Below are positions 1 to 57,732 of a stretch of 57,732 nt of DNA, in pieces (position 1 is the first letter of the stretch; each line of letters begins with the position of its first letter). This DNA is from Candidatus Polarisedimenticolia bacterium (GTDB lineage: Bacteria; Acidobacteriota; Polarisedimenticolia; Gp22-AA2; AA152). Under the pieces are notes generated by a model. It did not search any database, was not told the DNA's origin, and saw only the letters and a program-made list of their open reading frames with translations. The stretch lies in assembly GCA_035764505.1 (NCBI GenBank), contig DASTZC010000081.1, positions 1 through 57,732 on the forward strand, read 5' to 3'. The translations under genes were made by a program, and so were the position numbers.

Positions 1-410
1 GCTCCGAGCGGATCCAAATCCTGATCGACATCGCCGGACGGTTCAAGAAGGTGGTGGTGCCGGAGAGCGTGGCGACGCGCCCCTTTCCGGAGGACCACAA
101 GGTCCCGGGATGCGAGTCGCAGGCTTACGTCTGGGCCACCGACCTGCCGGATGGCACTCTCAAGTACACCTTCGCCGTCGAGAACCCCCAGGGAATCTCC
201 GCCATGGCGACCTCGGTCATTCTGGCGGAGACTCTTTCCGGCGCACCGCTGCGACAGATTCTCCAGGTCCCCAAGGACATCATCTACACCATCTTTGGCG
301 ATGAGCTCTCCATGGGGAAAAGCATGGGGCTGATGGGGATCATCGCAATGGTGCAGCACCTTGCCCGGCGCAAGCTGGAAGAGCAGGGCTCCGGATCCCC
401 TGCGGCTTAG
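1..410 (+). CDS. sufE: SufE family sulfur-acceptor protein (5' truncated)
   Basis: The reading frame enters the window already open at base 3 and runs to TAG at 408-410, giving about 135 residues, so the N-terminus lies outside. The frame upstream of the internal GTG at 51 already reads family-like (SERIQILIDIAGRFKK), so that GTG is not the start. SufE proteins accept persulfide sulfur from a SufS-type cysteine desulfurase and pass it to the Fe-S scaffold. The acceptor cysteine is visible in VPGCESQAYVW. The motifs FAVENPQGISA and ELSMGKSMGLMG fit the SufE/YgdK fold. The cognate sufS may lie further left. It ends three bases before the convergent pseudouridine synthase gene, and no terminator is evident between them. 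Confidence 0.9.
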   Translation, partial: SERIQILIDIAGRFKKVVVPESVATRPFPEDHKVPGCESQAYVWATDLPDGTLKYTFAVENPQGISAMATSVILAETLSGAPLRQILQVPKDIIYTIFGDELSMGKSMGLMGIIAMVQHLARRKLEEQGSGSPAA

Positions 411-413
411 TGT

Positions 414-1319
414 CTAGCTGCCGGAATCCCTGCTCCGGCGCAGGGGCATCGGAGGCGGCGCCTCCAGGAAGAGCGGCTCTCCAGTGGAAGGATGCTCCAG
501 CTGAAGCCTGTGGGAGTGCAGCAGGAACCCGCCTTCGCCCGGACGGGACGTCGTTCCGGGCAGAGGCACCCCGCCGGGACCGTAGAGAGGATCGCCGGAC
601 AGCGGATGGCCTGACGCCGCCAGGTGGATGCGCGCCTGGTGCGGCCTTCCCGTGACGATCTCGATCTCCACCAGAGCTTGATTCTCCCTTGCCTCCAGGA
701 CCTCGACGCGGCTGAGCGAAGGCTTGCCTGCCGCGGTCGCGGCATGGACGAAGCCTCCCTCGCGATGCGGAATCTTCCCGATCGGAACGTCGACCGTGAA
801 CGATTGTCTCAGCGGCACTCCGGCGACGAGCGCGCGGTAAGACTTGCGCACCTTCCCCGCGCTCCAGTCGCGGGACAGGCGGGCGGCCGCCGGGCGGTTT
901 CGCGAGCACAGCACCAGGCCCGTGGCCGGGCGCCCGATCCGGTGCAATGGCGACGCTTCGGGGTACCGCCGTCGCAGGAGTGCCAGGAGCGTGTGCTCCA
1001 GGTAGCCGCCTCCCGGGAGCGTCGGAAGACCGGCCGGTTTCAGGACTGCCAGCAGGTCGGCGTCGCGATGCAGCAGGGCGAACGACAAGGGAGCGGTCGG
1101 CTCATCCCAGCCGGGCCGCTTCCAGGTCAGGGTCTCGCTCCCCCGAAGGACGGCTCCGGGCCGGGCCGGCTGTTCGTCGAGCAGGACGCTGCCGGAGAGA
1201 ATCCTCAGCTCCCACTCCGGTCCCGCCGTGTGGGGGTAGCGACGCGCGAGATAATCCAGCAGGGTTTCCCCGGCGGCTGCACCCTGGACGGGCCCCCGAT
1301 ACTCGTAGCCGCGATTCAT
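414..1319 (-). CDS. RluA-like pseudouridine synthase with atypical catalytic motif
   Basis: This 301-residue protein matches the RluA/RluD fold. It has a short S4-like N-terminus (about residues 15-70), then LLAVLKPAGLPTLPGGGYLEHT and a C-terminal ALVEIEIVTGRPHQARIHL segment typical of the catalytic domain. Family members convert specific uridines of rRNA or tRNA to pseudouridine. The usual HRLDxxTSG box reads HRIGRPATGLVL, so the position of the catalytic Asp holds Gly. From memory, some plant and bacterial homologues carry HRLGRGTSG, so this could be a divergent clade rather than a dead enzyme. I chose the ATG at 1319 because it overlaps the upstream gene's stop by four bases (ATGA), which implies translational coupling; a start at 1382 would add 21 residues that are not RluA-like. 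Confidence 0.8.
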   Translation of the reverse strand: MNRGYEYRGPVQGAAAGETLLDYLARRYPHTAGPEWELRILSGSVLLDEQPARPGAVLRGSETLTWKRPGWDEPTAPLSFALLHRDADLLAVLKPAGLPTLPGGGYLEHTLLALLRRRYPEASPLHRIGRPATGLVLCSRNRPAAARLSRDWSAGKVRKSYRALVAGVPLRQSFTVDVPIGKIPHREGGFVHAATAAGKPSLSRVEVLEARENQALVEIEIVTGRPHQARIHLAASGHPLSGDPLYGPGGVPLPGTTSRPGEGGFLLHSHRLQLEHPSTGEPLFLEAPPPMPLRRSRDSGS

Positions 1320-2095
1320 GGCGCCGCCACGGAGGCGCGCGCGGCGAAAGGGAAGGCGCGGCGCGTCAGGATCGACTCCCACAGCTTTCCCCAGGTAATC
1401 CAGTCGTGGCCGCCGGGGAGAACGATTACCCGCTCGGGAGGAAGGATTTCCGCCAGCAGGCGTTGCGCGGCGGCGTAGCGATCGGACTCACCGAAGGCGA
1501 GGAGGACCGGCGGCGCAAGCGGATCGCGCGCGATGCGCCGGAGATGCTCCCAGTTGCGCGCGAAAAAGGGCTCGAACGACCTGGACAGGTCTGGGCTGCC
1601 GGGAGACCAGCGCCCGAGCCCTGCCGCGCTAATCTCCTCGATCATCGCCTCGGGACCGAGGAAGGGGCCCATCAGGATAATTCCGGCGATCGAGCCGGAG
1701 TATTCACGCGCCGCCCCTACCGCGGCGGCCGCGCCCACCGAGATCCCCACCAGGGCGACTTCCGTGTAACCGGCCGTCCGCGCCGGCTCGAGGACGTCCC
1801 GGCGGAGCCGTTCCAGAGGATCTGCTTTGAGGTAATAGCCGAAGTGCAGATCCACGGCGAGCAGGTCGGCCGCCAGACGATGCTCGCGAGCCGAAGCGAC
1901 GAATCCATGGCGTTCGAAATGCGTCGCTCGCGAGCCCCGGCCGGGCATCAGGACCACCAGGCGATCCGACCGGCCGGAAGCGGTGGAAGGATACGAGGTG
2001 GTCGGAACAGGAACCGAGGCGGGCGGCAGGAAAAGCGATCGGATGCCGTAATGAACCCCGTCCACGAGATGGCGCGCGATGTGACGCGGATTCAT
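1316..2095 (-). CDS. alpha/beta hydrolase
   Basis: This is a 259-residue alpha/beta-hydrolase fold protein. The oxyanion strand appears as LVVLMPGRGS, the nucleophile elbow as GISVGA (Ser near residue 130), the acid as FGESDR and the histidine in LPGGHDWITW. The substrate cannot be told; the pattern resembles small esterase- or thioesterase-like serine hydrolases. No signal peptide is visible, so it is probably cytoplasmic. The ATG at 2095 is preceded by GAGG, a usable ribosome site. Its stop overlaps the start of the RluA-like gene by four bases, so the two genes form an operon. The 22-bp repeat tract lies just upstream and may affect its transcription. Confidence 0.78.
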   Translation of the reverse strand: MNPRHIARHLVDGVHYGIRSLFLPPASVPVPTTSYPSTASGRSDRLVVLMPGRGSRATHFERHGFVASAREHRLAADLLAVDLHFGYYLKADPLERLRRDVLEPARTAGYTEVALVGISVGAAAAVGAAREYSGSIAGIILMGPFLGPEAMIEEISAAGLGRWSPGSPDLSRSFEPFFARNWEHLRRIARDPLAPPVLLAFGESDRYAAAQRLLAEILPPERVIVLPGGHDWITWGKLWESILTRRAFPFAARASVAAP

Positions 2096-2185
2096 GACCT
2101 CACGTCCTTCGATGCATGTGCTCCGGCGGGTCCGCCCCTGGCCGGGGCGCCGGGCTGGAGCCGGCCCGGCGCCCTGCGTTTCATC

Positions 2186-2330
2186 GATCAGCGGCCTATG
2201 GCCTTGAATCAGCCGGCCTGCGGTCTTCGATCAAACGGCCTGCGGCCTTGGATCAAACGGCCTTCGGCCTTGGATCAAACGGCCTTCGGCCTTGGATCAA
2301 AAGGCCTGCGGCCTTGATCAGCCGGCCCGC
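2186..2330. repeat. tandem 22-bp repeat tract, about 6.5 units, each with a GGCC-NNN-GGCC hairpin core
   Basis: Six consecutive units start near 2186, 2207, 2229, 2251, 2273 and 2295, with a partial seventh from 2317. All are 22 bases except the first (21). The unit begins GATCAAACGG and ends CGGCCTTG, with the palindromic core GGCCTTCGGCC. Units 4 and 5 are identical. The others vary mainly in the three loop bases (TAT, TGC, TTC), which keeps the GGCC arms paired in all but unit 2 (GGTC). The tract lies between the hydrolase start (2095) and the DUF2188-like gene, whose stop codon falls in the last unit. Confidence 0.9.
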
Positions 2331-2563
2331 CGCCTCGGATCCGCCGAGCGCGGGTAGGTCCGCTCTTCCTCGAACCTTCCGGTCCGATCCTTGATCTTCA
2401 CGGACCCCCCTTCCGGCCCCAGCGCCTTGGCGACGCCGCCGCCTCCGATAGCTTCCTCTTTCGTGTCGAATTCGTCGCAGATCTCGCCCGTGCCGTCTTC
2501 CAGGAGGGCCCATTTCCGCTTCGCATCATCATAGGTCAAAGTGTACCTGGGAATGTTTGGCAT
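2318..2563 (-). CDS. DUF2188-like small protein
   Basis: This is an 81-residue cytoplasmic-looking protein starting MPNIPRYTLTYDDAKRKW. It ends with VKIKDRTGRFEEERTYP, which resembles the DUF2188 pattern (trailing IHxKDGRIQEERTY) of small proteins of unknown function. I chose the ATG at 2563 because AGGGGAG sits six bases upstream; the frame stays open to 2632, but that extension is not family-like. The stop codon lies inside the 22-bp repeat tract, so the repeats would form hairpins at the 3' end of its mRNA. The family match is by eye only. Confidence 0.6.
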   Translation of the reverse strand: MPNIPRYTLTYDDAKRKWALLEDGTGEICDEFDTKEEAIGGGGVAKALGPEGGSVKIKDRTGRFEEERTYPRSADPRRRAG

Positions 2564-2810
2564 GGATTCTCCCCTTCTTGTGCCGACCGGATGGCAGGAT
2601 TCGAATCTATCGTCCCGCGGCCGGACGGACAATGCTTTTTCCCCCTCTTTATGGCTCCGGAAAAATCGGCAGGGAAATACCCGGAGTCCCTTCCGATCCG
2701 GTGCGCGCCCGCGGGCGAAAGTATTGAGGCGACGGCCCCAGGGCGCTTATTTCCCTCGCGCCGGGAGTTGCGGTAGATTACCTTGCGGTTCACTTTTCAA
2801 AGGAGTCACA

Positions 2811-3356
2811 ATGAAGAAGGGTGGGATTCTGGCTCTGGGCGCCGCGGCCCTGCTGGCGGCGGGAGCGGCCGTCGCCGACAGCTCGCCATCCGGCAAGTCG
2901 GCGGCGCAGACGGCGCCCGCAGGCAAGAGATCGGTGCCGATCGAGGGAAGGAGCGGCAGCAGCCTCACCGGGACGGCGGAGTTCATGGTGCACGGCGGTC
3001 AGATGATGATCACGGTCAACGTCAAGGGCGCCCCTCCCGGCACCCACGCCGTCCACATCCATGAGAAGGGGGACTGCAGCGCCCCCGACGCCTCTTCGGC
3101 CGGAGGCCACTTCAACCCCGCCGGTCACCAGCACGGCGCCCCCGACGCCAAGGAGCACCACGCCGGGGACCTGGGCAACATGGAGGTGAAGTCCGACGGC
3201 ACCGGGTCGCTGATGATCCACTCCTCCGACCTGTCGCTCGAAGGAGCCAACTCGATCGTCGGCAGGGCAATCATCGTGCACGAGAAGTCCGATGATTTCG
3301 TGACCCAGCCCACCGGCAACGCCGGAGGCCGCATCGGCTGCGGCGTGATCAAGTAG
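2811..3356 (+). CDS. sodC: periplasmic Cu/Zn superoxide dismutase
   Basis: This 181-residue protein begins with a signal peptide (MKKGGILALGAAALLAAG, likely cleavage near VADS) and so is exported to the periplasm. SodC disproportionates superoxide to O2 and H2O2. The copper and zinc ligands are all recognisable: the HxH in THAVHIHEKGDC, the bridging His in GGHFNP, the zinc loop with HH-x-GDLGN, and the final copper His in IIVHEKSDD. The structural disulfide cysteines are in GDC and GRIGCGVI. AAGGAG lies six bases before the ATG. A strong intrinsic terminator follows, so it is probably monocistronic. Confidence 0.95.
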   Translation: MKKGGILALGAAALLAAGAAVADSSPSGKSAAQTAPAGKRSVPIEGRSGSSLTGTAEFMVHGGQMMITVNVKGAPPGTHAVHIHEKGDCSAPDASSAGGHFNPAGHQHGAPDAKEHHAGDLGNMEVKSDGTGSLMIHSSDLSLEGANSIVGRAIIVHEKSDDFVTQPTGNAGGRIGCGVIK

Positions 3357-3383
3357 ACTCTCCCGCGCGGCGGGATTCCTTCC

Positions 3384-3424
3384 GGCCGGACGGACGCCAC
3401 TCCCGCGTCCTTCCGGCCTTTTTG
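3384..3424 (+). terminator. intrinsic terminator of sodC
   Basis: The left arm 3384-3397 (GGCCGGACGGACGC) pairs with 3405-3418 (GCGTCCTTCCGGCC), giving 14 pairs with one mismatch and a seven-base loop. It is followed by TTTTT. It begins 27 bases after the sodC stop. It lies directly against the earliest possible start of the next gene, so that gene needs its own promoter or some read-through. Confidence 0.88.
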
Positions 3425-5268
3425 TGTCCCGCGGGAGATCGGCGCTGAGAGAGACACTTTCGGATTTGAGAGCCTTCCTGGCGCGCCTGCGCGAGGCCGG
3501 GGAGGTTATCGAGATCCCCACCGAGGTCGACCCGCGTCTCGAGGCCGCGGAGATCCATCGCCGCGTGGTCGCCGCCGGCGGCCCCGCGCTGCTGTTCCGC
3601 CGGATGAAGGGGTCGGGCTATCCCGCCGTGACCAACCTCTTCGGGACCGCGCGGCGCGTCGAGCTGGCGTTCGGGACCCGGCCCGCCGAGTTGCTGGCGC
3701 GCGCCGCGCGCCTGCCCGAGACGCTGCTTCCTCCGAGCCTTTCGAAGCTCTGGGACCATCGCGATCTCCTGTCGACTCTGCGCCGCATCGGGCTTCACCG
3801 CCGGCGCCGCGGTCCCGTGCTGGACCGGATCGAGTCCCCGCCGCGGCTGCGCAGCCTGCCGGCGCTGACCACCTGGCCGAAAGACGGCGGACCGTTCATC
3901 ACCCTGGGGCAGGTCTACACGGAGAATCTCGCCGGCTCCGGCCACAACCTGGGGCTGTACCGCCTGCAGATCTTCGACGATGCGACCACCGGGATGCACT
4001 GGCAGATCGGCAAGGGGGGCGGGTTCCATCACGCCGCGGCGGAAGCGCAGGGGAAGCCGCTGCCGGTCGCCGTCTTCCTGGGAGGTCCGCCGGCGCTCAC
4101 GCTGTCGGCGGTGGCGCCGCTGCCGGAGAACGTGGGGGAGCTGCTGCTCGCCTCGCTGCTGCTGGGCGAGAAGCTCCCGGTCACTTCGAGCGCGCTCACA
4201 CCCCATCCTTTGGTGGCGGGCGCCGAGTTCGCGCTGCTCGGGGAGGTCCCGGCGGGGGAGCGCCGGATGGAAGGTCCCTTCGGGGACCACTACGGCTATT
4301 ACTCCCTGGCACACGAATATCCCGTCTTCCGGGTGCGGGCGGTGGCGTGCCGCGAGGACGCGATCTACCCCGCCACCGTCGTCGGCAAGCCCCGCCAGGA
4401 AGACTTCTACCTGGGCGATTTCCTCCAGGAGCTGCTGTCGCCGCTGTTCCCGGTGGTGATGCCGGCGGTGCGCGCCTTGTGGTCGTACGGCGAGACCGGC
4501 TACCACTCGCTGTCGGCGGCGGTGGTGCGCCAGCGCTACAAGCGCGAGGCGCTCGCCTCGGCTTTCCGCATCCTGGGGGAGGGACAGCTGTCGCTCACCA
4601 AGTTCCTGCTGCTGCTGGACCGACCGTGCGACCTGAAGGACTTCAAGACGGTGCTGACGGAGGTGCTGCGGCGCGCCGACTTCCGCACCGACCTCTACGT
4701 CTTCGGCAATCTCTCCATGGACAGCCTCGATTACGCCGGCCCGCGGATCAACGAGGGGAGCAAGGGCGTCCTCCTCGGCGTGGGGGAGCCGATCCGCGAG
4801 CTGCCGGCGGAGTTTTCCGGGCAGCTCCCGCCGGGGCTGCGCAAGGCGATCGTCTTCTGCCCCGGCTGCCTGGTGGTGGAGGCGCCGCGCTTCCCGGAAC
4901 CCGGGACTCCGGGCCGGCCCGCCGCCGATCTGGCGCCCTACCTGGGACATCCATCCCTCCAGCCCTGGCCGCTCGTGGTCTTCAGCGACGACGCGACGCG
5001 CTGCGCGCGCAGCGTCTTCAACTTCCTCTGGAGCACCTTCACCCGGTTCGAGCCGGCGGCCGACCTGCATGCCCGCTCGGTCGAGCTGGTCCGCAACCAC
5101 CCATCGTTCACGCCGCCGGTGGGGCTGGACGCCCGCATGAAGCCCTGGTATCCGGAGGAGCTGTTCTGCGACGCGGAAACGAAGGCGCGGGTGGATCGGC
5201 GATGGAAGGAGTACTTTCCAACGGGTGGCGTGGAGATGGGAGATTCCGACCGGGCGCACCTCGACTGA
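3424..5268 (+). CDS. ubiD: UbiD family prFMN-dependent decarboxylase (long form)
   Basis: It is up to 614 residues, close to the roughly 615-residue UbiD of Helicobacter-type bacteria and longer than E. coli UbiD. The family uses prenylated FMN for (de)carboxylation in ubiquinone or menaquinone synthesis or of aromatic acids. Supporting motifs are FRRMKGSGYPAVTNLFGT near residue 58, LGLYRLQIFDDATTGMHW near 178 and MEGPFGDHYGYYS near 285. Where many homologues read EIVLEGE-like, this protein reads EFALLGE, so one commonly conserved Glu is Leu. The start is uncertain: GTG 3424 abuts the terminator without a ribosome site, and TTG 3466 (about 600 residues, starting at the conserved RAFLARLREAGE) is an alternative. 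No ubiX or other quinone gene is nearby. Confidence 0.85.
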   Translation: MSRGRSALRETLSDLRAFLARLREAGEVIEIPTEVDPRLEAAEIHRRVVAAGGPALLFRRMKGSGYPAVTNLFGTARRVELAFGTRPAELLARAARLPETLLPPSLSKLWDHRDLLSTLRRIGLHRRRRGPVLDRIESPPRLRSLPALTTWPKDGGPFITLGQVYTENLAGSGHNLGLYRLQIFDDATTGMHWQIGKGGGFHHAAAEAQGKPLPVAVFLGGPPALTLSAVAPLPENVGELLLASLLLGEKLPVTSSALTPHPLVAGAEFALLGEVPAGERRMEGPFGDHYGYYSLAHEYPVFRVRAVACREDAIYPATVVGKPRQEDFYLGDFLQELLSPLFPVVMPAVRALWSYGETGYHSLSAAVVRQRYKREALASAFRILGEGQLSLTKFLLLLDRPCDLKDFKTVLTEVLRRADFRTDLYVFGNLSMDSLDYAGPRINEGSKGVLLGVGEPIRELPAEFSGQLPPGLRKAIVFCPGCLVVEAPRFPEPGTPGRPAADLAPYLGHPSLQPWPLVVFSDDATRCARSVFNFLWSTFTRFEPAADLHARSVELVRNHPSFTPPVGLDARMKPWYPEELFCDAETKARVDRRWKEYFPTGGVEMGDSDRAHLD

Positions 5269-5277
5269 GGCGGTGCG

Positions 5278-7296
5278 TTACTTCGTCTCGAAGTGCACCA
5301 CCCCGTCCCAGTCGGCGGGAGGCTCCTGAGCGAAGCGCGTCAAGAGGTCGAGATAGAGCTCCGAGGGGCCGTCGCGCCCGCCGAGCAGATCGCGCGTCTG
5401 GCGGAAGCCCTCGGCGGCCCGCTCCAAGCGGCGCTCGGTGTAATCCTCCAGCGCCTCCTGGAAGCGCCGCAGTGCCGCGGCGGGGAGCGGAGATTCCTCT
5501 CCTTTCAATCCCAAGAGCTCGAAGAGCTCCACCGGCTCGCCCCGGCCCACCACCCGGGCGCGCCCGAGGCGACGCGCCAGGAAGGCCCCGCCGGTCCGTG
5601 AAAAAGTCTCGCCGCTCACCAGGGCCACCGTCCCCCAGGCTTTGTTGAGGCTTTCCAGCCGCGACGCCAGATTCACCGCGTCGCCAATCGCGGTGTAGTC
5701 GAAGCGCTGCGCCGAGCCGAGGTTCCCCACCACCATCGCCCCGGTGTGCACCCCGATGCGGGTGATGAGGCGCCCTTCACCCAGGCCCACCGCCTCCGCA
5801 ACCTTCCGGTCGCGCGCCAGCTCGAGGGCGGCCCGGCAGGCGCGCGTGGCGTGGTCGTCCATGCGCAGCGGCGCCCCCCACAGGGCGAACACCGCATCGC
5901 CGATGTACTTGATGAGCGTCCCCTCCGCCTCGAAGATGTGGCGGGTCGCCTTCGAGAAGTAGTCGTTGAGCAATGCCGCGGTCTGGTGCGCGCTGAGCGA
6001 TTCGGCGATCGTCGTGAAGCCTTTCAGGTCGGTGAACAGCGCCGTGGCGACGATCTCCTCGCCCCCCAGGTTGAGGGAGTCGGGGCTGGCGGCAATGCGC
6101 CGCGTCATCTCGGGGGAAAGGTACAAGGAGAAGGCCCGCTTGATGCGCTCGCGCTCCCGCACCGTGGTCAGGTAGTACCAGCCGAGGCAGAGCACGCCGG
6201 CGATCGGCAGCTGGATGGCGCAGGGAATCACCACCGGGAGCCAGAAGTGCCAACGGGCGAACCCCACACCGGTCAGCGCGAGCGTGCCCAGCTCCATGGC
6301 GCCGAAGGCCAGTACTCCCCACAAGGGACGCAGCGCCAGGAAGACCAGCGTGGCGGCGAGCGGCAGCAGCAGGAGCATGGCGGCCTCGGCGCCGCGCGGC
6401 AGGAGCCGGATGCGCCGCCCCTCCAGGAGGTTTGCCGCCACCGTGGCGTGCACCTCCACCCCGAAGGTCAGATCACCGGCGGCTCCCCGGAACGGGGTCA
6501 GGAAGGCGTCCTTGGCAGAGATGCCGGTGGCGGTGGCCTGCGACAGCCCGACGAAGACCACCTTGTCCTTGAAGTAGTCGGGCGGGAGGTACTGCGCCGG
6601 ATCGAGCGCCTGATAGTAGGAGACGGTCGGAATGGTGCGCGGCGGCCCGTAGTAATCGATGAGGCGGGGTCCGGTGTCACGAGCCTGGAGGTTCTTCGCG
6701 GCGACCCGGACGGCCGCCAGGGAAAGGGCCTCATGGCCCCCGTAGGACATCGAGGCGGTGCGGATGATGCCGTCGCGATCGGTGGAGAAGTTGGCGTTGC
6801 CGACCGCCGCGGCCGCCTCGGCGAAAGGCGGGTAGGGATCCTTCATCTGGAGGCGGCGGAAGCGCGGGTCATCGACCTGATCGACGGTCGAAGCGAGCAC
6901 GACATTGCCCGCCTCCGACAGGGCCGCTTGCAGCTCCTCGTCCTGCGCTGCGTCGCGCGGCTCCTCGAAAAGAACGTCGAAGGCGATGGAGGAGGCGCCG
7001 GCGCTCTGCAGGGTCCGGATGAGGGTGGCGTGCAAGGCGCGCGGCCAGGAGTCGGTTTGTTTGACGCCCAGCTCCGGGTAGGAGTCGTCGTCCAATGCCA
7101 CGACGCGGACGCGATCCGGCGACGGTAGCGGCCCGCGGATCTGGAAGAGGACATCCAGCCCGCCGCGCTCGAGGTTTTCCCCCGGCGCCCAGCGGGACAG
7201 CAGGACTCCCACCGCGCCCGGGATCAGCGCGATCAGCAGCGCGGCCCTGAGCTTCCCGGGGCGCTTCCGGGAATTCGGGCGCCGCGGCGAAGCCAT
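5278..7296 (-). CDS. CHASE2-domain class III adenylate cyclase
   Basis: This is a 672-residue membrane sensor. It has an N-terminal membrane segment (about 17-35), an extracytoplasmic CHASE2 domain (about 40-310), three closely spaced membrane helices (about 310-395), then a class III cyclase domain (about 420-605). The metal-binding Asps are in FTDLKGFT and KYIGDAVFALWG. The purine-contacting Lys/Asp pair (KYIGD, RFDYTAIGD) favours ATP over GTP. The catalytic Asn and Arg are in NLASRLE. All key residues are present, so it should be active. Its ATG shares one base with the TGA of the upstream FecR-TPR-barrel gene (TGATG), so the two are translationally coupled. A C-terminal helical tail follows the cyclase domain. 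Confidence 0.92.
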   Translation of the reverse strand: MASPRRPNSRKRPGKLRAALLIALIPGAVGVLLSRWAPGENLERGGLDVLFQIRGPLPSPDRVRVVALDDDSYPELGVKQTDSWPRALHATLIRTLQSAGASSIAFDVLFEEPRDAAQDEELQAALSEAGNVVLASTVDQVDDPRFRRLQMKDPYPPFAEAAAAVGNANFSTDRDGIIRTASMSYGGHEALSLAAVRVAAKNLQARDTGPRLIDYYGPPRTIPTVSYYQALDPAQYLPPDYFKDKVVFVGLSQATATGISAKDAFLTPFRGAAGDLTFGVEVHATVAANLLEGRRIRLLPRGAEAAMLLLLPLAATLVFLALRPLWGVLAFGAMELGTLALTGVGFARWHFWLPVVIPCAIQLPIAGVLCLGWYYLTTVRERERIKRAFSLYLSPEMTRRIAASPDSLNLGGEEIVATALFTDLKGFTTIAESLSAHQTAALLNDYFSKATRHIFEAEGTLIKYIGDAVFALWGAPLRMDDHATRACRAALELARDRKVAEAVGLGEGRLITRIGVHTGAMVVGNLGSAQRFDYTAIGDAVNLASRLESLNKAWGTVALVSGETFSRTGGAFLARRLGRARVVGRGEPVELFELLGLKGEESPLPAAALRRFQEALEDYTERRLERAAEGFRQTRDLLGGRDGPSELYLDLLTRFAQEPPADWDGVVHFETK

Positions 7297-10200
7297 CAGT
7301 AGGTGAGCGTCACCCGGAGGCTGACGGTGCGGGCCGGGATTACCGAATCCTGGATGGTCCGCTCGTAGAAGTCGAACTCGCGATCACCCAGGTTGCGCGC
7401 CTGCAGCGTCACGCTGCCGTAGCGTTTCGGGAAGCGGTACCCCACCATCAGGTCCTCGATCCAGAACTTGGTGTTGATCGAGTTGCGGCTGCTCGACGTG
7501 AAATCGTCGAAAGTGTCGACCTGCTGGTCGTAGCGGGTGCCGGCGACCCCGGCGAAGAAGCCGCTGGGGAGGTAGAAGCGCACCTGCGGCCGCAGGCGCT
7601 GCGTCTCGATGTAATCCTCCCAGGTGTTGGTCGCGAGGAGCACCCGCGTGTAGTCGAAGTCGTACTGCTCGACGGAATACTCCACGCCGGCGGAGACGAA
7701 GCGCCCCAGCGCGGCATTGACGTAGGCGTTGAGGTAGTCGTCCTTGCTCTCTTTGTGGTCCACGATATCGGCGACCTGGAAGCCGCAGCCGCCGAAAGGA
7801 TCCTCGGTGGAGCAATAGGCCTGCGGGATGTTCAGGTCGCGGCGCACCACCGACAGCCCGCCGAACAGCCGCTTGCCGAACTCCTGGTCCACGCCGAAGC
7901 CGTAGGACAGCGAGTGGGTGCCTCCCGGCTCCTCGTAGAGCTGGTTGAATCCGGAGATCTGGGTCGGCTCGAGAGTCTGCACGCGCCCGAGGCTCGGGGC
8001 GAGGCGGTACCAGCCGGCGGCGCGCAGCGTCGTCTTCGAAGGCAGGTAGAGGGAAACCCCGGCCTTGGGACTGAACTTGGTCTCGGAGAAATCGAGATCC
8101 TCGGCGGCGCCGATGCCGGAGTTGCGCGGCAGTACCAGCCCGGTGGGAACGTCGACGCTCTCCACGGCGACCCCGGCGGTGAACTCCCAGGGACTGCCGT
8201 GCCTGCGATATTTCATGTAGCCGTAGCCGTTGAAGAAGGTGTCGTCCCCTTCGAGCTGTCCCGCCCCCTGGTCGAATTCGGTGGTGCCGTCGAAGCCGCC
8301 GACCCCGGCGATCCAGCTCATGCTCTCGCCGGTCTTGAAGACGGTCTGCGCCTCGACCTGGGGCCCTTTCAGCGTCCCATCGCCCTTTGCCTGCGTGAAG
8401 AGATCGGTGATTTCCTGGTCCAGGTCGTTGTAGATGCCGGAGACGACGAGGTGGGCGGACGGGGAGAGCCTGCGATGCCATCCGAATCCGACGTTGGTCA
8501 AACCGGTGTTGATCCGCTCGTAGAGGATCAGTGCCGGGGTCTCCGTCAGCGGCTGGTCGCCCGTCTCGCGCCGGCCGATCTGGGCGTTGACCTGGAAGCT
8601 GTCCTTGTAGCCGGGCGAGTACTCGAAGAAGCCGCGGTAGGTGGCCAGGCGCTGGTCGTTGTTCTGGCGGAACCCGTCGTCGTCGAACTTGCGGTACGAG
8701 AGAGCCCCGGCATAGTGATCCCCGTTGACCGTGCCGGTCACGTTGCCGTCCCAGAAGTTGCTGTCATCCAGCTCGGTGGCCTGATCGCACGGAATCCCCC
8801 CCGGAAAGCCGGGCGGGAAGCAGAGGACGTTCGAAGGGACCACCTCGTCCAGCTCGGTGTCGGTCTGCCCGTACTCGAAGGCCCCGAAAGCCCGGGCCCG
8901 CGGCCGATCGAACAGTGCCGTATATTCGTTGAAGGAGACGTTGCTCTCGTTGATCACGTCGGGCCGCGCCGCGTTGACGTTGGCCGGCTGGAAGATGCGG
9001 GCCTGCAGGACCTCGCTCAGGAAGGCCGGTGCGTAGTTCGGTGTGGTCCGGTAGGTTCCCGACAGGAAGAGATGGCTGGAGAAGTTGGCCTGATCCTGAT
9101 CGGCACTGCGCCGCGCCGTGACCATTCCCAGCTGCTCGAAGCCGAGATCGTTGTAGACCCGCGCCATATCGCTGGCCCGGGTGGCGGTGTCCTGGTCGAG
9201 CAGGAGGCGCGAGCGGTAGACGGCGCGCCGGTCGTTGCGCTCGATCGATTCCTGCATCGCCGTCAGCGCCTCCAGCGGGCGGTTGTCGTTCTGCTTGAGG
9301 ATGGCGTCATAGAGGTAAGGTGTCGGGTCGTTCGGGTCGAGCTCCTTGGCGGTCGCCAGCTCCTTGCCTGCCTCGGGAATGCGGCGCTCCTCGTAGTAGG
9401 CCTTTCCCAGATACGAGCGCGCCAGCGAGTCGGCCGGGTCGAGGGTCGCCGCCGTCTGCAGCGACTCGCGCCCTTTCTCGACCTGCTTGGTGCGCATCTG
9501 CGAGATTCCGAGGCCCAGGTGCGCCAGCGGAAGTCCCGAATCGGCCTGAACTGCCTGCTCGAACAGCTGCCTTGCCTTGCTTGAGTTGAACTCGGCCAGC
9601 TCCACGAAGCCCAGCACCGACAGGGCGCGGGCGTTGCCGGGGGCGGCCTTCACGGCCGCTTCGGCCATCGACCGGGCCTGCTCGATGTTTCCCTGGGCCA
9701 TCAGCATCTCGGCGGTGCGTGCCTTCGCCTCGCCGCTGGAGGGATCCAGCTCCGACGCCTTTCGGGCCAGGGCCGTAGCCTTGTCGATGTCGAAGGCGCC
9801 CTGCGCGGCAATCGAGCCCGCCAGCGCCGCCGCCGCGGAATCGGGGGCCGCCGCCATCGCTTCACCGGCCAGCTTCGTCGCATCCTCGCGCCGGTTCTCG
9901 CCCGAGGCGATCACCGACGACAGGGCCAGTGCGATCGGGTCGCGCGGATTGGTCTTCAGCGCGCCGTCGACCAGGGGCTTGGCTTCATCGACCTGGCCGG
10001 CGGAGAGCTTCGTGGCGGCGCGAGAGAGCGAGTCGCCCGCGGCTCCCTGCTTCTCGAGCCGGGCGGCGTCGCCCTTTCCGAGGATCGGCGGGTAGTAGAA
10101 GCTCCAGGCCACGGCGTCGCGCGGGTGCACCAGGGTGCGGCGGACCGGCGCCTTGCCCGGCTCGACGTAGGCCTGCTCCCCGGGCCGGACCTCCAGGCTC

Positions 10201-10733
10201 CCCTGGGCGTTGCTCGCCTGAACCACCCCTTCGAGCATGGTGATGGTGACGGTGGAATCCTCGGCCACGTCGACCTCGAACTCGGTCCCCTTGATCGCGG
10301 CGGTCACGGTCGGCGTCTCGATCTTTCCGAAATCCTTTGGCGTGCGGCTGGAGAAATAATGCTGTCCGGAGAGGACCTTCAGCACTCCGGGCGTGTCACC
10401 CGCGGGCGGCAGGATCTCGACCTCGCTCTTCTCGTTGAGCCGGTGCAGGGTCTGGTCGGCGTAGAGGAGCGACGCCCGGCTGGCGGCGCCGGTGCGCACC
10501 CGATCATGCCCCTGAAGCGTCTGGTTCACCGTTGCAGGGGCCCAGCCGGTCTTTCCGGACGGGCGCGACTCCACCGTGTTCTGCATCGAGGTAATCCGGG
10601 CGACGGCCGGCCCGGCGGCGAAGGAGCCGCCGCGAATCGAGCCGAAGAGGACCAGGACGGGTAGCGCGGCCAGGGCCGCGGCGCGGAGCGCGCCCGGGAT
10701 TCGGGCCGTCGCGGCGCGGGGCAGTGACGACAT
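7296..10733 (-). CDS. FecR-TPR-outer-membrane beta-barrel fusion protein
   Basis: This is a 1145-residue exported protein (signal peptide about residues 14-40). A FecR-like domain spans about 45-215, with GHDRVRTGAASRASLLYADQ and VTAAIKGTEFEVDV. About eight TPR-like repeats follow (about 235-510). From about 570 onward the sequence alternates polar and aromatic residues in amphipathic strands and ends in ARTVSLRVTLTY, a typical C-terminal beta-signal for outer-membrane barrels. No TonB plug domain is seen. TPR-plus-barrel resembles the architecture of PgaA-type polysaccharide secretins, while FecR domains may bind signals or glycans; the role is inferred only. It is the first gene of a two-gene operon with the CHASE2 cyclase. 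Confidence 0.85.
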   Translation of the reverse strand: MSSLPRAATARIPGALRAAALAALPVLVLFGSIRGGSFAAGPAVARITSMQNTVESRPSGKTGWAPATVNQTLQGHDRVRTGAASRASLLYADQTLHRLNEKSEVEILPPAGDTPGVLKVLSGQHYFSSRTPKDFGKIETPTVTAAIKGTEFEVDVAEDSTVTITMLEGVVQASNAQGSLEVRPGEQAYVEPGKAPVRRTLVHPRDAVAWSFYYPPILGKGDAARLEKQGAAGDSLSRAATKLSAGQVDEAKPLVDGALKTNPRDPIALALSSVIASGENRREDATKLAGEAMAAAPDSAAAALAGSIAAQGAFDIDKATALARKASELDPSSGEAKARTAEMLMAQGNIEQARSMAEAAVKAAPGNARALSVLGFVELAEFNSSKARQLFEQAVQADSGLPLAHLGLGISQMRTKQVEKGRESLQTAATLDPADSLARSYLGKAYYEERRIPEAGKELATAKELDPNDPTPYLYDAILKQNDNRPLEALTAMQESIERNDRRAVYRSRLLLDQDTATRASDMARVYNDLGFEQLGMVTARRSADQDQANFSSHLFLSGTYRTTPNYAPAFLSEVLQARIFQPANVNAARPDVINESNVSFNEYTALFDRPRARAFGAFEYGQTDTELDEVVPSNVLCFPPGFPGGIPCDQATELDDSNFWDGNVTGTVNGDHYAGALSYRKFDDDGFRQNNDQRLATYRGFFEYSPGYKDSFQVNAQIGRRETGDQPLTETPALILYERINTGLTNVGFGWHRRLSPSAHLVVSGIYNDLDQEITDLFTQAKGDGTLKGPQVEAQTVFKTGESMSWIAGVGGFDGTTEFDQGAGQLEGDDTFFNGYGYMKYRRHGSPWEFTAGVAVESVDVPTGLVLPRNSGIGAAEDLDFSETKFSPKAGVSLYLPSKTTLRAAGWYRLAPSLGRVQTLEPTQISGFNQLYEEPGGTHSLSYGFGVDQEFGKRLFGGLSVVRRDLNIPQAYCSTEDPFGGCGFQVADIVDHKESKDDYLNAYVNAALGRFVSAGVEYSVEQYDFDYTRVLLATNTWEDYIETQRLRPQVRFYLPSGFFAGVAGTRYDQQVDTFDDFTSSSRNSINTKFWIEDLMVGYRFPKRYGSVTLQARNLGDREFDFYERTIQDSVIPARTVSLRVTLTY

Positions 10734-10800
10734 GCTCAGACCCCCGTATCAGAACTGCGATTGTGGATTGGAAAGCGGCCAGCCTCGTGCTGCAGGGTTG

Positions 10801-10836
10801 CAAAAGAAACCCCCCGGGGGATGGCCCCCGGGGGGG
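10801..10836 (-). terminator. intrinsic terminator of the Cys-rich surface protein gene
   Basis: A perfect GC stem (CCCCCCGGGGG at 10810-10820 against CCCCCGGGGGG from 10825) closes an ATGG loop. On the minus strand it is followed by TTTCTTTT. It lies 33 bases beyond the stop at 10869 and separates that gene from the FecR-TPR-barrel operon. Confidence 0.88.
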
Positions 10837-10868
10837 AAAGACGTGACTTCTCGCTCCGGATTCGCCCG

Positions 10869-13016
10869 TTATTGCAGGACAAAGCCCGTGACGAACCGGC
10901 GCCCGTTGATATCGATCGTAAGAGTGTAGATTCCGGCACCCAGCTCCTTCGTCCGCATGTTGTAGATCCACTGCGAGGAGTTGGTGTTGTAGCGGAAGAA
11001 GGGATCATTCGTGTTCGCGTCGTCGTTCAGGTTGATATGCGAGATGTCCAGGGCTCCGAGCGCGGCTTCCGAAAGGCCCACGATCTGCGGCGGATTAATC
11101 ATCGAGCCGGTGAGATTGATGCCGCCGCACAGGAGCTTCATCTTGAGGGGACGGGACTTGCCGACGGCGAACGGCTTCGGAGGGAACGGCACGATCTCCC
11201 CTTCGGGAACGAGCTTGGCCATGGGGGAATCGAGGCCGACCAGGCCGTCGAAGGTGCGATCCGCCACGGCGCAGGCTCCGGCGATCCCCAGGCTGACGGG
11301 GACGTCGAAGACGATCGGCCCGGACGACGAGTTCCCGGTGAAGTGCAGATTGAACGGTCGGGCAACATCCCCGGGATGATTGATCGGCAGCGTCACGACG
11401 AACGGGGAGAGGTTGGTCGCCGGCGTGACGGGGCTGGGCGGGAGATTGCAGTCGCCGCTTCCCGCGGCAGCGCCGGCAATCGAGCCATAGGCCTGGGTGG
11501 CGCCCGCGATGGTGATGCCCACCGGATTGGCGACGCCGTCATCCGTGAGATCGACCGGAGGGCTGCTCAGGGTCGCGGAGACTCCGGTCAGCGCGGTGTT
11601 GCCGGCATTGATCACGGAGATCTTCAAGCTGGCCTTTTCCCCCGGCCCCATCAGGCCGTCACCCGTCGCATCGGCCACGGCCACCAGATAAGGCGACAGG
11701 AAGATGGCGGGAATCCCTTTGGTCAGATCGGGGAGGAGCTGCATGTAGGTTCCCTGGGTCGGAGGCAGGCCGTTGTCGCACAGGCCGTCGAGGCCGACCG
11801 GGCTGCCGCCGGCACAGTAGATGAACCGGTTCACAACCTCCTTGGCGAGAACCGCGCTGGTGTGGCAATCGCTGAAGCTGCCTCCCGGCGGGAGGGTCTC
11901 CTGGATCGGCTGCGTCTCGCACAGCGGCGCCTCCACGGGCAGAGGAGCCGACGTGCGCAGACCGGCGCCGCTCCCCGTGCACTGGCAGGATTGTCCCTGG
12001 CTGCAGGTTCCCTGGCCGGTGGACGGGCAGAGGTTATTGCAATTGATGCCGCAGCCGCCGCAGTTCTGGGAGTCGGTGTGGATGTTCACGCACTGGTTGT
12101 CGCAGGCGGTCTGGGTCGGCGGCGTGCAGGTGACGCAGGCCCCGCTGGTGCAGATCTGGTTGTCGCCGCAGGCATTGCCGCAGCCGCCGCAGTTATTGGG
12201 ATCCGACAGCAGGTCGACGCAGGCTCCGGCGCACAGCGTCGTCCCGGCAGGGCAGCCGGCGACACAAGCTCCCTGCGAGCAGGACTGGCCCGAGGGGCAG
12301 ATGTTGCCGCAGGCGCCGCAGTTGAGGACGTCGGTGAGGTAATCGACGCAGGTGCCGTCGCAGTTCAGCTGGTGCTCTGAGTTGCAGCAGCCGGGAGGAA
12401 ATGCCGGAACGTCCAGGGTAACGGTCGAGTTCGACGGATTCCGCAGCGTGGTGGTGTAGCCCACCTGCCCGGTGGAGACTTGCCCGACGCTGCTGGTGGC
12501 GCTGAAGACCAGCTGATCCGGGCTGAAGAACTGGATCAGGCTCGAGGTCAAAGATGCGTTCGACAGCGTCACTCCGGTGGAGGAGAGCGATCTCCCCGGC
12601 ACCGCGAACGGTCCGCGGGTGGTGATGGGATCGGGCCCGGCAGTCTTGGTGAAGCAGATATCATTGCTGCACAGCGACCCGGTGTAGGAGACGATCGACG
12701 AGCCGGTCTCCCAGGTGTACTTGACGCCGATGCCGGTCGCCGTTCCCGCCGCGATGTTGGTGCTGAAGCCGCCCGGCGCGGCGGAGGGATAGCTGAAGGT
12801 GAAGGCGTCGCCGACCGCCTTGTTGGTGATCTTATTCTCCACCTTGGGGGGGAAGGTCCTCAGGATCGTCAGAGTGACGGAGCTCTCCGCGCTGTTGGTG
12901 GTCTTGCCGTCCAGGTCGATCGACTTGGATGCGGCCCAGGCGGCGAGAACGCCGAACGCGGCGGCTATCGCGAGGATAACGAGAAATGCATGAGGCCTTC
13001 CGGACTTTCCAAGCAT
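10869..13016 (-). CDS. secreted Cys-rich protein with NCGxCG repeats
   Basis: This 715-residue protein has an N-terminal membrane/signal segment (HAFLVILAIAAAFGVLAAWA). The N-terminal half looks like a beta-rich adhesin. A Cys-rich block follows (about residues 225-350) with at least three repeats of the form C-x3-CVD/N...NCGxCGxxC, a pattern common in surface proteins of myxobacteria and other soil bacteria. A Ser/Thr-, Pro- and Gly-rich region with Ig-like features (about 440-650) and a C-terminal domain ending RRFVTGFVLQ complete it. No enzymatic motif is visible. I chose the ATG at 13016 because AGGAGAG lies six bases upstream; the frame extends to 13043. It has its own terminator. The function is unknown, probably extracellular binding. 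Confidence 0.8.
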   Translation of the reverse strand: MLGKSGRPHAFLVILAIAAAFGVLAAWAASKSIDLDGKTTNSAESSVTLTILRTFPPKVENKITNKAVGDAFTFSYPSAAPGGFSTNIAAGTATGIGVKYTWETGSSIVSYTGSLCSNDICFTKTAGPDPITTRGPFAVPGRSLSSTGVTLSNASLTSSLIQFFSPDQLVFSATSSVGQVSTGQVGYTTTLRNPSNSTVTLDVPAFPPGCCNSEHQLNCDGTCVDYLTDVLNCGACGNICPSGQSCSQGACVAGCPAGTTLCAGACVDLLSDPNNCGGCGNACGDNQICTSGACVTCTPPTQTACDNQCVNIHTDSQNCGGCGINCNNLCPSTGQGTCSQGQSCQCTGSGAGLRTSAPLPVEAPLCETQPIQETLPPGGSFSDCHTSAVLAKEVVNRFIYCAGGSPVGLDGLCDNGLPPTQGTYMQLLPDLTKGIPAIFLSPYLVAVADATGDGLMGPGEKASLKISVINAGNTALTGVSATLSSPPVDLTDDGVANPVGITIAGATQAYGSIAGAAAGSGDCNLPPSPVTPATNLSPFVVTLPINHPGDVARPFNLHFTGNSSSGPIVFDVPVSLGIAGACAVADRTFDGLVGLDSPMAKLVPEGEIVPFPPKPFAVGKSRPLKMKLLCGGINLTGSMINPPQIVGLSEAALGALDISHINLNDDANTNDPFFRYNTNSSQWIYNMRTKELGAGIYTLTIDINGRRFVTGFVLQ

Positions 13017-13114
13017 GAACACTCTCCTAGACGAGCGGCCCACGTACTTGCGACCAATCTGTTCTGTTAGAATTCCGCGGCGAAGAGCTGGAATGGCTTT
13101 ATACTATACGCCCT

Positions 13115-13143
13115 TTGACCAAAATGTAGCACAGAAATAACAG
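13115..13143 (+). promoter_or_regulatory. candidate sigma-70 promoter for the MBL hydrolase gene
   Basis: TTGACC (13115-13120), a 17-base spacer and TAACAG (13138-13143) lie 53 bases before the proposed TTG start at 13197. The -35 is good and the -10 is mediocre. AT-rich TATAGTATAAA-like sequence just to the left (13098-13108, minus strand) may serve the divergent Cys-rich gene, but I could not find a convincing -35 for it. Confidence 0.4.
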
Positions 13144-13196
13144 GTTTTGCACGTCAGGTTGGAGCGGCCGCCTCACCGGCGGTCAGCGAGGGAGCT

Positions 13197-14033
13197 TTGA
13201 CCGACCCGGGCTACAAGCTGCGGTTCTGGGGAGTGCGGGGCACCGTACCCACGCCGGCACGCGAGATGCTCAGCTTCGGCGGCAACACCGTCTGCCTGGC
13301 GGCGGCGCTGGGGGAGCAGGAGTTCCTGGTCCTGGACTGCGGCAGCGGCCTGCGGCTGCTGGGAAACCACATCGCCTCCCTGCCTCAGGGGATCCCCCGC
13401 CGATATCATATCTTCCTTTCCCACTATCACTTCGACCATATCGAGGGGCTGCCGTTCTTCCCCCCGCTGTACGATGCGCACTCGGCCTTTACCTTCCACG
13501 GCTTCAAGTCGGATGGACGGTCGACCCGCGAGATTCTCGAGGGGCTGATCTCTCCTCCCTACTTCCCGGTGCGGCTGGCGGGAGTCCCCGCCCGCGTGGA
13601 GTACATCGACACGGATGGCTTTCCGATCAAAGTCCGGGATGTCCAGGTGAGCTGCCTGCCGCTGCGCCACCCGGATGGGTCGCTCTCCTATCGCCTCGAG
13701 CACGCCAACCGGCGCGTCGTCTTCGCCACCGACCACGAGCATGGGGACGAGGCGACCGACAAGGCGCTGGTCAAGTTCTCCGAGGGGGCCGACTACCTGA
13801 TCTACGACGCCACCTATCTGCAGGGGGAGTACGAGAGCCTGCGCCGGGGCTGGGGGCATAGCACCTGGTACGCCGCGGTGCGGACGGCCCGCCTGGCGGG
13901 GGTGAAGAACCTGGTTCTCTTCCACCACCATCCCGACCATACCGACTCCGACCTGGAAGAGGTCCTGCGCGTGGCGCGGGAGGAGCTCCCCTCCACCGAG
14001 ATCGCGCGGGAAGGAATGGAGCTTCCTTTTTGA
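13197..14033 (+). CDS. metallo-beta-lactamase fold hydrolase (PhnP/COG1235-like)
   Basis: This is a 278-residue MBL-fold protein. It opens with LRFWGVRGTVPTP, and the metal-binding HxHxDH is in SHYHFDHIEGLPFF (about residue 80). Further ligand motifs are RHPDG, FATDHEHG, GHSTWYAA and LFHHHPDHTDSD. Members related to PhnP hydrolyse cyclic phosphodiesters; this subgroup is often found beside signalling proteins, and the substrate is unknown. The start is probably TTG 13197, because the conserved fold begins within seven residues. A GAGGGAG lies very close (2-3 bases), so initiation may be weak. It precedes a SpoIIE-type sensor phosphatase by about 70 bases on the same strand. Confidence 0.8.
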   Translation: MTDPGYKLRFWGVRGTVPTPAREMLSFGGNTVCLAAALGEQEFLVLDCGSGLRLLGNHIASLPQGIPRRYHIFLSHYHFDHIEGLPFFPPLYDAHSAFTFHGFKSDGRSTREILEGLISPPYFPVRLAGVPARVEYIDTDGFPIKVRDVQVSCLPLRHPDGSLSYRLEHANRRVVFATDHEHGDEATDKALVKFSEGADYLIYDATYLQGEYESLRRGWGHSTWYAAVRTARLAGVKNLVLFHHHPDHTDSDLEEVLRVAREELPSTEIAREGMELPF

Positions 14034-14102
14034 GCCCTGCCGTCCGATAGCCCGAAATCCCCCTTTCATGCATCCCTTGAATCGTCCTCTCCGGGAGAAG
14101 CC

Positions 14103-15962
14103 TTGAGACTTCCGCTGCGCTGGAAGCTGATTCTCGCCATCTCTCTCCCGGCCATCGCGGTGTGGGGGGCGATGAGCTGGATCCTGGCGGACCAGGCCGG
14201 GCGCCGGAGCGAGCGACGCCTGGAGGAGGAGTCGACGCGGCGCATCGGCCGGATCGCTGCGCTGATCGAATCGAGGGTCGAGCGGATTGCCGCAACCGCC
14301 GGGCAGGCGGCCGCAGCAGCGGGGAAGGCGCCCGATCTCTCCGAGGCGGCCTCGAGGTCGCTGCTGGAGGCGGCTCTCGAGAACGAGCCCGCCATCCTGC
14401 GGGCCGGCGCCGCATGGAAGCTCCCCGGCGAGCCAGGCGCGCACGGGATCGCTCTCACGCGAGCCGCGGGAGGCTTCGAGGCCGAGACACTCCCGGAGGA
14501 GGCGGCGTCGAGACAAACGGCGGATACGGCGGGCTGGAAGGTGCCGGAAGCGGAGCGTGGTCCGGGCCTGGTTTTCACGGCGCCGTTTGCCCGCCCGAGC
14601 GGCGGGCAGGGCGATCTTTCCTTCGAGGTGTCCCTGGAGGATCTCTGCGCCGGCCTTCCCGTGGAGCTGCGCCGGGAGGGGGCCTATGCCCTGGCGGGCC
14701 CGCAAGGCAGGATCCTCTGCGCCTTCGCTCCTCCCGGAAGCCGGCTTCCCGAGGAGGTATCCCTTCCGGAGATCGTACGCAAGTCGGGCCGCGCCGACCT
14801 GGAAGATCTCGGCCGCCGCATCGCGTCGGGAGAGACCGGCATCGCGCGCGCCCCGGGACTCCTCACGCCGGATCGGCGCTGGTTCGCCTACGCCCCGATC
14901 CATTCCCTGGACGGCTACCTGATCGCTTCGGTCCCCGAGTCGGTGGTCCTGGCCTTCTCCCGCAGCCAGATCTACATCGGCTTCGTGCTGCTGTCCGCGG
15001 GGCTGGCGGCGCTTTTGGGGATCATCATCGCCATGTCGACGCGCATCACCGCGCCGCTGTCGCACCTCTCCGGCGCGGTGGCCGAGCTGGGGACGGGAAA
15101 CCTCAAGACGCGGGTGACGGAGGTGCCGGCGGGAGACGAGATCGGCGATCTGGCGGCGTCGTTCAACCGCATGGTGGGCGATCTGGAGCGGCACGTCGAG
15201 GCGCTGCAGCGGGAGACGGCGGCGCGCGAGAAGGTGGAAGGGGAGCTGCGGGTGGCGCGCGGCATCCAGACCGCGCTGCTGCCGAAGCGCCTGCCCACCG
15301 GGTCGAAGTTCGAGATCTCCGCCACCAACCTGGCGGCGCGCCACGTGGCGGGCGATTTCTACGACGCCTTCCTGAGGAACCCCGACACTCTCGTCCTGCT
15401 GGTGGCCGATGTCTCCGGCAAGGGACTGCCCGCCGCTCTTTTCATGGCGGTGTCGCGCACGGTCCTGCGCCGGCTGCTGCACTCCGAGGCGCCCTTGTCG
15501 GAGGTCCTGGCGCAGGCGAACGAGTCGCTCGAGGGGGAGAACGTGGGCGGGATGTACGTCACCCTGTTCGCCGGCATCTACGACATCCCCTCGGGCACGC
15601 TGCGCTACGCCAACGCCGCCCATCCCGTGCCCCACCGCATCGATGCCCGCGGCAAGGTCACCGACCTGGGAGAGGTCACCGGGACGATGGTGGGGCTGCT
15701 GCCGGCGCGCACCTACGAGGAGAAGGTCGAGCATCTGGCGGTGGGGGATCGGATCCTGATCGTGACCGATGGCGTGCCGGAGGCGAAGGACGCGGCCGAG
15801 GAGTTCTTCGGGGACGAGCGGCTGAAGTCGCTGCTGGGTGCCGGGGATCCGGGCGAGACGGCCGACGCGCTGCGCCGTCGGGTGATTGCGGAAGTGGAGC
15901 GCTACCAGGGGGAGAACCTGGCGGACGACGTGACGGTGATGGCGCTGCGCCGATTGGGATGA
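14103..15962 (+). CDS. membrane sensor with HAMP and SpoIIE-type PP2C phosphatase domain
   Basis: This 619-residue RsbU/SpoIIE-like protein has an N-terminal helix (about 7-28), a periplasmic sensor region (about 30-290), a second helix (about 292-320), a HAMP linker (about 320-375), a helical linker and a PP2C domain (about 400-615). The linker signature VARGIQTALLPKRLP and the metal Asps in GDFYDAF, VADVSGKGLP and ADDVTVMAL are intact. Such proteins dephosphorylate anti-sigma-antagonist proteins in partner-switching systems. No RsbV/RsbW-like partner occurs in the window. The start is TTG 14103 with GGGAG about five bases upstream. The gene ends four bases from a second, convergent phosphatase. 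Confidence 0.88.
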   Translation: MRLPLRWKLILAISLPAIAVWGAMSWILADQAGRRSERRLEEESTRRIGRIAALIESRVERIAATAGQAAAAAGKAPDLSEAASRSLLEAALENEPAILRAGAAWKLPGEPGAHGIALTRAAGGFEAETLPEEAASRQTADTAGWKVPEAERGPGLVFTAPFARPSGGQGDLSFEVSLEDLCAGLPVELRREGAYALAGPQGRILCAFAPPGSRLPEEVSLPEIVRKSGRADLEDLGRRIASGETGIARAPGLLTPDRRWFAYAPIHSLDGYLIASVPESVVLAFSRSQIYIGFVLLSAGLAALLGIIIAMSTRITAPLSHLSGAVAELGTGNLKTRVTEVPAGDEIGDLAASFNRMVGDLERHVEALQRETAAREKVEGELRVARGIQTALLPKRLPTGSKFEISATNLAARHVAGDFYDAFLRNPDTLVLLVADVSGKGLPAALFMAVSRTVLRRLLHSEAPLSEVLAQANESLEGENVGGMYVTLFAGIYDIPSGTLRYANAAHPVPHRIDARGKVTDLGEVTGTMVGLLPARTYEEKVEHLAVGDRILIVTDGVPEAKDAAEEFFGDERLKSLLGAGDPGETADALRRRVIAEVERYQGENLADDVTVMALRRLG

Positions 15963-15966
15963 GGGG

Positions 15967-17235
15967 CTAACGCGGCAGGCGGCGGACCAGGAGCATCGTC
16001 ATGTCGTCGGCCTGCGGAACCGGCCCGCAGAAGCGCTCTACCTCGGCCACGATGCGCTCCAGAAGCCGCGCCATCGGATCCCCCTGATGCTCCTGGACGA
16101 GGCGGGCGACGCGCTCCTTCCCGAAGGCTTCCTCCTGCGGGTTCTCGTATTCGAAGATCCCGTCGGTGATCAGTCCCAGGATGTCCCCCGGGCCCAGGTC
16201 GTGCGATCGGGCCTCCGGGAGCGGCAGGCCCGCCATGAACCCCATCGGGACGGTGGAGGCCTCCATCCACTCGCAGGTTCCCGACTGCGCGTGAAAGTGC
16301 AGCAAGGGTCCCTGGCCTCCGGCGTGGTAGATCACCCGGTGCTTCTCGGTGTCGAGCAGCCCCAGGAAGGCGGTCACGAAGCGGTTGTCGGGGAGATCGT
16401 CCACCAGCTGATCGTTGATGTGCCGGAAGGCCGAGTCGAGGTCGCTCCCCAGGCGCACCGCCATGCGCAGCATGGCCCGCACCTGGGTGACGCTGAGAGC
16501 GGGGCCCACGCCGTGCCCGGTGGCGTCCCCGAGCAGCAGCATGAGACGGTTCCCGTCCATGGCGATGATGTCGAAGATGTCGCCGCCGGTCTCGTTGGCG
16601 GGCCGGCTCCAGCCCGCCAGATCGTAGCCGGCCAGACGCGGCACCGCCTTGGGTAGCACCCGCGCCTGGATGTCCCGCGCCACCGAGAGCTCCTGCTTCA
16701 GCTTCTCGTTCTCCACCAGCTCCATCAGCATCTGCGTCCGCTGGATGGCCACGGCGCACTGCGCGGCGAGAGCCGTGGCGATCGACTCGTCTTCCTCCGA
16801 GAAAACCCCCTCGCGCTTGTTGAGCACCTGCATCACCCCAACCAGCGAGTTGTCGTAGCCGATCAGCGGGACGGTGAGCAGGCAGCGGGTGCGGTAGCCG
16901 GTCTTCTGGTCCGCCTCGCGGTTGAAGCGCGGGTCGTTATAGCAGTCGGGGACGTTGATCACGGCGCGGCGCTCGGCGCACTCGCCGATGATGCCGCGGT
17001 TGGCCGGGAAGCGCAGCGCCGTCACGCCGGTGGCCACCGTCGTGGTCAGCTCGTGGGTCTTGGGGTCGTAGAGAAACACCGATCCGCGATCGGCGTCGAG
17101 GACGGCCCGCGCCGCGTCGATGACATGGCTCAGGGTGGTATTGAGATCGAGGGGCCGGGCCAGCTCGCGGGTTACGGACAGGATGCGCTCCATCGCCTCT
17201 GCGGTGGGGGACGAGCGAACCTTCTCCTGCCCCAT
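15967..17235 (-). CDS. GAF-domain SpoIIE-type PP2C phosphatase
   Basis: This is a 422-residue soluble protein. A GAF domain (about 30-175, with LDADRGSVFLYDPKTHEL and VMQVLNKREGVFSEEDE) is followed by a short helical linker (SVARDIQARVLPKAVP) and a PP2C/SpoIIE domain (about 200-420). Metal-binding Asps are in TGGDIFD, LLGDATGHGVGPAL, LITDGIFEYENP and ADDMTMLLVRR. It probably dephosphorylates an STAS-type antagonist in response to a small ligand or redox cue sensed by GAF. I chose ATG 17235 because GGGGAGG lies upstream; the GTG at 17253 lies inside that ribosome site. It converges on the HAMP phosphatase gene. Confidence 0.88.
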   Translation of the reverse strand: MGQEKVRSSPTAEAMERILSVTRELARPLDLNTTLSHVIDAARAVLDADRGSVFLYDPKTHELTTTVATGVTALRFPANRGIIGECAERRAVINVPDCYNDPRFNREADQKTGYRTRCLLTVPLIGYDNSLVGVMQVLNKREGVFSEEDESIATALAAQCAVAIQRTQMLMELVENEKLKQELSVARDIQARVLPKAVPRLAGYDLAGWSRPANETGGDIFDIIAMDGNRLMLLLGDATGHGVGPALSVTQVRAMLRMAVRLGSDLDSAFRHINDQLVDDLPDNRFVTAFLGLLDTEKHRVIYHAGGQGPLLHFHAQSGTCEWMEASTVPMGFMAGLPLPEARSHDLGPGDILGLITDGIFEYENPQEEAFGKERVARLVQEHQGDPMARLLERIVAEVERFCGPVPQADDMTMLLVRRLPR

Positions 17236-17333
17236 GTCCCGTGACCTCCCCACAAGTGTCCGGTTAGAGTAACAGAGAACCGTTCCGACGCCTACCGGGC
17301 GGCGGGGTTATGATAGACGGGCGAGGTGCGGAG

Positions 17334-17633
17334 ATGACGGCGGCGCGCGGCGCGCAGCGCAAGGGGATCGGCAAGTCGCTCGTCCTGGGCGGAGCGTTCG
17401 CCCTGGTCATGGGCGGGCTCATCTGGTACGCCAGTGTCTCTCTGGGCGGCCACCGTTGCGAAGTCTGCCTTACCTACGGCGGCGGCCACTCGTGCCGCAG
17501 CGCCGAGGGGGCCACTCTGGAGGAGGCGCGGCGCACGGCGCTCGATCTGGCGTGCGCCGAGCTGGCCTCGGGGATGACCGAGAGCCTGCGCTGCCAGAAC
17601 ACCCCTCCCACCCGGGTCACCTGCGACCCCTGA
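17334..17633 (+). CDS. small single-pass membrane protein with conserved-looking cysteines
   Basis: This is a 99-residue protein of unknown function. A short basic N-terminus is followed by one transmembrane helix (about residues 16-36, LVLGGAFALVMGGLIWY). The outside part has six cysteines (HRCEVC, HSCRS, LACAEL, LRCQN, VTCDP) that could form disulfides. The ATG at 17334 has GAGGTG five to six bases upstream; the ATG at 17310 lacks a site. It is followed by the 60-residue protein and arfB on the same strand, so the three may be co-transcribed. Confidence 0.6.
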   Translation: MTAARGAQRKGIGKSLVLGGAFALVMGGLIWYASVSLGGHRCEVCLTYGGGHSCRSAEGATLEEARRTALDLACAELASGMTESLRCQNTPPTRVTCDP

Positions 17634-17664
17634 CGCATGCGAAGCAACGACGTGAAGGAGCGCC

Positions 17665-17847
17665 ATGAGGCATGAACGGACCCCCGGCGGCGGATTGATG
17701 CTGGAGCTGGATGCCCGCGAGGCCAGGCTGATGAAGTTCCTGGCGGAGCGGGCCACCTTCGTGGACACCCCGCCGGAGGAGCAGGACGACATCCTCCGGC
17801 TGGCCGATCAGATCCTCGGCGCGCTGGGGGAGCGGACCGAGCCGTGA
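17665..17847 (+). CDS. 60-residue hypothetical protein coupled to arfB
   Basis: This short acidic, helical protein (LELDAREARLMKFLAERATF...ILRLADQILGALGE) has a clear AAGGAG four bases before its ATG. Its TGA overlaps the GTG of arfB (GTGA, four bases). The strong ribosome site and the overlap argue that it is real and translationally coupled to ribosome rescue. I do not recognise a family. It could be a regulatory leader protein or a small partner. Confidence 0.6.
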   Translation: MRHERTPGGGLMLELDAREARLMKFLAERATFVDTPPEEQDDILRLADQILGALGERTEP

Positions 17848-18284
17848 GCGGCAGGGCCATGGTGCGGATTCTGCCGGGGCTGTCGATTCCCGGCGACGAG
17901 ATTGTATATACCGCCTCGCGCAGCGGCGGCCCGGGCGGCCAGCACGTCAACAAGGTCAGCAGCCGCATCACGCTGACCTTCGATGTCGCCGCTTCGCGCG
18001 CCCTGTCGGCCGAACAGAAGCGCCGGATACGAACGAAGCTTTCGACGCGGATCAACTCGGAGGGTGTCCTGCGGGTCATCGCCCGGGCCTCCCGCAGCCA
18101 GTCGGTGAACCGGGACGCCGCCGAGGAGCGCTTCGCGGAGCTGCTCCGGCGGGCGCTGGCCACTCGCAAGCGGCGGGAGAAGACGGTGGTCCCGCTCAGC
18201 AAGCGCCGCGACCGGCTCGAGGAGAAGCGGCACCACTCGCAGATCAAGCGTGAGCGGGTCTTTCGGGACGGAAAAGAGGATTGA
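17844..18284 (+). CDS. arfB: alternative ribosome-rescue factor / peptidyl-tRNA hydrolase ArfB
   Basis: This is a 146-residue class-I-release-factor-like protein. The catalytic GGQ lies in SRSGGPGGQHVNKVSSR (about residues 27-43). It has a basic C-terminal tail (KRRDRLEEKRHHSQIKRERV) like the one ArfB/YaeJ inserts into the empty mRNA channel of stalled ribosomes. It lacks the stop-codon recognition domains of RF1/RF2, as expected. It hydrolyses peptidyl-tRNA on non-stop ribosomes. The GTG start at 17844 overlaps the stop of the preceding small gene. It is convergent with the SPFH gene, with ten bases between the stops. Confidence 0.92.
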   Translation: MSGRAMVRILPGLSIPGDEIVYTASRSGGPGGQHVNKVSSRITLTFDVAASRALSAEQKRRIRTKLSTRINSEGVLRVIARASRSQSVNRDAAEERFAELLRRALATRKRREKTVVPLSKRRDRLEEKRHHSQIKRERVFRDGKED

Positions 18285-18294
18285 CGGGAGCGCT

Positions 18295-19203
18295 TCAGGC
18301 CGACGCCTTGCCCGGCCCCCCCTTGATCGGCAGGACCGACTTGTCGTCCAGACCCAGGACGTTCACCAGGTCGGACCCTGCCGGGATGATGTATTTCGTC
18401 TGGGTGGCGAGGATGTGGTTGAGCACATCGAGCCGCTTGCTGACCTCGGCGCGCTCCTTGAAGTAGTGCTCGGCGGCATTCGACACCACTTCGATTGCCT
18501 TGGCCTCGGCGTTGGCCCGGGTGATCCTCGCCTGGGCGTCGCCTTCCGCCCTCAGGATCTCCGACTGCTTCACTCCCTCCGCCTGGAGAATCTGGGCCTG
18601 CTTCACCCCTTCGGCCTCCAGGATGTTGGCGCGCTTGTCGCGCTCCGCCTTCATCTGCCGCGACATCGCTTCGGTGATGTCGGCGGGCGGGTCGATCTTC
18701 TGGACCTCCACGCGGGTCACCTTGACGCCCCAGGTGTTGGTGGCCTCGTCCAGCACGGTGCGCAGGTTGGCGTTGATGGTGTCGCGGGCGGTGAGGGTCT
18801 CGTCCAGCGACTTGTCGCCGATCAGGTTTCTGAGGTTCGTCTGGGCCAGCGTGGTGGCGGCGTAGCCGAAGTTCTGCACCTCGAAGGTGGCCTTCACCGG
18901 ATCGCTGATGCGGTAGTAGATGACCGCGTCGACGACCACCGAGACGTTGTCCTTGGTGATGACCTTCTGCGGCTCGACGTTGATCACCCGCTCGCGCATG
19001 TCCACCTTGATCATGCTCTCCATGATCGGCACGAGGAAGGTCAGCCCGGATCCGACCGTCGTCCGGTAGCGCCCCAGGCGCAGCACCAGCCCCTTCTCGT
19101 ACTGCGAGACGATGCGCGCCGAGCGCGCCAGCGCCACCAGCATGATGAAGGCGAAGATCAGCAGGAAGATGAACAGGAAGCCGCGGCCGAGATCGTTCTC
19201 CAT
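18295..19203 (-). CDS. SPFH/Band 7 (paraslipin-type) membrane protein
   Basis: This is a 302-residue stomatin/paraslipin homologue. It has an N-terminal membrane anchor (about 8-27), an SPFH domain (about 28-190, with [20 protein letters not shown] and [12 protein letters not shown]) and a long coiled coil with 11-residue repeats ([33 protein letters not shown] at about 197-230). It ends with a short C-terminal region. Such proteins form ring-like membrane scaffolds linked to protein quality control and lipid microdomains. It follows its usual partner NfeD by seven bases in one operon. Confidence 0.93.
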
Positions 19204-19210
19204 GGGTGCT

Positions 19211-19657
19211 CTACCTCACCGTGAGGGTCACGCCGTCCAGGCCGATGACCGTGATTTCGGCGCCTTCTTCCACCGCCTCCGCTTCCTCCTGCGGCAGGAC
19301 CGCCCGCCACTCCTCCTGGTTCACCCGCACGCGTCCCGGCAGGTGCGGCGCGATGCGGGCGAGAACGATTCCTTTGCGCCCGATGAGCGAGTCGGTATTG
19401 CTGGTGACCGCGGCGCCCTTGAGATCGAAATGCGACCTCACCCAGCGGCGTCCGACGGCGATGTACAGGGCGCACAGGACGCCGGTGACGAACAGCCCCA
19501 GGTAGAGGCCCTGGAACATGAGGCCGACCGCGCCCCCGATGACGAAGGTGGTGCCGATCAGGACGAGATCGAACGCGGCGAAGCCGCCGGCCGCCACCTC
19601 GATGAGGATCATCGCGGCGCCCGCCAGGATCAGCAGCCAGTTCCACGAGACCGACAT
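19211..19657 (-). CDS. nfeD: NfeD-like membrane protein
   Basis: This 148-residue short NfeD-type protein has about three transmembrane helices in the first 75 residues ([20 protein letters not shown], then two more). A C-terminal OB-fold-like domain follows (about 85-148) with [20 protein letters not shown] and [12 protein letters not shown]. NfeD proteins form conserved pairs with SPFH proteins and are thought to assist assembly of SPFH membrane domains. The ATG at 19657 is preceded by GGGAGGAG, which decides the start. It lacks the ClpP-like protease domain of long NfeD proteins. Confidence 0.9.
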
Positions 19658-19731
19658 GCCCACTCCTCCCTTGAAAGAGCGATCGAGCGCGACGCGGCCG
19701 GTCGGACGAGGGGGCCCGCGGAGCCGGCTGT

Positions 19732-20736
19732 CTAACCCCAGGGCTCGGAGCCGCCGCGTTTGTACCAGGCGCATTCGCGGGAGGTGTCCCGCGTGCGCGA
19801 TTCGATCTTCGCCATCGTCTCGGCCGGCAGCGGCTTGAAGGCGCGCGCCAGGGAGACGTTCTCCTCGAGCTGGGCGACCGTGTCGCACCCGATGATCACC
19901 GTGGAGACGGGAAGCGTCCAGGTGTAGCCGACGCATTCCTTCATGCTCAGACGGGCCTGCTGGAGCAGGCGCCCGCGCGCCGGGACCTTCATTCCGATGA
20001 TCCCCATCTTCCTCGAGACGGCGGTGGAGAGAAGCTCGTCCTGGAACGGGAGGTGATGACGGTCCGCGGCGTTGAGCGCCATCAGGATGCAATCGAAGTC
20101 GTAGCGGCGCAAGCCTTCCAGGAGAGAAGCCGGATCGAAGTGACCGGTGATCCCGAGGAAGCGCGCGCTCTTCTCCTCCTTGGCGCGGACCATCGCCTCC
20201 AGCGCCCCGCCCTTGCCGAATGCCGACTCCAAATCGGCGCGCGAGCCGACATGGTGCATCTGCCAGAGGTCCACGTGATCGGTCTGCAGCCGCTTGAGGC
20301 TCGCCTCCAGCAGCCGCAGGGAGCCGTCGCGCGTCCGGTCGTCGGTCTTGGTCGCCAGGAAGGTTTCCTTGCGGCGGGTCTTCATCACTTCGCCGTAGTA
20401 ATCCTGGCTGGGACCGTACAGCGGTGCCGTATCGCAGTAATTCACCCCGAGATCGAGGGCGCGATGGATGATGGCGACGGCGGTGTCGTGGGCTTTGGCG
20501 CCTTCCTGCTCGAGGGTCGCCTGCCCCCCCAGGGAAAAGAGCGCGACTTCGTGGTCCGTCTTGCCGAGCGATCGCCGCGGCATTCCGCGAAGCGGCTCGG
20601 AGCCGGCGGCAGGCCGCGAGGGCGTCGTGTCCGGAGCGTCCGCGCCGGAGCGGGCTTGCAGCAATCCCAGGGAAATGCCGGCGGTGCCGGTGAGCCCGGC
20701 CTTTAGGAAGGTACGACGATTGACTTTGGGAGACAT
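19732..20736 (-). CDS. Tat-exported aldo/keto reductase
   Basis: This is a 334-residue aldo/keto reductase-fold protein. It starts MSPKVNRRTFLKAGLTGTAG, a twin-arginine signal (NRRTFLK), which implies folding with cofactor before export. The barrel carries CDTAPLYGPS (Asp and Tyr of the tetrad), FLATKT (Lys) and LWQMHHVG (His). The NADPH-site region appears late (LPVSTVIIGCDTVAQLEEN). The substrate is unknown. An exported AKR is unusual but recurs in Planctomycetes- and Acidobacteria-type genomes. The start is set by the Tat motif; the ribosome site (CGAGGC) is weak. Confidence 0.86.
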   Translation of the reverse strand: MSPKVNRRTFLKAGLTGTAGISLGLLQARSGADAPDTTPSRPAAGSEPLRGMPRRSLGKTDHEVALFSLGGQATLEQEGAKAHDTAVAIIHRALDLGVNYCDTAPLYGPSQDYYGEVMKTRRKETFLATKTDDRTRDGSLRLLEASLKRLQTDHVDLWQMHHVGSRADLESAFGKGGALEAMVRAKEEKSARFLGITGHFDPASLLEGLRRYDFDCILMALNAADRHHLPFQDELLSTAVSRKMGIIGMKVPARGRLLQQARLSMKECVGYTWTLPVSTVIIGCDTVAQLEENVSLARAFKPLPAETMAKIESRTRDTSRECAWYKRGGSEPWG

Positions 20737-20860
20737 GCCTCGCCTCGTGGATTTCCGGCCCGCGGTGGAATCCGGCGCCGGCCGATGCTTCTGAAGCCCT
20801 CCCAAACCCCTGGCGGATACTACCAAGGAAACGGAGCGCGCAACAACAACGATGCGGGGA

Positions 20861-22099
20861 TCAGTCGACGGAGGGGAGGCTGGAGGCTTCGGGGGGCGTC
20901 TTGTCGGGCTTACCGCGAGGGCGTGCGACCAGCCGGGCAGGGCGCAGTGCCTCCTCGCCGAAGCGCTCCCGGAGAGTGTCGGCGGCCGCAACCAACCGGT
21001 GCGCTTTCAGCGAGCCGGCGTCGGGGAACAGCGCCGCCTGGCCGGAGCGCGCGGAGAGCAGGTGGGAAGCCCCGACGCCGAGCAGACGCACCCCTTTCCC
21101 TTCGAGGCGGATGTGGCGGCTGAACAGATGGCGCGCCGCCTGCAGGATGGCGTCGGCAAGATCGGTCGGGGCCCGAAGCGTCATCGAGCGCGTCCAGGTG
21201 GTGAAATCCCCCGTGCGCACCTTGAGGCGGACGGTGCGCGCCACCAAGCCGGCCCTTCGCAGCTCACGGGCCACTCCTTCGGATCGCGCCACCAGCGCCC
21301 GGTCGATCGCTTCCTCGCCGCGCAGGTCCTCCGCGTAGGTGCGCTCCTGGGAAATGGATTTCGCCTCACGCGACGAGTGCACCTCGCGCGCGTCCTCGCC
21401 GCGCGCCAGCGCGCACAGGTGGTGCGCCAGCGCGGACCCCAGCGACTCCTCGAGGCGGCGCGACGATTCTTGACCGAGATCGCCGATCGTCGTGAGCTGA
21501 AGAGCGTGCAGCCGGGCGGCCGTCTTCGGCCCGACGCCCCAGAGCCGCTCCACCGGCAGCGGGTGCAGGCGGCGCGGAATATCGGAAAGGGGGAACACCA
21601 CCAGACCGTCGGGCTTCTCCAGGTCGGAGGCGATCTTGGCCAGGAACTTGTTCGGTGCGACGCCCACCGATGCGGTGAGGCGCTGCTCCCGCGCGATCCT
21701 TTGCTTGAGATCGCGGGCAATCGACGCCCCGCGCTCCAGGGACGGGGCGATGCCGGTGAGATCAAGGAAGGCCTCGTCGATCGACAGCGGCTCGACCACC
21801 GGAGTGAAGTCGTCGAGGATCCGGCGGATGGCGCGCGACACTTCGACGTACAGATCCATGCGGCCGGGAAGCCAGGTGGCCTGCGGGCAGAGGCGCTCGG
21901 CCGTCAGCGACGGCATCGCCGAGCGCACACCGAATTTCCGGGCCTCGTACGAGCAGGTGGAGACCACACCGCGCCGGCCTCGGTGGCCGACAATCAGCGG
22001 CTTTCCGGCGAGCCCCGGGTCTTCGCGGACCTCCACCGCGGCATAGAACGCGTCCATGTCGAGGTGGAGAATCACACGCTCCGGATGCTGCTTCGGCAT
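20861..22099 (-). CDS. dinB: DNA polymerase IV (Y-family translesion polymerase)
   Basis: This is a 412-residue Y-family polymerase. The catalytic carboxylates are in LHLDMDAFYAAVE (about residues 10-22) and PLSIDEAFLDLTG (about 105). Helix-hairpin-helix and little-finger domains follow (LWGVGPKTAARL near 180, then about 240-350). A QAALF near 370 resembles a sliding-clamp-binding motif. I chose the ATG at 22099; an in-frame ATG at 22141 would start inside the palindrome described at 22139-22155 and has no ribosome site. DinB performs error-prone bypass synthesis, usually SOS-induced, consistent with that palindrome. It is separated from the upstream kinase gene by a structured intergenic element. 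Confidence 0.93.
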   Translation of the reverse strand: MPKQHPERVILHLDMDAFYAAVEVREDPGLAGKPLIVGHRGRRGVVSTCSYEARKFGVRSAMPSLTAERLCPQATWLPGRMDLYVEVSRAIRRILDDFTPVVEPLSIDEAFLDLTGIAPSLERGASIARDLKQRIAREQRLTASVGVAPNKFLAKIASDLEKPDGLVVFPLSDIPRRLHPLPVERLWGVGPKTAARLHALQLTTIGDLGQESSRRLEESLGSALAHHLCALARGEDAREVHSSREAKSISQERTYAEDLRGEEAIDRALVARSEGVARELRRAGLVARTVRLKVRTGDFTTWTRSMTLRAPTDLADAILQAARHLFSRHIRLEGKGVRLLGVGASHLLSARSGQAALFPDAGSLKAHRLVAAADTLRERFGEEALRPARLVARPRGKPDKTPPEASSLPSVD

Positions 22100-22138
22100 A
22101 AATTTGCTTTGCCCTGCGCCGATCTGATGGGACAACCG

Positions 22139-22155
22139 CATTTGACGCGCAAATG
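22139..22155. promoter_or_regulatory. SOS-box-like palindrome TTTG-N5-CAAA upstream of dinB
   Basis: CATTTGACGCGCAAATG has six-base inverted arms around a five-base centre and lies 39 bases upstream of the dinB start. TTTG-N5-CAAA is the pattern reported for LexA binding in Leptospira. In this lineage the LexA motif is not known to me, so its role as the dinB operator is an inference from position and symmetry. Confidence 0.55.
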
Positions 22156-22199
22156 ATCTTGCGCAGCCGCGCGGGCCGGGGTATAGGGTAGATCAAAAT

Positions 22200-22336
22200 C
22201 CCGTCAGCGCGGGGAGAAACAATGGCGGTGACATACCCACCCAAGCCGTTGGTGAAAGCTCCGTTTCTCCCTGGAGATGAGAGGGCTGCGGAACCGGCTT
22301 CTCCGCAGTCTCCAGCCTTGACCCCGCGCTGACGGG
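22200..22336. repeat. structured inverted-repeat element (candidate ncRNA or MITE)
   Basis: Perfect 15-base terminal arms (CCCGTCAGCGCGGGG at 22200-22214 and its complement at 22322-22336) enclose two further long hairpins. The first pairs 22212-22220 with 22263-22271 (GGGAGAAAC/GTTTCTCCC) and continues 22221-22226 with 22245-22250. The second pairs 22271-22277 with 22309-22315 and 22286-22292 with 22302-22308. The folded form would be a three-way junction. It lies between the kinase stop (22345) and the dinB start. Read on the minus strand it ends in GGGATTTTG, which could make it an elaborate terminator for the kinase gene. There are no obvious target-site duplications. Confidence 0.6.
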
Positions 22337-22344
22337 GACTTCTT

Positions 22345-25026
22345 CTAAGAACGGGCCGATTCCGCCTCGAACACCGCATCCCGGAACCAGCGTCTCCCGC
22401 CCACCGATCCCCTCAGTCCCCAGATCGCGAGCCCCAGAATGGCCAGCAGCGGCAGCATGATCGTCGCTCCATACCAGGCGCCGGGCTCGATCCCGATCGG
22501 AAGCTGGTCGAGGAGCCGATTGACCGTTCCCAGCACGACCATCGCAAGCAGCCCGAAGCGGAACAGCGCCGTGAAGAAGATGACCACGCCAATGGCCAGG
22601 CCGACAAGCGAAATGACGGGACTTCCCGACTGAAAGGTCACCACGGCGCCGATGATCGAAGTTCCCGTGATGGCCACCCAGGTGCGTCCTGAAAGCAGCC
22701 GCAGGATGAGGAGGAGCATCAAGGGGAAGAACATCTCCAGCGCCGAGCTGACGTGCACTCCCAGCAACGCGGCGATACCGTTGCGGAAGCCACGCATCGA
22801 TTCGAGGGCCCAGATGTCGATTCCGGGCAGGCTCCCGGGGAGCCCCAGCCGCGCCGCCAGGACAGTCACACCGGTGCCGGCCAGGGAGAGGAGGACGCCG
22901 AACAGGCTGCCGACCAGGACGTCGCGGCCCACCAGCGGATCGCGGAAGCGACCGTCCACCAGCCTCACCCAGGAAACCAGCATGCGGGGCCAGAGCTTCC
23001 GGGCATAGGGTTCCAGCGCGAGATAGAGGACGCCAACCATGCAGACCCGATAGGTCGACCAGGCCAGATGCGCCATGAGCAGGTCCACCTCCGCATCGCT
23101 CGGCAGGTGGTGTGCGGAAAGCATCCAGAGGAGGCGCAGCGTTCCCAGATAGACGGCGCAGCGCAGAGCTCCTCTCCAGTCGCCCCGTCCCTGGCGCAGG
23201 TTGCGGGTGGCGACGACCAGGGCGGCGACGATCGCCGACACGAAGACGGCGGCGCGCGCGAAGCGGACGATCCAGGGATCCGACCCCGAAGGCTCGGAGC
23301 CTGCCTCTTCGCCGCGATCCCAGGGAGCGAAAATCCGGAACCCCACGACCTTTCCCGCCAGCCCCGCCGCTTCGAGGCGCACCGGCGTCGGCGGGGAGGT
23401 GGGATACTCAGCCTTCCAGGCCTTGCGGGTATCGGAGAAACAGGGCGGGACCCACTGCGGCTCCACGCTCTCGAGACTGCTTTCCGCGAATCCCGCGATC
23501 GATAGGAGCTTCGCCCAGTCGGGCTCACCGGCGGGCGCCCCGGTTGGAAGCTTCTCCGGAGGCGTCGCCGCGAGCGCCACCAGCCTGCCGTCGGATCCCA
23601 GCGTGACGTCGAGCATCCCCGGCCGGAGGGGTGGAGGATCCAGGAACCAGTCGCCGATCGTCCCCTTGCTCTCGCGCACCAGCAGCGCCGGGCTCTCCCG
23701 GAGGCGGAACTGGATGACCGCAGGCTGGGGCCGGGCCAGCGTCTCCGGCCATTGCGGCGGAGGACGCAGGCGGTTCAAATAGGAGAGATAGCTGGTATCG
23801 ATGGTGAAAGCGACAATATGGTCCGCGGGGCGCTCGGTGTATCCCAGCTCCCCGAGGATTTCCCGGGCCCTCTCGGCGAGCACCTCGGGTGATTTCGACA
23901 GCCTGGAGAGGAGGAGAACCTGACTGCGGGCCGCGAGTGGGACGAGTGCCGCCATCCCCAGGACAATTCCGGCGAAGAGCATCGCCGCCGTCTTCACGCG
24001 GAGGCCTTCGGAGTCACCTCCCGCGGCGACCATCTCAGGGGAGGGAGTTTCTCCCGCGGCCAGCGCGGCGGCAATGGGATCCCCGCCCGGCAGCGCCGCC
24101 GCCACCGCCAGCGCGGAGGAAGGCCGGCCGGCGGGGTCGGGGCTCAGGCAGCGCAGAATGATCCGCTCCACGGCCGGATCGAGCCCCCCGACCACGCTCG
24201 AGGGAGACGTGGGGGAGGTGGTGGTCTGCTTCTTGAGAAGATCGGCTCCCGAGGTCGAAGAGTAGGGCCGCTTGCCGGTGAAGGCCTCGTAGAGAATCAA
24301 TCCGAGCGCATACAGATCGCTGCGCTGCGTGACCCCTTTTCCTTCCAGCTGCTCAGGCGCCATGTAGGCGGGTGTCCCGGAGCGAGCCTCGTCACCTTTG
24401 ACCTCCTCCCCCAGCGCCGCCAGCCCGAAGTCGGTGATGCGGGCCCGGCCACGGCCGTCGATCATGATGTTGGCGGGCTTGAGATCACGATGCAGGACGC
24501 CGGCGTCGTGCGCCGCCGCCAGGCCGGCGCTGATCTGGCGCGCGATTTCGACCCCTTTGTCCGGGGGAAGGCGGCCGATGCGCCTCAGGAGCGAGGCGAG
24601 GTCCTCGCCGTCGACATACTCCATCGTCAGGAAGTGGTTGCCGTCCACCTCGCCCACGTCGTAGACGCGGCAGACGTTGGGATGGGCCACCTGGCGCGCG
24701 ATGCGTACCTCGTCGTGGAACCGGGCCAGCCGCGCCGCGTCCTTCTCGATTCCCGGAGGCAGGAACTTGAGGGCAACCGCCTGACCCAGCTTCAGGTCGT
24801 CGCCCCGGTAGACCTCACCCATGCCGCCGCGTCCGAGCAGGGCGATGATGCGGTAGCGATCGCCGAGCAGGGTGCCGGGAAGGAACCGGCCGTGCCGGGG
24901 GTCGGAGGAGGACGAGCCGGAGGAGCTCAGGCGCGTCGGTGCCTCGGAATCGCTCAGGGACGCGCCGCAGGAAGGGCAGAAGTGCCCGAAGCCGGCTTCG
25001 GAAGAGCAGGTGGGGCAGCGCGCCAT
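22345..25026 (-). CDS. zinc-ribbon Ser/Thr protein kinase with polytopic membrane domain
   Basis: This is an 893-residue Hanks-type kinase. An N-terminal zinc ribbon (CPTC and CPSC within residues 4-20) precedes the kinase domain (about 55-315), which has the glycine loop LLGRGGMGEVYRG, Lys in VALKFLP, HRDLKPANIMID and the DFG-Asp in ITDFGLA. A membrane helix near 350-370 leads to an extracytoplasmic region (about 375-600), and at least eight hydrophobic segments fill 600-880. All catalytic residues are present. This architecture is common in Acidobacteria-type genomes. The substrate is unknown. It lies downstream of the AAA ATPase gene, 67 bases apart on the same strand. Confidence 0.9.
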   Translation of the reverse strand: MARCPTCSSEAGFGHFCPSCGASLSDSEAPTRLSSSGSSSSDPRHGRFLPGTLLGDRYRIIALLGRGGMGEVYRGDDLKLGQAVALKFLPPGIEKDAARLARFHDEVRIARQVAHPNVCRVYDVGEVDGNHFLTMEYVDGEDLASLLRRIGRLPPDKGVEIARQISAGLAAAHDAGVLHRDLKPANIMIDGRGRARITDFGLAALGEEVKGDEARSGTPAYMAPEQLEGKGVTQRSDLYALGLILYEAFTGKRPYSSTSGADLLKKQTTTSPTSPSSVVGGLDPAVERIILRCLSPDPAGRPSSALAVAAALPGGDPIAAALAAGETPSPEMVAAGGDSEGLRVKTAAMLFAGIVLGMAALVPLAARSQVLLLSRLSKSPEVLAERAREILGELGYTERPADHIVAFTIDTSYLSYLNRLRPPPQWPETLARPQPAVIQFRLRESPALLVRESKGTIGDWFLDPPPLRPGMLDVTLGSDGRLVALAATPPEKLPTGAPAGEPDWAKLLSIAGFAESSLESVEPQWVPPCFSDTRKAWKAEYPTSPPTPVRLEAAGLAGKVVGFRIFAPWDRGEEAGSEPSGSDPWIVRFARAAVFVSAIVAALVVATRNLRQGRGDWRGALRCAVYLGTLRLLWMLSAHHLPSDAEVDLLMAHLAWSTYRVCMVGVLYLALEPYARKLWPRMLVSWVRLVDGRFRDPLVGRDVLVGSLFGVLLSLAGTGVTVLAARLGLPGSLPGIDIWALESMRGFRNGIAALLGVHVSSALEMFFPLMLLLILRLLSGRTWVAITGTSIIGAVVTFQSGSPVISLVGLAIGVVIFFTALFRFGLLAMVVLGTVNRLLDQLPIGIEPGAWYGATIMLPLLAILGLAIWGLRGSVGGRRWFRDAVFEAESARS

Positions 25027-25093
25027 CGGCGTTCTCGCAGGCCCTGGGTTGCGACTCGGATGCGGATCGTAGCACGCGCCGGAGTCGGGATTC

Positions 25094-26587
25094 TCAATGG
25101 GCGCTGCGGGTGCGCTCCCGGGCCCAATTCCTGAGGGCCTGGATCTTCTCTCCCATCGTCTGGATCAGCGGCCGGGTGCGGGTGATCTCCTGGAGAATCG
25201 TCTCCGTGGTGAGAGGGCGGCCGCCCGAGAAGGCGGTGTACAGCGCGGCCACGATTGCCTGCTCCACCTCGGAGCCGCCGAAGCCTTCCGTCGCCTCGAC
25301 CAGGCGGGGCAAATCGAAGGCGGTTGGGTCCTTGCCCCGCTTCTTCAGATGGATCGCGAACAGCGCAGCGCGCGCCTGGGCGTCGGGAAGGTCCACGAAG
25401 AAGATTTCGTCGAAGCGCCCCTTGCGCAGGAACTCGGGAGGGAGGATCGAGACGTCGTTGGCGGTGGCGACCACGAAGACGTCTCCCTTGCGGTCCTGCA
25501 GCCAGGAAAGGAACGTGCCGAAGATGCGCTTGGAGAGCCCGCCATCCTCGGCCTCGCCGGCGGCGGAGAAGGCCTTCTCCAACTCGTCGATCCAGAGCAC
25601 GGCCGGAGCCATCTTCTCCGCCATGGCCATTGCCTTGCGGAAATTCTTCTCGCTCTCTCCGACATACTTGTCGTACAAAGCGACCGGATCGAGCTTGAGC
25701 AGCGGCAGATTCCACTCGCGCGCCACCGCCTTGGCGCACAGGCTCTTGCCGCACCCGGGAACTCCAAGGAGGAGCACTCCCTTCGGGAAGGCCAGACCGA
25801 AGCCGGCGGCGCGCGCCGGGTCGGTGAGAATGGCGCGGCGCTCCGCCAGCCATGATTTCAATCCCGCCAGGTCGGCGATATCTCCCATCCCTTCCTCGGC
25901 CGGGAAGTACTCGAGCACTCCTTCCCGCTCCACCACCGCCTTCTTCGCCGCGATCACTCCCGCGATGTCCTCGGGTGAAAGAACGCCGTCCTCCAGGACG
26001 GCGCGGCTGAGGATGCGCTCCGCCTCCTGCAGCGTCAGCCCTTTCAGGTTGTTGAGCAGGCGGGTGAAATCCTCCGCCTTCATCGCCACCTGGATCGGCA
26101 TCCGCGCAGAGAGATCCTTCAGCACCCGATGCAGCAGGTCGCGGTACTCCGACAGCTCCGGGGAGGGCAAACGCAGAGTGGCGGAGATCGGCTTCACCGC
26201 CTCGGGAAGCTCGAGCGCGGTGCCGGTCAGGATCAGCGCTCCGGTGGAACGGGTGAACGGCTCGGCGGCGTCCTTCAGGCGGGCGGCGAGGACCTTGTCT
26301 TCCAGGAAGCCGCCCAGAGAGAGGAAGTGGTAGAGCGCGGGGAGCCGCGCGCTCTCGATGTGCGCCAGCGCCTGCCCCGGATCGGCGGTGCCGTAAATCG
26401 CGCCGCTCTCGCCGTCGCGCCGCAGCCCCTTGGTGGGCGTCCAGGAGAAGAACGGCACCCGCAGGCGCGCCGCGAGCTTGCGCAGCAGGGATTCGGCCCG
26501 ATCCTGCTCGTCGGTTTCCAGGACGATGATGCAGTAGCGCGATCGGATCAGCAGGTGGAGGTCTTGGAGGGGGTCGCGCACCGGCAT
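25094..26587 (-). CDS. Ycf46-like AAA family ATPase
   Basis: This is a 497-residue protein with an N-terminal Ycf46-type domain (about 1-230; LIRSRYCIIVLETDEQDRAE near the start). A classical AAA module follows (about 255-480). Walker A is GVPGCGKS, Walker B is VLWIDELEKAF, the sensor region is VVATANDVSILPPE and the Arg finger is near RKGRFDEIFF. The family is conserved with chloroplast Ycf46, and its exact role is unclear (linked in some bacteria to photosynthesis or stress). It probably acts as a hexameric remodeller in the cytoplasm. It heads a possible two-gene unit with the downstream Ser/Thr kinase. Confidence 0.88.
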   Translation of the reverse strand: MPVRDPLQDLHLLIRSRYCIIVLETDEQDRAESLLRKLAARLRVPFFSWTPTKGLRRDGESGAIYGTADPGQALAHIESARLPALYHFLSLGGFLEDKVLAARLKDAAEPFTRSTGALILTGTALELPEAVKPISATLRLPSPELSEYRDLLHRVLKDLSARMPIQVAMKAEDFTRLLNNLKGLTLQEAERILSRAVLEDGVLSPEDIAGVIAAKKAVVEREGVLEYFPAEEGMGDIADLAGLKSWLAERRAILTDPARAAGFGLAFPKGVLLLGVPGCGKSLCAKAVAREWNLPLLKLDPVALYDKYVGESEKNFRKAMAMAEKMAPAVLWIDELEKAFSAAGEAEDGGLSKRIFGTFLSWLQDRKGDVFVVATANDVSILPPEFLRKGRFDEIFFVDLPDAQARAALFAIHLKKRGKDPTAFDLPRLVEATEGFGGSEVEQAIVAALYTAFSGGRPLTTETILQEITRTRPLIQTMGEKIQALRNWARERTRSAH

Positions 26588-26701
26588 GTTCTCTCGGAGG
26601 ATCCTGGTGCACTCGGCGACGCGCGACGATAGCGGATTTGAGGTTTAATATCAACCCTTTTGGGCCGGGGCGACGGCGCTTCGGAAAAGCGGGGGAGAAG
26701 C

Positions 26702-27466
26702 TTGGAAGCGGCGCTGGAGACGCGGGGACTCACCAGGACGTTCGGCGAGCTGCGCGCCGTCGACGGCATCGATCTGGAGGTGCCGCGCGGCACCCTGTAC
26801 GGTTTTTTGGGCCCCAACGGCGCCGGCAAGTCGACGACCATCAAGTGCCTCACCGGGCTGCTGCGGCCGAGCGCGGGAACAATGCGGATCCTGGGGCTCG
26901 ATCCGGTGAAGGAGCCCGTCGCCGTGAAGCGCCGCGTGGGCGTGGTCCCGGAAGATCTGGCGCTGTTCGACCGTCTCACCGGCGCGGAGACGCTGACGTT
27001 CGTCGGCAAGGTGCACGGTCTGCCGCAGGCGACGCTGGCGTCGCGCAGCGCCGAGCTGCTCGATCTGATGGACCTGAAGGGCGCCGCGGGAGTCCTGGTG
27101 GCCGACTATTCGCACGGCATGCGCAAGAAAATCGCGCTGGCCGCAGCGCTGCTGCCGGGCCCGCACCTTCTCTTCCTGGACGAGCCTTTCGAAGGGATCG
27201 ACGCCGTCGCCTCGCGGCAGATCAAGGATCTCCTGCACGCGTTCGTCGGGCGCGGCGGCACCGTCTTCCTCACCTCCCACATCCTGGAGATCGTCGAGCG
27301 CCTCTGCACGCACGTCGGCGTCATCGCCAAGGGAAAGCTGGCGGCGCAGGGGCCGCTGGAAGCGCTGCGGTCGGGCGGCGGCGGCCGGACGCTGGAGGAG
27401 GTCTTCCTGGACCTGGTGGGGGCCTCCGAGGAGCGCGGCTCCGACCTCGCATGGCTGTCGGGATGA
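26702..27466 (+). CDS. ABC transporter ATP-binding protein
   Basis: This is a 254-residue ABC ATPase of the ABC-2 exporter type. Walker A is GPNGAGKS (about residue 40), the signature is a variant YSHGMRKK, Walker B is LLFLDEPFEGID and the H-loop is LTSHILE. It energises the permease encoded immediately downstream. The start is probably TTG 26702, preceded by GGGGGAG at proper spacing; an upstream start at 26660 has no site. Its TGA overlaps the next gene's ATG by four bases (ATGA). The substrate cannot be inferred. Confidence 0.88.
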   Translation: MEAALETRGLTRTFGELRAVDGIDLEVPRGTLYGFLGPNGAGKSTTIKCLTGLLRPSAGTMRILGLDPVKEPVAVKRRVGVVPEDLALFDRLTGAETLTFVGKVHGLPQATLASRSAELLDLMDLKGAAGVLVADYSHGMRKKIALAAALLPGPHLLFLDEPFEGIDAVASRQIKDLLHAFVGRGGTVFLTSHILEIVERLCTHVGVIAKGKLAAQGPLEALRSGGGGRTLEEVFLDLVGASEERGSDLAWLSG

Positions 27467-29214
27467 TCCGCACCGCGCGCGTCATCCTCTGGCTGCGCTG
27501 GCGGCTGCTGCTCAACCTGATGAAGCCGACGAAAAAGCGCGACACGCTTGAGCGCGCCTCGCGCGCGCTGCAGGTCCTCGGTCCGGCGCTCATGGTAATT
27601 CTCTTCCTGCCGGGGGTCCTGCTGGTCGGCTTCCTGGGGGCGCTGGCCGGCTACTACCTGCCGCAAAGCGGCCAGGTCCATCAGCCGATCCTCCTGATCC
27701 TGCGCATCATGCTCGGGGCGGAGCTGGGAATGACCTTCCTGGCGCCGCTGCTGCGCGCCGCGCAGGGAAGCATGCCGAACGCCGAGCGCCTCATTCTCCT
27801 CCCCATTCCGCTGCGCGCGCTCTACATCAGCGAGCTGATCGCCGCCCTGGTCGAGCCCTGGTCCGCCATCCTGGCCTCCGGCACGCTGGGCCTGGCCCTG
27901 GGGCTGGCGGCGGCGGACGCCTGGGCCGCCGCAGCCATCGCCTTGCTGGCCGGGCTCGCGCTGCGGCTGCTGATCGCCGCATTGTCGACCCTGTGCTCGA
28001 CGGCGGCGCAGCTGATCTTTCGCGACCGCCGCCGCGGCGAGCTGGTGAGCTTCGTGCTGCTCACCTCCCTGGCGATCCTCGGCTTCATGCCGGGGCTGCT
28101 GTCGACCTGGAACCGGGACCGCCGAGGTCCGACGACCTTGGAGAAGGTCGAGGAGAAGGCGGCCGAGTCGCCGGCCGAGAAGAAGCGCCGGCCGCCCGAT
28201 GCGCCCGGCTGGTCGGGAAAGGCGCTGCCGCTCTGGTCGGTGATCTATCCGCCCGAGCTGTACGTGAAGAGCGTCGCCAAGGCGGCCGACGCCGCGGAGG
28301 CCGTGGCGCTGCTGCCGGTGGCGATCCTCTGGGGCTGGGCGCTGGGGCTGCAGGCGGGAGGGTTCGGGATCTACCGGCGGCTGATGGAGACACCGGAGGT
28401 GGCGACGCCGCGGCGCGGATCGCGGGTGCTGGAGCCGCGCTGGCCCCGCGTTCCCTGGATCAGCGACGCCGCCTCGGCGGTGGCGATCGCCCAGATCCGA
28501 CTGGTGCTGCGCTCGGTCCAGGGGAAGATCCAGACGGTGATGCTCCCCGCCGTGATCCTGGTCCTGGGGATCCTCTGGAGGCGCCGTCCGCCGGAGCTGG
28601 TGCCGGAGGGGTTCGCCTTTCCGATCGGGCTCCTCCTCGGCGGCTTCGCCGTCTTCCTGGCGATGACTACGCTGGAAGGGACGGTGCTCAACCAGTTCGC
28701 CAGCGACCGGGCCGGATTGACCCTGGAGTTTCTTTCGCCCATCTCCGATGCCGATTTGATTGCCGGCAAGGCGGCGGCGGGCGCCATTCTGGGGACTTGC
28801 CGAGGCGTCCCGTCGATTCTGGTCGCCGCCGTCATCGCGCCGGGCGGCTCGCCCTGGCTCTGGCTGTGCCTGCCCTTCGCAGGTGCCGCGGTCTTCTCGC
28901 TGATGTCTCCGGTGGGAGCGATCCTCTCCGCCGTCTTCCCGAAGGCGGTGAATCCGGCCCGGCTGACCAAGCAGAACCAGCCCCATCCGCTCGCCGCGAT
29001 CCTTGGAATGATGGTAAGCGTCCTGGCGCTGGCGCCGGTGGTCGGGCTGACCGCGCTGGCCACCCTCCTCGTCGGCAGCCCGCCGCTGGCGCTGCTGCTC
29101 GATGCCCTCTACACCGCTGCCGCGATGCTGGTCTCTGTCCCCCTGTTCCGGCTCGCGGCGCACATCCTCGCCGGCCGGCGCGAGAACCTGGCGCTCGTAG
29201 CTCAGGGCCGCTGA
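27463..29214 (+). CDS. ABC exporter permease (about 12 membrane segments)
   Basis: This 583-residue integral membrane protein has two halves of about six hydrophobic segments each. They are separated by a charged cytoplasmic stretch (about residues 220-260, rich in Lys/Glu, e.g. EKVEEKAAESPAEKKRRP). It is translationally coupled to the ATPase through an ATGA overlap; an alternative ATG at 27451 would add four residues. The large size suggests a duplicated ABC-2-like permease. Substrate unknown. It ends 17 bases from a convergent second ABC operon. Confidence 0.75.
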   Translation: MIRTARVILWLRWRLLLNLMKPTKKRDTLERASRALQVLGPALMVILFLPGVLLVGFLGALAGYYLPQSGQVHQPILLILRIMLGAELGMTFLAPLLRAAQGSMPNAERLILLPIPLRALYISELIAALVEPWSAILASGTLGLALGLAAADAWAAAAIALLAGLALRLLIAALSTLCSTAAQLIFRDRRRGELVSFVLLTSLAILGFMPGLLSTWNRDRRGPTTLEKVEEKAAESPAEKKRRPPDAPGWSGKALPLWSVIYPPELYVKSVAKAADAAEAVALLPVAILWGWALGLQAGGFGIYRRLMETPEVATPRRGSRVLEPRWPRVPWISDAASAVAIAQIRLVLRSVQGKIQTVMLPAVILVLGILWRRRPPELVPEGFAFPIGLLLGGFAVFLAMTTLEGTVLNQFASDRAGLTLEFLSPISDADLIAGKAAAGAILGTCRGVPSILVAAVIAPGGSPWLWLCLPFAGAAVFSLMSPVGAILSAVFPKAVNPARLTKQNQPHPLAAILGMMVSVLALAPVVGLTALATLLVGSPPLALLLDALYTAAAMLVSVPLFRLAAHILAGRRENLALVAQGR

Positions 29215-29231
29215 AACGCGGGACCCGGCTC

Positions 29232-30020
29232 CTACTTCACCAGGCGGCGTTTCATCAGGAAGATCCCGAGCAGGCAGACCGGTGCCGTGAGCGCCAGCAG
29301 CGCGGCGACGTCCCAAACGGCGCGCAGGGTCAGGCGGCCGAGGCTCGCCTCGCGCATCACCGACACGACGTGAGTGAGCGGCACCGCCTGCGCCAGGATC
29401 TGTCCCCAGCGCGGCAGCACGTCCAGCGGGAAGAAGGTCCCCGAGAAGAGGAACATCGGCATGATGAAAAGGAAGGTCGGGAAGTTGAAGGAATCGATCT
29501 GCGGCACGATGCCGGTGAAGCAGAGGGCCAGTCCCGAGAAGAACAGCCCCGCCAGGAACGAGAAGGGGAGGATGACCAGAGTTTGAGGATAGGAGAGGAC
29601 GCCGAAGAAGCTCACCGCGGCCATCATCACGGCGCAGCCGATCGTCCCCTTGGTCGCCCCCCACAGCAGCTCGCCCGCCATCACGTCCTCCAGCGTCAGC
29701 GGCGTGGTGACCAGCGCGTCGAAGGTGCGCTGGTAGTACATGCGCACGAACGTGTTGTAGGTGTTCTCGAAGAAGGCCTGGAACATCACCTGCGTGGCCA
29801 GCAATCCGGGGGCGATGAAGGTGGTGTAGTCGATGCTCTCGCCGCGATAGGGGACCTCGTGGACCAGCGCGCCCACGCCCGCCCCGAAGGCCAGCAGGTA
29901 GAGGATCGGCTCGAGCAGCGGCGGCACCAGGTTCGTCTTCCAGGTCACGAAATAGACGTCGCGGTTCCTCTGCCAGACCCGCAGGCTGCGCGCGCTGATG
30001 TTGCGCACCAGGTCGATCAT
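29232..30020 (-). CDS. ABC-2 type permease (NodJ-like)
   Basis: This 262-residue membrane protein has six hydrophobic segments and the ABC-2 signature (TFIAPGLLATQVMFQAFFEN, PMFLFSGTFFPLDVLP). It is similar in layout to NodJ and other polysaccharide, drug or lipid exporter permeases. The ATG at 30020 overlaps the TGA of the ATPase gene by four bases, which fixes the start. It works with the ATPase just upstream as a half-transporter pair. The substrate is unknown. Confidence 0.9.
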   Translation of the reverse strand: MIDLVRNISARSLRVWQRNRDVYFVTWKTNLVPPLLEPILYLLAFGAGVGALVHEVPYRGESIDYTTFIAPGLLATQVMFQAFFENTYNTFVRMYYQRTFDALVTTPLTLEDVMAGELLWGATKGTIGCAVMMAAVSFFGVLSYPQTLVILPFSFLAGLFFSGLALCFTGIVPQIDSFNFPTFLFIMPMFLFSGTFFPLDVLPRWGQILAQAVPLTHVVSVMREASLGRLTLRAVWDVAALLALTAPVCLLGIFLMKRRLVK

Positions 30021-30928
30021 TCGCGCAGCTCCCTGCCGGTGAGGGTCAGGAAGAGATCCTCCAGCCCCGCGGTGCGCACCATGCAGCGCTCGACCGGGTA
30101 CTTGCCGGCAATGGCGGAGAGCACCGACTCGCCGGAGTCGGTGTAGACGAAGAGCCGGTCGCAGTCCGACTCGAAGCGCCAGCCGCTGCGGCGCGCCAGC
30201 TCCCGCAGCGCTTCGGACGCGCCCCAGACTTCGACCACCTCCCGTCCGACGCGCTCTTTCACCAGCGCCGCCGGATCCCCCTCGACCAGGATCTTGCCGT
30301 GGTCCATGATCACCAGCCGGTCGCACAGCGTTTGCGCCTCGTCCATGTAGTGGGTGGTGAGTAGGATCGTCTTTCCCTGGCGCCGCAGCTGCCGGATCCG
30401 ATCCCAGACCTGGTGGCGCGACTGCGGATCCAGCCCGGTAGTGGGCTCGTCCAGGATCAGGAGGTCGGGATCGTTGATGAGCGCGCGGGCAATCACCAGG
30501 CGGCGCTTCAATCCGCCGGAAAGGTCGCGGATGCCGCTGCCGCGCCGCTCCCACAGCCCCATGAAATCGAGCAGCTCCCGCGCCCGCTTCTCGCGCACGG
30601 GAGCGGGGATGCCGAAGTAGCGGCCGAAGACCAGCAGGTTCTTGTGGACCGAGAAATCGGGATCCAGGTTGTCCTCCTGCTGGCAGACCCCGATGCGCGC
30701 CTTGATCTCCCGGGGGTGGCGGCGAACGTCGTAGCCGAACACCCGAAGATCGCCGGATGTCACCGGCGCGAAGCAGTGAATCATCTTCACGGTGGTGGTC
30801 TTGCCGGCCCCGTTGGGTCCCAGGAAGCCGAAGCACTGCCCGGCGGGGATGGCGAAGTCGATCCCGTCCACCGCCGTGAGGTCGGCGTAGCGCTTCACGA
30901 GCGCATGGGCTTCGATGACCGGCGTCAC
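30017..30928 (-). CDS. ABC transporter ATP-binding protein (NodI-like)
   Basis: This 303-residue ATPase has Walker A GPNGAGKT, the Q-loop in GVCQQEDNLDPDFSV, the signature LSGGLKRRL, Walker B LLILDEPTTGLDP and the H-loop TTHYMDEA. The C-terminal extension (about 220-303) resembles the DUF4162-like tail of NodI/DrrA ATPases. The GTG start at 30928 has GGAGGAG three bases upstream. It forms an operon with the NodJ-like permease through a four-base overlap. Confidence 0.92.
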   Translation of the reverse strand: MTPVIEAHALVKRYADLTAVDGIDFAIPAGQCFGFLGPNGAGKTTTVKMIHCFAPVTSGDLRVFGYDVRRHPREIKARIGVCQQEDNLDPDFSVHKNLLVFGRYFGIPAPVREKRARELLDFMGLWERRGSGIRDLSGGLKRRLVIARALINDPDLLILDEPTTGLDPQSRHQVWDRIRQLRRQGKTILLTTHYMDEAQTLCDRLVIMDHGKILVEGDPAALVKERVGREVVEVWGASEALRELARRSGWRFESDCDRLFVYTDSGESVLSAIAGKYPVERCMVRTAGLEDLFLTLTGRELRE

Positions 30929-31032
30929 GAGCTCCTCCAGGGGGGAGACAGGGTACGGGATTGGATTCGAACACTCAAGATGTCAGGAGTGAACGGAGAG
31001 GCGGGCAGTCAGGGAAATCCGGCCGGAGAAGC

Positions 31033-32547
31033 TCAGAGAGGACAGGCCAGCGCCGAAAGAGTGCGCGGCGTGCCGCCGGTGCCCGTCCCGGGACTCGTCT
31101 GCTGGCCCGCCGCGTTGCGCGCCACCACCAGGTAGGAGAAGAGAGAGCCGACGGCCGGGATTTGCGGATCACCCCCTGTCCAGCTCGGCGTGGCGCTCTG
31201 GAACTCGCAGTCGAAGGTGCCGCTGCCGTTGCCGGCGGTGCGGTAGACGCGGTACTGGCTGATCGGGTGATCGGAGCTCAGGTGGAGGTCCTCCCACGTC
31301 CAGTTGGCGTCGAGCGAAAGGAAGGGAGCGTTGGGCCCGGAGACTTCCAGGTTGGGGAGAATCGGGACGATCTTGAAGACCTCGCCACCGCGATCGACGA
31401 TGTAGATCTCGCCGCGTGCATCCTCGCCATAGGAGGTGATCTGGGAAATGCTCAGCCCGCCGCCCGGGGCCAGCTCCGTCGTATGGGTGATCGGGTCGCT
31501 CACCGCCCCGCCGACGACCCGGAACGACTTGATGAAGGCGGAGCAGAAATCGGAATAGAAATAGCGTCCCGCGAGCGCCGGCATGCGGCAGCCGCGGTAG
31601 ACGTAGCCGCCCGTCACCGAGCAGCCGCTGCCATGGTCATATTCCGTGATCGGCAGGATGGCGTTCGGAACCGTCGCGCAGGCTTCGACGCCCGGGCAGG
31701 AGGGGTTGGGGTCGCAGTGGGTCCCTTCGTAGACCCGCCAGCCGAAGTTGTCGCCGGCGGAGCGCGGCGCGGGCCGGAAATCGATCTCCTCCCAGTTGTC
31801 CTGGCCGACGTCGCCGATATAGAGATCGTTGGTCAGCCGATCGAAGGACCAGCGCCACGGATTGCGCAGCCCCTTGGCCCAGGTCTCGATCGTCGGAGGC
31901 ACGGCATCCACGTTGATGCGATGCAGCTTGCCGAGCGGCGACGCATCGGTCTGGGCGTTGTTGCTCGTATCGCAGCCGCCGCCGCCGTCGCCCGTGCCGA
32001 CGTAGAGCCTGCCGTCGCTGGTGGAGAAGGCGATCATGCCGCCGTTGTGGTTGCCGGCGCCCGGGTGCAGGAAGGTGAAGAGGACCTGCCGCGTCGAGGT
32101 GTCGGCCAGATCGGGGTTCCCCGCGCTGCGCGCGTAACTGACCAGGAGGTTCGAGCCGGTCAAATCGGTGTGATAGACGTAGAACAATCCATTGACGGCG
32201 TAGTTCGGGTGGAACGCGAGGCCCAGCAGCCCCTCCTCGTTGTTGCCGCCGTCGGCAGGGGAGAGCACGAGCGAGGCGATGTTCAGGAAAGGGGCCGCCA
32301 ATAGAGCGCCGTCCTTGATGATGCGGATCGTGCCGTCCTGCTCAACGATGAAAAGGCGGCTGGTGTCCCCGGGAGGGGAGGTAACGAGCAGAGGTAGCAG
32401 GTAGGCACCCGGCATCTTCACGGTGGTGAGCGGCGTTGACGATGCCGTCGAAATGCCGTCACAGACTCCCGCCGCCGCCGAATGCGCGCCGGCCGCGGCG
32501 CCGAGCCAGATCGTCAGACCCAGCTTCGCGAAGCGGTTCCCTCTCAT
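31033..32547 (-). CDS. exported PQQ-type glucose/sorbosone dehydrogenase
   Basis: This is a 504-residue protein with a signal peptide (about residues 1-27) and a six-bladed beta-propeller typical of soluble PQQ-dependent sugar dehydrogenases. Matching motifs are PPGDTSRLFIVEQDGTIRI, EEGLLGLAFHPNY, NHNGGMIAFS, GTGDGGGG, KGLRNPWRWSFD and GDVGQDNWEEID. A C-terminal fibronectin-like extension (about 405-500) may mediate surface or cell-wall association. It would oxidise sugars in the periplasm. The ATG at 32547 follows a purine-rich AGAGGGGGG. It is a paralogue of the adjacent dehydrogenase but lies in its own unit, with an 89-base gap upstream. Confidence 0.88.
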   Translation of the reverse strand: MRGNRFAKLGLTIWLGAAAGAHSAAAGVCDGISTASSTPLTTVKMPGAYLLPLLVTSPPGDTSRLFIVEQDGTIRIIKDGALLAAPFLNIASLVLSPADGGNNEEGLLGLAFHPNYAVNGLFYVYHTDLTGSNLLVSYARSAGNPDLADTSTRQVLFTFLHPGAGNHNGGMIAFSTSDGRLYVGTGDGGGGCDTSNNAQTDASPLGKLHRINVDAVPPTIETWAKGLRNPWRWSFDRLTNDLYIGDVGQDNWEEIDFRPAPRSAGDNFGWRVYEGTHCDPNPSCPGVEACATVPNAILPITEYDHGSGCSVTGGYVYRGCRMPALAGRYFYSDFCSAFIKSFRVVGGAVSDPITHTTELAPGGGLSISQITSYGEDARGEIYIVDRGGEVFKIVPILPNLEVSGPNAPFLSLDANWTWEDLHLSSDHPISQYRVYRTAGNGSGTFDCEFQSATPSWTGGDPQIPAVGSLFSYLVVARNAAGQQTSPGTGTGGTPRTLSALACPL

Positions 32548-32636
32548 GGACCCCCCCTCTCACCGGGTGCCGCGAGTGTAGCCCCGCGGCGGCCGGGCGG
32601 CAAACCTTTTTGAGGGGAATCTTCGGGGCGCGACGC

Positions 32637-33860
32637 TCAGCGAGGGGAGGGCGCGGCGCCGGCGGGGACGATTTCGAAAATCTCGCCTTCCTGGTCGATG
32701 ACGTAGATCTCGCCGCGCGCGTCCTCGCCGAAGGAGGTGATTGCTTCGATGTGCGCACCGCCCCCCGGCTCGAGCTCGGCGGTGCGGTCGCGCATCTCCA
32801 TCGCCTTGCCGTCGCGCACCCGCAGGGAGCGGATGAAGCCGGCGCAGAAATCGGCATAGAAGTAGGTGCCGCGCAAATCGGGCATGGCGCAGCCCCGGTA
32901 GACCGGGCCCCCGGTGATCGAGCAGGCGCTTCCCTTGTGCGAGAACTCGGCGACGGGGGGGATGGCGCGGATGCTGTCGCAGCGTTTGCGCCCCATGCAC
33001 GACGGGTTCGGGCAGTGGGATCCCTCGTAGAGGTCCCAGCCGAAATTCGCTCCCTTGGCCCGCGGCGCGGGATAGTAGTCGACCTCTTCCCAGTCCCCCT
33101 GTCCCACGTCGCCGATATAGAGGTCCGAGTTGGCCCGATCGAAGGCGAAGCGCCAGGGGTTGCGCAGGCCAATCGCCCAGACCTCGACCTTGGGAGGATC
33201 TGCGTCAACGTCGAGGCGCAGCAGCTTCCCGAGGAGCACCTCGGGGTTCTGCGCGTTGTCGTCGGGATCGCACATCGAGCCGCCGTCGCCGGTGCCGGCA
33301 TAGAGCTTCCCGTCGTCCGGGGCGAAGGCGATCATGCCGCCGTTGTGATTGGCATGCTTCACGTGGGGGATGGTCAGGACGACCTGGCGCGAAGCGGGAT
33401 CGGCGGCGTCCGGGTCGGCGGAAGCGGCGCGGTAGCGCACGATCAGGTTGCTCTTCCCGGTCGTGTCGGTGTGGTAGACGAAGAAGGTCCGGTTCTCCGC
33501 GAAGCGCGGATGAAACGCCATCCCCAGCAACCCCTCCTCCCACCCTCCTCCCGTCGCCGGCGAGCGGGTCAGCCCCTTGAGATCGAGGAAGGGCTTGGCG
33601 GCCAGCGAGCCATTTTGGAGGATGCGCACCTTGCCGTCCTGCTCGACGATGAACAGCCGGCGCGTGTCGCCGGGAGGGGCGAGGACGAGGAGAGGACGCG
33701 TCAAGCCCGAGGCCACCCGCACCGCACGGATCGCGGTTCCCGCCGACGGGCGGACGCCGGCGCACGGGTCGGATCCTGTTTCAGCGCCCTCCAGCATCGC
33801 GATGCCGAGGACGCCGGCCGCCAGGAGGGCGACGAGTCGCGCGGCGCGCCAGGCGATCAT
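32637..33860 (-). CDS. second PQQ-type sugar dehydrogenase (paralogue)
   Basis: This is a 407-residue exported protein (hydrophobic signal at about 8-25) with the same propeller motifs as its neighbour: PPGDTRRLFIVEQDGKVRI, EEGLLGMAFHPRF, NHNGGMIAF, GTGDGG, IGLRNPWRFAFD and GDVGQGDWEEVDYYP. The similarity along the whole propeller indicates tandem duplication and divergence. It lacks the fibronectin-like tail. The ATG at 33860 overlaps the stop of the iron-transporter gene by four bases, so it is part of a ClC / VIT1 / dehydrogenase operon. Confidence 0.88.
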   Translation of the reverse strand: MIAWRAARLVALLAAGVLGIAMLEGAETGSDPCAGVRPSAGTAIRAVRVASGLTRPLLVLAPPGDTRRLFIVEQDGKVRILQNGSLAAKPFLDLKGLTRSPATGGGWEEGLLGMAFHPRFAENRTFFVYHTDTTGKSNLIVRYRAASADPDAADPASRQVVLTIPHVKHANHNGGMIAFAPDDGKLYAGTGDGGSMCDPDDNAQNPEVLLGKLLRLDVDADPPKVEVWAIGLRNPWRFAFDRANSDLYIGDVGQGDWEEVDYYPAPRAKGANFGWDLYEGSHCPNPSCMGRKRCDSIRAIPPVAEFSHKGSACSITGGPVYRGCAMPDLRGTYFYADFCAGFIRSLRVRDGKAMEMRDRTAELEPGGGAHIEAITSFGEDARGEIYVIDQEGEIFEIVPAGAAPSPR

Positions 33861-34816
33861 GAGCTGCCGATCAGGATCCCGGCCAGGAAGACCGCGGCGC
33901 CGCCCACGACCACCTGCAGCGTCGCCGACAGGAAGGGAGTGTCCATGTAGCGCTTGCGGATCCAGGCGATCAGGATGAGCTCGATGGCGACCACGATGGT
34001 GGCGACCACCGTGGCGGTGAGGAAGTGCGGGATCAAATAAGGCAACGCGTGGCCGACCCCGCCCAGGAACGTCATCAACCCGCAAATGATGCCGCGCAGC
34101 AGCGGCTGGCCGCGGCCGGTGAGGCTGCCGTCGTCCGACAGCGCCTCGGCGAACCCCATGCTGATCCCGGCGCCCACCGAGGCCGCCATCCCGACCAGGA
34201 AGGTCTGCCAGGTGTCGCGCGTGGCAAAGGCGGCGGCGAACAACGGCGCCAGCGTCGAGACGGAGCCGTCCATCAGTCCCGCGAGGCCCGGCTGCACCAC
34301 CTGCAGGACGAACAGCTGGCGCGAGCGCTGGTGCTCCGCCTCGCGTTCCGAGGGCTCCTGGTGCGCGGGGTCCATCAGGGCCGACATCTCCTCGTGCTTG
34401 CGCTCCTCTTCCGCCAGATCCCCCAGCAGCTGGCGCTGCTCGGCGTCGGTCGTCTGCTGCGCCGCCCGGATGTAGAAGCGCTCCGCCTCGAACTCCAGGA
34501 TCGCGACGCGGCGGCGCACCTCGTCGACGCTCAGGCTGCGCCACGCGGGAAGCGGATCGCGCCGCAGGAAGCCCTTCACGTCCTGCGGCCGGATCAGCGG
34601 GATCTCCTCGCCGAACTTGCGGCGGAACAGCTCCACCAGGCGGTGGCGGTGCGAATCCTCCTCGACGCGCATCTCGTCGAGCGCCGCGGCGGCCTTGGGA
34701 TAGTTGGGGCGGAGCAGGCGGGCGAATTCCTGCAGGATCCGGCCGTCCTCCTCCTCCAGCGAGATGGCCAGCGCCAGCACTTCCGCTGCGCCCAGGTCCC
34801 TGAACCTTCGTTTCAT
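33857..34816 (-). CDS. rubrerythrin-VIT1 fusion (MbfA-like iron/manganese transporter)
   Basis: This 319-residue protein has a ferritin-like N-terminal half (about 1-150) with the di-iron carboxylates and His in LEEEDGRI, VEEDSHRHRL, LEFEAERFY and EEERKHEEM. The C-terminal half is a VIT1/CCC1 membrane domain of about five helices (GLAGLMDGSVSTLAPLFAAA onward). The layout matches membrane-bound ferritin MbfA, which exports iron in Rhizobiales. The ATG at 34816 has AAGGAG eight bases upstream; an earlier GTG at 34822 sits too close to it. It lies 13 bases after the ClC gene, in one operon. Confidence 0.88.
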   Translation of the reverse strand: MKRRFRDLGAAEVLALAISLEEEDGRILQEFARLLRPNYPKAAAALDEMRVEEDSHRHRLVELFRRKFGEEIPLIRPQDVKGFLRRDPLPAWRSLSVDEVRRRVAILEFEAERFYIRAAQQTTDAEQRQLLGDLAEEERKHEEMSALMDPAHQEPSEREAEHQRSRQLFVLQVVQPGLAGLMDGSVSTLAPLFAAAFATRDTWQTFLVGMAASVGAGISMGFAEALSDDGSLTGRGQPLLRGIICGLMTFLGGVGHALPYLIPHFLTATVVATIVVAIELILIAWIRKRYMDTPFLSATLQVVVGGAAVFLAGILIGSS

Positions 34817-34829
34817 CGACACGGCTCCT

Positions 34830-36950
34830 TCAGCGCTTGGGCGATTCGGCGGGGATTTCCTGCACGGGGGCCGGCGTCACCGGCGCCTCGCGAGCTTCCG
34901 CCAGTCGCGCCGGATCGGCCAGGTGGGCGATGTCGGCGGGGCGTCCGACGACGATCAGGCCGTCGCCGGCGCGCAGCTCAGTGTCGGGACCCGGGATCAG
35001 CCGGTGCTCGTTGTCGCTGCCGACCTTGCGCTTGACCTCGACGACGTTGACGCCGAAGCGACGGCGCGCGTCGAGGTCCCGCAGCGTGGTGCCCTGGAAG
35101 GTGTCGGGCAGCTTCACCTGCGCGACCACGTATTCCTTGGGGAGCTCGACGTAGGTGGTTTCGGGGCGCCCTCCTTCCGTGGGCCGGTCGAAGCGTGCCA
35201 GCCGCTTCTCCCGACCCAGGACCTCCTGGCTGTACAGGAAGATGATGTCCCCGGCCGACAGCTCTCCCATGTAGCGCCGGGTCTCCAGCCCGTCGACCAC
35301 CGGAAGGCGATCACGGCTTACCTGCGACCAGTGGGCGATGGCGTCGCTGAGGCGGTCGGAGAACTGCAGCACCGGGACGTCGGGATAGGTCACGTCCCCC
35401 GCCTTCACCGTCTGCAAGGCCTCGGGCTGGGCGATGTACTCGGTGAGATCCGCCAGCGTGATGGCGCCACGGAAGCGACCGTCCTCCCGCACCACGAACA
35501 GCTCCTTGCGCCCTTCGTGAAGGAGCCGCTTGACCACCGCCTCCAGCGGCTCGGTGTCGAGGATCGGGGCGGCGCCCTGGCGCATCACGTCGCGCACCTC
35601 GATGGTGTCCATCACCAGCTCCTCGGTGCGGCCCCCCAGCCGGACGCCGCGGTCCGCCAGCGGCAGCGTGTAGATGGAATGAGGGTGCACCAGGCGGCTC
35701 ACCAGCAGCGCCACGGTGCAGCAGATCATCAGCGGCAGGATCGTCTCGTAGTCGCCGGTCAGCTCGAAGATGGTCAGGATGGCGGTCAGCGGCGCCTGCG
35801 TCGTGCCGGCGATCATCGCCCCCATGCCCACCAGCGCGTAGGCTCCCGGTCCGGCCGTCACGTCGGGAAAGATGTGATGGCACCAGGAGCCGTAGGCCGA
35901 CCCCAGCACCGAGCCCACGAACAGCGTCGGCGTGAACAGCCCTCCGGTGCCGCCCGATCCGAGCGTCAGCGCGGTGGCCGCGAGCTTGAGGAACGGCAGG
36001 AGGAGGATGAGCTGCAGCGGCAGCCCCTCGCGCAGGACGAGGTTCACCGTGTCGTAGCCGTTGCCGTAGACGTGCGGGAAGCCGATTCCCAGCACGCCCA
36101 CCAGGGTGAAGCCCAGGGCCGGCTTGGCCCAGTCGGGAAGGCGCACCTTGTCGAAACCTTTCTCGCCGGCGCGCAGCGCCAGGATGAACACGACGGAGGC
36201 CAGTCCCAGCAGGGTGCCCATGAGCAGGTAGTGGCCGATCTCCCAGCCGGAGACCAGCATCTGCACCGGCGGCGGGCTGTAGGCGCGATAGTTCCCCAGC
36301 AGCCCGCGCGACACGATCGTCCCCATGGCGGAGGCGACGACGATCGGACCGAAGCTCTCCAGGGCGAAGTTCCCCAGCACCACCTCCAGGGCGAACAGCG
36401 CGCCGCCGATCGGCGCGTTGTAGGCGGCGGCAATGCCCGCCGCCGTGCCGCAGCCCACCAGGATGTTGAGCCGGTTCCCGGTGGTGGTGGAGCGCCGCCC
36501 CGCGATCGACCCGATGGCGGCGCCGACCCGCATCAGCAGCCCTTCGCGGCCGAGCGAGCCGCCGCAGCCCACGGTGACGATGGTGGAGGCGGCCATGGTG
36601 AGGGTGCGGCTCAGGGAGATGTAGCCGCGGCTCTTGGTCACCGCCTCGATGATCCCGGTGGTGCCGTGTCCGCGCACCGAGCGTCCGGCGAGGAAGACGA
36701 TGAAGCCGATGATGACGCCGCCGGCGGCGAGCGCCCCGACGCGGTGCAGCGGCGTCGCCTTCTGCGCCCATTCCAGGAGATCGCGGCCGCCTCCCCAGAA
36801 CAGCTTCTGGACCAGCGCCATGAGGCGCACGATCCCGACGGCGGCGAAGCCGGTGGCCAGGCCGGTCAGCGGCACCAGCGCGAGGAACCGCTTCTCGCCG
36901 GGGCGGATTCTCCGGAGGTAAGCGATGAGGGGGAGATTGGACCAACGCAT
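34830..36950 (-). CDS. ClC-family chloride channel/transporter with CBS and TrkA-C domains
   Basis: This is a 706-residue protein. A ClC membrane domain (about 20-440) has the gate region GCGGSLGREG (external Glu present), NAPIGGALFALEVVLG and GSGGTGGLFTPTLFVG. Two CBS domains (about 455-580) are followed by a TrkA-C-like domain (about 605-675). The usual Pro after GREG is replaced by Leu. Cytoplasmic domains suggest regulation by nucleotides. It heads the operon with the MbfA-like transporter. Whether it is a Cl-/H+ exchanger or a channel cannot be settled by eye, because the proton-glutamate position was not aligned. Confidence 0.9.
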   Translation of the reverse strand: MRWSNLPLIAYLRRIRPGEKRFLALVPLTGLATGFAAVGIVRLMALVQKLFWGGGRDLLEWAQKATPLHRVGALAAGGVIIGFIVFLAGRSVRGHGTTGIIEAVTKSRGYISLSRTLTMAASTIVTVGCGGSLGREGLLMRVGAAIGSIAGRRSTTTGNRLNILVGCGTAAGIAAAYNAPIGGALFALEVVLGNFALESFGPIVVASAMGTIVSRGLLGNYRAYSPPPVQMLVSGWEIGHYLLMGTLLGLASVVFILALRAGEKGFDKVRLPDWAKPALGFTLVGVLGIGFPHVYGNGYDTVNLVLREGLPLQLILLLPFLKLAATALTLGSGGTGGLFTPTLFVGSVLGSAYGSWCHHIFPDVTAGPGAYALVGMGAMIAGTTQAPLTAILTIFELTGDYETILPLMICCTVALLVSRLVHPHSIYTLPLADRGVRLGGRTEELVMDTIEVRDVMRQGAAPILDTEPLEAVVKRLLHEGRKELFVVREDGRFRGAITLADLTEYIAQPEALQTVKAGDVTYPDVPVLQFSDRLSDAIAHWSQVSRDRLPVVDGLETRRYMGELSAGDIIFLYSQEVLGREKRLARFDRPTEGGRPETTYVELPKEYVVAQVKLPDTFQGTTLRDLDARRRFGVNVVEVKRKVGSDNEHRLIPGPDTELRAGDGLIVVGRPADIAHLADPARLAEAREAPVTPAPVQEIPAESPKR

Positions 36951-36951
36951 G

Positions 36952-37003
36952 CCGGCTCCCAGAAGCCACGCTGCGGCGCCATTCTACTCTGAGCGGGAGC
37001 CGG
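36952..37003. repeat. nine-base inverted repeat between polB and the ClC gene
   Basis: CCGGCTCCC at 36952-36960 pairs perfectly with GGGAGCCGG at 36995-37003 across a 34-base loop. No T-run follows on either strand, so it is not a canonical intrinsic terminator. It sits in the leader of the ClC operon (start 36950) and past the polB stop (37017) is 14 bases away. A role as attenuator or processing site is possible but unproven. Confidence 0.45.
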
Positions 37004-37016
37004 GAGTGCGGCTGGA

Positions 37017-39329
37017 TCAGAAGAGGTCGAGCTGCCTTTCCTCTCCCATCACGGCGCTGAAGGAGCTGCCGAGCTGGCTGAGCAATGCGTCGGCCACCGG
37101 GCCAATCTGCTTCGCGATGTAGTGCTCGTAGTCGATTGGGCTGTCGCGGTGCCCGTCGGGCTGCGGTCCGGCCAGCGTCATGACATAGGCGATGCGCCGA
37201 CCGGGAGCGGCGGGCAACAGCCGGGCCGCCTTGACGTGCGGGGGCGTGGTCTCGGTGTACTGGTCCAGCGGCTTGCGCAGCGACTTGCGGTAGACGAGCA
37301 GCTCGTCCTGCTCGCCTGATTTGAGGCTGCCGACGAACGCCCGCACGAACTCCTCCACCGGCTCGCCGCGGAACACCCGCTCGAACAGCCCCTTCTGGAA
37401 CTCCTTGCTGAGGTCGGTCCAGTCGCTGCGCACCGATTCCATGCCGACGAACACGACCCGGCGGATTCCCTTCTCCTCGACCCAGCCGGCGTATCGCTTG
37501 CGCGCCCCGGCGGTGCCGTGACGCATCGCCGGCAGGAAAAGCTTCAGGTACAGCCTCTCGAATTCCAGCTCGAGCCGGCTGGCCACCCGGTGCGTGGCGA
37601 GCAGGTGGCGGGCGAGATCGCGGTTGATGCGCTCCGACAGCTCCGCGCCCACCCTCGCCGCGAACTCGGGGGTGGCGGCGTTGCTTTCGACGAACAGCGA
37701 GTCGGTGTCGCCGTACAGCACCCGATGGCCCAGCGCCTCGACGTGCTGCTTGGTCCACAGGAGGATCGACTGGCCGAAGTGGGTGATGGCGTTGGCCACC
37801 GGCGCCGAATGGAAGCGGCAGGCGGGAGTGGCGAGGACGCCGTAGAAGGAGTTCATCAGGATCTTGATGGCCTGCGAGGCCAGCAGGTCGCCCGAGCGCT
37901 TCGCCGCCTCGCGGCGCGGGATCAGGCGCGCGAGGATCTCCGGGAGGATGCCGCTGTCGCGGCGGAAGCGGGCGCCGTTGGGGGCCTGGATCGGATCCAT
38001 CTCGCCCGACGGGCCGACGAGCAGCCCGGCCGGATCGATGTTGAAGGTCAGGATCAGGCTGGGGTAAAGGCTCTTGTAGTCGAATCCCAGGATGTTCTCG
38101 TGGATCCCCGGGACGGGCTCGAGGACCGCGCCTCCCAGCGTCGGCTCCGGCTCCGCCGCGGCGGTCACGGTGGGCGCCACCAGGCCGCGCTTGCGCATCT
38201 CGGAGAGATACAGGAAATCGAACGAGGCGATGCTGCCGGAGACGCGGTCCAGCGGCATGCCGGTCAGCAGGCTGCGCTCCACGGCGAGCTCCACCAGCTG
38301 GGTCTTCTGCAGGATGCGGGCGACCAGGCGGGCGTCGGTGAGGTTGTACTCCACGAAGGCCTCCAGGTCCTCGCGGAACAGCCGCTCGATCTCCTCGTGC
38401 CGGGCAGGACCGGACAGGGTCTTCCCCTCGCCCAGCAGCGTGCGCGCCGCGGTCTCCAGGCTGTAGTCCTCCAGCTTGACGAAGGCGCCGCGCAGGAGCT
38501 GGATGCCGTCCAGCACCATGCGCCCGGGAAGGTCGGCGCGCGAGGCGCCCCAGAAGGAGCTGTCGCGGGTGATCTTGAGCGGTCCGGGAATCCTGCCCAG
38601 CTCCAGGGAGACGCGGTGCTCCTGCATGCGCTGGTTCAGCACGGTCAAATCGAAGTCGATCAGATTCCAGCCGGTAATGACGTCGGGATCGTAGTGGCGC
38701 AGCGCCTCGGCGAGGCGCAGCAGCAGGTTCTTCTCGGTGCCGCAGTAGACGGCGGCATGGACCCGCTTGCCGATCGCCGGGACGGCGAGGAGCACTTCCT
38801 CGAAACCGGGGGCGTGCAGCGCCACCGAGTGGATGCGCGTTCCCTTGGGGTCGGTCTCGAAATCGATCGACAGGACTTTCAGCGTTGGACGGAAGTCGCA
38901 GGCGGCGAGCGCCGGATTGTCGAACAGCCGGGAGACGCGGTTGCCGCTGCGGAACGGGCCTTCGATGGCCACCGAGCCGCGCAGGCCTCGATCGATCAGG
39001 CTGCGGATGGCGAAGCGGACGTCGGCTTCGAAGGTCGGGATGCCGGCGCCGTGCAGCCGATCCCTCAGCGGCACGGTGTCGGGCGGAGCGGGGACCTCGA
39101 TGCGGGTCACCGGCTCACCGGTGAGCGTCGTGTATTCGGTCTCGCCCTGGCGATCGGCCCCGAGCGTCCAGGCGCGCGCGGCGTCGTCGCGGCGCACGAA
39201 GAAATAAGGGGTGCAGCGGCTGTCGCGCACCAGGAAGGTCTCGCCCGTCTCCAGCTTGCCGAACAGGTAGACGATCGGACGGCCGCCTTCGATGCGGTAA
39301 GTGGGCTGGAGCACGAATCCCCGGACCAT
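37017..39329 (-). CDS. polB: family B DNA polymerase (DNA polymerase II type)
   Basis: This is a 770-residue replicative-repair polymerase. Exonuclease motifs LSIDFETD and GWNLIDFDLTVL (about 155-230) are followed by the polymerase motifs DYKSLYPSLI, KILMNSFYGV and YGDTDSLFV (about 415-560), with all catalytic Asps present. The extreme C-terminus is RQLDLF, a good match to the sliding-clamp-binding QLxLF motif. It starts at ATG 39329 (MVRGFVLQPTYR), the usual family beginning; an upstream GTG at 39380 has no ribosome site. Pol II proofreads during restart and lesion bypass and is SOS-regulated in E. coli. Confidence 0.92.
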   Translation of the reverse strand: MVRGFVLQPTYRIEGGRPIVYLFGKLETGETFLVRDSRCTPYFFVRRDDAARAWTLGADRQGETEYTTLTGEPVTRIEVPAPPDTVPLRDRLHGAGIPTFEADVRFAIRSLIDRGLRGSVAIEGPFRSGNRVSRLFDNPALAACDFRPTLKVLSIDFETDPKGTRIHSVALHAPGFEEVLLAVPAIGKRVHAAVYCGTEKNLLLRLAEALRHYDPDVITGWNLIDFDLTVLNQRMQEHRVSLELGRIPGPLKITRDSSFWGASRADLPGRMVLDGIQLLRGAFVKLEDYSLETAARTLLGEGKTLSGPARHEEIERLFREDLEAFVEYNLTDARLVARILQKTQLVELAVERSLLTGMPLDRVSGSIASFDFLYLSEMRKRGLVAPTVTAAAEPEPTLGGAVLEPVPGIHENILGFDYKSLYPSLILTFNIDPAGLLVGPSGEMDPIQAPNGARFRRDSGILPEILARLIPRREAAKRSGDLLASQAIKILMNSFYGVLATPACRFHSAPVANAITHFGQSILLWTKQHVEALGHRVLYGDTDSLFVESNAATPEFAARVGAELSERINRDLARHLLATHRVASRLELEFERLYLKLFLPAMRHGTAGARKRYAGWVEEKGIRRVVFVGMESVRSDWTDLSKEFQKGLFERVFRGEPVEEFVRAFVGSLKSGEQDELLVYRKSLRKPLDQYTETTPPHVKAARLLPAAPGRRIAYVMTLAGPQPDGHRDSPIDYEHYIAKQIGPVADALLSQLGSSFSAVMGEERQLDLF

Positions 39330-39427
39330 GCGCAAAACCCCTGCCCTGTCGGTCTTTTTCGAGAGTGCAGAGTGTAACACACACCGCGTCTCTGCGGGGC
39401 GGGTGTCGCCGCGGCTGTAACGGAGGG

Positions 39428-40789
39428 TTAAGGTGCGGGGTTCGGAGCGGACCGCGGCGCCTCGCGCATCTGCTCGGCCTTCCAGCGCATGGCCATCCGG
39501 ATGCGGCTGCGCCCGCTGGGATGGTCGAAGAAGATCGCTTCCTCCAGCGGGCCCGGAGCCAGCTTGCGGTATTCGCCGAGCTTGAGGGCGATCTCCGCCG
39601 CGCCCTCCGGCTCGCGAGCGGCATTGAGGGCGAACAGGTCGGCCTCCGCCTCGTCAACGCGCGTCTGGGTGTTGATCACGGGGGTGAGGACGAAGAAATA
39701 GACCGCCAGCAGCGCCGACAGGAGAGGCATGCCGGCAGGGTCCGCGACGCCGCGGATTCGCCAGCTCCGGCCGAAGCCGCGCAGGACCCGGTCGAAGGAC
39801 CAGCGCAGGAAGGCGAAGCCGGCGACGATGACGACGGCGAAGAAGAGAATCCCTTCATAGACGTGGTGCAGGGCATAGTGCCCCATTTCGTGTCCCATGA
39901 CCTCGCGGATCTCGGCGCGCGAGCAGCGGTTGAGAAGGTTGTCGTTGAGCGAGATCCGCAGCGTGCCGAGGAAGCCGCTGACATTGGCGCTCACCCGCTT
40001 GGTCTGGCGCGAGGCGTCGACCTGGTAGACGTCGGTGGCGGGGATGCCGTTGGCGCGCGCCAGCGACAGGATGTCGTCCCGCAGCGCGGCGTCATGGAGC
40101 GGCGTGAACTGGTTGAACAGCGGCGCGATGAAGACCGGATAGATCAGGGTGAGGAGCGTGGAGAAGACCAGGCCCACGGCGGAGCCCCACAGCCACCAGG
40201 TCCGCGGCGTGCGCCGCAGCACGCCGTACAGGACGGTCAGCGCCGTTCCCCCCAGGACCAGCCCCACCCCGAGCCCGATCGACGCGTCCTTCATCCAGGC
40301 GGCGAAGGTCATGTTGGACATGCCGTATTGATGCTCGCGGAAGAATCCCTCGTAGAGCGTCATCGGAAACGTCAGGAGGGCGGAAACGAGGATGTAGACC
40401 AGGGAATAGAGGAGGGCCTGCAGCCAGAAGCGTCCGGTCCAGCGCTCGATCCGATCCCGAAGCGCGGCCGACAGCCCCGTGGCGAGGAGCAGCCCGGCAA
40501 TTCCGACGTTCAGGAGGAAATCCCACAGCTGCAGCCAGTAGCCTCCCTCGAAGTAGGCGTCGGAGCGCCGGCGCTGCTCGGGAGTCAGCCGGGCGAGATA
40601 GGCTTCGGTCTCGGCTTCGGGATCGAAAGCCTTGGGGCCGGCCGGAGCGGGCTGCGCTGTCGGCTGCGTCTGCTCTGAAAGGGGTTCCAGGTTCGCGGGT
40701 GCGGGCTCGCTCGTTCCGGCCGGCGGATTCGCAGCCAGCACGAGCAGGGCCGACCCGAGAACCAGCACCAAAGCGGCGAAGCGCCTCAG
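39428..40789 (-). CDS. Ste24-type M48 zinc metalloprotease, apparent CTG start
   Basis: This 453-residue integral membrane protease has an N-terminal hydrophobic signal/anchor, a long Pro/Ala-rich linker, an M48_N membrane region (about 90-240) and the peptidase domain. The zinc ligands are in MGHEMGHYALHH (HExxH) and the Glu of DEAEADLFALN. It cleaves membrane or prenyl-type substrates and helps membrane-protein quality control. The only start consistent with a signal-like N-terminus (RRFAALVLVLGSALLVLAA) is CTG at 40789. It overlaps the TGA of the upstream sulfite-oxidase-like gene as CTGA and is preceded by GGAG; a TTG about seven codons later is the alternative. Confidence 0.8.
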   Translation of the reverse strand: MRRFAALVLVLGSALLVLAANPPAGTSEPAPANLEPLSEQTQPTAQPAPAGPKAFDPEAETEAYLARLTPEQRRRSDAYFEGGYWLQLWDFLLNVGIAGLLLATGLSAALRDRIERWTGRFWLQALLYSLVYILVSALLTFPMTLYEGFFREHQYGMSNMTFAAWMKDASIGLGVGLVLGGTALTVLYGVLRRTPRTWWLWGSAVGLVFSTLLTLIYPVFIAPLFNQFTPLHDAALRDDILSLARANGIPATDVYQVDASRQTKRVSANVSGFLGTLRISLNDNLLNRCSRAEIREVMGHEMGHYALHHVYEGILFFAVVIVAGFAFLRWSFDRVLRGFGRSWRIRGVADPAGMPLLSALLAVYFFVLTPVINTQTRVDEAEADLFALNAAREPEGAAEIALKLGEYRKLAPGPLEEAIFFDHPSGRSRIRMAMRWKAEQMREAPRSAPNPAP

Positions 40790-41817
40790 AGGATCTCCAC
40801 GCGAACCTGATGCACGACGTTGTTGCCGTACCCCTGGGCGTTCCAGGACGATTCCATGGGCTGGCCTTGGCCCGAGGCGTCGGTGGCCCGGGCCATCAGC
40901 AGGCAGTGGCCCGGAGCCGTGAAATTCCACGAGAGCTTCCAGGGGACCCAGGCATGCTCGGAGACCGCCCTTCCGAGGGCGGCCTCGCACCAGCTCTTCC
41001 CGCCGTCGACGCTCACCTCCACGCGCTCCACCCGCCCGTCGCCCGACCAGGCAGTGCCGGCAATCTCGGTCACGCCTCGGGGGAGCCGGGTCCCCTCCGC
41101 GGGGCGGGCGATGACCGCCCGGACGCGCATGGTGGACACCGGCGTTTTCTCCGGGGTTCCGTGCTCCCGCTCGTAAACATATTTCTCGTCCTGGAAGTGG
41201 CCCGAGAAGGGGATCTCGAGGAGCCGCACCTGGGTGAGCCACTTCACCGAGGCGACGGCGTACCAGCGGGGCACCACGAGCCGCAGCGGGGCCCCGTGCT
41301 CCACGGTCAGAGGCTCGCCGTTCATCTCCCAGGCCAGCAGCGTGTCGGGATGCCGCGCCAGCTCCATCGGCAGGCTGCGCTCGAAGGCGACGATGCGGCC
41401 CGGCGCCACTGCGCCGCGATCGGCGCCGACGAACAGCGCCTCGACCGCGGACCCGCGGACGCCGCTGCCATCGAGAAGATGGTGCAAGGACGTTCCGGCG
41501 AAAGAGGCGGTGCCGGCGGCCCCGAAGCCCCAGCGCACTCCGGGTACCGGAGGCTCGAGCCGCGTCCGCCCGTTACCGGCACACTCCAGGGTGGCGGTAA
41601 TCGTGTGCCGCGGCAGGGAGCGGACCTCGGATAAGGACCAGGCGCGGGGCCTTTCAATCGCCCCTTCGACCGAGAGATGGTGTCCGGCGGCGTCGAGCCG
41701 CGGCATGTCGAAATGGGAGCGGACGTAGAAGTTAGCGGTCGGGGTGATCTCGCGTGCCATCTCCGCGAGCGGGGTTTCGGCGTTGAAGGGGCGCTCTTCG
41801 ATGGTGACCAGCTTCAT
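40786..41817 (-). CDS. sulfite oxidase-family molybdopterin enzyme
   Basis: This is a 343-residue protein with an oxidoreductase molybdopterin domain (about 45-215). The molybdenum-ligating Cys is in ATLECAGNGR (about residue 79). A Mo-co dimerisation domain follows (about 230-340, with GTAWSGDGRVERVEVSVDGGKSW). It lacks a heme domain and a Tat or Sec signal, so as written it would be cytoplasmic, unlike SorA or YedY. It could reduce or oxidise S- or N-oxides or sulfite. The stop overlaps the start of the Ste24 gene, and a zinc-ribbon protein gene precedes it by 13 bases, giving a three-gene operon. Confidence 0.88.
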   Translation of the reverse strand: MKLVTIEERPFNAETPLAEMAREITPTANFYVRSHFDMPRLDAAGHHLSVEGAIERPRAWSLSEVRSLPRHTITATLECAGNGRTRLEPPVPGVRWGFGAAGTASFAGTSLHHLLDGSGVRGSAVEALFVGADRGAVAPGRIVAFERSLPMELARHPDTLLAWEMNGEPLTVEHGAPLRLVVPRWYAVASVKWLTQVRLLEIPFSGHFQDEKYVYEREHGTPEKTPVSTMRVRAVIARPAEGTRLPRGVTEIAGTAWSGDGRVERVEVSVDGGKSWCEAALGRAVSEHAWVPWKLSWNFTAPGHCLLMARATDASGQGQPMESSWNAQGYGNNVVHQVRVEIL

Positions 41818-41830
41818 GCGGCGGCGGGTC

Positions 41831-42214
41831 TCATGCCACGGGCTCCTCGGTGAAGGTCACGTCTCCCTCCTCGCCGTCGAACTCGGGACCCAGCCTCGTC
41901 TCGAAATAGCCCTCGTCCACGAGCTTGCGGGTGCCGGGATGGGCCTGGATCACTTTCCAGAGCCGGTCGGTAGGCGACTCGCTGCCGCAGCGGCGGCAGA
42001 GCCAGAGGATATACCAGACCCAGCGGTGCCGCTGCGTGAACTTCTTGCGCCGGCGGCCGAAGAAAAAGGACCGGTACTCTCTGGCCTTCGGCGGAGTGTC
42101 GTGCCGTCCCACCGCGAAGGGAAGACGCACCGGGGCCGGTGCCTCGCCACACAGGCTGCAGGCCCGGGACGGCGCCGCGGAGGCGGACGTACCGGCCCGC
42201 AAGATCTCTTTCAC
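41831..42214 (-). CDS. hypothetical zinc-ribbon protein
   Basis: This is a 127-residue soluble protein with two CxxC pairs (CSLCGEAP at about 20 and CRRCGSESP at about 78), consistent with one structural zinc site. A basic-aromatic segment lies between them (RRRKKFTQRHRWVWYILWL). The C-terminus is acidic. I do not recognise a named family. The start is GTG 42214, where GGGAGAG lies three bases upstream. It is 13 bases upstream of the molybdenum enzyme and probably co-transcribed, so a role in that enzyme's maturation or regulation is conceivable. Confidence 0.6.
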   Translation of the reverse strand: MKEILRAGTSASAAPSRACSLCGEAPAPVRLPFAVGRHDTPPKAREYRSFFFGRRRKKFTQRHRWVWYILWLCRRCGSESPTDRLWKVIQAHPGTRKLVDEGYFETRLGPEFDGEEGDVTFTEEPVA

Positions 42215-42354
42215 GGCTCTCCCAATCCTCTCGAGAGATCGAAGCGCCCGGCAGCGCAAGGATCCCGCACGCTTGAGACGAAGGCATACCGGAGAGTCGA
42301 GCTGTTGGCGTGAGTCTAACCCAGGGTCTGGGGGATTCTCAACCACCGACCGGC

Positions 42355-45300
42355 TCAGACGCGCGGGATGTCGGACAGCTTGAAAAGATGATCGAGGTAG
42401 AGGTTGGAGAGCTTCTCGGCGACGGTGTTCGCCTTCAGTCGGGCGGAGAGGTTCGGGAAGTCCACCTCGTCCAGCGGCTGGTCCTGATTGAAGCAGGAGA
42501 ACACCGGATGGGTCTCCTGTCCGGTGGCCGGATCGACGTGCTTCTGCAGACACTGGGCGCAGATCTCTTTCATCATGCACTGCATCGGCGAATTGATCGA
42601 TCCGATGGCGATGTGATCGGGCTTCAGATAGGGGGCCAGGACTCCCTTGCGGGCCTCCTTCACCGCCGCCATCATCCGGTCGGAGCCGATGGCGATCAGG
42701 CGCGTCGCCGAGGAGAGCGGCACCAGCGTTTCTCCCAGCTTCCCCTGGGCATACTGGACCATCGCCTGGACGATGTTGCCGCGGAAATGGAGATCCTGCG
42801 GGCGCCGAGGCTCCACCGCGGCGCCGGCGTCGGTGCTCCAGATGACCTGGTCGGTCGAGGCCTCGATCTCCTCCCGCTTGAACAGGTCCTCCCCCCGCTT
42901 GTAGCCTGCGAAGTAGAGCACGCGGCAGCCGTTGTCGCGCAGCGCGCGCGCGATGGAAAACAACACCGCGTTTCCCAGTCCGCCGCCCAGCAGCAGGACC
43001 GGCTCGTCCTTCGGGATCTCGGTCGGCGTCCCGGTCGGCCCCATCACCACCACCGGGTCTCCCGGCCGCATGGCGGCACACAGACGCGAGGAGACCCCCA
43101 TCTCCAGGACGATCAGGCTCAACAGCCCGGCGGCGGGATCGGTCCAGGCGCCGGTGAGCGCGATCCCCTCGGTGCTCAGCCGGGCGCCGTTCACCTTCGG
43201 GGAGCAGGCCTCGAAGCTCTGCAGCCGGTAGAACTGGCCGGGGTGGAACTTCCGGGCCGCCAGCGGCGCGCGCACGATGACCTCGACAATGGTCGGCGTC
43301 AGCCGCACGACTTGGTGAACCTTCGCGACGAGCTCCTCGTCGAGCCGCTGCACGAGCGAGCCGAAGGCGTGATCACGCTCCTGCTGCGCCGCGGGATCGA
43401 GCTGAGCGATCTCCTCCGCGAACAGCCGCACCACGTGGGGGAAGCCGTCCTTGGCGGAAGCCATCGCGCGCACCACGCTGCCGGCGTAAACGGGATGGTT
43501 GTCGCCGTAATAGGAGACCAGCCGGCCTTCCTTCTCGTAGGAGGTGAAGAAGCCGGTGCCGCTCTCCACTTTTTCCAGCTGGATCCGCCCATCGGCGCCG
43601 CGCTCGGCGCGGTGCGCCTGGAAGAACTTCCCCTGCGGGTCCTTCATGAAGGTCCCCGGGTGCTCCTTCTCGTAGGTGATGTTGGGCGTGGTCCCGGCGG
43701 CCACCATGAGGCTGCGGCAGGCCAGGGTCAGATCGCGGCCCGAAGGGGCGAACCTGCCGCCGCGCTTTTGCATGACGTGGAAGCGCAGCGCCCGGATGGC
43801 GCCGTGCTCGTCGGGTATCGCCTCCACCGGATCGAGGCATTCCGCGAAAGTGATCCCTTCCTCGAGGCACTTGGCGACCTCTTCATGGTTCAGGCGGTAT
43901 GCGGGGGAGTCGGTGAGCGATTTGCGATAGGCCAGGGTGACGCCGCCCCATTCCTGCACCAGGCCCAGAAGATTCGGGACTTCGCCCGCCGCGGCGGCGC
44001 GCCTGCGTTCGGCCCGCACCGCCCGGCCATGCTCCAGGAACTCGCGCAGCGTCGCCGCCTCCTCCACATCCAGCCGGGACCAGACCGCCTGCTCGCCTTC
44101 CTTCCCCGCGAGGACCTCGAAGCGCTCCAGCGCCTTCTCGACCTGCACCGGGTAGTAGGCGGCCAGCTCGGTGGCCGTATCGATGGCCGTCAGTCCGCCG
44201 CCGATGACGACCGCCGGCAGGCGCACCTGCAGGTTGGCCAGCGAGTCGCGCTTGAACGCCCCGGTGAGCTGCAGCGCCATCAGGAAATCCGAAGCTTTGC
44301 GAATCCCCCGGATCAGGTTGTTCTTCATCTCAATGATGGTGGGACGGCCCGCGCCGGCGGCAATTGCCACGTGATGGAAGCCGCGCTCCCAGGCATCCTC
44401 CAGGGTCAGAGTGCCTCCCAGGCGGACCCCGCCATAGACCCGGAACCGCTCGCGGCGCATCAGCGTCAGATGCACCAGCGTCAGGAAGTTCTTGTCCCAG
44501 CGCACCGTGATGCCGTACTCCGAAACGCCGCCGAACCCGGCCAGGATGCGCTCGTCGAGCTCCGAGGAGATGGACGAGAAGTCGCGTATCGGCTCCGGGG
44601 GCGAGCCGAGCGAGCCGATCCAGGTGGCGGGCAGCGGCTCGATCTTCAGCCCGTCCACCGCCACCACGCCGAAGCCTTCGTTCAGCAGGTGCTGCGCCAG
44701 GGTATAGCCGGCGGGACCCATACCGACCACCAGCACATTCTTGCCGTTGTAGGGAAGCGCGTAAGGGCGGCGCACGTTCAGCGGGTTCCAGCGCGTCAGC
44801 AGTCCGTAGATCTCCACTCCCCAGGGAAGATGCAGGACCTCGGTCAGGACGCGTGTCTCGATCTGCGGGATGTTCACCGGGTCTTGCGTCTGGTAGATGC
44901 ATCCCTTCATGCAGTCGTTACAGATTCGATGTCCGGTCCCCGGGCACATCGGATTGTCGATCATGACCAGGGCCAGAGAGGCGATCGAGTCTCCGTCGCG
45001 GCGCAGGAAGTGCATCTCCGAGATCTTCTCGTCCAGGGGGCAGCCCTTCACGGGGACGCCGAGAGGGTTGATCTTGAAGTGGCCGTCTTTCTGAATCCCC
45101 TTCGAGCAGGAGTCCTTGTCGCGCTCGTGGCAGAAGACGCAGTAGTTCACCTCTCCCAGGACCTCGCGGGCGTCCATGCGTGCATCGGTGAGCTTGAATC
45201 CATCGCGCCGCCGCAGCTGTCCCGGAGCCGCGGTCATGAAGGGCTCGTCCGGGTTTTCCATGGGCCGGGAGGTATGGACCAGGTGCTCGAAATCGAGGGC

Positions 45301-46119
45301 ATGCGGGAAGCGGAAGGAGACCCAGTGGGCCACCTCGGCGCCCCGGGCCGCGTCGAGCAGCCGGGCGCCGCACCATTCCTCCAGGATTTGCAGCAACCCG
45401 CGCGCCGTCTTCAGGTCGGAGTCTCCCGGCTCCCCCTCCACGCGCACCAGCGCCGCCAGGCGGGGCGGCGGATCGGCGATACCCGAGAGGCGGGCCCTGA
45501 ACTGACGGGCACGCGCGACGATGTCGGGACGCAGGACGGCACCCGCTTCGACGGCTCCCGCCGACAGAGCAGCTTCGAGGTCCATCAGCTCGCAGGCGAG
45601 GCCCGCCAACGCCAGCTCGGCATCGGGGCTTTCCTGGATAAGCCGGGAGACACAGGCGCTCACCTCTTCATGGTGCAGCAGGGGAAGGTGCTCCGGCCGG
45701 ATGTTCTTCTGAACGCGCCGGCGCAGGAAGTCGACCTTGAAGCGGAAGATCGGATCCTGCTCGCGCGTGGCGCTGCGCAGTCCGCGCATCGCCTCTTCGA
45801 TGCCGAACAGGCGGCCCAGGAACTCGCTCAGGTGGGGAGCCATGCGGACGAGGAGTTCGGAGAGCTTCTTCGGAGGCGTCGCATCGGGCGCGGCCCGGTA
45901 GGCGCGCCACTCCTGCAGCAGGGCAGGATCCGAGGACTCGACACCGGACTCGAAGCGCTGCGCGAGATCGCGCAGGCGATCGGTCAGGAAGAGATCGTTG
46001 AATTGAAAGCCCGGGATACCGAGGCGGAGCTCCGAGCCAGCCGCCAGGGTGGAGCCCGAACGGCCAGGTTCGGTCTGCATGTCACCCGCTTCTCGAGAGG
46101 TCTTTGGAGAAACCCGCAC
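42355..46119 (-). CDS. large multidomain flavin/Fe-S oxidoreductase (single-chain NfnB-NfnA-like)
   Basis: This is a 1254-residue protein. The first ~270 residues are helical and unrecognised. Then come a Cys-rich Fe-S region (CVFCHERDKDSCSKG near 326 and CNDCMKGC near 395), a GltD/NfnB-type flavoprotein module (VLVVGMGPAGYTLAQ near 460, AVVIGGGLTAIDTATELA near 638, VAAGTTPN near 790), a PyrK/NfnA-like FNR module (FHPGQFYRLQ near 955, LLLGGGLGNAVLF near 1040) and a C-terminal Cys cluster (CMMKEICAQC near 1181, later FSCFNQ) as in the 2Fe-2S site of PyrK. It should transfer electrons between pyridine nucleotides and ferredoxin-like carriers; bifurcation is inferred. The GTG at 46119 has GGAGGAG eight bases upstream. 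Confidence 0.78.
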   Translation of the reverse strand: MRVSPKTSREAGDMQTEPGRSGSTLAAGSELRLGIPGFQFNDLFLTDRLRDLAQRFESGVESSDPALLQEWRAYRAAPDATPPKKLSELLVRMAPHLSEFLGRLFGIEEAMRGLRSATREQDPIFRFKVDFLRRRVQKNIRPEHLPLLHHEEVSACVSRLIQESPDAELALAGLACELMDLEAALSAGAVEAGAVLRPDIVARARQFRARLSGIADPPPRLAALVRVEGEPGDSDLKTARGLLQILEEWCGARLLDAARGAEVAHWVSFRFPHALDFEHLVHTSRPMENPDEPFMTAAPGQLRRRDGFKLTDARMDAREVLGEVNYCVFCHERDKDSCSKGIQKDGHFKINPLGVPVKGCPLDEKISEMHFLRRDGDSIASLALVMIDNPMCPGTGHRICNDCMKGCIYQTQDPVNIPQIETRVLTEVLHLPWGVEIYGLLTRWNPLNVRRPYALPYNGKNVLVVGMGPAGYTLAQHLLNEGFGVVAVDGLKIEPLPATWIGSLGSPPEPIRDFSSISSELDERILAGFGGVSEYGITVRWDKNFLTLVHLTLMRRERFRVYGGVRLGGTLTLEDAWERGFHHVAIAAGAGRPTIIEMKNNLIRGIRKASDFLMALQLTGAFKRDSLANLQVRLPAVVIGGGLTAIDTATELAAYYPVQVEKALERFEVLAGKEGEQAVWSRLDVEEAATLREFLEHGRAVRAERRRAAAAGEVPNLLGLVQEWGGVTLAYRKSLTDSPAYRLNHEEVAKCLEEGITFAECLDPVEAIPDEHGAIRALRFHVMQKRGGRFAPSGRDLTLACRSLMVAAGTTPNITYEKEHPGTFMKDPQGKFFQAHRAERGADGRIQLEKVESGTGFFTSYEKEGRLVSYYGDNHPVYAGSVVRAMASAKDGFPHVVRLFAEEIAQLDPAAQQERDHAFGSLVQRLDEELVAKVHQVVRLTPTIVEVIVRAPLAARKFHPGQFYRLQSFEACSPKVNGARLSTEGIALTGAWTDPAAGLLSLIVLEMGVSSRLCAAMRPGDPVVVMGPTGTPTEIPKDEPVLLLGGGLGNAVLFSIARALRDNGCRVLYFAGYKRGEDLFKREEIEASTDQVIWSTDAGAAVEPRRPQDLHFRGNIVQAMVQYAQGKLGETLVPLSSATRLIAIGSDRMMAAVKEARKGVLAPYLKPDHIAIGSINSPMQCMMKEICAQCLQKHVDPATGQETHPVFSCFNQDQPLDEVDFPNLSARLKANTVAEKLSNLYLDHLFKLSDIPRV

Positions 46120-46197
46120 GGTCGGTTCTCCTCCGACCGCGGTGGGTCATTCTCCACACGTTCTTCGCGGCCGTCAAGCCGGATGCCGGCTTAAAAA

Positions 46198-46226
46198 AAC
46201 TTAATGTCCGGAGGGATCTGTTTCAA
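46198..46226 (-). promoter_or_regulatory. candidate promoter for the large oxidoreductase gene
   Basis: On the minus strand TTGAAA (46226-46221), a 17-base spacer and TAAGTT (46203-46198) lie about 80 bases before the GTG at 46119. The AAGCCGG palindrome just downstream could serve as an operator. Both hexamers are imperfect. Confidence 0.35.
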
Positions 46227-46401
46227 GCCGCAAGGTTTAGTCACCCTCACGCGGGAGGGGCAAGACCCCTTTCCATGATCCCGGCTCACACCTGTACACG
46301 AAAATAAGCAGTGTCGGGGCGATTACGTTAGAAACCTTGTAACCGCAGGATTTTGAAGGTCTTTTATGCTGTAATCGCAAAACTTTGCGCCGCCAAGATG
46401 C

Positions 46402-46433
46402 TTGACTGGACCCCTGATCTTTTGTGGTATATT
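46402..46433 (+). promoter_or_regulatory. candidate promoter for the RRM protein gene
   Basis: TTGACT (46402-46407) and TATATT (46428-46433) are separated by 20 bases, longer than ideal. A TGG directly before the -10 gives an extended -10 element that could compensate. The predicted leader is about 75 bases, ending at the GTG at 46515. Confidence 0.5.
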
Positions 46434-46514
46434 CGGCCCCGCTGTGGGCAGCTAAAGGAGTTCCTTCAGTCTGTTCGTTCTTCAAATGCAAGGCCTTTCG
46501 AGCAGGAGCGTGGC

Positions 46515-46814
46515 GTGAGGATCTACGTCGGGAATCTGTCGTACCAGGTCACGGATGATGAGCTTCGCCAAGCCTTCGAGGCTTTTGGCCAGGTTGCATC
46601 CGCAAACGTGATCATGGACAAGTTCAGCGGGCAGTCCAAGGGATTTGGCTTCGTGGAGATGCCCTCCAAAGAAGAGGCCGAGTCCGCGATGCGCTCGTTG
46701 AACGGGAAAGATCTTCGGGGGAGGGCGCTGAACGTGAACGAGGCGCGTCCTCGACCTGCCGGAGAAGGAGGGGGAGGAGGCCCGCGACGCAGCGGTCCGC
46801 CGCGCGGATACTAG
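46515..46814 (+). CDS. RRM-domain RNA-binding protein
   Basis: This 99-residue protein consists of one RNA-recognition motif with a Gly/Pro/Arg-rich tail. RNP2 is IYVGNL at the very start and RNP1 is KGFGFVEM near residue 42, with the aromatic RNA-stacking residues intact. It resembles the small glycine-rich, often cold-induced RNA-binding proteins of cyanobacteria and other bacteria. The start is GTG 46515 with AGGAG six bases upstream. A strong terminator follows about 47 bases after the stop, so it is monocistronic. Confidence 0.92.
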   Translation: MRIYVGNLSYQVTDDELRQAFEAFGQVASANVIMDKFSGQSKGFGFVEMPSKEEAESAMRSLNGKDLRGRALNVNEARPRPAGEGGGGGPRRSGPPRGY

Positions 46815-46861
46815 ATCCCGACCGGGGCGAATCCCTCCACGGAGAATCCGAAAATACTCCT

Positions 46862-46896
46862 GCGGGGAGGCCGAAAGGCCTCCCCGCTTTCGTTTT
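46862..46896 (+). terminator. intrinsic terminator of the RRM gene
   Basis: A perfect 11-base stem (GCGGGGAGGCC at 46862-46872, GGCCTCCCCGC at 46877-46887) has a GAAA tetraloop and is followed by TTTCGTTTT. It is among the strongest terminators in the window. Confidence 0.93.
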
Positions 46897-46912
46897 GTAC
46901 CCCGAATAATCC

Positions 46913-46941
46913 TTGACCTGCCTGGAACTTGGGGGTATATG
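46913..46941 (+). promoter_or_regulatory. sigma-70-like promoter for the small secreted protein
   Basis: TTGACC (46913-46918), an exact 17-base spacer and TATATG (46936-46941) lie 39 bases before the ATG at 46980 and just after the RRM terminator. Transcription would start around 46948. Confidence 0.6.
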
Positions 46942-46979
46942 CGAGGCAAATGCGCTTCGGGGATTCATTGGGGGGAAAT

Positions 46980-47321
46980 ATGAGAACCCGCAATCCTTAT
47001 CGATTGATCGCCGTTTCGGCCCTCCTGCTGGCTCTGTTCCCACCCTTCAGCACGGGCGACGCCTTCCTGGACCTGGGGGACCGGGACAGCTCCGGAAAGG
47101 GGGTCACGACTCCGCCCGCAAGGGCTGCCGCCAGCATCACGACCGATGCGGGGATGTGCGTCCAGTTCCTGTCGGTCTGGGTTCCGGCCCAGGGAGGACA
47201 ATACATGGTCGGTGTGAGCTTCGCGTATCGCGACATGGATCGCGACGGCCATTACACTCCGGGAACGGATAAGCTGGATGTCTGTGTGAACTGCCTGGAT
47301 GCCTGCGGCTGGGGACCCTGA
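46980..47321 (+). CDS. small secreted Cys-containing protein
   Basis: This 113-residue protein has a signal peptide (RLIAVSALLLALFPPFSTGDA). The mature part contains DAGMCVQFLSVWVP, an Asp-rich DMDRDGHYTPGTDK that could bind calcium, and a CVNCLDAC cluster at the C-terminus. I do not recognise the family. GGGGGGA precedes the ATG, and a good promoter lies upstream, which supports a separately transcribed gene. It may be a small surface or periplasmic protein. Confidence 0.6.
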   Translation: MRTRNPYRLIAVSALLLALFPPFSTGDAFLDLGDRDSSGKGVTTPPARAAASITTDAGMCVQFLSVWVPAQGGQYMVGVSFAYRDMDRDGHYTPGTDKLDVCVNCLDACGWGP

Positions 47322-47395
47322 ACCTGCTGCTGCATATCCGCGAACCTGGCATTTCCCTCATTGACCTTCCCATCCAAGCTCGTTACCCTACCCAC

Positions 47396-49195
47396 ATGAA
47401 GCGCGCGTGGCATCCCATTTCCAGAGCGAGCTGCGCCGGACGCGGCGCCGGCGGCCGCATTCGGACGCTTGCCGGCGCAGGAACGCGTCGATTCGCCTCC
47501 ATGGCGCTGTTGCTCCTGGTGGGTGCCATCCATGCCGGTGCGGCTTCCGAAGCCCCGGCCGGGGAGCCCGATCCGGCCACCCGCCTGCGCGCCGTCCTCC
47601 TGGGAGGAAACGGCCAGCGGATTCTCTGCCCCGGCTGTCCCGCCGAGCCTGCGCTGCGCTTCGATCCCGACACCGGACAGGCGACCGAGGTCCCTCTTCC
47701 TTATGAAAGAGTCAATGCCCTGGCCCCCTTTCCCGGCGGCGACCGGCTTCTGGCGGCGACTTCCTCCGAGAAAGGGAAGCGCAGCCAGCTCCTTGTTCTT
47801 TCGGCGGCGAGCCTGGCCCCCCTCGGGCGCGTCGAGATTCCAGGCAACGGAGAAAGACTCGCCGTCTCTCCCGACGGCTACACGGCCTATGTCATCAGCC
47901 ATCGTCCCGGCAAAGGAGACGAGGCCGATCCGAGCGAGGGAAACTGGGACCTGCTGGCGGTGGATTTGGGGAAGAGCCAGGTGGCCTCCACCTATCGTCT
48001 TCCCTCCGCGGGCTACGATGTGACGCTGTCGGCGGACGGGAGCCGTGCTTTCGTAGGGCTGGACGGCAAAATCCAGAGCTTCACGACCTCTCCTCTGACC
48101 GCGTCCTGGTTCTTCCGATCCCCGGGACGCAACTTTCGGATACAGGTTCGCCCGCGCCAGGGGCACATTTATTCTCTGCGGGACGCGCGCGTCGCGATCT
48201 TTCCCAAGGAGCCACGCAAGCCGGCCGAAGGGGAGCAGGCAGCCCGCGAGGACGACGCTTCGCGAGTCCTCGAGCCCCCCTCTCACGTGGACCGGTTCGG
48301 TTTCTCGCCCGACGGAAGATTCGCGGTGGCGGCGGGACGCGGTCTCGACGTCCTGGTGATCATCGACGCGACGAAGGGAAAGATTGCCGGCCTGTGGCCC
48401 GAGGAGGATGTGCAGGTCAGGACGCTTCTGGCGCAGGTCGACGCGGCGGAGAAGCCGAAGGGGCCGCGCGGCAAGCTGGTTGCCCAGGACAAAGGATATG
48501 CTCCGCCCCTTGGCGGCAGCGGACCGCAAGAAGAGCCGCTGCGCCCGGTCGCCGAAGGCGGGCAGCCATCCGACGGCGTGTCTGCCTCGAAGACATCTCC
48601 CACCTCGGCCAGCGGCCAGACAAGACCTTCCCAGCCGGGACTTGTCTCTGACCCTTCGGCGGCACCCGCTACCGCGAAGAGCGGGATGTTGCCGGGTGAC
48701 ACTCCCGGTGGGCCGGCACCGCCGGTCCCGGCAGGCGATTCGAAGAGCCCGCCGGCACCTGCCCGGGATGAGATCAAGGCCTCGGCTCCAGGGATGCGGG
48801 CATCCGACGGCTCCACGGCGCAGATCACCGACAAGCCCGTGGTGGTGCCTCGGGAGGTCACCAGGCCCCGCGCGGTTTCTCCGGAAGAGGCGGCGCTGGA
48901 GGAGGTGGAGGCTGCCCAGCTGAAGGGACAGATCGCGGGAGATCTTTCTGCCGTGGCCTGGGTTGTCCTCTATGGCCCCGACAGCATCACGAAGGAGAAG
49001 GGGCGCGTGGCGCCGGCCCCCGACGGGAGCTTCTCTTTCGATCTGCCGCCGCGCGGCAAGTACCGCATTCTCCTGGCCGCCAAACCGGGCTTCACGCTCG
49101 TGACCCGGCCGGTTTTCCAGACCCTGGATGTCGGCGAGTATGGATACTCCGGGGTGGACTTCAACGTCATCAGGTCAGTGGCAGTTTCCCGCTAG
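47396..49195 (+). CDS. secreted beta-propeller-like protein with C-terminal regulatory-like domain
   Basis: This 599-residue protein has a hydrophobic signal segment at about 35-51 (MALLLLVGAIHAGAA). Propeller-type repeats follow (about 65-340, e.g. GERLAVSPDGYTAYVISH, GFSPDGRFAVAAGRG). A long low-complexity Pro/Ser/Ala-rich linker (about 365-500) leads to a C-terminal domain (about 505-599) like carboxypeptidase-regulatory folds (APDGSFSFDLPPRGKYRILL). The function is unknown, probably an extracellular scaffold. The start is uncertain: ATG 47396 lacks a ribosome site and gives a long basic pre-signal stretch, and ATG 47501 is an alternative. Confidence 0.65.
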   Translation: MKRAWHPISRASCAGRGAGGRIRTLAGAGTRRFASMALLLLVGAIHAGAASEAPAGEPDPATRLRAVLLGGNGQRILCPGCPAEPALRFDPDTGQATEVPLPYERVNALAPFPGGDRLLAATSSEKGKRSQLLVLSAASLAPLGRVEIPGNGERLAVSPDGYTAYVISHRPGKGDEADPSEGNWDLLAVDLGKSQVASTYRLPSAGYDVTLSADGSRAFVGLDGKIQSFTTSPLTASWFFRSPGRNFRIQVRPRQGHIYSLRDARVAIFPKEPRKPAEGEQAAREDDASRVLEPPSHVDRFGFSPDGRFAVAAGRGLDVLVIIDATKGKIAGLWPEEDVQVRTLLAQVDAAEKPKGPRGKLVAQDKGYAPPLGGSGPQEEPLRPVAEGGQPSDGVSASKTSPTSASGQTRPSQPGLVSDPSAAPATAKSGMLPGDTPGGPAPPVPAGDSKSPPAPARDEIKASAPGMRASDGSTAQITDKPVVVPREVTRPRAVSPEEAALEEVEAAQLKGQIAGDLSAVAWVVLYGPDSITKEKGRVAPAPDGSFSFDLPPRGKYRILLAAKPGFTLVTRPVFQTLDVGEYGYSGVDFNVIRSVAVSR

Positions 49196-49348
49196 ATCGC
49201 TTTCATCCGATTTCCGAAAACAGCTTCGCGATCACGGACAGGGAGGCAGGGTTCGTTCCTAGCCCAGATGTGGGGAGATCCATTCCGGCCAGAAATGCCG
49301 GGAAGGTGGAATCAGCGACAAACCGTCAGGCTTTGAAAGTGGCTGGAA

Positions 49349-49426
49349 TGGCGGGGCCGACGGGACTCGAACCCGCGACCTCTGGCTTGACAGGCCAGCG
49401 TTCTAACCAATCTGAACTACGACCCC
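49349..49426 (-). tRNA. tRNA-Asp (GTC)
   Basis: The acceptor stem GGGGTCG/CGGCCCC is followed by discriminator G and an encoded CCA. The D-stem is GTTC/GAAC, the anticodon arm is CTGGC-CTGTCAA-GCCAG with anticodon GTC, and the T-arm has TTCGAGT. It lies downstream of tRNA-Val on the same strand, with about 46 bases between, and is probably co-transcribed from the promoter at 49629-49658. Confidence 0.96.
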
Positions 49427-49472
49427 GCAAGACGACTCAGGCAGGCTGACCTCTTCGCACCAAAGGCAGATT

Positions 49473-49547
49473 TGGTGGGCAGTGCGGGATTCGAACCGGC
49501 GACCCCCTGCGTGTAAGGCAGGTGCTCTACCGCTGAGCTAACTGCCC
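49473..49547 (-). tRNA. tRNA-Val (TAC)
   Basis: The acceptor stem GGGCAGT/ACTGCCC carries discriminator A and an encoded CCA. The anticodon arm is CCTGC-CTTACAC-GCAGG with anticodon TAC, and the T-loop is TTCGAAT. It is the first of two tRNA genes in this unit. Confidence 0.96.
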
Positions 49548-49628
49548 CCCAGGGCCGTCCCGTCCCTCTTCCGGGAGACCACGGCGGAAACGCCGCTTTC
49601 TACACTGTTTCGGTCGAAAAGGCGGGTC

Positions 49629-49658
49629 ATTCTAGCCTCGGCTCCGAAGAGGTGTCAA
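49629..49658 (-). promoter_or_regulatory. promoter of the tRNA-Val/tRNA-Asp unit
   Basis: On the minus strand a perfect TTGACA (49658-49653), an 18-base spacer and TAGAAT (49634-49629) lie about 80 bases before tRNA-Val. The TGA stop of the upstream Mut7-C gene is inside the -35 hexamer. Confidence 0.75.
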
Positions 49659-50188
49659 GGCTCGTCCGGGTCCGCCACTTTCCTGAGGCGGCGTCGGATT
49701 CCCCTGACATGGGTGGCGCTCCAGTAGACACGCCGGCACTCAGGACACTCCAGAAACGAGGCTTGGGTCTGGAAGACGTAGGGAGGAACCCGGCTCTTCG
49801 CCAGGGCCCGGTCGAGCACCAGCATCGACTTGTTGCAGACGGTGCACCGGGTGCCGGCGGCCGGGAAGGCGAGGCTTCCGCCTAGATACGGCAGCATCTC
49901 CTCGAGCTGCTCTTCCAGAGCGTGGCTGTGAATCAGGATGGCGTCGCGGGCGGCCCGGCGCTGGACGAGACGGGTATCGCGCGTCAGGATCCTCCTTCCT
50001 TCACGCCGGGCGAAGTCCACCAGCTCCTCATCACGAATGGTTCTGAAATAGGCGACGTCATGCCCCAGAAGCCGCAGCCAGCGCGCCAATCGGCCGAGCA
50101 TGCAGTCGGCCGCGAAGCGCTCCGGAGCTTCTTTGACACCCTCGGGAGCGTGTGTTAGCTTCGAGTTCCGATGGCTTCGCGAGCTCAT
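49655..50188 (-). CDS. Mut7-C RNase-domain protein
   Basis: This protein of about 177 residues matches the Mut7-C (DUF82) pattern: RFAADCMLGRLARWLRLLGHD, the acidic ILTRDTRL (PIN-like active-site Asp), and a C-terminal zinc ribbon with CTVC and CPEC. The family is predicted to be a PIN-type RNase with a zinc ribbon. The start is uncertain. ATG 50188 gives about 25 residues before the domain but overlaps the divergent gene that begins at 50171 by 18 bases, and its ribosome site is weak. No better start is seen. Confidence 0.82.
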   Translation of the reverse strand: MSSRSHRNSKLTHAPEGVKEAPERFAADCMLGRLARWLRLLGHDVAYFRTIRDEELVDFARREGRRILTRDTRLVQRRAARDAILIHSHALEEQLEEMLPYLGGSLAFPAAGTRCTVCNKSMLVLDRALAKSRVPPYVFQTQASFLECPECRRVYWSATHVRGIRRRLRKVADPDEP

Positions 50189-50950
50189 GATTCCAATCCA
50201 AGAAATCGATCCCGGGCCGGCTTCCTCGGGGGCTTCGCGCTCGGCGCGGCCCTGACGCTCGTCCTTGCCGACCCCCTCCAGGCTGCGCTGCTCGGAAGGA
50301 TTCGGGGGACGATCAAGGATCTGGCCGGCGGCGCGGTCCCCGGAATCCTGGTGCGTCTCAGCTCTCCCCAGCTGGGAGTGGTCGACGTCACCAACACCGA
50401 CGGCAAGGGGGTCTATGGCTTCTCCGACCTGGAGGCGGGGAGCTACAACATCGAGGTGAGCGGCTCCGGCTACCAGAGCCAGATCAAGAAGGGGATCGTC
50501 GTCCAGCCCCCCTTCCGCAACATCGTCGATTTCACGCTGCCCGCCGGACCGCTCCTCGAGGGGCAAGGCTCGCCGGTCATTTACGAAGCCCCCACCGGCG
50601 AGGTGGTCCTGAAAGAGGTGGTCGGGACGATCACCGACAAGGACAAGCGACCCATTCCCGACGCGCTGGTCAGCCTGGTCAACCCCGCGACCGGCGCCTC
50701 CTTCCGGGTCCAGACGGGGCGCGAGGGGAAGGTCAAGATCGATCAGGTGCCGGTGGGCACTTACAAGGCGCTGGTCGCTTCGCCCGGCTACGTCACGATG
50801 GAGCTGAAGCCGGTCTTCGTGACCAAGGAATGGGGGCTGGTCCTGAACCTCTCGCTGGTGGAGTACCCGCTGCGCTTCCAGGGACGTCCGACCGATTTCA
50901 TTCCGGAGGAGCGTCCCGTCCCGCCCGATTACACCCCGCCGTCGCCCTGA
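50171..50950 (+). CDS. secreted protein with two carboxypeptidase-regulatory-like domains
   Basis: This 259-residue protein has a signal-like segment (about 17-40) followed by two repeats of the CarboxypepD_reg fold. The first (about 42-125) reads GTIKDLAGGAVPGILVRLSS then GVYGFSDLEAGSYNIEV; the second (about 150-230) reads VVGTITDKDKRPIPDALVS then KVKIDQVPVGTYKALV. Such beta-sandwich domains occur on surface and TonB-related proteins of Acidobacteriota and Bacteroidota. The role is unknown, possibly structural. The start at 50171 has no clear ribosome site. It ends flush with the convergent VWA gene, the two stops forming TGATCA. Confidence 0.75.
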   Translation: MASRAHDSNPRNRSRAGFLGGFALGAALTLVLADPLQAALLGRIRGTIKDLAGGAVPGILVRLSSPQLGVVDVTNTDGKGVYGFSDLEAGSYNIEVSGSGYQSQIKKGIVVQPPFRNIVDFTLPAGPLLEGQGSPVIYEAPTGEVVLKEVVGTITDKDKRPIPDALVSLVNPATGASFRVQTGREGKVKIDQVPVGTYKALVASPGYVTMELKPVFVTKEWGLVLNLSLVEYPLRFQGRPTDFIPEERPVPPDYTPPSP

Positions 50951-52150
50951 TCACTTCGACGCCTGGGGCGCCCCGCCGAGGGGCCGCCGCACGGCGTAGT
51001 ACCCCTTGCGCGTCCGGATGTCCAGGCTCTTGTGCTGCGGCGAGGTCAGCTTGATCTTGCGCCACTTTCCGTTCCAGTCGTCGTTCGACGGGGAATAGGC
51101 GATGTAGTACTGGCTGCGGAGCTCCTCGGCGATCTGCTGATAGACCTCTTCAAGATCCTCCACTTTCCCGGGGAAGAAGGCCCGCCCCCCGGTCTCCTCG
51201 GCGAGGTTCTTGAGCACGGAATGGGTGGCGACGTCGAGGAACGACACCCCCAATCCGATGGAGAAGATCATCACCTCGTTCGTCTTGGCGGCCTCGAGCA
51301 CCCGCTGGAAAGAGAACTTGCTGTTGGTGTCCTCGCCATCGGAGAGGATGACGATGGCGCGCCGGCCGGTGCGGTCCTTCAGCTTGCGGAAGGCGGCGTA
51401 GACGGCGTCGTACAGGGCGGTGCCTCCTTCGGCCGTGGTGCTGTCGATCGCCTCCTTCAGGGCCTTCCGATCGTCGGTGAAATCCTGCAGGAGGAAGACC
51501 TTCTCGTCGAAGTCGATGACCAGCGCATGGTCCTCCGGCTTGAGCGAATCGATGAACTTGCCGGCGGCGATGTGGACTTTGTCCATCCTCCCCTGCATGC
51601 TGCCGCTGCTGTCCAGCAGGAGACACATGACCACCGGCTTCTCCTCGCGATTGAAGTCGAGGATATTCTGGACCTTGTCGTCCTCCTCGACCTTGAAGTC
51701 CTCGCGCTTCAGGTCGAGGACGAAGTGGCGGTCGGTATCCTGGGCGGTGGCGAAGAGGACGACGCGGTTCACGTTGACCTGGTAGTTGAGGAAGACGCGC
51801 CGGGTGATCACCGTGGCGGTGACCGTCACCCCTTCCTTGTGGGTCGCCTTGGCCTTCAGCACGTAAGAGCGCGGGTCGGTGCCGAAATCGTAGAAGCAGG
51901 AATAAGGCGGCTCTTTGTCGATGAAGATGAGCTTGTCGTCCACGTAGAATTCGACCTTCTCGACCGCCGAGGGATCGGATGCTTTCACCTCGGCGGTGAT
52001 CTCCGTTCTACCGAGGACGAACTCATTGTTGGCGGGCGAGGTGATGGCGATCTCGAATCCCTTGCGCTTCGATTCTTCCTGGGCCCGCAAGGGGGCCAGC
52101 GACAGGAGCACCACCATCATGCCGAGGATGCGCCATCCGCGGCCCCTCAC
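50951..52150 (-). CDS. VWA-domain protein of the acidobacterial VWFA-related type
   Basis: This is a 399-residue exported protein (signal about 8-23). An Ig-like beta domain (about 30-150) is followed by a VWA domain (about 165-340). The MIDAS residues are intact: DSSGSM, the Thr of GGTALYDAV and the Asp of LSDGEDTNS. The C-terminal part includes SQYYIAYSPSNDDWNGKWRK, a hallmark of VWFA-related proteins abundant in Acidobacteriota. It probably binds a protein ligand through a divalent metal at the cell surface. The GTG at 52150 overlaps the TGA of the TPR gene (GTGA), so the two are coupled. Confidence 0.9.
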   Translation of the reverse strand: MRGRGWRILGMMVVLLSLAPLRAQEESKRKGFEIAITSPANNEFVLGRTEITAEVKASDPSAVEKVEFYVDDKLIFIDKEPPYSCFYDFGTDPRSYVLKAKATHKEGVTVTATVITRRVFLNYQVNVNRVVLFATAQDTDRHFVLDLKREDFKVEEDDKVQNILDFNREEKPVVMCLLLDSSGSMQGRMDKVHIAAGKFIDSLKPEDHALVIDFDEKVFLLQDFTDDRKALKEAIDSTTAEGGTALYDAVYAAFRKLKDRTGRRAIVILSDGEDTNSKFSFQRVLEAAKTNEVMIFSIGLGVSFLDVATHSVLKNLAEETGGRAFFPGKVEDLEEVYQQIAEELRSQYYIAYSPSNDDWNGKWRKIKLTSPQHKSLDIRTRKGYYAVRRPLGGAPQASK

Positions 52151-53658
52151 GGCGTGACCTCCGATCCGGTGAGGACCTGCAGGAGTCGCCGGACCTTTCC
52201 GGCTTTCTCCTCGGGGGAGAGGTCGAGGTACGACTGGTAGGCGGCGCGCGCCTCCTGCGCTTTTCCGAGACGAAAGAGGCTGTTGCCGAGGTAGAGATAA
52301 GGAAGCGGGTCTTTCGGGTGCTTCGCGACATATTTCTGATACGAGGCGACGGCCGCATCATCCTGCCCGAGGGAAGCCTGCGCCACGCCCAGGTTCAGCA
52401 GGGAGCCGGGCGGACCCTCCTCGCCGACATCTTTGAGGATCGCGACCGCTTCGGCGCTGTGGCCCGCCTTCATCAGGTAATAGCCCAGCTTGGCGCGGGT
52501 GGCCGCATCGGGGTTCAGCTCCACGGCGCGGCGCGCCGCCTCGACCGCCTTCTCGCTCGCTCCCGCGCTGGAGAGCAGCGATGCAAGATCCAGGTAGGGG
52601 CGCGCATCCTGTGGCGAGGTGCTGATGGTGGCCAGCAGCTGTCCCAGCTTCTCCTGGGTGGCGAGGTAGTCGGCGTGGGCCGTTTCCAGCTCCTTGCGAC
52701 CCTGCGCTTCGCGCAGGTCGGTCTTGAGCGCTTCTTCGAGTGTCTTGATGGCGCCGGGAAGATCCTCGCGCGCCACCTGCAAGCGCGATTTGAGCAGCCA
52801 ACCTTCGTGGCCGCCCGGATCGCGCACCAGCCCCGCCTCGATTTCCGATTCGGCCCGATTCAGGTTCCCCTGGTCGAGAAAAATTCGCCCCAGCGACAGA
52901 TAGGGGAGCGGATCGGAGGGGGCGATTTCCTTGCCACGGTTGATGGCGGCCACCGCTTGATTGATCAGCCCGAGACGGCTGTAGGCGATGCCGAGGCGGC
53001 TGTAGCCCACGGCGAAATCGGGCTTCACCTGGATTGCTTTGAGGAACAGCTCGATGGCGTCGTCCAGGCGCGCCCGCCGCAGATAGAGCTCGCCCAGGTT
53101 GGCGTAGGCGTCGGGATAGGCGACGTTGATCTCGAGCGCCTTGCGGTACTCCTCGATGGCGCGATCATCGTCCCCCTGCGCTTCATAGACCTTTCCCAAC
53201 CCGTCGTGCGCCGCGGCGTAGCTTTCCTGAAGCGTCAGGGCGCGCAGGTACTCGGCTTTGGATTCGGAGAGATCCCCCAGCTTCAGGTAGACGTCGCCGA
53301 GCGCGATGTGGGCCTGGATGTGGGAAGGCTCCAGATCGAGGGCGATTTTCAGCGGCTCGAGCGCCTCGCCGTACTGCCGGTCGGCGGAGAGCGCCAGCCC
53401 CAGGTAGAAATAGGCGAGGAAGGAGTTGAGGGAGAGATTGGTGACCTGGCGCAGCTCCTCGATCGCCTTCTTGTAGCTCCCCTCCTTGTAGAGCTTCATC
53501 GCCTCGGTCTGCAGTTTGAAGGCGGTATTCCGCGCCGCCATGGCGGTCACGGCGGAGGCAGGGGAGGGCAGGGCTCCGGCCAACGCGGCGGCGATCAGGG
53601 CGGCGGCGGCCCGGCGGAGCCGGCGATTGGGGTTCAGGTTGTCGGGGGGAAGCCCCAT
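52147..53658 (-). CDS. exported TPR-repeat protein
   Basis: This 503-residue protein has a signal peptide (about 12-36) and about twelve tetratricopeptide repeats over residues 45-490, for example AIEEYRKALEINVAYPDAYA and PYLYLGNSLFRLGKAQEARA. TPR arrays are protein-interaction scaffolds. The coupling to the VWA protein (four-base overlap) suggests that they act as a pair in the periplasm or at the envelope. It follows pdxJ by 21 bases, so it may belong to the same transcript as the housekeeping genes. Confidence 0.88.
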   Translation of the reverse strand: MGLPPDNLNPNRRLRRAAAALIAAALAGALPSPASAVTAMAARNTAFKLQTEAMKLYKEGSYKKAIEELRQVTNLSLNSFLAYFYLGLALSADRQYGEALEPLKIALDLEPSHIQAHIALGDVYLKLGDLSESKAEYLRALTLQESYAAAHDGLGKVYEAQGDDDRAIEEYRKALEINVAYPDAYANLGELYLRRARLDDAIELFLKAIQVKPDFAVGYSRLGIAYSRLGLINQAVAAINRGKEIAPSDPLPYLSLGRIFLDQGNLNRAESEIEAGLVRDPGGHEGWLLKSRLQVAREDLPGAIKTLEEALKTDLREAQGRKELETAHADYLATQEKLGQLLATISTSPQDARPYLDLASLLSSAGASEKAVEAARRAVELNPDAATRAKLGYYLMKAGHSAEAVAILKDVGEEGPPGSLLNLGVAQASLGQDDAAVASYQKYVAKHPKDPLPYLYLGNSLFRLGKAQEARAAYQSYLDLSPEEKAGKVRRLLQVLTGSEVTP

Positions 53659-53679
53659 GGAGCAATCACCTCGCCCCCA

Positions 53680-54414
53680 TTATGGGAGAGGCAGGCCCCG
53701 GTTTCCAGGGAGGAGGTCCTTCATCTCCCGCACGGCGCGCTCCATGCCGACCAGGGCGGCGCGGGCGATGATCGAATGCCCGATGTTCAGCTCCTCGATC
53801 TCCTCGAGGGTTGCGATCGGGTGCACGTTGCGGTAGGTCAGGCCGTGCCCGGCGGCCACGCGCAGCCCGAGCTTGCGGCCGGCGCGCGCGGCGTTCATGA
53901 CCTTGGCCAGCTCCAGGGAGCGCAGCTCGTCGGTCCGGGCGGCGGCGTAGAGCCCGGTGTTGATCTCGATCACGCCGGCGTTGATCTTGCTGACCGCCTT
54001 CAGCTGATCGAAGTCGGGATCCACGAAGACGCTGACCGTCAGGCCGCTCTCGCGCATCGCCGTCACGATGCGCTTGAGGTGGTTCTGGTTCAGGATCACG
54101 TCCAGCCCCCCCTCGGTGGTGATTTCCTCGCGGCGCTCCGGCACCAGGGTGACGCAGGCCGGCTTGACGGTCGCGGCGATCTTGACCATCTCCTCGGTGG
54201 CGGCCATCTCCACGTTCAGGCGTGTCTGGACCGTGCGGCGGAGCACGTCGAGGTCGCGCTCCTTGATGTGGCGGCGATCGCCCCGCAGGTGCACGGTGAT
54301 CTGGTCGGCCCCGGCCAGCTCCGCCAGCGCCGCGGCGGTCACCGGATCGGGCTCGTCCGTCCGGCGTGCCTCGCGCAGCGTCGCCACATGGTCCACATTG
54401 ACGCCCAGTCTCAT
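53680..54414 (-). CDS. pdxJ: pyridoxine 5'-phosphate synthase
   Basis: This 244-residue TIM-barrel enzyme closes the ring of vitamin B6 by condensing 1-deoxyxylulose 5-phosphate with 3-amino-2-oxopropyl phosphate (DXP-dependent pathway). Typical motifs are [39 protein letters not shown] and [11 protein letters not shown], with the active-site His and Glu present. It is a normal family length. It lies 14 bases after glmM, a neighbour pairing seen in other bacteria. Confidence 0.97.
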
Positions 54415-54428
54415 GCTCGCTCTCCTGA

Positions 54429-55802
54429 TTACGGTGTTGACGATCCGGCGCCGGGCCCGCCCAGCCGCGCGGCCACCAGCTCCTTCAGCTCGGAGGCGGT
54501 CCGGGAGATGCGCGATTCGTCCTCGCCTTCCACCATGACCCGCAGGATCGGCTCCGTCCCGGAATAGCGCAGGAGCACTCTGCCGGCCCCGGCCAGGTCG
54601 CGCTCGGCCCGCTCCACCGCTTCGCGAATTTCCGCCACGCTCTCCAGCGGCGGCTTCGAGGCGACCCGCACGTTGTGCAGCACCTGCGGACAGCGGGTCA
54701 CCGTCGAGGCCCAGGCCGACAGATCCATTCTCCGGCGCCGCAGCAGGTCCAGAATCTTCAGCGACGTCAGCACGCCGTCCCCGGTCGTCGCATCGCCCAG
54801 GAAGATGATGTGGCCCGACTGCTCGCCGCCCAGGCTGAAGCCGCCTCGCAGCATCTCCTCCAGCACGTACTTGTCGCCCACCGGCGCGCGCAACATGCTG
54901 ATTCCCAGTGCCGCGAGGGCCTTTTCCAGCCAGAGATTGCTCATTACCGTCGCCACGACGGTGTCGCCCGCCAGCTTCCCGGCCTCTTTCAGGTCCAACG
55001 CCGCCAGATAGAGGATGAAATCGCCGTCCAGGGTACGGCCCGAGCCGTCGAGCAGGATGACGCGATCGCCGTCTCCGTCGTAGGCGAACCCGATGTCGGC
55101 CGACTTGTCACGTATCATCGCGGCCAGGGCTTCCGGATGGAGCGAGCCGCATCCTGCGTTGATGTTCTTTCCGTCGGGCTCGTTTCCCATCACGAAAGAT
55201 TCCGCGCCGAGGCGCGCGAAAATCTCGGGGGCAATGGCGCAGGTGGCGCCATGCGCGCAATCGAGCGCGACGCGCAGGCCGGCAAAGGGACGTCCACCGC
55301 CCACGCTGCGCGCCAGGAACCCCAGGTAGCCTTCCAGGAGATCCTCGGCCCCCGCAGGGGGCGGAGCGGCGCGGCGCGGCGGGTTGAACCCCTCGCCCAG
55401 GATGCGCTTCTCGATCCCGAGCTCTTCCGCGTCGGGAAGCTTCATGCCCTGGTGTGAGAAGACCTTGATGCCGTTGTCGCGGTACGGATTGTGGGAGGCG
55501 GAAAGGACGACCCCGGCGTCGAACCTGCCGGAGACCGTCATGAAGGCGACGGCGGGAGTGGAGACGACTCCGGCCAGGCTCACTGCCGCTCCGGCCGACC
55601 CGAGGCCGCGGGCCAGGGCGGCCTCGAGCCCGGCCCCCGATTCGCGCGTGTCCTTGCCGAGCAGGACCCGCGGGGCATCGATGCCTTCCTCCTCGCGCAG
55701 GGTCCATCCGAGTGCCAGGCCGATGCGCTCCACGGTGGCCGCGTCGAGCGGATATTCGCCGGCTACGCCGCGGATGCCGTCGGTTCCGAAAAGATGGCGC
55801 AT
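54429..55802 (-). CDS. glmM: phosphoglucosamine mutase
   Basis: This is a 457-residue alpha-D-phosphohexomutase. The active-site Ser is in [12 protein letters not shown] (about 104), the Mg loop is DGDGDR (about 245), the sugar-binding loop is GGEQSGHI and the phosphate-binding site is [15 protein letters not shown]. It converts glucosamine-6-P to glucosamine-1-P for cell-wall and LPS precursor synthesis. The start is ATG 55802, after GGGAG; the frame extends 12 codons upstream without family similarity. Confidence 0.97.
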
Positions 55803-55890
55803 CGAGCTCCCAGCCGCGGTGCGGCGCCTCTGTTGCACTCAGGCGTTTCGGGGATTGCCGGCCACTCACGCATTGAATTGACCCGGTAGT

Positions 55891-57159
55891 CTACCACTTC
55901 ACGGCGCGAGACGCGGCAGGGTGAACCGCTTGCTTGTCGCGCCGTCCGCGGCCTCGAGCCTCCAGCGCCGAGTGCCGGACGGCCTGCACGACGCGAAGCA
56001 CCGCGACGGTCGGCGCGATGTCGTGAACCCGCAGCACCGCCGCCCCCTGCATGGCCGCCACGGCCGCGACCGCCAGGCTGCCATACAGCCTCCGGTCCTC
56101 TCCTTCCCCGAGAATCCGGCGAAGAAAAGACTTGCGCGAGGCCCCGACGAGAATGGGACAGCCGGTGGAGTGCAGCGCCCGCAGGTAGTGCAGAAGGAGG
56201 AGATTGTGGACCGCGGTCTTGCCGAAGCCGAGGCCGGGATCCACCAGGATCGACTCGGCCGCCACGCCCGCGACGCGGGCTGCACGCACGCTTTCCTGCA
56301 GGAAGCCAACGACCTCGGGCACCAGGTGGCGGTACCTCGGCTTGCGCATCATCGTCCGCGGGCGGCCGCGGATGTGCGAGAGGATCAAGCCGGAGCGATG
56401 CTCGGCGGCGATCCCGGCCATGGCAGGATCGAAAGTCAGTCCGCTCACGTCGTTGATGACCGAGGCTCCCGCCTGGACCGCGCGCCTGGCAACCTCTGCT
56501 TTGGTCGTGTCGATCGAGATCGGAATCCGCAGCTTACTCCGGAGGGATTCGATCACCGGCATCACCCGGCGCAGCTCCGCGTCCACGGAGACCGGCAGGG
56601 AGCCGGGACGGGTCGACTCGCCTCCCACGTCGATCATGGCGGCACCTTCTTCCTCCATCTGCAGGCCACGCGCGATGGCGCGCCGCGGCGTGGCCCATCG
56701 CCCTCCGTCGTGGAACGAATCGGGGGTCACATTGAGGATTCCCTGGATCAGGCATTCTTCTCTCAGGCGCAGTGTGCGTCCGGGAAGCTTCCACAGACGA
56801 TCTTCGCGGCGCGCGGCGCGCAATGCCTGGAGGATTTCCGCCGTGAGCGGGACCTCGGAGTCGGCCTTTCTCTCCAGCTCCTCCACGAAGGCGGCGCGAG
56901 AGAAGGGAGGCAAGCCGGCGGAAAGAGAGCTCTCGGAATGCCGGGATTCGCTCCAGCCGCCGCAACGCCGGACCGCTTTCGCGAGACGGCGGGCGTCAAC
57001 AGGAGAGATTCCTTGAAAGCGCAGGAAAAGGCTGATGGTTCCGTGGTCCGGGAAGGTGGGGGCCAGCCCGATCGCCGCGGCGCGCAGAGGATTGGGTGGA
57101 GAAACCAAATCCTCCAGCAGGACGAAGGTCGGATTGCTCTTGTTGCGGGGACGCGACAC
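55891..57159 (-). CDS. folP: dihydropteroate synthase with N-terminal extension
   Basis: This is a protein of about 422 residues. The C-terminal about 290 residues are a standard DHPS barrel: IQGILNVTPDSFHDGG, DVGGESTRPGS, ISIDTTKAEVA, INDVSGL, DPGLGFGKT and VGASRKSFL. It joins pteridine pyrophosphate and p-aminobenzoate in folate synthesis. The extra ~130 N-terminal residues resemble the N-terminal domain of the longer DHPS class in deltaproteobacteria and others. Candidate start is GTG 57159 (weak site); the exact start is unsure. It lies between ftsH and glmM, as in E. coli. Confidence 0.9.
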   Translation of the reverse strand: MSRPRNKSNPTFVLLEDLVSPPNPLRAAAIGLAPTFPDHGTISLFLRFQGISPVDARRLAKAVRRCGGWSESRHSESSLSAGLPPFSRAAFVEELERKADSEVPLTAEILQALRAARREDRLWKLPGRTLRLREECLIQGILNVTPDSFHDGGRWATPRRAIARGLQMEEEGAAMIDVGGESTRPGSLPVSVDAELRRVMPVIESLRSKLRIPISIDTTKAEVARRAVQAGASVINDVSGLTFDPAMAGIAAEHRSGLILSHIRGRPRTMMRKPRYRHLVPEVVGFLQESVRAARVAGVAAESILVDPGLGFGKTAVHNLLLLHYLRALHSTGCPILVGASRKSFLRRILGEGEDRRLYGSLAVAAVAAMQGAAVLRVHDIAPTVAVLRVVQAVRHSALEARGRGRRDKQAVHPAASRAVKW

Positions 57160-57212
57160 GGGTGTCGCTCGAAAGGACGCGGACGTTGGGATGAATCGTG
57201 AGCTGTCGGACC

Positions 57213-57732
57213 TTATCCGGGTTGCTTCAGGGGATCGGTGGAGATGACCGGGGCCTCGCCGCGGCCATCCCGCGCCCTCTCCGGCTCGGGTCGGGTCGGC
57301 GTCTCGGGCGACGGCCGGCGCGGGCGCCGCTCGCGCTGCGGAGCAATCTCCTCGCCGCGCATGGCCCGGAGAACCTCCTCTCCGTTGAGGACCTCGTACT
57401 CCAGCAGGGCGCGCGCGATGCGATGCAGCGTGTCGGCGCTGGTGGAGAGGATGTCGCGCGCCCTCTCGTAGCCCTCGAGGACCAGGCGCTTCACTTCCTT
57501 GTCGATGAGCGAGGCGGTGCTCTCGCTGTAGTCCTGGTGCTGCGCGATCTCGCGCCCGAGGAAGATCTGCTCCTCCTTCTTGCCGAAGGTGAGCGGGCCC
57601 ATCGTCTCGCTCATGCCCCACTCGCAGACCATGCGCCGGGCCATGTCGGTCGCCTGCTCCAGGTCGTTGCCGGCGCCGGTGGTCACCTTCTTCAGGTACA
57701 GCTCCTCCGCGACCCGCCCTCCCATCATCACG
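57213..57732 (-). CDS. ftsH: ATP-dependent zinc metalloprotease FtsH (C-terminal part)
   Basis: Only the last about 173 residues are in the window; the gene continues past the right edge. The visible part is the end of the M41 peptidase domain ([20 protein letters not shown], then [20 protein letters not shown]) and a Pro/Arg-rich tail. The catalytic HExxH and AAA domains lie outside. NDLEQAT carries the third zinc ligand Asp. FtsH degrades membrane and regulatory proteins and is functionally linked to SPFH-type complexes in other bacteria. Confidence 0.95.

Follow-up and report, generated by a model that had tools for sequence, protein, structure and literature searches.

A FecR-TPR-barrel receptor gene coupled to a CHASE2 adenylate cyclase gene in an acidobacterium: a putative trans-envelope sensor of the NsrA-CyaK kind

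The operon and its genomic setting

The window analysed here is a stretch of 57,732 nucleotides from Candidatus Polarisedimenticolia bacterium (contig DASTZC010000081.1), and it carries two adjoining genes that are read from the same strand (Table 1). The first, a single open reading frame, encodes one polypeptide with a signal peptide region, a FecR domain, a TPR array and a predicted C-terminal barrel, and the second, in the same operon, encodes a class III cyclase with a CHASE2 domain; this is the composition that defines the NsrA-CyaK type. The junction reads ...ACCTAC TGA TGG..., the A of the receptor TGA doubling as the A of the cyclase ATG, which bears out the one-base stop/start coupling of the original prediction. 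On the downstream side, a UbiD gene in convergent orientation has its end 9 bases past the cyclase stop codon. Upstream lies a terminator-like hairpin; terminator-like sites are overall equally frequent in shuffled sequences, but no other stem comes near this one in length. Because of the convergent gene on one side and the hairpin on the other, the transcription unit most simply consists of just the receptor and cyclase genes. A promoter scan found no sigma-70-like site, a result of little weight for a high-GC acidobacterium.

Table 1. Features of the receptor-cyclase locus, in coordinates of the window
Feature	Position	Strand	Basis or remark
FecR-TPR-barrel receptor gene, NsrA-like	7296..10733	-	1145 aa; ORF, Pfam, alignment, AlphaFold2
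Signal peptide region, residues 1-40	10614..10733	-	single hydrophobic stretch 12-36; unordered in model
FecR domain (PF04773), residues 77-172, periplasmic	10218..10505	-	Pfam
TPR array, residues 220-581, about 10 helical hairpins	8991..10076	-	Pfam and model
Predicted 22-strand outer-membrane barrel, residues 612-1145, TonB-receptor type, no plug	7299..8900	-	model and structure matches
TGATG junction, receptor stop/cyclase start, one base in common	7294..7298	-	sequence
CHASE2 adenylate cyclase gene, CyaK-like	5278..7296	-	672 aa; ORF and Pfam
CHASE2 domain, residues 30-314, periplasmic	6355..7209	-	flanking transmembrane segments 14-38; 302-334, 351-374
Class III cyclase domain, residues 418-587	5536..6045	-	motifs FTDLKGFT, KYIGDAV, RFDYTAIGDAVNLASRLE; genome's only PF00211 match
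Terminator-like hairpin, 11 G-C pairs then TTTCTTTT	10810..10835	-	between operon and upstream gene
Secreted cysteine-rich repeat protein, MXAN_6577-like	10869..13043	-	just upstream of receptor gene

The assembly measures 4.46 Mb and is listed with a completeness of 100%. It contains a single CHASE2 match and a single full-length copy of the receptor, together with four cNMP-binding proteins and four FecR domains. Its one class III cyclase (PF00211) is that of the operon and no class I cyclase was found; with these two classes searched, the operon carries the only cyclase detected in the genome. The whole cAMP pathway of this organism could thus hang on one receptor.

The cysteine-rich protein encoded upstream of the receptor is STIG1-like in Pfam and MXAN_6577-like in NCBIfam. 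In relatives of the same class (L034, L035, L037 and L039), its gene likewise immediately precedes the receptor gene, with a variable number of repeats that is higher in L039 than in the window, and among the loci examined it was not found outside Acidobacteria. It is possible that this protein is an accessory, a surface partner or a ligand of the receptor. Farther out, two genes stay close to the module in L034, L037, L039 and L070, one for an MBL-fold hydrolase (13197-14033, +) and one for a GAF-SpoIIE phosphatase (15967-17253, -). The GAF-SpoIIE gene adjoins one for a HAMP-SpoIIE phosphatase (14103-15962, +), which places two PP2C-type genes side by side near the CHASE2 cyclase. A role of the MBL-fold neighbour as a cAMP phosphodiesterase is not claimed, as it gave only a weak match to NF041851 (40/400 bits) and RNase Z models scored higher.

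Domains and predicted folds of the two proteins

In the receptor protein, Pfam matched FecR (E 3e-14) and TPR (PF14559, E 4e-21, with TPRs to about residue 500), called no barrel family and did not match the plug domain (PF07715). Transmembrane prediction gave no helix beyond the N-terminal hydrophobic stretch. The AlphaFold2 model, computed from an alignment of 54 natural relatives, has a mean pLDDT of 82.5 and a pTM of 0.80, and runs from a beta-rich FecR domain through the helical hairpins to 22 strands between residues 612 and 1144, as tallied by hand from the listed secondary-structure elements. Foldseek matched the model to TPR solenoids (OGT) and to TonB-dependent receptors (BtuB, PirA and FecA). 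With VIA-align, the barrel was superimposed on PirA with a Z of 22.9 and an rmsd of 2.9 over 409 residues, and many further TonB-dependent receptors lay near Z 20. When Pfam was run on 26 relatives, FecR and TPR were present in all of them and the TonB-receptor barrel PF00593 in 11, and the plug family was absent among the 25 families listed. Because of these structure and PF00593 matches and the absence of a plug family, the modelled barrel is best described as being of the TonB-receptor type minus the plug. The architecture is kept along the full length of the 54 aligned proteins and is therefore not due to chance.

The cyclase matched CHASE2 (PF05226, E 4e-46) and Guanylate_cyc (PF00211, E 2e-20). 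Its CHASE2 domain lies between transmembrane segments, and the class III motifs, read by eye, are intact, including the metal-binding Asp and the adenine-binding Lys/Asp; the protein thus has the features of a CHASE2 class III adenylate cyclase, and these residues would suit an enzyme that prefers ATP over GTP.

Pfam and the model therefore agree with the FecR, TPR, barrel, CHASE2 and cyclase domains originally called in these two reading frames, and the plug-less barrel of 16-22 strands that had been anticipated appears with 22. Canonically, FecR is an anti-sigma relay to FecI. In the window receptor, the FecR domain comes after a signal peptide and belongs to an outer-membrane protein; no inner-membrane helix was found before or after it, nor a cytoplasmic anti-sigma domain ahead of it. 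The canonical relay was rejected, as the topology does not fit it.

Distribution of the family and its CHASE2 partners

Across about 85,000 species, each represented by one genome, a scan yielded 495 confirmed relatives, and the best 80 of these were analysed. These 80 span Acidobacteria, Deltaproteobacteria, Gammaproteobacteria, Burkholderiales, nitrifiers, Rhodospirillales, Nitrospirae and Rokubacteria; in most of them the alignment starts near residue 44 and runs through to the C-terminus. Forty of their loci have at least 2.5 kb of sequence on each side, and in 36 of these a CHASE2 protein is encoded within 2.5 kb; this proportion comes from the best 80 of 495 and may be high for more distant relatives. 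The conserved adjacency that the original prediction called for is thus observed. Moreover, the pairing has been kept through at least eight changes in relative gene order on a tree of 73 family members. At four loci with full flanks (L085, L087, L143 and L144, from Nitrosospira, Nitrosovibrio and two gammaproteobacteria), a CHASE2 gene was not found nearby, and the partner may be encoded elsewhere.

In 50 of the loci examined, the CHASE2 partner of the receptor is a cyclase. Of the 37 cyclase loci that could be tested, 18 have a gene for a CRP-family regulator within 1.3 kb on the upstream side of the cyclase gene (the domains were verified in L104). In a Competibacter-type clade, the partner is instead a histidine kinase, adjoined in L103 by an NtrC-like response regulator, and in a single case (L072) a CHASE2-SpoIIE fusion, that is, a SpoIIE-type (PP2C) phosphatase, replaces the cyclase. 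The output has thus changed twice on the tree. Because CHASE2 stays constant while the outputs are swapped, these results suggest that CHASE2 is the part addressed by the barrel protein.

FecR domains also occur beside CHASE2 in other settings. A FecR gene lies within 3 kb and on the same strand in 15 of 29 evaluable Acidobacteriota CHASE2 loci, barrel forms included. As barrel-less FecR genes also adjoin CHASE2 genes, here and, according to published work, in Burkholderia (PMC5192318) and Campylobacterota (PMC9239204), FecR is likely to be the contact to CHASE2. In Sinorhizobium meliloti, the FecR protein SMc02177, with a locus tag adjacent to that of CyaD1, is dispensable for signal perception (PMC5498481); FecR beside CHASE2 is therefore not always a relay.

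The CHARACTERISED relative, a Sinorhizobium pSymB locus, was reached by a protein search of plasmids. On pSymB of strain ml28, a gene annotated nsrA is followed directly by cyaK with a one-base overlap. NsrA has the domain order FecR-TPR-barrel and aligns with the window receptor along its length at 21% identity; its barrel half matched the barrel model of the receptor family with an E of 1.5e-13, whereas shuffled controls stayed above E 1. On the tree, it forms a separate long branch, and the window pair is for that reason called NsrA-CyaK-like rather than orthologous. Given this distance, its function may differ from that of NsrA-CyaK. Garnerone et al. 2018 is the original NsrA paper. Two S. 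meliloti strains (L064 and L065) differ strongly in several loop stretches of the NsrA barrel and are nearly identical in FecR-TPR, a pattern that would fit diversifying pressure on the outer loops. In strain ml59 (pSymB, L065:10519-12467), cyaK is seemingly split over two frames and unannotated; in B401 it is one open frame.

Proposed mechanism, alternatives and known systems

We consider it likely that the operon encodes an NsrA-CyaK-type sensor whose two proteins together span both membranes. The barrel of 22 strands would sit in the outer membrane, where its outer loops may sense something at the cell surface, and the TPR solenoid and FecR domain would hang inwards from it, toward the inner membrane. 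Barrels of this sort have their two termini on the periplasmic side, so this arm and its FecR domain should lie in the same compartment as CHASE2, as originally supposed. The FecR/TPR arm could then meet the CHASE2 domain of the cyclase, presumably through direct FecR-CHASE2 contact, and a change in the barrel or the arm would switch cAMP synthesis, in one direction or the other. The cAMP would be read by CRP-type proteins, which may in turn act on target genes.

The envelope-to-cAMP circuit of the original prediction gains support from an experimental precedent. NsrA of S. meliloti is reported to be an outer-membrane receptor that is required, together with the inner-membrane cyclase CyaK, for perception of a plant signal, and other workers have demonstrated that CyaK-dependent signalling needs NsrA (PMC7529298, PMC13001267). 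In a distant homologue, the predicted circuit has thus been established by experiment. The need for the receptor in signal-dependent cAMP synthesis is known from S. meliloti only (PMC7529298).

Other explanations have to be weighed against this two-protein sensor. The barrel might be an export or secretion pore, like PgaA or BcsC or serving the cysteine-rich neighbour, with a cyclase that only monitors or tunes export. The plan of PgaA, a TPR array plus a barrel, fits this idea, as do the retention of the secreted cysteine-rich protein gene beside the receptor gene in class relatives and a plug-less barrel that could be open. However, the PgaA model TIGR03939 matches TPR residues 334-438 only, with 17.1 bits against a cut-off of 366.65, the predicted barrel is a 22-strand one of the TonB-receptor type, and the cysteine-rich protein is confined to Acidobacteria among the loci examined; in S. 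meliloti, moreover, the homologue works in perception (PMC7529298). The PgaA/BcsC-type identity was therefore rejected, the original analogy to PgaA export did not hold, and we regard an export role as improbable. It is still harder to credit that the two genes are neighbours by chance, with no joint action. This would accommodate the four of 40 full-flank loci without a CHASE2 neighbour, but not a pairing that recurs in the other 36, across phyla and after at least eight rearrangements, nor its occurrence in a 4.46-Mb genome with a single CHASE2 gene.

A somewhat stronger, though still unlikely, alternative is that the receptor senses the state of the envelope, such as barrel assembly, peptidoglycan or outer-membrane damage, and that the status of FecR/TPR sets cyclase activity with no outside ligand. 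Because FecR-CHASE2 pairs occur without a barrel, the sensed cue may indeed be periplasmic; examples are FecR-only neighbours and the Burkholderia BiofilmReg operon, in which a LysM-FecR protein occurs with a CHASE2 histidine kinase (PMC5192318). In contrast, conservation of the barrel over phyla and the response of NsrA-dependent signalling in S. meliloti to added protein signals (PMC7529298) argue for a cue from outside.

A broader proposition can be put forward tentatively, and we hold it somewhat less probable than not. The family might constitute a phylum-spanning and so far unsystematised class of trans-envelope receptors, in which a plug-less TonB-receptor-type barrel docks directly on CHASE2 through a covalently linked TPR-FecR arm. 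Its outputs would be interchangeable (cyclase and CRP, histidine kinase and NtrC-type regulator, or PP2C phosphatase), outer-membrane sensing would need neither TonB nor a sigma/anti-sigma pair, and no other input to cAMP would exist in this acidobacterium. Few systems have been worked out that lead from an outer-membrane signal to a cytoplasmic second messenger, and in the present case one protein seems to span the periplasm. Its constant partner is CHASE2, a domain for which, to our knowledge, a cue has seldom been identified. Through the survey, what was an isolated case from rhizobia becomes a widespread family whose outputs are swapped, and the notion that CHASE2 has FecR as its partner can be tested directly.

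The pairing of such a receptor with a cyclase is in itself already known, though little known, from NsrA-CyaK; the new elements are the type of barrel, the wide distribution across phyla, the exchange of outputs and the seeming dependence of the window genome on this one cyclase. In the window pair and in nsrA-cyaK alike, a FecR-TPR-barrel receptor gene overlaps by one base the CHASE2 adenylate cyclase gene that comes directly after it. They differ in the low identity and separate branch described above, and the cysteine-rich neighbour was not seen at the pSymB nsrA-cyaK locus, unlike in the window. In addition, S. meliloti has about 28 cyclases (PMC5498481), compared with one class III cyclase in the window genome. 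In the CHASE2 cyclase clusters of Campylobacterota, which also include a phosphodiesterase, FecR and TPR are described as separate proteins (PMC9239204), whereas the window receptor unites FecR, TPR and barrel in one polypeptide. The Burkholderia BiofilmReg operon (PMC5192318) is similar in placing a FecR-domain envelope protein beside a CHASE2 transducer, but it lacks the barrel, has LysM instead of TPR and uses a kinase as output. PgaA-type porins likewise fuse a periplasmic TPR array to a barrel; their likeness to the window receptor is limited to the TPRs, the barrel is of another type, and the window adds a FecR domain and a cyclase partner. With TonB-dependent receptors such as FecA, BtuB and PirA, finally, the window receptor shares the 22-strand barrel fold, but where these have a plug, none was found in it, and it carries a TPR-FecR arm instead.
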